Source: a virus. Taken from it: a stretch of 24,788 nucleotides of DNA. Shown piece by piece: positions 1 through 24,788 of the stretch (the stretch's first letter is position 1; each line of letters starts with the position of its first letter). Below the pieces are notes generated by a model. That model was not told the DNA's origin and did no database searches. It saw only the letters and a program-made list of their open reading frames with translations. The stretch covers positions 1 to 24,788 of IMG/VR virus record IMGVR_UViG_3300043464_001323; one strand, 5' to 3'. The position numbers and the translations under genes were made by a program.

Positions 1-1012
1 GGATAACGCTGCCGTTCATCTGGAACGCCAGTGTCTGGTACATATCCGAGTCGTCGTAGTACAGCTTGCCGGTAGCGTCAGTAACCGTAGCTGTTGTATC
101 GAACTGGATAAAGTCAGGCGACGAAACACCGCCTGTAATACCCGTCATCGACGTGATATTGTCGTTGGCGCCTGCAATCGCCCAACTTTGATCAATCTTT
201 TGCCAGGCTGATCCATTGAAAATAGCCCAGTCACCATTCACCCAGTCAGTAACGCCATCAAGATTAGTACTACCAGATACGCTAACTACGTAATAATGAC
301 CGTTTGCCCCTACACCGCTTGCTAATGTAGGTGTATTTGTTGAAGCATTCCACGTACCTTCGTACACTAAGGCGTTTAAGTTAGCCCATGAGGTAGCAGT
401 GCCGTTAGTTGTTAGGAATTTGCCTGCATTACCTGTCTGACTAGGTATTAGGTTGTCTATCTGTGTCTGTAATGACGCTAAAGCGTCAATGACTGTCTGT
501 GATGTGCCGCCACCATTAGCAACAACACGAATTTTCTCTGCTACGTCAGGAGCAACTACCTCACCGACGTTAATTTCACGCCCGTTGGACAATGAAATAA
601 TAAGCGAGCCATCAAAATCTATCTTTGCGTCTGTTACAGACACACCATCCACACCATCGCGGCCATTAAGGCCGTCTTTACCTGGTGCTCCGGCTGGACC
701 TTGCGCGCCATCGCGGCCTGGACGACCGTCTAAACCTCTTGCACCATCAATACCGTCAACGCCATCTTTACCATCTTTGATGTTTGCTACGCGTTGCTCT
801 ATTGCATTGCCAACTTCGTCGTATCTCGCACGAATATCAGCTTCAATTTTCTTCAATGCTTCAACAACAACGGCCACATTTTGACCGATACGCTGTTTTT
901 GTACTTCTTTTGACTGCTTAACCGAATCACGAATAGACTCCAGAACAGCTTTCTGCTGTTCCGGCGTCATGTTTTTAAGGATTAGCTGTTTGGCTAGGCT
1001 TTCAACGTCCAT
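1..1012 (-). CDS. Tail fibre protein with collagen-like repeat, partial (C-terminus missing)
   Basis: An open frame of 337 codons runs from ATG at 1012 (ATGGACGTTGAAAGC) off the left window edge, so no stop is seen. AAGGA lies 9 bases before the ATG, and the start overlaps the portal stop by 11 bases. Residues about 1-75 are charged and helical, probably a coiled coil. They are followed by about 15 uninterrupted Gly-X-Y triplets (GKD GVD GID GAR and so on, roughly 615-770), then a beta-rich part with a DGSLIISLSNGREINVG segment and a YEGTWNASTNTPTL...GHYYVVS...GDWAIFNG segment common in phage tail fibres. The likely role is a trimeric host-binding fibre, exposed at the tail. The receptor-binding tip lies outside the window. 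The fibre call is firm; the receptor is unknown. Confidence 0.85.
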   Translation of the reverse strand, partial: MDVESLAKQLILKNMTPEQQKAVLESIRDSVKQSKEVQKQRIGQNVAVVVEALKKIEADIRARYDEVGNAIEQRVANIKDGKDGVDGIDGARGLDGRPGRDGAQGPAGAPGKDGLNGRDGVDGVSVTDAKIDFDGSLIISLSNGREINVGEVVAPDVAEKIRVVANGGGTSQTVIDALASLQTQIDNLIPSQTGNAGKFLTTNGTATSWANLNALVYEGTWNASTNTPTLASGVGANGHYYVVSVSGSTNLDGVTDWVNGDWAIFNGSAWQKIDQSWAIAGANDNITSMTGITGGVSSPDFIQFDTTATVTDATGKLYYDDSDMYQTLAFQMNGSVI

Positions 1013-3047
1013 TACCCAATTCCTTCTCTAGTTGAGCGAGGAAATCCTCTTCCATACCAGCTACTTTGTTGTTCTTCTCAGCCATCTGCATCTCAACAAT
1101 CTTAGATTTGTTCTTGATGTCAGCTTCTTTTAAGACCAACTCCGCTAATTTCACGCGCTTATTAAACTCACGATCAGCTAGATCAGCATCATTTGGTAGG
1201 TTAGTAGTCGTTGCTTGCATAATCTTAGCCTGCACTTCTTGCGGCTTTAACTTAGCATCAATGATGGTGCTAACAGCCTCTGCACGATTACGCTCAGCTT
1301 GTGAAGTATTGACTGCAATTTGTGCCTGAGCTGCTTGCAGAGCCAACATTTCTTGCATTTGCTGCTTCTGTTGCTGGTCAGGATTAGGCTGAGCCATTTG
1401 ATCTAACATTTGCAGTAGCTCTGCACGATTCGACAAGCTACTATTGCTGACGATACCTTTCATCAACACTGGCAGAATCGGTGTATCAGGTCCTAGTGTT
1501 TGCAACAACGATATAAATTGCTGTTGCTCATACTCACGCGCAATAATACCGAGTGTTGCAGTCGGTAAGAAATTCAAGTCAGTCGATGGGTAGCGCTCAG
1601 GATCAAACTGCATATAACGGAATGCAGCTTTCTTAATAAACGGAATCAAGAAGTCTTCTTGGAAGTTTACCAATGTTCGTTTGTATTTCTTGATGATGGA
1701 GGCAACCGCCATAGACATACCTGCATTGCCACCGCCATCACGCGCAACATTCGTAACCATGCCCTGTGAATCAAGCGTACTCGTCGCTTGCAACAGCATA
1801 CGTTCAAAATCCTTAGCAGTCGCGATGTTATTGCCATCTGTCTGTCCAAACTTAAATGGATAAAGAATCTCGTTCGGGTTGCCGTTGGTCATGAAGGCTT
1901 TACCTGGACGCACTTCAAACTTTGCCCCACGGGGCAAGCGCGTTGCGTCCATCGCCATCATTGGCACAGCAGTCAATGCAAGTGAATCAAGATGCGATCT
2001 AACTTGTGCATCCATTGATTTCTGCATGTTGTATGCTTTTTCAACCGTACCACGACCAAGCAGGCGATTTGGCACTGTATCGTCCTGATACGACATCACT
2101 GGACGATCTTTCATCATGTACGGATTTTCTTCTGCCTTGAGTAAAAGACCTTCGTTCGCAATAACGATAATGGCTTCCACCATGTCGGTGTACTCTTCTG
2201 CCGCAGAATCTTCTGGGAAAAGCTCGACGACTTTTTCGTTGTCATCAAGTTTCTTTAGATACTCACGCGGCACTAGCCCGTAGTATTTTAGAAGTAGTAC
2301 CTTCTCGTCTTGATACTGGCTGATCTCTTGTGTGGGCTCTAACTCAGTGTCTTCATATATTGGTGTGATATCAACTTTACGATAGATGCCACGCTCAATA
2401 CCTTCGACCACTTTATGAATCGAAATGTACGACTCAATGGCCACACCCATACAATCGTTGATCTCAGTACCATTAGGATCAAACAAGAAATTCTTCGGAT
2501 TAACCGGCACCAACTTCACTGCTACGCGTGGCTTTTCTAGTACGCCGATTGCAGCTTGGCCTGGTTGACCAGGAATTGGCTGCATTGACGGAATGTACTC
2601 AGTCTCAGTCTTAACGACGATCTCACCAATACCTGTTCCGTAAATCTCAGCTAGCAATTCGATTTGATCGATTGCTTTCTTGATCTTGTCTTTCTTAAAG
2701 TCTTCTTCGAGTTGTGCTTTGATTTGCGCAACGTCGATCTCAAAGTTCTCATCTACTACGTTGTCTTCGATATCAAAGAATTCGCCTGAGCCAAAAATGG
2801 CTTCCATGATTTCAGCGTGGCGTGTTTCGACCGCCTGCTGTGTAGCTGGCGTAATTACGCGGCTGCGCTCTGAATCACGGGTCTTGTCTTCGGCTGCCCA
2901 CTCACCACGAAAGATACGTTCGTATTCTTCCCATAGCGGTAGGTAATTGGTGTTACGCCAGTCGCGCCAGCGGTCACAGTGATCTACAACGAACGAGACT
3001 AGTTCCTTGTCGTTCTCTGTAGGTTGATCGAATTCGTTTTGTTCCAT
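1002..3047 (-). CDS. Portal protein (P22-like size)
   Basis: A 681-residue protein directly downstream of TerL, separated by one base. Length and position fit a portal subunit, the dodecameric ring at one capsid vertex that DNA is pumped through. The N-terminus (residues 20-60, DRWRDWRNTNYLPLWEEYERI-like) and the middle (MKDRPVMSYQDDTVPNRLLGRGTVEKAYNMQKS) match the pattern of large podovirus portals in which a GxGxxE/NMQ segment precedes the wing. The C-terminal 150 residues are Gln- and Lys-rich and helical, consistent with a barrel or coiled coil as in P22, whose portal is 725 residues. ATG at 3047 reads MEQNEFDQPTEND. The family is called from sequence pattern and gene order (TerS, TerL, portal), not from a search. 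Confidence 0.87.
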   Translation of the reverse strand: MEQNEFDQPTENDKELVSFVVDHCDRWRDWRNTNYLPLWEEYERIFRGEWAAEDKTRDSERSRVITPATQQAVETRHAEIMEAIFGSGEFFDIEDNVVDENFEIDVAQIKAQLEEDFKKDKIKKAIDQIELLAEIYGTGIGEIVVKTETEYIPSMQPIPGQPGQAAIGVLEKPRVAVKLVPVNPKNFLFDPNGTEINDCMGVAIESYISIHKVVEGIERGIYRKVDITPIYEDTELEPTQEISQYQDEKVLLLKYYGLVPREYLKKLDDNEKVVELFPEDSAAEEYTDMVEAIIVIANEGLLLKAEENPYMMKDRPVMSYQDDTVPNRLLGRGTVEKAYNMQKSMDAQVRSHLDSLALTAVPMMAMDATRLPRGAKFEVRPGKAFMTNGNPNEILYPFKFGQTDGNNIATAKDFERMLLQATSTLDSQGMVTNVARDGGGNAGMSMAVASIIKKYKRTLVNFQEDFLIPFIKKAAFRYMQFDPERYPSTDLNFLPTATLGIIAREYEQQQFISLLQTLGPDTPILPVLMKGIVSNSSLSNRAELLQMLDQMAQPNPDQQQKQQMQEMLALQAAQAQIAVNTSQAERNRAEAVSTIIDAKLKPQEVQAKIMQATTTNLPNDADLADREFNKRVKLAELVLKEADIKNKSKIVEMQMAEKNNKVAGMEEDFLAQLEKELGNGR

Positions 3048-3048
3048 G

Positions 3049-4308
3049 TCATACCCCGGCGATAATGTCTATTGGTTCCCACTGATCATCGTCATCTTCC
3101 TCAAAGTAAGATGTGACGGCTAGTTGATCAATGTAGGACAACGCATCGGGCAAGTCGTCGTGAACGCCTTGCGCGGGGAACATTAGGAGCTGATCTGTAA
3201 AATCGTCCCAGTCTTGTTCTTGGTTCAAAATTATCCGGCCATGCTCAAATCGGCCTTGCAGCGCCCAGATGATACGGTCGGTTTTTTTCCTATTTCCGTG
3301 CGTCAGATCGATAATGTGGGAATATACATTATTCTTGCGCATTAAGTCACTCAAATACGGTAAAACCGCATTCTTTAGCGCTCCGCGCTCAATTCCCACC
3401 GATATCGGCCTGTATTTCCTAATTGCTAGCAGTATTTTAGCCGCAGTTTCGCGAATATCCCAGCGTCCGTGCTCAATTTTTTCAACATACCACTTGCCGT
3501 CGTCCGTTACCTTGACGATCGCTATTGCTGACTCATCCAGCCTCTTCTTAGCATTGGCCGCCTGCTTAGCCACTTCTTCGAATCCGGCCAAGTCGACAGC
3601 GACGAAATAGCTGCCATACTCCGGGACCTCGCCATACTTGAGCCACTCTTCTTTAAAAATATCCGAACCGGCGTTGTCAAAACTTGCCAGATATTCCTGT
3701 TTAAATGCAAACGAACTAAGAGTCTTTTTCGCAGACTCAATCTCAACTGGGTCGATGAGCGGATTGTCTTTCGTCGTGAAATGCCAGCTTTTCCAATCCT
3801 CATTGTCCTCATCCTGTCCTGACTTGTACAAGTCGTAAAAGAAATTTCTACCCTTCGGTGTGCCGATAAACATGGCACGACCTTTCTTGTCCGATAGTGA
3901 TGCTCGGATAACCTGTTCCCATGCTTCTGGCTTAATATCCGCCACCTCGTCCAGCACCGCATACGTCAAGCTCACACCACGCAGGGTGTCTGGGCGATCG
4001 GCACCGCGAACGTAGATTACAGCTCCGTTAATTAACGTGATGTCCTGATTGTTGATGTGGCTGGCCTGAATAACTTCGCGGCCTAACTCCAACAACACGT
4101 TCCAGATAATCTGCCGCGCCTGACCATTCGTTGGCGCCACGTAAAGCACTGCTGAACCTGGCGGGCAGCGCAAACCCTCGATCAACAATGTAGTGGCTGC
4201 GAGTCTGGACTTTCCGCACCGCCGTCCGGCTGCGACGACTTTAAACCTAGTCTGATCAGCAAAGACCTCTTGCTGCCACGGCAGGAGCGAAAAGTTAAGA
4301 TCAGCCAT
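3049..4308 (-). CDS. terL: Terminase large subunit (ATPase and nuclease)
   Basis: The packaging motor and headful or cos nuclease, 419 residues from ATG 4308. A TTG six bases upstream would add two residues, but AGGA sits 8 bases before the ATG. Residues 26-34 AAGRRCGKS are the Walker A variant usual in terminases, 115-124 TYAVLDEVAD the Walker B with catalytic D-E, and IGTPKGR near 148 the coupling motif. The C-terminal RNase H-like nuclease has VAVDLAGFEE, GIERGALKN and HDDLPDAL (383-390), supplying the metal-binding acids. Length is normal for the Terminase_6 type. The start overlaps the preceding TerS-like gene by 8 bases, implying translational coupling. All key motifs are intact. Confidence 0.95.
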   Translation of the reverse strand: MADLNFSLLPWQQEVFADQTRFKVVAAGRRCGKSRLAATTLLIEGLRCPPGSAVLYVAPTNGQARQIIWNVLLELGREVIQASHINNQDITLINGAVIYVRGADRPDTLRGVSLTYAVLDEVADIKPEAWEQVIRASLSDKKGRAMFIGTPKGRNFFYDLYKSGQDEDNEDWKSWHFTTKDNPLIDPVEIESAKKTLSSFAFKQEYLASFDNAGSDIFKEEWLKYGEVPEYGSYFVAVDLAGFEEVAKQAANAKKRLDESAIAIVKVTDDGKWYVEKIEHGRWDIRETAAKILLAIRKYRPISVGIERGALKNAVLPYLSDLMRKNNVYSHIIDLTHGNRKKTDRIIWALQGRFEHGRIILNQEQDWDDFTDQLLMFPAQGVHDDLPDALSYIDQLAVTSYFEEDDDDQWEPIDIIAGV

Positions 4309-4609
4309 CGACAATATCCTTAATCTCAGGCGCGCCGATGCCGGTGATGTTAATTGTCACCGATCCGCGCTGGGTCTTCTCTTTATCGAACATGCTGGCT
4401 GGCAGCGTTCTGTCCATACACATTTTCAACGCCGCCATTTGACCTGGGTGCGTATCGTCCAACGCGATGTCAATCACTTTGGCAACCACATTCGTCCCCT
4501 TGTCGCTTAGCAACATGGCTTTCAACTCTTTTAGTCGCTGGTTGTCCGTTTTTGGCAGCTCGGTCGGAACTGAACGGTCAGCAATAATAGGTGTTTTCAT
4601 GGCTTGCAT
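4301..4609 (-). CDS. Putative terminase small subunit
   Basis: A small, mostly helical protein immediately upstream of TerL and overlapping it by 8 bases, the classic place for TerS. The segment HPGQMAALKMCMDRTLPASMF followed by RGSVTINITGIG resembles a family of small phage proteins found just before TerL. Its expected job is recognising the packaging site and loading TerL. The start is uncertain. I chose ATG 4609 (MQAMKTPIIADRS); ATG 4600 is equally good. The frame is open back to ATG 4702, where a G-rich tract with GGAGG lies 13 bases upstream, but residues 1-31 of that longer form (HHPPTHTKKQKG...) are low-complexity and look non-coding. The function rests mainly on context. Confidence 0.65.
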   Translation of the reverse strand: MQAMKTPIIADRSVPTELPKTDNQRLKELKAMLLSDKGTNVVAKVIDIALDDTHPGQMAALKMCMDRTLPASMFDKEKTQRGSVTINITGIGAPEIKDIVDG

Positions 4610-4898
4610 TCTATCGGCTTTTTTGCTAAATAGGTAGTTGTCTTTTTGGAAAGTCCCTTTTTGCTTTTTGGTGTGGGTTGGAGGGTGATGTAAAATTTTC
4701 ATGGCTAGCCCACCCCCTCCCCCCTATTGCCAAAATGCTATCAAAATTCATAGCTTTGGGCTATTGGCCGCGTTTTACATAACGCTGATTATGGCCGCTA
4801 TAAGCCGCGATAATAGTTCAAGCCTACTAGGTATCGACTAAGGGATTTAAATTGCACTACGGGGCTCTGAGGGGTGAACATGAGGCACCTTTTAGCCA
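4610..4898. other. Intergenic region upstream of TerS with C-rich/G-rich tract
   Basis: There is no convincing gene between the TerS-like start and the stop of the small minus-strand gene at 4899. At 4709-4724 the plus strand reads C3-A-C5-T-C6, so the minus-strand transcript would carry three G runs just before ATG 4702. This could be an RNA structure or an extended Shine-Dalgarno. The rest (4725-4898) is AT-rich with scattered short palindromes. The packaging start site could be here, since TerS binding sites often lie in or beside terS, but no specific cos or pac signal is visible. Confidence 0.4.
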
Positions 4899-5123
4899 TT
4901 ACTTACAAGAGATTATTTTATTCTCACAATTATCTAGAAAGAAATTAATGTCTTGTTCTGGAGTGTATCCGCGCAAGTATAGAGCGCGGTATATATCCAT
5001 TATATTTTTAAACCCTTGCGACATGTCGCCATTACCGGCGCTAGTCAAAATGGCCGCTTCAGAATCAGAAATAAAGCGCCGAAAATGTCGAGTATTTGCA
5101 CTAGCCGGACGGCCTGAAGGCAT
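4899..5123 (-). CDS. Small putative DNA-binding protein (ribbon-helix-helix-like)
   Basis: A 74-residue protein, MPSGRPASANTRHFRRFISD then SEAAILTSAGNGDMSQGFKNI (residues 21-41). A basic N-terminus, a short strand (RRFISDSEAAIL), a GNGDMSQG turn and a helix (FKNIMDIYRALYLRG) match the outline of small phage ribbon-helix-helix regulators. It is divergent from the plus-strand gene at 5163, so it could autoregulate the 5124-5162 gap or control late-gene onset. The overlapping plus-strand frame 4852-5127 is less protein-like (no ribosome-binding site) and was rejected. There is only a weak AGTGAG upstream of the ATG. Alternative: a TerS-associated recognition factor, because it leads straight into the packaging genes. 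Confidence 0.55.
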   Translation of the reverse strand: MPSGRPASANTRHFRRFISDSEAAILTSAGNGDMSQGFKNIMDIYRALYLRGYTPEQDINFFLDNCENKIISCK

Positions 5124-5162
5124 ATAAAATTCTCACTGTTAATTTTTTTAACGGGGTTAATT
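5096..5162 (+). promoter_or_regulatory. Possible promoter and leader for the plus-strand island
   Basis: TATAAA at 5123-5128 could be a -10 element. A TTGCAC lies 21 bases upstream, too far for a standard sigma70 spacer, so activity may need an activator or the site may be chance. Downstream, two TTAATT copies flank AACGGGG before ATG 5163. The gap also separates two divergent genes, making it a plausible operator site for the small DNA-binding protein encoded on the other strand. Confidence 0.3.
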
Positions 5163-5417
5163 ATGTCACAAAAACAAGTTATATTTTCAGGCCATTGTAA
5201 TAATCCGCTAGCCTTGCATCAAGCGCTCGAACCCTTAGACAATATTACGGGCTCACAATTAATCGCGATAAAAACCGGCGCCGCGGTATATCTGCCAGCG
5301 CTTGTATCAATCTCTCAGCGTACACATAAGGGCACGCTATCCGTCACCGTCGACGATATTGCATTCACCGTCACTCAGCGCGGCAAAGTAACAAAAGTTA
5401 TCAAATTACTTATGTAG
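5163..5417 (+). CDS. Hypothetical protein, 84 aa
   Basis: First gene of the plus-strand island: ATG 5163 with AACGGGG 7-13 bases upstream, the same element that precedes several later genes. The protein (starting MSQKQVIFSGHCNNPLALHQ) has no recognised motif. It is mixed alpha/beta, with a helical first half and a beta-rich basic end (GTLSVTVDDIAFTVTQRGKV). No signal peptide or membrane segment. It is separated from the rest of the island by 396 bases that hold the repeat cluster, a terminator and a promoter, so it is probably transcribed on its own. Its position beside the repeats makes a DNA-binding or origin-related role possible, but this is only a guess from context. Confidence 0.65.
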   Translation: MSQKQVIFSGHCNNPLALHQALEPLDNITGSQLIAIKTGAAVYLPALVSISQRTHKGTLSVTVDDIAFTVTQRGKVTKVIKLLM

Positions 5418-5600
5418 TCATTGTAAGTCACTTTTTTGACTATTTCAGTTAGCATGGCCTAAACCGCTATTATTATTAACGATATTATCTCTTAATTTAA
5501 TAAAATAAATGACTACAAGACTACATGCCGCAAAACCTAGTGTGCGCGCCATTGTTTGTAAGTCGACGCGCGACTACAGAATGACTACGAGTGACTACAA
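5413..5600. repeat. Iteron-like TGACTACA repeats flanking a very AT-rich stretch
   Basis: GACTAC(A/G) occurs five times in direct orientation, starting at 5511, 5519, 5572, 5583 and 5593. The inverse TGTAGTC is at 5413-5419, and one-base-longer inverse forms TGTAAGTC(A/G) are at 5422-5430 and 5557-5565. The last three direct copies are 11 and 10 bases apart, about one helical turn. Bases 5461-5510 contain only 8 G/C out of 50. Repeats next to an easily melted stretch are the layout of an iteron replication origin. A multi-site operator is the main alternative. The first inverse copy overlaps the end of the 84-residue gene. Confidence 0.6.
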
Positions 5601-5679
5601 AACGCCATTTTATTAACTATATGACAAAAACAGAGCAAAATATTCAAAACTAAAATCTCAAACAATCAATGATTATCTT

Positions 5680-5709
5680 AAAAAAGGCCAAAAAAAGAGC
5701 CTTTTTTTT
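5680..5709 (+). terminator. Bidirectional rho-independent terminator
   Basis: A 9-bp stem, AAAAAAGGC (5680-5688) pairing with GCCTTTTTT (5699-5707), has a 10-base loop and a run of eight T in all. The matching A-run on the left means it can also work for minus-strand transcripts. It isolates the first island gene and the repeat cluster from the main island operon. Confidence 0.8.
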
Positions 5710-5729
5710 GCATGCTCGTAAAATATTTC

Positions 5730-5758
5730 TTTACAAGTGTAAAAAATTGTTTTATAGT
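5730..5758 (+). promoter_or_regulatory. Sigma70-type promoter of the island operon
   Basis: TTTACA (5730-5735) and TATAGT (5753-5758) are 17 bases apart, each differing from consensus by one base. The predicted start is near 5765, giving a leader of about 50 bases before ATG 5814. It lies right after the terminator and is oriented into the row of small genes. This is the best promoter seen in the window and suggests early expression by host RNA polymerase. Confidence 0.75.
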
Positions 5759-5813
5759 TCTTTTCATGGCAGCGCAAATTCAGCGGCCAATAACAAAAAC
5801 GGGGGAAAACAAA

Positions 5814-6026
5814 ATGATACAAGTTACAGCGATTTATCAGGATAGCGAAATTGGTTACGGCGAGGGTGAAGGCCTTGATTATTCAATTGCAGATTGTGCC
5901 GCGTCAATTTCGCCAATGTTTGAGGATGAAATAGTAGATTTATCAATCTTAGAAAACGGCGAAATTCGCAAAATAAGCGGCCGCTTGTATCTTACGATCG
6001 ACGGCGAAATTGCAATCACTATCTAA
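5814..6026 (+). CDS. Hypothetical acidic protein, 70 aa
   Basis: First gene after the strong promoter. An upstream ATG at 5712 is in frame but lies before the promoter, so it cannot be on the main transcript. ATG 5814 follows GGGGGAA at good spacing. The product begins MIQVTAIYQDSEIGYGEG, is strongly acidic and appears mostly beta (alternating hydrophobics, ending LYLTIDGEIAITI). No family recognised. Small acidic proteins made first after infection are often inhibitors of host enzymes or DNA mimics. That is context only; nothing in the sequence proves it. It is followed by a perfect GC-rich hairpin. Confidence 0.65.
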   Translation: MIQVTAIYQDSEIGYGEGEGLDYSIADCAASISPMFEDEIVDLSILENGEIRKISGRLYLTIDGEIAITI

Positions 6027-6032
6027 TCAAAA

Positions 6033-6050
6033 GGCCGGCGAAAGCCGGCC
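6033..6050 (+). other. Perfect 7-bp GC hairpin with GAAA tetraloop
   Basis: GGCCGGC-GAAA-GCCGGCC directly follows the stop at 6026. It has an exceptionally stable GNRA-type loop but no T-run, so it is not a standard terminator. It probably stabilises the upstream mRNA 3' end or causes partial attenuation between the first and second island genes. Confidence 0.7.
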
Positions 6051-6069
6051 ACTATAACGGGAGGAAAAC

Positions 6070-6144
6070 ATGAAAGAAATAATCGGCGGTTTAGTAGTGG
6101 CAGCGGTTTTTTATGTGTTTTTAGTGGCTTTATTTTTATTCTAA
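6070..6144 (+). CDS. Single-span membrane microprotein, 24 aa
   Basis: ATG 6070 has an excellent site, AACGGGAGG at 6056-6064. The peptide is MKEIIGGLVVAAVFYVFLVA then LFLF: two charged residues, then an unbroken hydrophobic run long enough for one membrane span. It ends at TAA 6144, 14 bases before the next gene. It is too short for family assignment. Such phage microproteins can affect membrane integrity or superinfection, or modulate a membrane host protein. Existence is supported by the ribosome-binding site and its fit between two well-spaced genes, not by homology. Confidence 0.6.
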   Translation: MKEIIGGLVVAAVFYVFLVALFLF

Positions 6145-6158
6145 TAAGGGAGCAAAAA

Positions 6159-6911
6159 ATGAGAAATCCATATAAGTTACAGTTAAAAAATGAAGGCCTA
6201 GATTATCGGCCGATCCTAGGTGAATCAAGCGCAAAAACGATCAAGGGCGAAAAGATTGGATATCTAACCGCGATTTGTTATCTAGTGCCGGATGAGAAAT
6301 TGTGCCCTTTCGCGATAATGGCCGGATGTTTTGAGGGTTGCTTAAATACCGCCGGCCGCGGCGCTTTTAATAGCACGCAAAAAGCGCGAAAAGCGAAAAC
6401 CGAATTTTTTTACAATAATCAACGCGCTTTTATGCTATCAATGGCCGCCGATATCTGGACACATGCGCGTAGAGCGGCCAATCTCGGATTAATCCCGCTT
6501 GTAAGGCCTAATGGAACAAGTGATATTCCATTTGAGAATATTTTAATTGACGGAAAAACGATTTTCCAGATGTTTCCAGATGTTCAATTTTACGATTACA
6601 CAAAACACCCAAGCCGAAAATTAGAAAATAAGACATCTGGCAACTATGATCTTACTTTCTCATTTTCCGCGTTAACTCCAAAAGCGGTATCAATCAAAGG
6701 CCTAGTTAATCCGGCTAACAAGCGCACCGCCGTCGTTTTTTATAAGCGCGAAGAAATTCCAACAAGCTTTCGCGGGTGGCCGGTCGTTGACGGCGACGAT
6801 ACCGATGTGCGCCACATTGAACCGGCCGGTGTAGTCGTCGCATTGTATGCCAAGGGAAAAGCCAAGCGCGATACCGGCGGTTTTGTTCAGCGCTTAGGCC
6901 GCGATTATTAA
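6159..6911 (+). CDS. gp88/DUF7227-like phage protein with conserved cysteine cluster
   Basis: A 250-residue protein, the only large one in the island, starting at ATG 6159 after AAGGGAGCAAAAA. It matches my memory of a widespread phage family (mycobacteriophage gp88/DUF7227-like). Features are KGEKIGYLTAICYL near 30-42, a cysteine set at C40, C49, C57 and C61 (CPFAIMAGCFEGCLNTAGRG), VRPNGTSDIPFENI near 115-128, FPDVQFYDYTKHPSRK near 139-154, and a C-terminal GDDTD...GVVVALYAKGKAKRDTGGF. Four close cysteines suggest metal or Fe-S binding, and the strand-helix rhythm is compatible with a barrel enzyme. The biochemical activity of the family is unknown to me. All recognised motifs are intact, so it is probably functional. 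Confidence 0.8.
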   Translation: MRNPYKLQLKNEGLDYRPILGESSAKTIKGEKIGYLTAICYLVPDEKLCPFAIMAGCFEGCLNTAGRGAFNSTQKARKAKTEFFYNNQRAFMLSMAADIWTHARRAANLGLIPLVRPNGTSDIPFENILIDGKTIFQMFPDVQFYDYTKHPSRKLENKTSGNYDLTFSFSALTPKAVSIKGLVNPANKRTAVVFYKREEIPTSFRGWPVVDGDDTDVRHIEPAGVVVALYAKGKAKRDTGGFVQRLGRDY

Positions 6912-6928
6912 TTTAATGGGAGGAAAAA

Positions 6929-7087
6929 ATGAATATACGTTATTTTATTTGCGATTATGAATTAGAGGACGCGGACATTGTCGAATGTTCAGAGGCCGAA
7001 TTTTTAGCGCATGAAGGCCGCATTGAATACGAGCGGCACACCGTACGCGAAAACGGCGCTAATCAAATCTGTTTAACTAAAATTTAA
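6929..7087 (+). CDS. Hypothetical protein, 52 aa
   Basis: ATG 6929 follows GGGAGGAAAAA, one of the strongest ribosome-binding sites in the window. The product starts MNIRYFICDYELEDADIVEC and ends NQICLTKI. It is acidic with a central helix (SEAEFLAHEGRIEYERH) between beta-like ends, and has three cysteines. No family recognised. It sits 17 bases after the gp88-like gene and 12 bases before the next gene, so it is surely co-transcribed with them. Length and spacing match the rest of the island. Confidence 0.7.
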   Translation: MNIRYFICDYELEDADIVECSEAEFLAHEGRIEYERHTVRENGANQICLTKI

Positions 7088-7099
7088 CGGGAGTAAATA

Positions 7100-7333
7100 A
7101 TGAAAAAACAATTCAATATTGGCGACGTCGTCGCATTTGCGCCGGCCGTCGTCGCCCGTACGGGGCACAATAAATTCGACGGCGACGCACGCGGCCGCGT
7201 GCTATCCGTCGACGGCGCTGTCGTATCTGTCGATTTTTTAGGCACTTGGATAACGCACGAAAACGGCGGGACGGTTCGACATGTACCCGCGGCCAATTTA
7301 GTCAAGGTAATTAACGGCATTCCAATTCACTAA
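7100..7333 (+). CDS. Small SH3-barrel-like protein, 77 aa
   Basis: Starts MKKQFNIGDVVAFAPAVVAR after AACGGGAGT. The pattern is FxIGDVVxF, then a short insertion, then ARGRVLSVDGAVVSVDFLGT and VPAANLVKV: five short strands ending in a typical 'xxNLxKV' strand. Similar small beta-barrel proteins are frequent in phage early regions and bind nucleic acid or proteins. The specific target is unknown. No membrane segment. The overlapping minus-strand frame 7084-7320 is a shadow. Codons are rich in GTC, GAC and GGC, like the rest of the island. Confidence 0.75.
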   Translation: MKKQFNIGDVVAFAPAVVARTGHNKFDGDARGRVLSVDGAVVSVDFLGTWITHENGGTVRHVPAANLVKVINGIPIH

Positions 7334-7347
7334 CGGGAGGGTAAATA

Positions 7348-7560
7348 ATGAATAAACAAGAGCAAACCGCATTTATATACGCATATATGCACAGCGTGGG
7401 CGACGCGCCGAGTGATTACGTCGCCGACTTTGTGGCGCGAATAGAATCAGGTGAAGACGTGCCATATTGTGAGCACTACACGTCAATTGTCGACGCGCTC
7501 GGCATGTGGCACTCTGCAATACGCTATCAATTGGAAAGGGCAAAAAATGGCCAGATTTAA
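7348..7560 (+). CDS. Hypothetical helical protein, 70 aa
   Basis: ATG 7348 follows AACGGGAGGGTAAATA. The product (MNKQEQTAFIYAYMHSVGDA... ending LERAKNGQI) is helical and acidic, with aromatic-rich helices and no membrane span. No family is recognised. Its last 14 bases overlap the start of the next gene, so the two are translationally coupled. The reading frame shift at the overlap is genuine: both frames have codon use typical of the island on their own side of the overlap. Confidence 0.7.
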   Translation: MNKQEQTAFIYAYMHSVGDAPSDYVADFVARIESGEDVPYCEHYTSIVDALGMWHSAIRYQLERAKNGQI

Positions 7561-7717
7561 AGTGATCGCGGCTTATTCGACATATTGCACCGCCATAGTC
7601 GAGGCCGAAAACGTCGACGAGGCCTACAAATTAGCTAAAAAGCTGGACGGCGACGCATTCAAACCGTCGAATGAAAATTTTGATTGGCATATTAACCAAG
7701 TAAGTGAGGTAGATTAA
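7547..7717 (+). CDS. DpnD/PcfM-like small protein, 56 aa
   Basis: Starts at ATG 7547 inside the end of the previous gene, with GGAAAGGG upstream. The in-frame ATG at 7451 is rejected because its extra 32 residues are just the previous gene read in another frame. The protein reads MARFKVIAAYSTYCTAIVEA followed by ENVDEAYKLAKKL: a strand, a second strand ending VEAEN, then a DEAYKLAKK helix. This strand-strand-helix layout with 'V.AEn.deAy..A' resembles the DpnD/PcfM-like family of small mobile-element proteins of unknown function. The resemblance is by eye. The stop at 7717 is immediately followed by the next ATG at 7718. Confidence 0.7.
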   Translation: MARFKVIAAYSTYCTAIVEAENVDEAYKLAKKLDGDAFKPSNENFDWHINQVSEVD

Positions 7718-7909
7718 ATGAGAACTAACAGCGAGTTATTAGAGCGCGCATATGGTATCGCGGAAAGCTTTTTTTATAGCGACGATGAATGCGAGGTTCC
7801 ATGGGAACCGTTTGAGGATTATCCGAATGAAGAAATTCAAGAACAATTGCACGAACTCGCTCAAACAATTTTGCAAGCTATGTTATGGAGCCAAGAAAAT
7901 GACGACTGA
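7718..7909 (+). CDS. Hypothetical acidic protein, 63 aa
   Basis: ATG 7718 directly follows the previous stop, with GAGGTAG 6-12 bases upstream inside that gene. The product is very acidic (MRTNSELLERAYGIAESFFY, then SDDECEVPWEPFEDYPNEE) and helical, with a C-terminal amphipathic helix. No family recognised. Net charge is strongly negative, so a nucleic-acid mimic or inhibitor of a basic host protein is conceivable, but that is inference from charge alone. It overlaps the next gene start by 11 bases. Confidence 0.65.
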   Translation: MRTNSELLERAYGIAESFFYSDDECEVPWEPFEDYPNEEIQEQLHELAQTILQAMLWSQENDD

Positions 7910-8045
7910 AATTAAAGTTTTTATTTTATCGGAGGAAGTCGACATTATTGGCGTGTATTACACTTTTGAGGAAGCGCAAAACGACGTCGAAAAGTACGAT
8001 TTACTCAATTGGACAATCATTGAAAAAACATTAAAGGGAAAATAA
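7899..8045 (+). CDS. Hypothetical protein, 48 aa
   Basis: ATG 7899 overlaps the previous gene's end. A longer in-frame version from 7752 is the shadow of that gene and is rejected. The product begins MTTEIKVFILSEEVDIIGVY and continues YTFEEAQNDVEKY: two strands, then an 'EEAQNDVEK' helix, the same strand-strand-helix arrangement as the 56-residue protein at 7547. The two may be distant paralogues, though identity is too low to be sure by eye. The stop is one base before the next ATG at 8047. Confidence 0.65.
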   Translation: MTTEIKVFILSEEVDIIGVYYTFEEAQNDVEKYDLLNWTIIEKTLKGK

Positions 8046-8046
8046 C

Positions 8047-8346
8047 ATGAAAACTAATCAATTACACATTCAAACAAGTACCCGCACTTTTGAAGAACTA
8101 GAGCGCGCCGCATATATGGCCGGCGATTTAGAGCGCGCCGAGCTCTACGCTCTAGCCAATGATCCGCCGGTATCCGAGCGCGTTAAAGAACTATCCGAAG
8201 ACTTAGAAGACGCGGACGCGAAAATAGAAGACTTACGCCAAGAAATTAATCAATTGCGAAGTGTAATTTATGACATTACAAAACTTAACCCTAAAAATAA
8301 TGTCGAATTATTGCGCATTATTCAGCGCGCGGGGGCTCTGCTATGA
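8047..8346 (+). CDS. Coiled-coil protein, 99 aa
   Basis: Starts MKTNQLHIQTSTRTFEELER after AAAGGGAAAATAAC. The central part (residues about 42-78: SERVKELSEDLEDADAKIED then LRQEINQLRSVI) is a clear heptad coiled coil with hydrophobics at a/d spacing. The N-terminal third has an ERAAYMAGDLERAELYALAN helix pair. It probably dimerises. Similar small coiled-coil proteins are common in phage early regions without known function. Its stop overlaps the next start as ATGA (8343-8346), so the two are coupled. Confidence 0.7.
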   Translation: MKTNQLHIQTSTRTFEELERAAYMAGDLERAELYALANDPPVSERVKELSEDLEDADAKIEDLRQEINQLRSVIYDITKLNPKNNVELLRIIQRAGALL

Positions 8347-8570
8347 GCGCGCTAGATGAATTGTATTGGCCGCAAAACCTAGATTATTTTAATTATGCCG
8401 ATAAGCTAGATTGTTTTATGAGCTATGAGGCGCCTGATTTAGACTGCAATTACCATGGCGCCGCTTATCTAGTGCACGCGTACGCGGGAGGCGTCGATAT
8501 AACAGATTTTCTAGACCGCGAACTAATCAAGACAATTGAACGGGAGGCGCTGTGGTCTTATTCAAATTAA
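8343..8570 (+). CDS. Hypothetical acidic protein, 75 aa
   Basis: Coupled to the coiled-coil gene by an ATGA overlap. The product begins MSALDELYWPQNLDYFNYAD and is unusually rich in Asp, Tyr and Leu. It is acidic throughout and ends in a helix (FLDRELIKTIEREALWSYSN). No family recognised. An Asp/Tyr-rich acidic surface is compatible with DNA mimicry, but there is no direct support. It is the last clear gene before the island's terminator. Confidence 0.65.
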   Translation: MSALDELYWPQNLDYFNYADKLDCFMSYEAPDLDCNYHGAAYLVHAYAGGVDITDFLDRELIKTIEREALWSYSN

Positions 8571-8605
8571 TTGGCGCTTTAATCCTGATTTTGCGTAGAA
8601 TGTAA
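8552..8605 (+). CDS. Possible membrane microprotein, 17 aa
   Basis: GTG 8552 is preceded by AACGGGAGG (8539-8547), the same strong element that opens other island genes, located inside the end of the upstream gene. The peptide is MVLFKLIGALILILRRM, a short hydrophobic segment with a basic end. TAA at 8603 precedes the hairpins by only a few bases. The start codon is GTG and the peptide is tiny, so it may be chance, but the placed ribosome-binding site is a reason to keep it. Confidence 0.35.
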   Translation: MVLFKLIGALILILRRM

Positions 8606-8613
8606 ACCCTCCC

Positions 8614-8640
8614 TCTAGCGCTCTACTCTGCAGCGCTAGA
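8614..8640. repeat. Perfect 9-bp inverted repeat before the terminator
   Basis: TCTAGCGCT (8614-8622) and AGCGCTAGA (8632-8640) pair perfectly around a 9-base spacer. It lies 5 bases upstream of the terminator stem. It lacks a T-run, so it is either a second mRNA-stabilising hairpin or a protein-binding palindrome at the convergent junction. Confidence 0.7.
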
Positions 8641-8645
8641 TTTTG

Positions 8646-8670
8646 CCCCGCTCTATAGCGGGGTTTTTTT
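8646..8670 (+). terminator. Rho-independent terminator of the plus-strand island
   Basis: CCCCGCT-CTAT-AGCGGGG (8646-8663) is followed by seven T. It is strong and oriented for plus-strand transcripts. It ends the island operon just before the convergent primase-helicase gene. No T-run exists for the opposite strand, so minus-strand readthrough is not blocked here. Confidence 0.9.
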
Positions 8671-8693
8671 ATTCGGACGTTTTAACGGACGGA

Positions 8694-10979
8694 TTATTTG
8701 ATTTTAATTATCGGTGCCGGAATTTCTTCCACTAAGCGCCGAAGTTCAGTTTTGCTTTTCCCTACCATATCAGGCGCCGCAAATAGCTGGCGCTTAGTTG
8801 TGAATTCTCTACTCATAACGCGGCCTAAGTCCTGCCAGCCAGCTTCCTTAAGCGCATGCAATAACGCGGCCTGTGGCACCTTAATTCCAGCCGGTGCCAT
8901 ACCTGCTAGCCGGTCGCATAACGCATAAAACGGCGCCGCGATAACGCCGCTAGAGAATTCGCCCTTGCGCTCTGTTATTTGCTCGACTAAAAACGATTCA
9001 GCCGTTGATCGACCTTGATCAATCATAATCGCTTTTGCTTCTGTCATTGGCGGAGCTGCCGACGGGTTGAAGTTTGAAACATCGCGAGCTGCTAGCCAGT
9101 TTGCAGTTATGGCAAAGCCATTTTGGTTTTCGTACCAGTTCCACAGTTTCATGGCGTCAGCCTCTGGTAGCCGGTTAGCCTCTGCCCACAGGCAAAACCA
9201 GCGCCGGTCGTCCGATGGAATACTGATAGCTGCCCTCTCGTTTGAGAATGCAATAACGAAGACTCGGTTTAGCGCCATGTACGGGTGCAAACCCTTGCGA
9301 TTTATTTGCAGGTATTCAGGTGGCGCCGCGATAATCGGCTTTAATGCGTTTTCTAATGCGCGCCGGTCTTTAGCTTCGCTTTGTCTTAGTTCAGCTATTT
9401 CCATCACTTCACATTCGAGCGCGTAGCCCCACTGCGAATTTAAATCTTCATTGCGCACTAGGGCGCAGTTTGCCTTTGCCGCACCGCCTATCGCCCAGAA
9501 AAAGGGTGCCAGCATGGTGTCTTTACCGCTGCCTGGGTGCCCACCAATTAGGATAGCGTGATTGATTTTATGCGCAGGAAATTGCACCTTGTGAGCCAGT
9601 GCATTTAAAAAATGCTCGCGCTCAAATTCAATCGGGATCATGCGCTCGACATGCTTTAGCCATGGGCTAGCGTCGCCGGTCTTCGGTTCAGGTCTTGCGT
9701 TTCGCCATCTGTTGCCGTACTTCTGGCCGTCACGAAAAACCAATACGTCTTCGCCTGCTGCGTAGGTAATACCGACTAGCGCATGCGCGCCCTGCTCCTG
9801 TCTATTTTCGTCAAACGACGTAGCCGCTTCAACTTGGCGTCCGTTATGGATCGATCGACAGGATATGTGCCGGAAAAGTGCGTTGAAAGTAGATCGAGAA
9901 ATTTCGCGCCGATCATGTAAATCAAAGTAATTTTCGTCGTCTTGAACATAAGCAAACCTTTCAAACCATTGCGCTTTTTCAATACGGCCTAGTTCACGCC
10001 GCTCCACTGCTGCCACAATTGCTGCTGCATCATCTTTAAACATCTCGCTGGGCGTCAGTTTAGATAACGCCTGATCCATTTTCTGCGCGAGTAATTCGTC
10101 TCTGAGCCCAGGTTGGTGTTTTGGACCACCGTTAGCTGCCACCCAGTTAAGGAAAGTGCCAGAGTCAAAGTCTATGCAATGGCTATGCAGGCAGCAATAT
10201 GCGCGGTTTGCTGGCATGTAACGGCCTTCTGGGTTGCCGTCGGTGTGCTCTGCATTGTTTGGACAGATCACGCCTGCCCAGCCTTCGTTATTCGGTTTAG
10301 TTAGTAGCAGGCCATTGTCTGACAGCCACTTCATGACGTCATCGCCGCCGTCATCCGTTAGACGTATCGCATTAGGTTGCAGGCTCACATTTTGAGCTGG
10401 CACAACATTTAGCGCCTTGCAGATTTCGTCTAATGTGTATTCGCGCTCTGGATTAAAGTGAGCAAGCGTAGCCTCAAAATTATCGCGGCCTGGCTTTAAG
10501 TTAACCGAGCCGGGAAGGCGGAAATTACGCACTGGGTTGCAGGCGCCTGGATCAGTGTAACCAGCGTCAGCGATTGCACGTATTGCCGCAGCAAAGTCTT
10601 CTTTTGTAGGCTGCTCGGAAAACGCATAGCCCCACTGGAACGAGCCTGGAGACGTCTCCATAATCCATGTCGGATCAAGTGGTGGAGTTTTTGACTTGGT
10701 GCCGATGTCATCCAACATCATGACCAAAATATATTGGCAGTTTGCCGCGCTGGCGCTCACTTTGCCGTTAAAACGATCGACGATAAAGCTCGCCGTATTG
10801 CCGTACCAAGCCTCACCGGCCTTGCGTTTGTGTGTTGGCATGTACGCAGGCCATGTGCATTTAATCGCACCATCAGCATGAAATTGCATCTCGCCGTTTT
10901 GTAAAATCGGTTTTTGGCGTACAATTAATGCCGTCTCTCCTTCAGGGGCAAGTGAAATTAAGTAATCAATGAATTGCAT
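8694..10979 (-). CDS. Primase-helicase (RepB/AEP-like primase plus SF3/VirE-like helicase)
   Basis: A 761-residue replication enzyme starting at ATG 10979 with GGAGG seven bases upstream. Residues 80-165 look like an archaeo-eukaryotic-type primase: MMLDDIG (87-93) gives the paired acids, and NFRLPGSVNLKPG (152-164) the arginine motif typical of RepB-type primases. Residues about 239-268 hold a Cys/His set (CPNNAEH... CCLHSHC), a likely zinc finger for template binding. The helicase part (about 435-620) has Walker A GGHPGSGKDT (479-488), the acidic VMEIAEL segment, and an arginine-containing sensor (SIPSDDRRWF), the pattern of DUF5906/VirE-like proteins. It would unwind and prime DNA for the polymerase encoded just upstream. 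It is the last gene of its operon. Confidence 0.88.
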   Translation of the reverse strand: MQFIDYLISLAPEGETALIVRQKPILQNGEMQFHADGAIKCTWPAYMPTHKRKAGEAWYGNTASFIVDRFNGKVSASAANCQYILVMMLDDIGTKSKTPPLDPTWIMETSPGSFQWGYAFSEQPTKEDFAAAIRAIADAGYTDPGACNPVRNFRLPGSVNLKPGRDNFEATLAHFNPEREYTLDEICKALNVVPAQNVSLQPNAIRLTDDGGDDVMKWLSDNGLLLTKPNNEGWAGVICPNNAEHTDGNPEGRYMPANRAYCCLHSHCIDFDSGTFLNWVAANGGPKHQPGLRDELLAQKMDQALSKLTPSEMFKDDAAAIVAAVERRELGRIEKAQWFERFAYVQDDENYFDLHDRREISRSTFNALFRHISCRSIHNGRQVEAATSFDENRQEQGAHALVGITYAAGEDVLVFRDGQKYGNRWRNARPEPKTGDASPWLKHVERMIPIEFEREHFLNALAHKVQFPAHKINHAILIGGHPGSGKDTMLAPFFWAIGGAAKANCALVRNEDLNSQWGYALECEVMEIAELRQSEAKDRRALENALKPIIAAPPEYLQINRKGLHPYMALNRVFVIAFSNERAAISIPSDDRRWFCLWAEANRLPEADAMKLWNWYENQNGFAITANWLAARDVSNFNPSAAPPMTEAKAIMIDQGRSTAESFLVEQITERKGEFSSGVIAAPFYALCDRLAGMAPAGIKVPQAALLHALKEAGWQDLGRVMSREFTTKRQLFAAPDMVGKSKTELRRLVEEIPAPIIKIK

Positions 10980-11000
10980 GTAATAACCTCCAGTAGTTGG

Positions 11001-11028
11001 CGCCCTGTCTAACCCACAGGGCGTTTTT
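11001..11028 (+). terminator. Terminator-like hairpin oriented against the operon
   Basis: CGCCCTGT (11001-11008) pairs with ACAGGGCG (11016-11023), followed by five T on the plus strand. It sits between the polymerase and primase-helicase genes, both minus strand. In their transcript it is a hairpin with no U-run, so it would stop antisense transcription while at most protecting or attenuating the operon mRNA. Confidence 0.6.
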
Positions 11029-12970
11029 ATTTGCCGTATCGGCTCATTGTCTCGACTTCAGCCGCCAATGGGATGCCTTCTGCCCAGTCTGGCGCAGTAC
11101 ACATGGCGTCTTTCAGTTTATTTTGTGCTTCAGGATCGGCAGTCTCTAAAACAATTTCATCATGCACATGCAGCACGATGTCATCTAATTGGCGTAAAGA
11201 ATGCCTTAACAAATCGTTGGCGATTGCTTGCGTTATATTCTCACAGGCTAGACCCTTCCACAAGCGCGCTCTTGGCCATTCGGTGGCATCAGCCGCAGGT
11301 TTCCACGATGCTTTCAGATAGGAAATACCATCCGCCTCTAATTTAGCGAATGGATAGCAGAGCACGCGCCCGCTTGGCAATGCATACCATAGGTGTTGAC
11401 CGTCAAACAGATAAGTCACTCGCCCAGCCTTAAATTCATGGCCTGGATTGCGCATGGCGCGGGTATAGGCTGATTCGAGCTTCTGCCAGTAGTTAACTGC
11501 CCACTGGTTAGCGCGACGCCACGCATCGACGATTCGACGTGCGTCAGATTCAGCCGTATGAATGCCGTAGTTGCGCCCCATTGCCGCAAAAGCGCCAACA
11601 CCACCGGCAAAACCTAGTGACAGGATAGCGACCTTGCCGATCTGGCGCTGGTCTTTGTCGACATCTTCTTCACGCACGCGGAAAATTCCAGCCGCTTCAC
11701 GTTTGTAAATATCCTTACCTGAACGAAAGACATCTAATACTGACTCGGCGTCAGGATCAGCCGATGCCCAGGGCGTGACACGCGCTTCAATTGCAGACCA
11801 GTCAGCAACGACAAAATGCTTGCCGTCAGCCGGTATCAATGAGGGCCTGAGCATTCCCCTGAGAACATCTGTAACCCGCTTTCCAAATCTTGGGACGATT
11901 GCGTGTCCACGAACCATAGCGTGGCGCACGGCCTCTGGTTCAGCGGCACATTTTCTTGTGAAATTGTGTACCTGAGCTCCGTAACTTGATGCGCGTCCAG
12001 TAGCTGAGCCGCCAGCGAAGACGAACGCGCCGCGAACGCGATGATCTTCTTCGTCTGCAAGGCCGCTAAGCCTGCTGAACTTCGCAACCGACGACGCCCA
12101 TAGGTCATCGGCGCACTGTATAACTTCGGCCACATCGGGCGGAATCTCATCTTTATTCTCCTCAGCGAATGCTAATAAGTTAGCACGTACATTCTTATCG
12201 ATGCTGTATTTCTTTTCGCCGTCTTTATAGACGACCATCAACTTTAGAGCTTCTTCACCTACACGCTCCATCACCCATTTTTTCATGCGTGGGCTGCGAA
12301 CAGAAGTGATATCGCCTTTTGTGACATCCTGCACGATACCTTCAATCTCTTCAAGTTCATCAGACGCGTATCGAATTGCCGCTTCAGCCAATGACACATC
12401 AAGCAGCACGCCACGATCGTTGATTCGTTCATTGACGTGATAATCAGCTAGCTCTGTTTCAGACAATGGACGCATGGCTTTGCTGATCTCACGCATAGTG
12501 CGTACATCCTGCTCACAGTACGCAACCATCTCATCCATTAGCTTAGGGTCGTCATTAAACGAGCCATCAGCGCGGGGGATTGACAGCAAACGAATTAATT
12601 GATTACCGCGATGATCCTTGCGCATGTTGGATGACAGCGCACGACCGATATCCTCTAGGGAACCGGGAAGACAGTTAGCGCGAGCTTGCGCTGCTGTGCA
12701 GATAAATTGTTCAAGCCTGAAATCCACTTGAAGGACATACCAGAATATGAGCCGCTCAAAAGCGGCATTATGTGCATAGACCTGGCCAGTATGGGTACGT
12801 ACGGAATCGGGGAAAGGTTGGGAAGGGAGCCAGGTGACAACCTCATCGTCATCAAAGGCATAGGACATACATAGTACATCCGTGCTTGCATCTTGCGCAT
12901 AGTTATATACCCCGCGTGAAGGTAAGTCGCATTTGCTGCGCGTCTCGAAATCTATCCATAGTATTTTCAT
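11027..12970 (-). CDS. Family A DNA polymerase with 3'-5' exonuclease
   Basis: A replicative polymerase of 647 residues. The N-terminal DnaQ-like proofreading domain has D7-x-E9 (WIDFETRS), the AHNAAFER motif (66-73) and YCEQDVRTM (151-159). The polymerase domain has motif A VVADWSAIEAR (387-397, catalytic D390), motif B R442-x3-K446 with SLGFAGG, and motif C VHDEIVLE (602-609, D604). The GFAGG variant of motif B differs from the FGxxYG of bacterial Pol I but is usual in this phage subfamily as I remember it. There is no 5'-nuclease domain. ATG 12970 overlaps the upstream DUF4338-like gene by 4 bases (ATGA type), so the two are translated together. Confidence 0.95.
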   Translation of the reverse strand: MKILWIDFETRSKCDLPSRGVYNYAQDASTDVLCMSYAFDDDEVVTWLPSQPFPDSVRTHTGQVYAHNAAFERLIFWYVLQVDFRLEQFICTAAQARANCLPGSLEDIGRALSSNMRKDHRGNQLIRLLSIPRADGSFNDDPKLMDEMVAYCEQDVRTMREISKAMRPLSETELADYHVNERINDRGVLLDVSLAEAAIRYASDELEEIEGIVQDVTKGDITSVRSPRMKKWVMERVGEEALKLMVVYKDGEKKYSIDKNVRANLLAFAEENKDEIPPDVAEVIQCADDLWASSVAKFSRLSGLADEEDHRVRGAFVFAGGSATGRASSYGAQVHNFTRKCAAEPEAVRHAMVRGHAIVPRFGKRVTDVLRGMLRPSLIPADGKHFVVADWSAIEARVTPWASADPDAESVLDVFRSGKDIYKREAAGIFRVREEDVDKDQRQIGKVAILSLGFAGGVGAFAAMGRNYGIHTAESDARRIVDAWRRANQWAVNYWQKLESAYTRAMRNPGHEFKAGRVTYLFDGQHLWYALPSGRVLCYPFAKLEADGISYLKASWKPAADATEWPRARLWKGLACENITQAIANDLLRHSLRQLDDIVLHVHDEIVLETADPEAQNKLKDAMCTAPDWAEGIPLAAEVETMSRYGK

Positions 12971-13551
12971 TTTTTAACATTCCACGTCGGTGTATACGAC
13001 GTTGATAATGCAGTTTTTGGTATTTTCTTTGCGTATATCATTTTTATACTAGTCGACATGCGCTCAGATTTATTGTTAAGCCCATTGTGCGTTTTAGTAC
13101 TACCTGCGGTTTCACCTAAATAAACCCAATTATCAGCTAAATATAAAGCCCCTTTGCGATAATCTTCTTCAACAACAAAAGTTTCAAACCCATGCACTTT
13201 AACTTTATATCTATCTTCCCAATCGACACAAATTCTTTTACGCCAACGCGATAAAACAAACGTCGCTAAATTAGGTATATGCGTTTCTAACCTAAATACG
13301 GTGTTGTTTATTATTGAAGGTAACGCAACTTTTTTATTATCCTTGTTTAAACCAAAATATTCATCGCGCGATTTCACCGCCCATACAGAACTAGCGCCAC
13401 TTATTATGCCAACAACGTCATTATCTAGTTTAATAAGATAGTGAAGTTGTTGCCCATGCGTGCCTCTGTTAGGGACGTAATGTCTATTACGAATATCTTG
13501 ATATATAGGGTCGGTTCTTTTACAGCGGATAAGGTCTATATTAAATTTCAT
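12967..13551 (-). CDS. DUF4338 (DruA-type)/Mom-like protein, possible DNA-modification factor
   Basis: 194 residues from ATG 13551 (MKFNIDLIRCKRTDPIYQDI). A GTG at 13578 in the same frame has no spaced ribosome-binding site. The pattern matches DUF4338, the domain of Druantia protein DruA, and the Mom-like acyltransferase-fold group: RNRHYVPNRG (21-30), GQQLHYLI (33-40), VWAVKSRDEYFGL (56-68), LPSIINNTVFRL (77-88), PNLATFVL (93-100), DWEDRY (110-115), GFETFV (121-126) and NWVYLGETAG (141-150). Sampled 60-base lines inside it are 30-33% G+C, against 45-62% in lines from its neighbours, suggesting later acquisition. It lies in the replication operon between the possible ssDNA-binding gene and polymerase. 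Proposed role: modifying phage DNA or countering restriction; unproven. No druB-E genes are nearby, so it is not a Druantia system. Confidence 0.75.
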   Translation of the reverse strand: MKFNIDLIRCKRTDPIYQDIRNRHYVPNRGTHGQQLHYLIKLDNDVVGIISGASSVWAVKSRDEYFGLNKDNKKVALPSIINNTVFRLETHIPNLATFVLSRWRKRICVDWEDRYKVKVHGFETFVVEEDYRKGALYLADNWVYLGETAGSTKTHNGLNNKSERMSTSIKMIYAKKIPKTALSTSYTPTWNVKK

Positions 13552-13552
13552 A

Positions 13553-13588
13553 TTATTTAAGCGGGGTACTCGCTGCACCTTTCGGCAT
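13553..13588 (-). CDS. Putative 11-codon leader peptide coupled to the DUF4338-like gene
   Basis: After the stop of the upstream gene comes GGGGG-AAAGCGG-ATG, an almost ideal ribosome-binding site, opening a frame MPKGAASTPLK that ends with TAA one base before the ATG at 13551. The DUF4338-like gene has no good ribosome-binding site of its own, so ribosomes finishing the leader would restart there. A translational-coupling leader is the simplest reading. It is too short to test by codon use. Confidence 0.45.
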   Translation of the reverse strand: MPKGAASTPLK

Positions 13589-13607
13589 CCGCTTTCCCCC
13601 TAAACCA

Positions 13608-14228
13608 TTATGCGCGACGACGACGTGCAGGTTCAGCAGCTTCTACCTGTTTAGGGGCTTCAGTAGCTTCACCATCCATGCCGATCCATTCGACAATCTC
13701 AAAGACTGGCGTAAAGATACGGCCATAAGATTTATGCTGATAGTGATCTTTCTTCAAACGCACCACTGGTACGGGCTTAGATTGATCCTTCTCAACTTGC
13801 TCAGCGATTGCCACTGCTAATGTCTGCACTGCGCGCTTGCCGCCTACAGAAGTCGTTGTGAAACGCGCTTCTAAGTCTTTATCGCTTCCAGTCGTACACT
13901 TCAATGACATACCTACTTGCGCTTCCCAACCCTTCTTCGCACCTGCTGGAGCTGGTTCCAACTCAGGCAGTGGCTCAGATACAGGAACCATCTTCTCGCC
14001 AAGTACAACAGCATCACCCCAAGCGATAAAACCTTGAACAAAACTAAATGGGTTTACTGCCCATAAAGAATCATCGTCAGTTTCAGTTTGGTCTGCGCCG
14101 TATACCCAATGGCCGGTCTTATCCATCTTGATAATGACTGCACCAACTTGCGCAATATCTTTTTCGAATGCACGCAATGCAGTGGAGAGGGAAGTTACTG
14201 GAGGGAGGTTTGCTAATTCAAATGCCAT
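13608..14228 (-). CDS. Conserved phage protein, possible ssDNA-binding protein
   Basis: 206 residues from ATG 14228 with AAAGGA upstream. The middle (GHWVYGADQTE, SLWAVNPFSFVQGFIAWGD, GWEAQVGMSLKC) and TTTSVGGKRAVQTL, YGRIFTPVFEIVEWIGMDG are conserved, as I recall, in a family of phage hypothetical proteins found next to a RecB-like nuclease and polymerase. The sequence is beta-rich with many aromatics. A Pro/Glu linker lies near residue 90 and the protein ends RRRRA. Position is where related phages carry a single-stranded DNA-binding protein (DUF2815 slot), so I infer that role; the acidic C-terminal tail typical of SSB is absent. It is 11 bases from the upstream nuclease gene. Confidence 0.6.
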   Translation of the reverse strand: MAFELANLPPVTSLSTALRAFEKDIAQVGAVIIKMDKTGHWVYGADQTETDDDSLWAVNPFSFVQGFIAWGDAVVLGEKMVPVSEPLPELEPAPAGAKKGWEAQVGMSLKCTTGSDKDLEARFTTTSVGGKRAVQTLAVAIAEQVEKDQSKPVPVVRLKKDHYQHKSYGRIFTPVFEIVEWIGMDGEATEAPKQVEAAEPARRRRA

Positions 14229-14239
14229 GATATTTTCCT

Positions 14240-15352
14240 TTACTGTAGTTTAGAGAGGGCAGCAGTTAATTGCTTCCCGATTTGTAACACCGCTGGTCTT
14301 GGATCAGTGTCCAATGCCAACGTACTGCCCGAAGAAATCGATACAACTAATTCCTTCGGCAATTCACCGCCGATCTTTTTTAACATCTTCTCGGCTTGCG
14401 CTGGAGAGATAACTTCCAGCTCTTTGTATGGTTCGACAAAAGATTTTAACAGAAACTCTTTTGCCTTCTCTTCATCAGTCCACTGACGTGTGCCACGCTT
14501 AGCGACTAACTTATAGCCTGGTACTGCATGACCATTCTCTAACATCTGGAATGCTAACGCACGTAAGTCTTTAATGTAGTCTTCAATCACATCAGCTTGC
14601 GCTAACTGCATTCCAATCTGATCAGCAGGTAAATTTGTTAGTTGCACTTTCAATGCGCGTTCAACTGCGCCGGTCATCTTAGGACAAATTGGTTTTGCTG
14701 CACACCATCTGCAATGATCCCCCGTCTCCATCTTAGGTTCAGGCCATGATGATTCACGTACAGCCGCAGCTAATTCTTGTTCAAACTGTTGCACTCGTGC
14801 AGGCGTTGTCACCCAACGTCTTACCATTGGTGGCTGCACGATAATACATTCGATTTCTTTTATATCTTTAAATACCCACTCTACTTCTTTAGTTCGCATT
14901 GATGCTGCTGCATAAAATAACAACTGTGGATTTTCTTCTGCTTCAACGGTAACCCCATCACCAAATTTCCAATCCAATACAATAGCGCGATCGCCAATGC
15001 GACCCAGCAAATCAGTTGAACCAAAAACGCCAGGTAAGAAATCACCAAACCCAACTCTACTTTCGACCACGTATTCCATAGTCTGTTCAGGATCGATGTC
15101 ATTGAGGGCTTGCAAAGCGGGAACAATCTTTTCGTCATATAAATCCTGTGTCAAAACTTGGTCTTTATAAGTTGCGCCAATAACTGGTTCACCACCATCC
15201 AGAATTTTAGCTATGACGTCATGTAGTAGCGTGCCACGATCTGCGTGTTCGCTTGACGGTTTAGGCGGCATCTTAGCAACTAAGGCCACTGATGCAGGGC
15301 AGTTGATCACACGTTTAGCAGTTGATCCACCGACGATAGTTGAATGGGACAC
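14240..15352 (-). CDS. RecB/Cas4-type nuclease with Fe-S cysteines (DUF2800-like)
   Basis: A PD-(D/E)XK exonuclease-like protein, first gene of the replication operon. I use GTG 15352, which follows AAAGGAGAG at 4-7 bases. An in-frame ATG at 15409 would add 19 unlikely residues and run across the promoter. With this start there are 370 residues: GTLLH (40-44), GSTDLL (111-116, D114), LDWKFGDG (126-133, D127/K129) and NPQLLFYA (141-148, Q143) form the RecB-family active site. C18 plus C214-x2-C217-x5-C223 match the one-plus-three cysteine layout of Fe-S nucleases such as Cas4 and AddB. Expected role: end resection or recombination during replication. All active-site residues are present. Confidence 0.9.
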   Translation of the reverse strand: MSHSTIVGGSTAKRVINCPASVALVAKMPPKPSSEHADRGTLLHDVIAKILDGGEPVIGATYKDQVLTQDLYDEKIVPALQALNDIDPEQTMEYVVESRVGFGDFLPGVFGSTDLLGRIGDRAIVLDWKFGDGVTVEAEENPQLLFYAAASMRTKEVEWVFKDIKEIECIIVQPPMVRRWVTTPARVQQFEQELAAAVRESSWPEPKMETGDHCRWCAAKPICPKMTGAVERALKVQLTNLPADQIGMQLAQADVIEDYIKDLRALAFQMLENGHAVPGYKLVAKRGTRQWTDEEKAKEFLLKSFVEPYKELEVISPAQAEKMLKKIGGELPKELVVSISSGSTLALDTDPRPAVLQIGKQLTAALSKLQ

Positions 15353-15380
15353 TGTACTCTCCTTTACTGTTTGAGCCTCA

Positions 15381-15409
15381 AATGTAGCACATAAAAAATT
15401 GTTGTGCAA
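15381..15409 (-). promoter_or_regulatory. Promoter of the replication operon
   Basis: On the minus strand, TTGCAC (15409-15404), a 17-base spacer and TACATT (15386-15381) with an extended TGC just before it. The predicted start is near 15374, leaving about 22 bases of leader that contain the ribosome-binding site for GTG 15352. It overlaps the plus-strand promoter back to back. Confidence 0.5.
15387..15407. promoter_or_regulatory. Inverted repeat in the divergent promoter region
   Basis: GCACA (15387-15391) and TGTGC (15403-15407) are inverted with centres 16 bases apart around an AT-only-like core. The repeat lies inside the spacers of both divergent promoters, so a dimeric repressor here, for example the HTH protein at 17619, could switch both operons at once. 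Only five bases per arm, so chance is possible. Confidence 0.35.
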
Positions 15410-15431
15410 AAGTTTTTTAGCATGTTATAGT
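15402..15431 (+). promoter_or_regulatory. Promoter of the VRR-NUC/helicase operon, leaderless start
   Basis: TTGTGC (15402-15407), an 18-base spacer and TATAGT (15426-15431), one base off the -10 consensus. The expected transcription start, seven bases after the hexamer, is 15438, exactly the A of the VRR-NUC ATG. The -35 matches consensus at only three positions. Confidence 0.5.
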
Positions 15432-15437
15432 TTGGGC

Positions 15438-15734
15438 ATGTTAGAAAAAGAAATAGAAAACCATCTGGAATGGGTCGTTGAGCGCATGGGTGGCAAGTCG
15501 TGGAAGTTCACGTCGCCTGGGCGTAAAGGTGTGGCAGACCGCGTTGTATGCCTGCCCGATGGCAATACATGGTTTATAGAATTGAAGCGCCCTAAAGGCG
15601 GCGTATTAGCACCATTGCAGGCTGAATTTAGAAGTCAAATGGGCTTACTAAACCAGAAATACGCATTACTACATACGAAGGAATTAATTGATGAGTGGTC
15701 TAAAGCTCAGGCCTTACCAAGAACAAGCGTGTGA
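15438..15734 (+). CDS. VRR-NUC domain nuclease
   Basis: 98 residues from ATG 15438. A further in-frame ATG at 15399 lies upstream of the likely -10 and gives an atypical N-terminus. The standalone VRR-NUC fold is clear: E8, GRKGVADRVV (28-37, D34), FIELKRPKG (46-54, E48/K50) and LAPLQ (57-61, Q61) are the metal-binding and catalytic residues. Small VRR-NUC proteins of phages cleave branched DNA, acting like Holliday-junction resolvases or helping process replication forks and packaging substrates. It overlaps the helicase gene by 44 bases, so the two are coupled and probably act together. No ribosome-binding site precedes the ATG. Confidence 0.92.
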   Translation: MLEKEIENHLEWVVERMGGKSWKFTSPGRKGVADRVVCLPDGNTWFIELKRPKGGVLAPLQAEFRSQMGLLNQKYALLHTKELIDEWSKAQALPRTSV

Positions 15735-17028
15735 CTTTCTCTACGAGAGAGATCGTGCCATGATCTTGGCGCCTGTGGGCGCCGGTAAGACTGCTATCAC
15801 GTTAACCGCTATGGTCGCTATGATCAAAGACGGGCACGCTAAACGCTTTTTAGTTTTAGCGCCTAAACGTGTGTGTACTGACGTCTGGCCAATCGAAGCA
15901 AAGAAATGGACAAGTTTGCGTTTAAGCGTAGCAGTCGGTACGCCTGCGCAACGTAAGGCCGCGTTAACTGACGGCGATATTGTGGCTACCAATTACGACA
16001 ATATTCAATGGCTAGCAGAGCAAAAACTAGACTTTGATGCAATTGTATTTGACGAACTAACCAGACTAAAAAACCCATCTGGCACGCGCTTTAAAGCGCT
16101 GATGAAAGTCATCGACAAATTCAAAATACGATGGGGCTTGACGGGCTCGTTCACCAGTAATGGCCTTGAAGACGTATTCGGTCAGTGCAAAATTGTCGAT
16201 CAAGGCTTGCTGGGGCGCAGCAAAGGCGCGTTTATGCAGCAGTATTTTATTCTGATGAATAAGGATTTTGGCGAGTGGGCACCACGTCCAGGCTCATTGG
16301 CGCTTGTGATGCAGCGCATTAAACATGCGACGTACGTGCTAGAGCCTGGTGAATACAAAGACAAACTACCGCCTTGCTACGTCACCGAAATGCGCTGCAA
16401 GATGGAAGACCGTCTTCCGTACGAGAAGATGAAGAAAGACTTTGTGGCAGAATTCCCTGATGCTAAGGCCGTTGCAGCAAATGCAGGCGTGGTCACAGGA
16501 AAATTACAGCAAATGGCGTCCGGCTTTGTCTATGAAACGACGCGGATTGCTTCTGAAGTACCAGGTAAATTCCTCACGACGCAAAAACCTGTTTGGTTTA
16601 GCGACCATAAATTTGATTTACTTGAGGAGCTACTAAATGAAAATCAGCGCGCTAATACAATCTTGGTTTATCAGTTTCAAGAAGAGTTGGCAGAACTTAA
16701 GCGCCGCTATAAACAACTTACCACCCTCGATGACGCGAATGCGATCGAGCGATGGAACAAAGGTGAAGTTGAACTTTTGGCCGTTCACCCGAAAAGCGCG
16801 GGTCACGGCCTCAATTTACAGTTCGGAGGGAGGCATATGGTCTTCGTATCACTTCCCTGGTCACTTGAACTCTACGAACAAACAGTCGGTCGATTACACC
16901 GAAGCGGGCAGTTGCACGAAGTGTGGGTCTACATCCTTATGGCGGAAAAGACAGTCGACGAAAAAATATGGGCTGCACTGCACGACAAAAAAGCATTTTC
17001 GGATATAGCAATGGAGGAGTTGAAATGA
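15691..17028 (+). CDS. SNF2-family DNA helicase/translocase
   Basis: 445 residues from ATG 15691; AAGGA lies 8 bases upstream (a TTG just before it is also in frame). Superfamily 2 motifs are in order: Q-motif-like LRPYQEQA (6-13), Walker A APVGAGKTA (27-35), DELT (121-124), GLTGS (149-153), then SAGHGLNLQ and QTVGRLHRSGQ (397-407, arginine finger). This is the compact SNF2 form found in many phages next to VRR-NUC. It probably moves along double-stranded DNA to remodel forks or supply substrate to the nuclease. Its stop overlaps the next start as ATGA (17025-17028). All ATPase residues are present. Confidence 0.95.
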   Translation: MSGLKLRPYQEQACDFLYERDRAMILAPVGAGKTAITLTAMVAMIKDGHAKRFLVLAPKRVCTDVWPIEAKKWTSLRLSVAVGTPAQRKAALTDGDIVATNYDNIQWLAEQKLDFDAIVFDELTRLKNPSGTRFKALMKVIDKFKIRWGLTGSFTSNGLEDVFGQCKIVDQGLLGRSKGAFMQQYFILMNKDFGEWAPRPGSLALVMQRIKHATYVLEPGEYKDKLPPCYVTEMRCKMEDRLPYEKMKKDFVAEFPDAKAVAANAGVVTGKLQQMASGFVYETTRIASEVPGKFLTTQKPVWFSDHKFDLLEELLNENQRANTILVYQFQEELAELKRRYKQLTTLDDANAIERWNKGEVELLAVHPKSAGHGLNLQFGGRHMVFVSLPWSLELYEQTVGRLHRSGQLHEVWVYILMAEKTVDEKIWAALHDKKAFSDIAMEELK

Positions 17029-17210
17029 AACGATTAGATTTTTGGTTAGCTAAACTTAAAGTGGCGCTAACCGAAAGAAAATTTATACGACGACGTATGA
17101 ATCAATCAGTACGCGCCTTTGAAAACAACACGAAACAAATTGAAACCATACAGGAGAAAATTGACTATGAAAAAGCTAAGCTGGCGAGCACTAAACGAAA
17201 AGCTGTCTAA
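17025..17210 (+). CDS. Small basic coiled-coil protein, 61 aa
   Basis: ATG 17025 overlaps the helicase stop by 4 bases; GGAGGAG is just upstream inside the helicase gene. The product MKRLDFWLAKLKVALTERKF continues into a Lys/Glu helix (NNTKQIETIQEKIDYEKAKL), strongly basic and coiled-coil-like. A longer frame from 16923 is a shadow of the helicase. No family recognised. Likely a DNA- or RNA-associated accessory of the helicase operon; role unknown. Confidence 0.65.
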   Translation: MKRLDFWLAKLKVALTERKFIRRRMNQSVRAFENNTKQIETIQEKIDYEKAKLASTKRKAV

Positions 17211-17361
17211 CATGACAGAAGAAGAAGTTCTTAAGATGCTACAAATTGAAGTATCTAAAGACAAACGGGCGTCATACATCCAACGCCTACATCAACGCTT
17301 TTGTACTTTGCGTGATGCAAGAGAAAGGATGGAACTGTTAAAGGGAGCAATACGGCCATGA
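17167..17361 (+). CDS. Conserved small phage protein, 64 aa
   Basis: Starts at ATG 17167 within the previous gene, with AGGAG about 10 bases upstream. MKKLSWRALNEKLSNMTEEE then VLKMLQIEV and YIQRLHQRFCTLRDARERMELL match a small helical protein I recall from many Pseudomonas and Burkholderiales phages, always near replication genes and of unknown function ('LTEEEVLxML...RLHxRYxTLRxxRER'). Basic, two or three helices, probably a protein-protein or DNA contact factor. It overlaps the next start as ATGA. Confidence 0.75.
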   Translation: MKKLSWRALNEKLSNMTEEEVLKMLQIEVSKDKRASYIQRLHQRFCTLRDARERMELLKGAIRP

Positions 17362-17456
17362 TTTATACGCCGGAACAGCGCGCAGCCATTATGCGTCGTC
17401 GTGTTGCCGTGCGCCGTAGAGCTGAAGATATTAAGGAGGAGAAAGATGCTGCGTGA
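17358..17456 (+). CDS. Arginine-rich microprotein, 32 aa
   Basis: Coupled to the previous gene by ATGA (17358-17361), with GGGAG upstream. The product is MIYTPEQRAAIMRRRVAVRR then RAEDIKEEKDAA: a basic, helix-forming segment followed by an acidic end. The last 11 bases overlap the next start. The tight stop-start overlaps at both ends support translation. No family; an RNA- or DNA-contacting peptide is possible from its charge. Confidence 0.55.
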   Translation: MIYTPEQRAAIMRRRVAVRRRAEDIKEEKDAA

Positions 17457-17622
17457 TGGTAAGCACATTAAGGAACCGCCACCAGAAATCGGTAAGTATT
17501 GGATGCCTCAAGCGTGCGTATCCGATAAAACTGATGAAGAACAATTTATGCAAGAAGTATTACTTGAACGAGATAGGCCACCAATATGGAAAACACTACT
17601 AGCAAAACTATTACAGTCATGA
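17446..17622 (+). CDS. Hypothetical protein, 58 aa
   Basis: ATG 17446 is preceded by AAGGAGGAG, the strongest ribosome-binding site in this operon; the in-frame start at 17401 is a shadow of the previous gene. The product (MLRDGKHIKEPPPEIGKYWM...) has a Pro-rich start and an acidic helix (TDEEQFMQEVLLERD), then a short amphipathic end. No family recognised. It is coupled to the HTH gene by an ATGA overlap at 17619-17622. Confidence 0.65.
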   Translation: MLRDGKHIKEPPPEIGKYWMPQACVSDKTDEEQFMQEVLLERDRPPIWKTLLAKLLQS

Positions 17623-17822
17623 AACCGCATCGGCTATTTGACCACTTGATCGTAACGTATAAACTAAAAAACGATCGTCAACTAGCTAGGTATATTGGCG
17701 TTGCGCCTTCCACTGTTTGTAAGATAAGAGCGCGCACAAAGAAAATGTCGCCGATGGTCATATTAAAAGTCTACGATTACTCTAAGATGCCAATCGAATC
17801 GATTAGGGAGCTATCTAAATGA
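17619..17822 (+). CDS. Cro/C1-like helix-turn-helix regulator, 67 aa
   Basis: I use ATG 17619, overlapping the previous stop as ATGA like its neighbours; ATG 17586 in frame would add 11 residues. MKPHRLFDHLIVTYKLKNDR continues with QLARYIGVAPSTVCKIRART: a classic HTH (helix QLARYIG, turn VAPS, recognition helix TVCKIRA, about residues 21-40), followed by a short dimerisation-like helix (IESIRELSK). Likely binds a phage operator; candidates are the inverted repeat at 15387-15407 of its own operon promoter and the repeats at 5413-5600. There is no C1-type protease domain, so this is not a standard lysogeny repressor. Confidence 0.8.
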   Translation: MKPHRLFDHLIVTYKLKNDRQLARYIGVAPSTVCKIRARTKKMSPMVILKVYDYSKMPIESIRELSK

Positions 17823-17917
17823 TGGAAATCTATTTAATTAGCGGGATGTTTTTTGGCGCTGGCGCCGTGTTTGGCGCCGTTGCCTTGTGCATCTGGTGGG
17901 CATCCCGCCACGATTAA
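17819..17917 (+). CDS. Single-span membrane microprotein, 32 aa
   Basis: ATG 17819 overlaps the HTH stop (ATGA), with a second ATG right after. The peptide MMEIYLISGMFFGAGAVFGA is followed by VALCIWWASRHD. It is one membrane span with glycine spacing (FFGAGAVFGA) typical of tightly packed helices, and a short charged tail. Its stop overlaps the stop of the convergent endolysin gene by 4 bases. Possible roles are a membrane modulator or a small accessory lysis factor; the early-type operon argues for the former. Confidence 0.55.
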   Translation: MMEIYLISGMFFGAGAVFGAVALCIWWASRHD

Positions 17918-18342
17918 ACGAATGGACGTGTGCCAGTCTTATCTATAATCAGCTTTTGGCCTCTGGGCTTAGCTTCAGCAGTATTAGGAATACTGACATG
18001 CGTCCACCTATCAAATTCGCGGATAACTTGATCATATGGAAGTTTAGCCCCGATGATCGCACGTACGACTTCATCAGGCGTCATGCCAGGGACTCGGATA
18101 TCAGCAGCGCAGCCGATCCGATGCTGACTCGTATCCTTACTCCCTACGGCGTCATTTACCTCCTTACACCGAAAGGCACTATTTATGAGGACAGGTTTGC
18201 CGCCAACCGCCGTCTTAACCGTCTCAAGAAATGCAGCCAATCGCGTAAGGTTCGCCAACTCAGATTCATTCGGCGTATTTTCAAACTCGCGATGATCCGT
18301 ATGCGTCAACTCATCCAGAGTAAAGTTAGGTGATAAGTTCAT
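17914..18342 (-). CDS. Endolysin, M15 D-Ala-D-Ala peptidase
   Basis: 142 residues from ATG 18342 with GAGGAA upstream, overlapping the Rz stop by 4 bases. The Peptidase M15_3 fold is clear: NSAFRCKEVNDAVG (54-67), SQHRIGCAAD (72-81, zinc ligands H74 and D81) and WTHVS (113-117, H115 as third ligand). It cleaves peptide cross-links of peptidoglycan to lyse the cell. There is no signal peptide, so export needs the holin encoded upstream in this operon. Unusually it is the last gene of the lysis set, downstream of holin and spanins. Confidence 0.93.
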   Translation of the reverse strand: MNLSPNFTLDELTHTDHREFENTPNESELANLTRLAAFLETVKTAVGGKPVLINSAFRCKEVNDAVGSKDTSQHRIGCAADIRVPGMTPDEVVRAIIGAKLPYDQVIREFDRWTHVSIPNTAEAKPRGQKLIIDKTGTRPFV

Positions 18343-18827
18343 TTACGTTCCTCTTCTAAGATCATTTGGCAGGCTGTGAGTTGGAGAGTAATTTGGTCTG
18401 CTCGCTCGGCTTCATTTGCAAGGCCTCTGACAAATTCTTCAGGAAGGTAGCAGACTGTTTCTGGCTGATCGCCGCTGGCACGGGGGGCAGTTTCGGGCAT
18501 TCCACTGCTATTGTTTGCACTCTTGGCGCCTGGGACGCGCAAGACGCCAGCACGAGCGGCAGCAAGTAAATCATTCTTCTCATTTTGAACCTTTCTATTC
18601 TCTTCAAGTAGTTTAGCTTCAGCCTGTTGAAACTGCTGCGCTTGGCGACGCTCAGTCGCCCTAGCTGCTTCTTGCGCCTTATTAATCGCTATTGCTGCTT
18701 GCGCATTGGCTTCAGCCTTCTCAGCTTGCCATTGCGCCTGCACGACTGCTTGGCCTTGATTATGGCCGTAGAAGTAAGCAGCAATTGATAGCACTAAAGC
18801 ACCTAATAAAATCCATGGGCTAGGCAT
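18339..18827 (-). CDS. Rz: Rz-type inner-membrane spanin
   Basis: 162 residues starting MPSPWILLGALVLSIAAYFY: an N-terminal signal anchor (about 4-20), then a long Ala/Gln/Glu coiled coil (AQWQAEKAEANAQAAIAIN... to about 95), then a Pro/Ser linker and a second helix. This is the i-spanin layout: anchored in the inner membrane and spanning the periplasm to fuse with the outer membrane through Rz1. Rz1 is nested in another frame of the same DNA, a hallmark of the lambda-type pair. It overlaps the holin-like gene by 8 bases. Two cysteines (VCYLPEE, LTACQMI) near the end may form disulfides. Confidence 0.88.
   Translation of the reverse strand: MPSPWILLGALVLSIAAYFYGHNQGQAVVQAQWQAEKAEANAQAAIAINKAQEAARATERRQAQQFQQAEAKLLEENRKVQNEKNDLLAAARAGVLRVPGAKSANNSSGMPETAPRASGDQPETVCYLPEEFVRGLANEAERADQITLQLTACQMILEEERK
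18362..18583 (-). CDS. Rz1: Rz1-type outer-membrane spanin lipoprotein, nested in Rz
   Basis: 73 residues wholly inside the Rz gene in a different frame. ATG 18583 follows GAAAGG at 7 bases; a TTG at 18607 would add 8 residues. MRRMIYLLPLVLASCASQAP has a lipobox (LASC, acylated C15), so the protein becomes an outer-membrane lipoprotein. The mature part has the usual proline-rich bit (CPKLPPVPAAI) and a helical end. It pairs with Rz to disrupt the outer membrane at lysis, which shows the host is Gram-negative. The nested arrangement is common but striking. Confidence 0.88.
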   Translation of the reverse strand: MRRMIYLLPLVLASCASQAPRVQTIAVECPKLPPVPAAISQKQSATFLKNLSEALQMKPSEQTKLLSNSQPAK

Positions 18828-19101
18828 TTTCTTCTTTCCCTGCTTTGATAGACTCGATTTTTTCTTGGCCTCTTGTCCATGCAGAGATACCCAAAATCGC
18901 CATGAAGGTTATATGAATGAACCCGCCTGATTGCAAAGTCAATGAAGTCCATTCTCTGAACGCATCATTAGCTGCTTGCGTCTCCCAAAACTGAACTATC
19001 GTCCAGAAAACAGGGAAGATTACAAAGTCGCACAAACAGATAATCATGTACGTAACCGCCATCATAGGGCGCCACTTCTTTGTCATCCAGTCATCATTCA
19101 T
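18820..19101 (-). CDS. Holin-like membrane protein
   Basis: 93 residues from ATG 19101 (MNDDWMTKKWRPMMAVTYMI) with AAGGAGG six bases upstream; an in-frame start at 19140 belongs inside the previous gene. There are two hydrophobic segments: about 10-33 (MMAVTYMIICLCDFVIFPVF) and about 61-77 (FIHITFMAILGISAW), with a charged C-terminus (RGQEKIESIKAGKEENA). Size, topology and position just before Rz/Rz1 and the endolysin fit a holin that permeabilises the inner membrane. The family is not certain; a pinholin or antiholin is possible. Confidence 0.72.
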   Translation of the reverse strand: MNDDWMTKKWRPMMAVTYMIICLCDFVIFPVFWTIVQFWETQAANDAFREWTSLTLQSGGFIHITFMAILGISAWTRGQEKIESIKAGKEENA

Positions 19102-19712
19102 TGTGAACCTCCTTGCTGAAACATCCATCGAATAAACCATGCGAAACCCGCGATAATCAACGTAATTACAAAACCGCCTAGAATGTTGTAGACGATCTCA
19201 AAAATGCGCCTACGTTTACGCTTCTTGGCCATTTGTTCACGTTTGATCTCTAAAATTTTTTCTGTCTCAGCGCGTCTTGCTTCTTCTTGCGCAGCTTTTT
19301 CGGCATTGACGATAGCATCACGTCGTCTGCATAACTCATCATAAAGGCCAGATTCGTTGCACTGATAGATTAGATAGTTCTTGATCTCTTCTTCTTGATC
19401 ACGCAACTCGCGCTCCATCTGCATTGCTTCTAAGGCTAATACAGTGGCTGATTTCTTTGGTGCGGGTTTAGCAGGAGAGCCGTCTTCAGTTACTGGCGGT
19501 TTGATTTTGGCATTCTTAACTTCATTAATATGCTTTTGTGTCTCGCCATGCGCGACAAACACATTAACTAAAGCACCGAATGATTGTTTGGCGTCCATGC
19601 CTGCCTTAGCGCAAGCACGGAATTCATCCATCGCATTCTTACTCATGTCAAAAGCTGACTTGAGCGCTTTCGCACCACCAACGACAGCGCTGATGGTGAT
19701 CGGGTCAAGCAT
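19098..19712 (-). CDS. Coiled-coil membrane-anchored phage protein, 204 aa
   Basis: MLDPITISAVVGGAKALKSA opens a small-residue helix that looks membrane-active. The middle is a long Glu/Arg-rich coiled coil (about 85-165). KKRKRRR near 166 precedes a single membrane span (GGFVITLIIAGFAWFIRWMF, about 178-198). ATG 19712 has AGGAG at 5 bases; the stop overlaps the holin start as ATGA. It lies between the ejection-type protein and the lysis genes. Similar proteins in related podoviruses are unassigned; it could be a minor virion protein entering the membrane or a lysis partner. Confidence 0.6.
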   Translation of the reverse strand: MLDPITISAVVGGAKALKSAFDMSKNAMDEFRACAKAGMDAKQSFGALVNVFVAHGETQKHINEVKNAKIKPPVTEDGSPAKPAPKKSATVLALEAMQMERELRDQEEEIKNYLIYQCNESGLYDELCRRRDAIVNAEKAAQEEARRAETEKILEIKREQMAKKRKRRRIFEIVYNILGGFVITLIIAGFAWFIRWMFQQGGSQ

Positions 19713-19714
19713 GA

Positions 19715-22462
19715 TTACTCCTGTGGTTGTTCTTGTACTGGAGGCACTGCATTTTGTTGCGCGCCTCTCGCTGCGCCTGTCATGAAATCATTCGTTGCGT
19801 CTTGTACCCATTGGATACCGTATTTCTTACCGATATTTAAAATCTCTTTAGCCTTATCTGGGTCAAGCGATTTATTCTGTGCTTTAACAGCGCCAAACAG
19901 TTTTACCGCATCGGATGGGTTTAACAGCAATTCTTTAAGTTTTGCTTCAGTAGCTTTCGCTGTCTGATTAGCCCAATACTTACTTAGTAAAGATGTTACT
20001 GCGTAACGAACACCAGATACTGGATTTTGGAAACGCGAGATGATCTGCTCTGGCGGAATACCGATGGCTTCTTCGATCGGCGTCTTTGGCACTGTCTCAA
20101 CGCGGAACGACACAGCAGTTAAATCTTTTTGCAGACGGTTAGATACCTCTGCAAAGTCAGCCACCTTTTGCGCGTAAGTTGGGCCGAACACGCGGTTAAA
20201 TATCGCGGCTTTATTACGGTCGTTTAGCAATGCTACTGGATCGCCTGACTGTACGATGTCGTCCAACATAAACGAACGCACAGCATTCACAGCGTCTTTG
20301 TTTTGACCATAGCCAGAGTTGCTCATAAACTTGTTAGTGAAGTTTATGTCACCGTACATTTTATTTACTAACTCTTGCGGGGTATTAAAGCCTTCTTTGC
20401 TAATTAACTGGTTACCTGTAACACGTCTAAAATCTGCGTCTAACGCCGCACGTTTATCTAGTAGCGTTTGAACATTGCTTACCGATGCGCGCAGCTCATC
20501 TTCCAAGCCTGGAATCTGAGTCATCTTGTTACCGTTCTTAGCCAACCATTTGTTAGCTGCTTTAGGGTCTAATACGTCGTTCTTGACCGCTGACTTAGTA
20601 AAGCTATCGTAGAAAGCGTCACGCGCAACTTTGACGCCGTCTTCGCCAGTTGCACGAATAAAGTCATCGACGTTTGATTTGTTACCGATAATTGCTGGCG
20701 CAATCTGCTCTACAAACTTCTTACGATCTACGTTCTTTAGCGTTTCGCTATTAAATGGCAGACCTACACGCTCTAAATACGCATTGTCGGCGTTGCGATA
20801 TGCCTTAACAAAGTCTGGGTCTAACTGATCGATATGGCCTGACACCTTATCTTTCAACATAGTCAGAAAACGAATTTGATCAGTATTATTTGTAGTGCGT
20901 AGATCAGCATTAATACGACGCTTCAACGAATCTAATACGTCAGGACCAACATCTGAGAACGCTTGTGTAGCTGGAGTTAATGGTGTGCCTTCAGCACTTA
21001 ACAATGCACTTGCTTCTACTTTTTTAGGTCTGAATCTATTTTCTATCAAACCGTACAGCGTTGGGAACTTATCAAAAATACCGCTGTTACGCTCGTTAGT
21101 GACAAACGTGTAGATATCATCCACCGCATTAGCAGGCAGCTTTACGTTTTTCTCGCCAGCGATATTAAACGCTTCTTTATAAAGCGGTGCTGTTGATTTA
21201 CGTGCAGAATCTTCTTTGGTAGCTAACAGCTTTTCAACCTGTGCGCCAAACACGTTTGGCTCTACTTCTTGCTTGTTGTATGCGTCAGCGATTTGCTCTT
21301 CTAATGAGCGTACGCGCTTTGCCTGCACCTTAGTTAAGTCAGTACCAGGTATAAACTTCTCGCCCTTTGCTACTTTGTCAGCTACACGCGCAATGATGTC
21401 TGATGGGCTACCAAACATTAACGATTGATTTCTAGCTAATGCGTCTTTGGCGCTTTCAAATTGATTGTAGTATTGTGCGCGGAACACAGGATCACGCGAC
21501 GCAAGACTTTGGATCAATTGATTAACGACTGGGTTATCTGCCAGTAAAGAACTTAACGGCATGTTTACTTCAGCGCCGCCTGGTGTTTTTAGCGATACGC
21601 TTTTTTGTGCTTTAGCTGCTTTCTGTAATGTGTCTAAGAAAGTTGGATCGGCTTGACCCGCCGCGATAAACACATTGCTTATGCGATTGTCTACTTCACG
21701 CAGAATTTCGTCTTTAGGTTCTACGCCGCGCAACTTATCCCACTTGCTTTTAGCAAAGTCCCAAGACTTACCCGCAGCAGGGCCTAGCTTTAACGTAGAG
21801 CCAGCAGCATAGCCTGTAGCGCCACCACCAAGCATACCACCAATAATTCTACCGGCAGTTGGAGCACCTACTTTTTCACCTGTTGCTTCGCCTACCTGAC
21901 CACCACCTTCAGCGCCCATACCGACGACAAGTTGCTCAGTTGGACGTGCAACAGCTTGCGCAGGTACAGACATACGTCTAACACCGGCTAATGGTGGGAA
22001 CATATACGACAACGGATCAGTAACTGCTTGAAGACCGCCTGCAACTATCTTTTGGCCGCCTGTTTGTGGTTCGGCGCCGGTTGTACCTAGCGCACCCATG
22101 ATAGGCGCATACGTCTCTTGACGGCCTGCTGCAAACGATTGTGCAGCAGTATTCTTAGGCTGACGGCCTTGAGCCATACCAGATAACTGCGCTGCTGCAT
22201 ATGTGAGAGGATTAATAAACGGGCTAACAACCGTGCCATAAGGTAACTGTTCTTGTAATAGCCTATTAATACCTGATACCAGTCCAGCCGTTTCAGCAGG
22301 ACCTTTACGTAACGCTTCAACTCTATAGTCGCTCGTATTCTTTGGGCTGAAATCAGCAGCCGAGGCTAAACCTGCTGCAATAGCTTTTTCACGTACCTGA
22401 TCTTTTGTCGCATTATCAGGTACGTCAGTAATTACATTACCATTTGGCAGTGTTACGTCCAT
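19715..22462 (-). CDS. Large internal virion / DNA-ejection-type protein, 915 aa
   Basis: Starts MDVTLPNGNVITDVPDNATK, an N-terminal 'LPNG..I..VPDnaTKdqV' module common in large phage structural proteins. Residues about 185-225 are glycine-rich (GGQVGEATG, GGMLGGGATGYAAGS), suitable for membrane insertion; the rest is long helices (residues 230-890) with no enzyme motif. Length, helical make-up and place between tail-type and lysis genes suggest an internal virion protein that leaves the capsid at infection and builds a channel through the cell envelope, as T7 gp16 and P22 ejection proteins do. No lytic transglycosylase motif was seen. Family unconfirmed. Confidence 0.65.
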   Translation of the reverse strand: MDVTLPNGNVITDVPDNATKDQVREKAIAAGLASAADFSPKNTSDYRVEALRKGPAETAGLVSGINRLLQEQLPYGTVVSPFINPLTYAAAQLSGMAQGRQPKNTAAQSFAAGRQETYAPIMGALGTTGAEPQTGGQKIVAGGLQAVTDPLSYMFPPLAGVRRMSVPAQAVARPTEQLVVGMGAEGGGQVGEATGEKVGAPTAGRIIGGMLGGGATGYAAGSTLKLGPAAGKSWDFAKSKWDKLRGVEPKDEILREVDNRISNVFIAAGQADPTFLDTLQKAAKAQKSVSLKTPGGAEVNMPLSSLLADNPVVNQLIQSLASRDPVFRAQYYNQFESAKDALARNQSLMFGSPSDIIARVADKVAKGEKFIPGTDLTKVQAKRVRSLEEQIADAYNKQEVEPNVFGAQVEKLLATKEDSARKSTAPLYKEAFNIAGEKNVKLPANAVDDIYTFVTNERNSGIFDKFPTLYGLIENRFRPKKVEASALLSAEGTPLTPATQAFSDVGPDVLDSLKRRINADLRTTNNTDQIRFLTMLKDKVSGHIDQLDPDFVKAYRNADNAYLERVGLPFNSETLKNVDRKKFVEQIAPAIIGNKSNVDDFIRATGEDGVKVARDAFYDSFTKSAVKNDVLDPKAANKWLAKNGNKMTQIPGLEDELRASVSNVQTLLDKRAALDADFRRVTGNQLISKEGFNTPQELVNKMYGDINFTNKFMSNSGYGQNKDAVNAVRSFMLDDIVQSGDPVALLNDRNKAAIFNRVFGPTYAQKVADFAEVSNRLQKDLTAVSFRVETVPKTPIEEAIGIPPEQIISRFQNPVSGVRYAVTSLLSKYWANQTAKATEAKLKELLLNPSDAVKLFGAVKAQNKSLDPDKAKEILNIGKKYGIQWVQDATNDFMTGAARGAQQNAVPPVQEQPQE

Positions 22463-22470
22463 TTTTACCC

Positions 22471-23808
22471 CTACTTCTGTTTAGGTTGTTGCGCTGGTAA
22501 ATCATTCCACGATGTTGTTTTCTTACCGCCAGCACCAGTAGGCTCATTAAATTCAGAAAAATCTAATGTTTCGCGCAACACATCTGCTGGATAGCCTACT
22601 TTTTCCCCTATCTTACGTTGCCGCTCAATCTCATTTCTGGCCTTCTTAGCAGCAACAGCTCTAATTGAGGTTATAGCTTTTTCAAGTTGTTGTTGCGTTT
22701 CTTTTGTTGGGGTAGAAGTTAATTTACTAGATATGTAATCGGCCGCGCTAACAAATACATTCGGGTCAATACCTGCTGCTTGCAGCTCTTGTTTATTTAA
22801 ATCACCAGAACCAGAAACAGCGCGAGCAAAACTAGTCTTTGCCGCGTTCCACGACGCAGGGTTACCTGTAGATATAGATTCGCGCACTGCTGCTATCGCT
22901 TGATCTGCAGCGGTGACTACTTTTCTTTCTGGCTCAACAGTTGCTTGAACATCGCGCCTAAACTGAGGTATACCGGCAAGTTTATCCGCACCAGGCATAA
23001 CTAGTTTAGCCGCGCCTTCTCTAGCTCTGCCTCTTCCTTCTTCATCTAAAAGCCTGTTAACTATAGCTTTCTCATCTTGAGTTAAATCCCTAAATGGCTT
23101 ACTGTATTTCTCATAAGATTTTGCTTCACGATCTACACCAAACGTAAGGTCTTTTTCTGGTTTAGTTAAGAGTTTATCGAGTCTTTCAGATACTGCTGTA
23201 TCAAATTCAGGTGTACCCGGTTTAAATCCGGCTCTGATGGCCGATTCAGTAGCATTCTTAATTTCGTTAGTAGTATCCCCAGCTTTAGTTGGGAGTCCAT
23301 CTAACTCACGCTGTAATGCTTCTCTTTGCGCAATTGATTCAGGGTCTGTAGCATCTTTTAGCGCGGCAATTCCATTTGATAATCTAGCTTTGTATTGAGC
23401 GATTTGAATATCGGGCGCAATAGCATTTCTACGCTCTTCCAAACGCTGTTTAGCAAGCGCGATTTCACTAGATGCTTGACGTGCGTAATCCGCTAAACTT
23501 AAAGCAAACTGTTGATCGCCAAGTCGCGAAGCTTCTTGCGCAACTTTTAAAATTGATTCTGGGTTAGATGGGTCAATATTTTGCGACAATGCTTGGCGTT
23601 GGCTAATCAGTTTCAACTGACGATCCTCACCACCAAGGCCACGGCCTATTGCTGTGCCTAATTGACTGCCGCCTAAAAACAAACCGTATTGCCCTTGTGC
23701 CATATGGTCTAGCTGAGCAAACTGCAAAGCGCGCTGTTGTTGCGCAGTGTTTTGCATGAGCTGGTATTGCTCAGGGGTCATAAACATACTTAATACACCA
23801 TCTGCCAT
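22471..23808 (-). CDS. Internal virion-like protein, 445 aa
   Basis: ATG 23808 follows AAGGAG. Starts MADGVLSMFMTPEQYQLMQN; Gln-rich at first, then a GLFLGGSQLGTAIGRGLGG loop, then long alpha-helical stretches to the end (EEASRLGDQQFALSLADYA and similar). No enzymatic motif. It sits eight bases before the 915-residue protein and 18 bases after the next upstream structural gene, so it is part of the same virion set. Its outline (short Gly-rich hydrophobic loop between Gln-rich and helical parts) is like podovirus internal proteins. Exact position in the particle cannot be told from sequence. Confidence 0.6.
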   Translation of the reverse strand: MADGVLSMFMTPEQYQLMQNTAQQQRALQFAQLDHMAQGQYGLFLGGSQLGTAIGRGLGGEDRQLKLISQRQALSQNIDPSNPESILKVAQEASRLGDQQFALSLADYARQASSEIALAKQRLEERRNAIAPDIQIAQYKARLSNGIAALKDATDPESIAQREALQRELDGLPTKAGDTTNEIKNATESAIRAGFKPGTPEFDTAVSERLDKLLTKPEKDLTFGVDREAKSYEKYSKPFRDLTQDEKAIVNRLLDEEGRGRAREGAAKLVMPGADKLAGIPQFRRDVQATVEPERKVVTAADQAIAAVRESISTGNPASWNAAKTSFARAVSGSGDLNKQELQAAGIDPNVFVSAADYISSKLTSTPTKETQQQLEKAITSIRAVAAKKARNEIERQRKIGEKVGYPADVLRETLDFSEFNEPTGAGGKKTTSWNDLPAQQPKQK

Positions 23809-23826
23809 TTTTTACTCCTTAAATTA

Positions 23827-24788
23827 TTAACGACCCCAGTAGCTAGAACTTGCGTTGTTAACTGGCGCGTTATTCATATAACTTGGCTGGTTATACGCAG
23901 GCTGATTATTACCTTGTATCCACTGGCTTAAGCCATTAACTAACGTTGGGTTGCTTGATATACCTTGTAAAGCAGTACCAAACGGGCTATATGAATTGCC
24001 CACTTGTGCTGTCTTAGCCGCGCTTAATCCACCTTGTAGTAACGACTGACCTACGTTAGCGCCTGCTGTAGCTGATTTACCGCCTAACTGAGCACCGATA
24101 TCTAATGGCTGCTGACCCAAGCTCTCTAGCGTAGAAGCCCCACCTATTGTAGTAGTAAACGGATTCAGCGACGATGCAAGAGCTGACTCACGCTGGTTAA
24201 GAAGATTAGCGCCAGCGCCATATAAGCCAGTACCAAATTGAATTTGTTGTTGGCCTGCTTGCTCAGCTTGCGCAGCCAATGCGGCGTCTTGTTGCGCCAA
24301 TGCGTTGTAATATGCTTCCAATTCAGGGTTAGTAGCTCTTAAGCCTTGACCGCCACCTGGACGCATACCTGTAGCGCCAACCGACAACCCACCACGACCA
24401 GTTTGATAAAGTTGATTTTGCAACTGCGCGTATTGACGTTCGCGACCTGGGGCTAGCAAATCTTGCTGCTTCTGCATATAGCGTGCAGCTACAGCTTCAG
24501 GTGATTCCGCCATGTATTGGCTACCAAGGCCAAACAGTTGTTCAGATGCAGGCACAAAACCCGCGTAGCGTTGGTCAGCTTGTTCAGCTTCAGTTAACCG
24601 ATTTCCAGCTAGCCCCATTAACCTATCTTGGTACGCTCTTAGTTCAGGCGATAACTCATAGCCTGCACCGCTTAAGTAGCCTTTATCGTCCATCGTAAAG
24701 GTACTCTTACCGAAGCGCGAAGTAACACCAACTGGTCTAAACTTTTGTGCTTCTGCGGCTAGTCGAGCTGACTCTAACTGAGCTGCCG
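23827..24788 (-). CDS. Gln/Gly/Ala-rich virion protein, partial (N-terminus missing)
   Basis: The frame stays open past ATG 24693 to the right edge. The upstream codons read AAQLESARLAAEAQKFRPVG then VTSRFGKSTFTM, which clearly belong to the protein, so ATG 24693 is internal and at least 320 codons are present. The body is rich in Gln, Gly, Ala and Asn (YAQLQNQLYQTGRGGLSVGA) and ends SYMNNAPVNNASSSYWGR. Similar Gln/Gly-rich proteins in podoviruses precede the large internal proteins and are thought to be minor tail or ejection components. No motif allows a firmer call. Confidence 0.7.
   Translation of the reverse strand, partial: AAQLESARLAAEAQKFRPVGVTSRFGKSTFTMDDKGYLSGAGYELSPELRAYQDRLMGLAGNRLTEAEQADQRYAGFVPASEQLFGLGSQYMAESPEAVAARYMQKQQDLLAPGRERQYAQLQNQLYQTGRGGLSVGATGMRPGGGQGLRATNPELEAYYNALAQQDAALAAQAEQAGQQQIQFGTGLYGAGANLLNQRESALASSLNPFTTTIGGASTLESLGQQPLDIGAQLGGKSATAGANVGQSLLQGGLSAAKTAQVGNSYSPFGTALQGISSNPTLVNGLSQWIQGNNQPAYNQPSYMNNAPVNNASSSYWGR

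What the first reader, a model, noticed from the sequence alone, without database searches (positions are those of the whole stretch)
12967..13588. DruA-type DUF4338/Mom-like gene embedded in a phage replication operon
The protein carries the pattern of DUF4338, the domain of the Druantia defence protein DruA, and of the Mom-like DNA-modification group. It is alone (no Druantia partners), lies between a possible SSB and the DNA polymerase, and overlaps the polymerase start by 4 bases. Hand counts of three 60-base lines inside it give 30-33% G+C versus 62% and 45% in lines from its neighbours, a sign of separate origin. A phage using this domain next to its polymerase could be modifying its own DNA as it is made, or be the counterpart from which defence DruA proteins arose.
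Basis: partly seen in the sequence, partly recalled or inferred. Interest (0 to 1): 0.75.

Follow-up and report, generated by a model that had tools for sequence, protein, structure and literature searches.

The report
Mom-like DNA-modification gene in phage
This small phage gene belongs to the DruA family and is predicted to fold like Mom, the enzyme with which phage Mu disguises its DNA from bacterial defences; it was dropped recently, as a single gene, into a spot just ahead of the DNA polymerase gene where sister phages carry other DNA-modifying genes.

Summary
The gene is 12967-13551 (minus strand, ATG start, 194 aa). It matches Pfam DruA/DUF4338 (E 7e-20), is AT-rich (35.7% G+C against 46.2%), sits between an SSB-like gene and a family A polymerase gene, and overlaps the polymerase start by ATGA. 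Its confident AlphaFold model (pLDDT 87) matches the phage Mu Mom crystal structure best in the PDB. Profile comparison aligns the Mom residue S124 (S124A is inactive) with T97, which is Thr or Ser in 33 of 36 relatives. Very similar genes (76-91%) occur in unrelated phages, with similarity ending at the ORF ends. A sister contig (92.6% DNA identity) has no gene at this position, and a more distant relative (L059) shows the complete empty site. Among 69 distinct relatives with SSB and polymerase, 48 have an empty slot and 21 hold another single ORF, among them C5 methyltransferases, other DNA methyltransferases, two Mom genes, PAPS reductases and HNH nucleases. Best reading: interchangeable anti-restriction cargo, probably an acyl-type DNA modification enzyme. 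The chemistry is untested. The idea that defence DruA descends from phage copies is unsupported. A widespread structured RNA absent from Rfam precedes the gene.

The parts
12967..13551 (-). DruA/DUF4338-family Mom-like gene, 194 aa (P0001)
   Evidence: Pfam DruA E 7e-20; AF2 model pLDDT 87.2; best PDB match Mu Mom 8bv8
12967..12970 (-). ATGA overlap of the druA-like stop and the polymerase start (likely translational coupling)
   Evidence: sequence; most other slot occupants also overlap the polymerase start
13546..13551 (-). ATGAAA at the 5' junction of the insert
   Evidence: L059 empty site has one ATGAAA at the polymerase start
12965..12970 (-). ATGAAA at the 3' junction (polymerase start)
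13563..13600 (-). conserved structured RNA element GGGGGAAAGCGGATGC..GCAGCGAGTACCCC, leader of the slot
   Evidence: at least 119 viral contigs carry the shell; no Rfam match in the window
11027..12970 (-). family A DNA polymerase
   Evidence: Pfam DNA_pol_A, phrog_17 E 1e-94
13608..14228 (-). SSB-like protein upstream of the slot (identity by position)
   Evidence: conserved exo-SSB-pol order in relatives; only phrog_9528 matched
14240..15352 (-). DUF2800 / PD-(D/E)XK exonuclease
   Evidence: Pfam DUF2800 E 1e-53

Best explanation
The gene encodes a small GNAT-fold enzyme of the DruA family, sister to Mom, that most likely transfers an acyl-type group from a CoA-like donor onto bases of the phage's own DNA, so that host nucleases no longer recognise it. 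It was acquired recently as a single ORF and placed between the leader RNA of the polymerase and the polymerase start codon, so it is expressed with the replication genes and is probably translationally coupled to the polymerase. The position is an interchangeable cargo slot in this phage group. Shown here: family, predicted fold, residue conservation, insertion and slot. Inferred: enzymatic activity, DNA as substrate, anti-restriction benefit.
For: DruA family membership. High-confidence model (pLDDT 87.2, pTM 0.84) whose best PDB match is Mu Mom 8bv8 (Foldseek E 4.5e-7; VIA Z 13.5, 165 residues, 3.3 A, next GNAT 12.6) and whose best viral-model match is a Salmonella phage Mom. Profile-profile match to Mom, P 1.5e-5, probability 79%; the Mom HMM picks up at least seven DruA-like genes below cut-off and none of 14 control genomes. 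T97 aligns with Mom S124, Thr/Ser in 33 of 36; N94 aligns with N121, 36 of 36; HY 34 of 36; bacterial DUF4338 proteins keep N and have Ser at the T97 site. Sister phages fill the same slot with C5 methyltransferases, phrog_757 methyltransferases or Mom. Single-gene mobility. Purifying selection.
Against: Mom D149 has no counterpart in DruA-like proteins (read), so chemistry or substrate may differ. Many GNATs score nearly as well as Mom structurally (Z 11.4-12.6). Slot occupants also include HNH nucleases, PAPS reductases and unknown small ORFs, so the slot alone does not prove DNA modification. Three phages carry both genes, so they are not simple substitutes. No biochemical data exist.
Confidence: 0.6

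Rival explanations
1. It is a GNAT that acylates a host protein (for example RNA polymerase or a defence factor) or tRNA during takeover, not DNA.
For: GNAT fold generally; a phiKMV-like phage GNAT acetylates host RNA polymerase (PMC7824862).
Against: Closest fold and profile match is the DNA-modifying Mom, and the slot is shared with DNA methyltransferases and Mom.
Confidence: 0.17
2. It is a selfish single-gene mobile element or homing-type passenger, kept because it spreads.
For: 76-91% identical copies in unrelated phages with similarity ending at the ORF ends; recent empty sites; flanking repeats of 37 and 69 nt at L003 and L006; DUF4338 fused to a DDE transposase; HNH genes use the same slot.
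Against: Flanking repeats are not a general feature (Mann-Whitney P 0.27 against 217 control genes); no nuclease or recombinase domain; strong purifying selection across transfers.
Confidence: 0.12
3. It is a phage-borne DruA-like defence or superinfection-exclusion factor working on its own.
For: Family shared with Druantia DruA.
Against: No Druantia partners found in the window; weak match to the PADLOC DruA1 model (E 0.009); expressed with replication genes by position.
Confidence: 0.08

Closest known systems
Phage Mu Mom (PF25680, PDB 8bv8)
   Same: Predicted fold, HY motif, Asn and Ser/Thr at the N121/S124 positions, RxGxxYxAxNW/F..G motif, single phage gene
   Different: Below the Mom family cut-off by sequence; Mom D149 replaced; early replication slot instead of the Mu com-mom locus; no Com-like regulator annotated
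Druantia DruA (PF14236, DUF4338)
   Same: Same Pfam family, E 7e-20
   Different: No Druantia partner genes found; short stand-alone protein; weak match to the PADLOC DruA1 model
DruA-like proteins of Synechococcus phages (Phold paper, PMC12774648)
   Same: Phage-encoded, structural similarity to DruA
   Different: No sequence match between this gene and any INPHARED phage record
DUF4338 fused to ISAs1-type transposase (Thiodictyon plasmid, L135)
   Same: Same domain with the same Asn and Ser/Thr pattern
   Different: Fused to a DDE transposase, bacterial plasmid

Membership tests
DruA / DUF4338 (PF14236) | Pfam profile above gathering score | tested here: met
   71.7 bits against 27
Druantia system | Partner genes (DruE helicase, DruB/C/D) next to druA | tested here: not met
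   none among ten large window proteins; neighbours are phage replication genes
Mom family (PF25680) | Pfam profile above cut-off | tested here: not met
   no Mom hit for this protein at E below 1; several relatives give sub-threshold hits
Mom family (PF25680) | Mom fold | tested here: met
   best PDB match 8bv8, Z 13.5, Foldseek E 4.5e-7, on a predicted model
Mom family (PF25680) | Hydroxyl residue at the S124 position | tested here: met
   T97 by hhalign, Thr/Ser in 33 of 36
Mom family (PF25680) | Aspartate at the D149 position | tested here: not met
   aligned region differs
Mom family (PF25680) | N6-adenine acyl-type modification of DNA | not testable with these tools
   needs nucleoside mass spectrometry

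The most novel reading that the evidence does not exclude
DruA-family proteins are a second, Mom-like group of DNA base acyl-modifying enzymes with a product different from that of Mom. Stand-alone phage copies use it as protection, and the same chemistry underlies the unexplained role of DruA in Druantia and of DUF4338 domains in transposons.
Probability: 0.35. Interest if true: 0.75.

Novelty: new variant of a known kind. Interest (0 to 1): 0.5.

Why it matters
The papers read here describe DruA as of unknown function. A 194-aa stand-alone relative with a predicted Mom fold and the aligned S124/N121-type residues is a simple protein with which to test whether this family modifies DNA. The SSB-polymerase slot shows how phages exchange single modification genes, and lists candidates in one place.

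Tried and rejected
Target-site duplication as a general insertion signature: clear only at L003 and L006, not significant overall. First structure model from 7 sequences: poor (pLDDT 55), replaced by a 36-sequence model. Search for a solved relative by sequence: none. Relatives in INPHARED phages: none for three family members, and none for a fourth partial one. Relatives of the gene in plasmids: only distant DUF4338 proteins. Genome-collection scan with the close family: one virus-like contig. Rfam for the leader: no match. Papers on Mom chemistry: little held in the library.

Full report
What is there. The window is an IMG/VR virus record of 24788 bases with a portal-like protein, large terminase and spanin and a divergent replication region. 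On the minus strand the order is DUF2800 exonuclease (14240-15352), SSB-like protein (13608-14228), the gene in question, DNA polymerase A (11027-12970) and a VapE/primase-like protein (8694-10979). The gene starts best at ATG 13551, because homology in relatives begins there, giving 194 aa. Pfam assigns it to DruA (E 7.3e-20). Its G+C is 35.7% against 46.2% for the window. In the eleven nearest relatives with both flanks (L001-L006, L009-L011, L021, L022) the gene is also less G+C-rich than its flanks; L026 is the exception.

Mobility. Six IMG/VR contigs encode 76-91% identical proteins. Apart from the gene they share almost nothing with the window, and DNA similarity stops within a few bases of the ORF ends. 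A scan with 12 aligned members found 37 loci. The genome collection gave one virus-like contig with the close-family query. So the close group is essentially viral and moves as one gene. L009, a distant member of the same phage group, has it directly before the exonuclease instead, in frame with it. Flanking repeats are clear in L003 (37 nt) and L006 (69 nt) but not in general, so no duplication mechanism is claimed.

Empty site. Of 80 polymerase relatives, none with a readable SSB-polymerase junction has the gene there. L053 is 92.6% identical to the window over 4.9 kb starting exactly at the polymerase ATG; its contig begins 42 nt upstream, with the 3' half of the leader element and no druA-like gene. 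In L059 the leader runs straight into the polymerase: alignment with the window stops after ATGAAA at the gene start and resumes at the polymerase start, where ATGAAA recurs. The insertion is therefore clean and, judged by L053, recent.

The slot. Among 69 distinct contigs with SSB and polymerase, 48 have a gap of 200 nt or less and 21 hold a single other ORF, nearly all overlapping the polymerase start. By profile: C5 methyltransferase (L054, L106), DNA methyltransferase phrog_757 (L065), Mom (L081, L090), PAPS reductase (L074, L102), HNH (L063, L130). By eye from the translations, L113 resembles L106, L112 and L118 resemble L065, L085 and L101 resemble L074, and L128 and L132 resemble L063. 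L057 has only a weak methyltransferase hit; L056, L120, L121 and L125 are unassigned. About 8 of 21 are DNA modification genes by this count.

Fold and residues. With 36 sequences the model is good (pLDDT 87.2, pTM 0.84). Its best PDB match by both methods is Mu Mom 8bv8, titled inactive mutant S124A (Foldseek E 4.5e-7; VIA Z 13.5, 165 residues, 3.3 A); ordinary GNATs follow at 12.6 and below. The best viral predicted model is a Mom. Profile comparison of the 36 with four Mom proteins gives P 1.5e-5 and puts T97 opposite S124 and N94 opposite N121. T97 is Thr/Ser in 33 of 36, N94 invariant, H24-Y25 in 34, Y137 and W142 invariant. Two bacterial DUF4338 proteins keep H24, Y25, N94, E123 and Y137 and have Ser at the T97 site. 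Mom D149 is not matched. So it works like Mom by fold and aligned residues, but is filed in the DruA family, not in Mom.

Known background. DUF4338 has been called a GNAT domain (PMC10853773). DruA-like proteins were noted in Synechococcus phages by structure (PMC12774648). Mom is described as an acyltransferase acting on adenine N6 in DNA and occurs in jumbo phages (PMC7824862). None of these covers this family, its slot or its mobility, as far as the library shows.

Conclusion. The most likely reading is a mobile, single-gene, Mom-like DNA modification enzyme serving as anti-restriction cargo (0.6). Activity, substrate and benefit are inferred.

Noticed in passing
   Followed up: partly
L122 160-228: The leader insert in this relative resembles a degenerate tRNA (25 bits, Rfam cut-off 29), though ARAGORN calls none.
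   Followed up: partly
L006 5887-5955 and 6610-6678: 69-nt near-identical direct repeat (96%) flanking the druA-like gene, covering the end of an XseB-like gene.
   Followed up: partly
L135 3950-5284; L134 3608-4486: On Thiodictyon plasmids a DUF4338 domain is fused to a DDE transposase, and another copy lies near IS91 and IS4 transposase genes.
   Followed up: partly
L004, L029, L032 source contigs: Three phages with a druA-like gene also encode a Mom protein above the Pfam cut-off, one of them two.
   Followed up: no
L026 3384-3950 and 5001-5588: A 414-kb virus contig has two DUF4338-type paralogs flanking an AAA clamp-loader-like gene.
   Followed up: no
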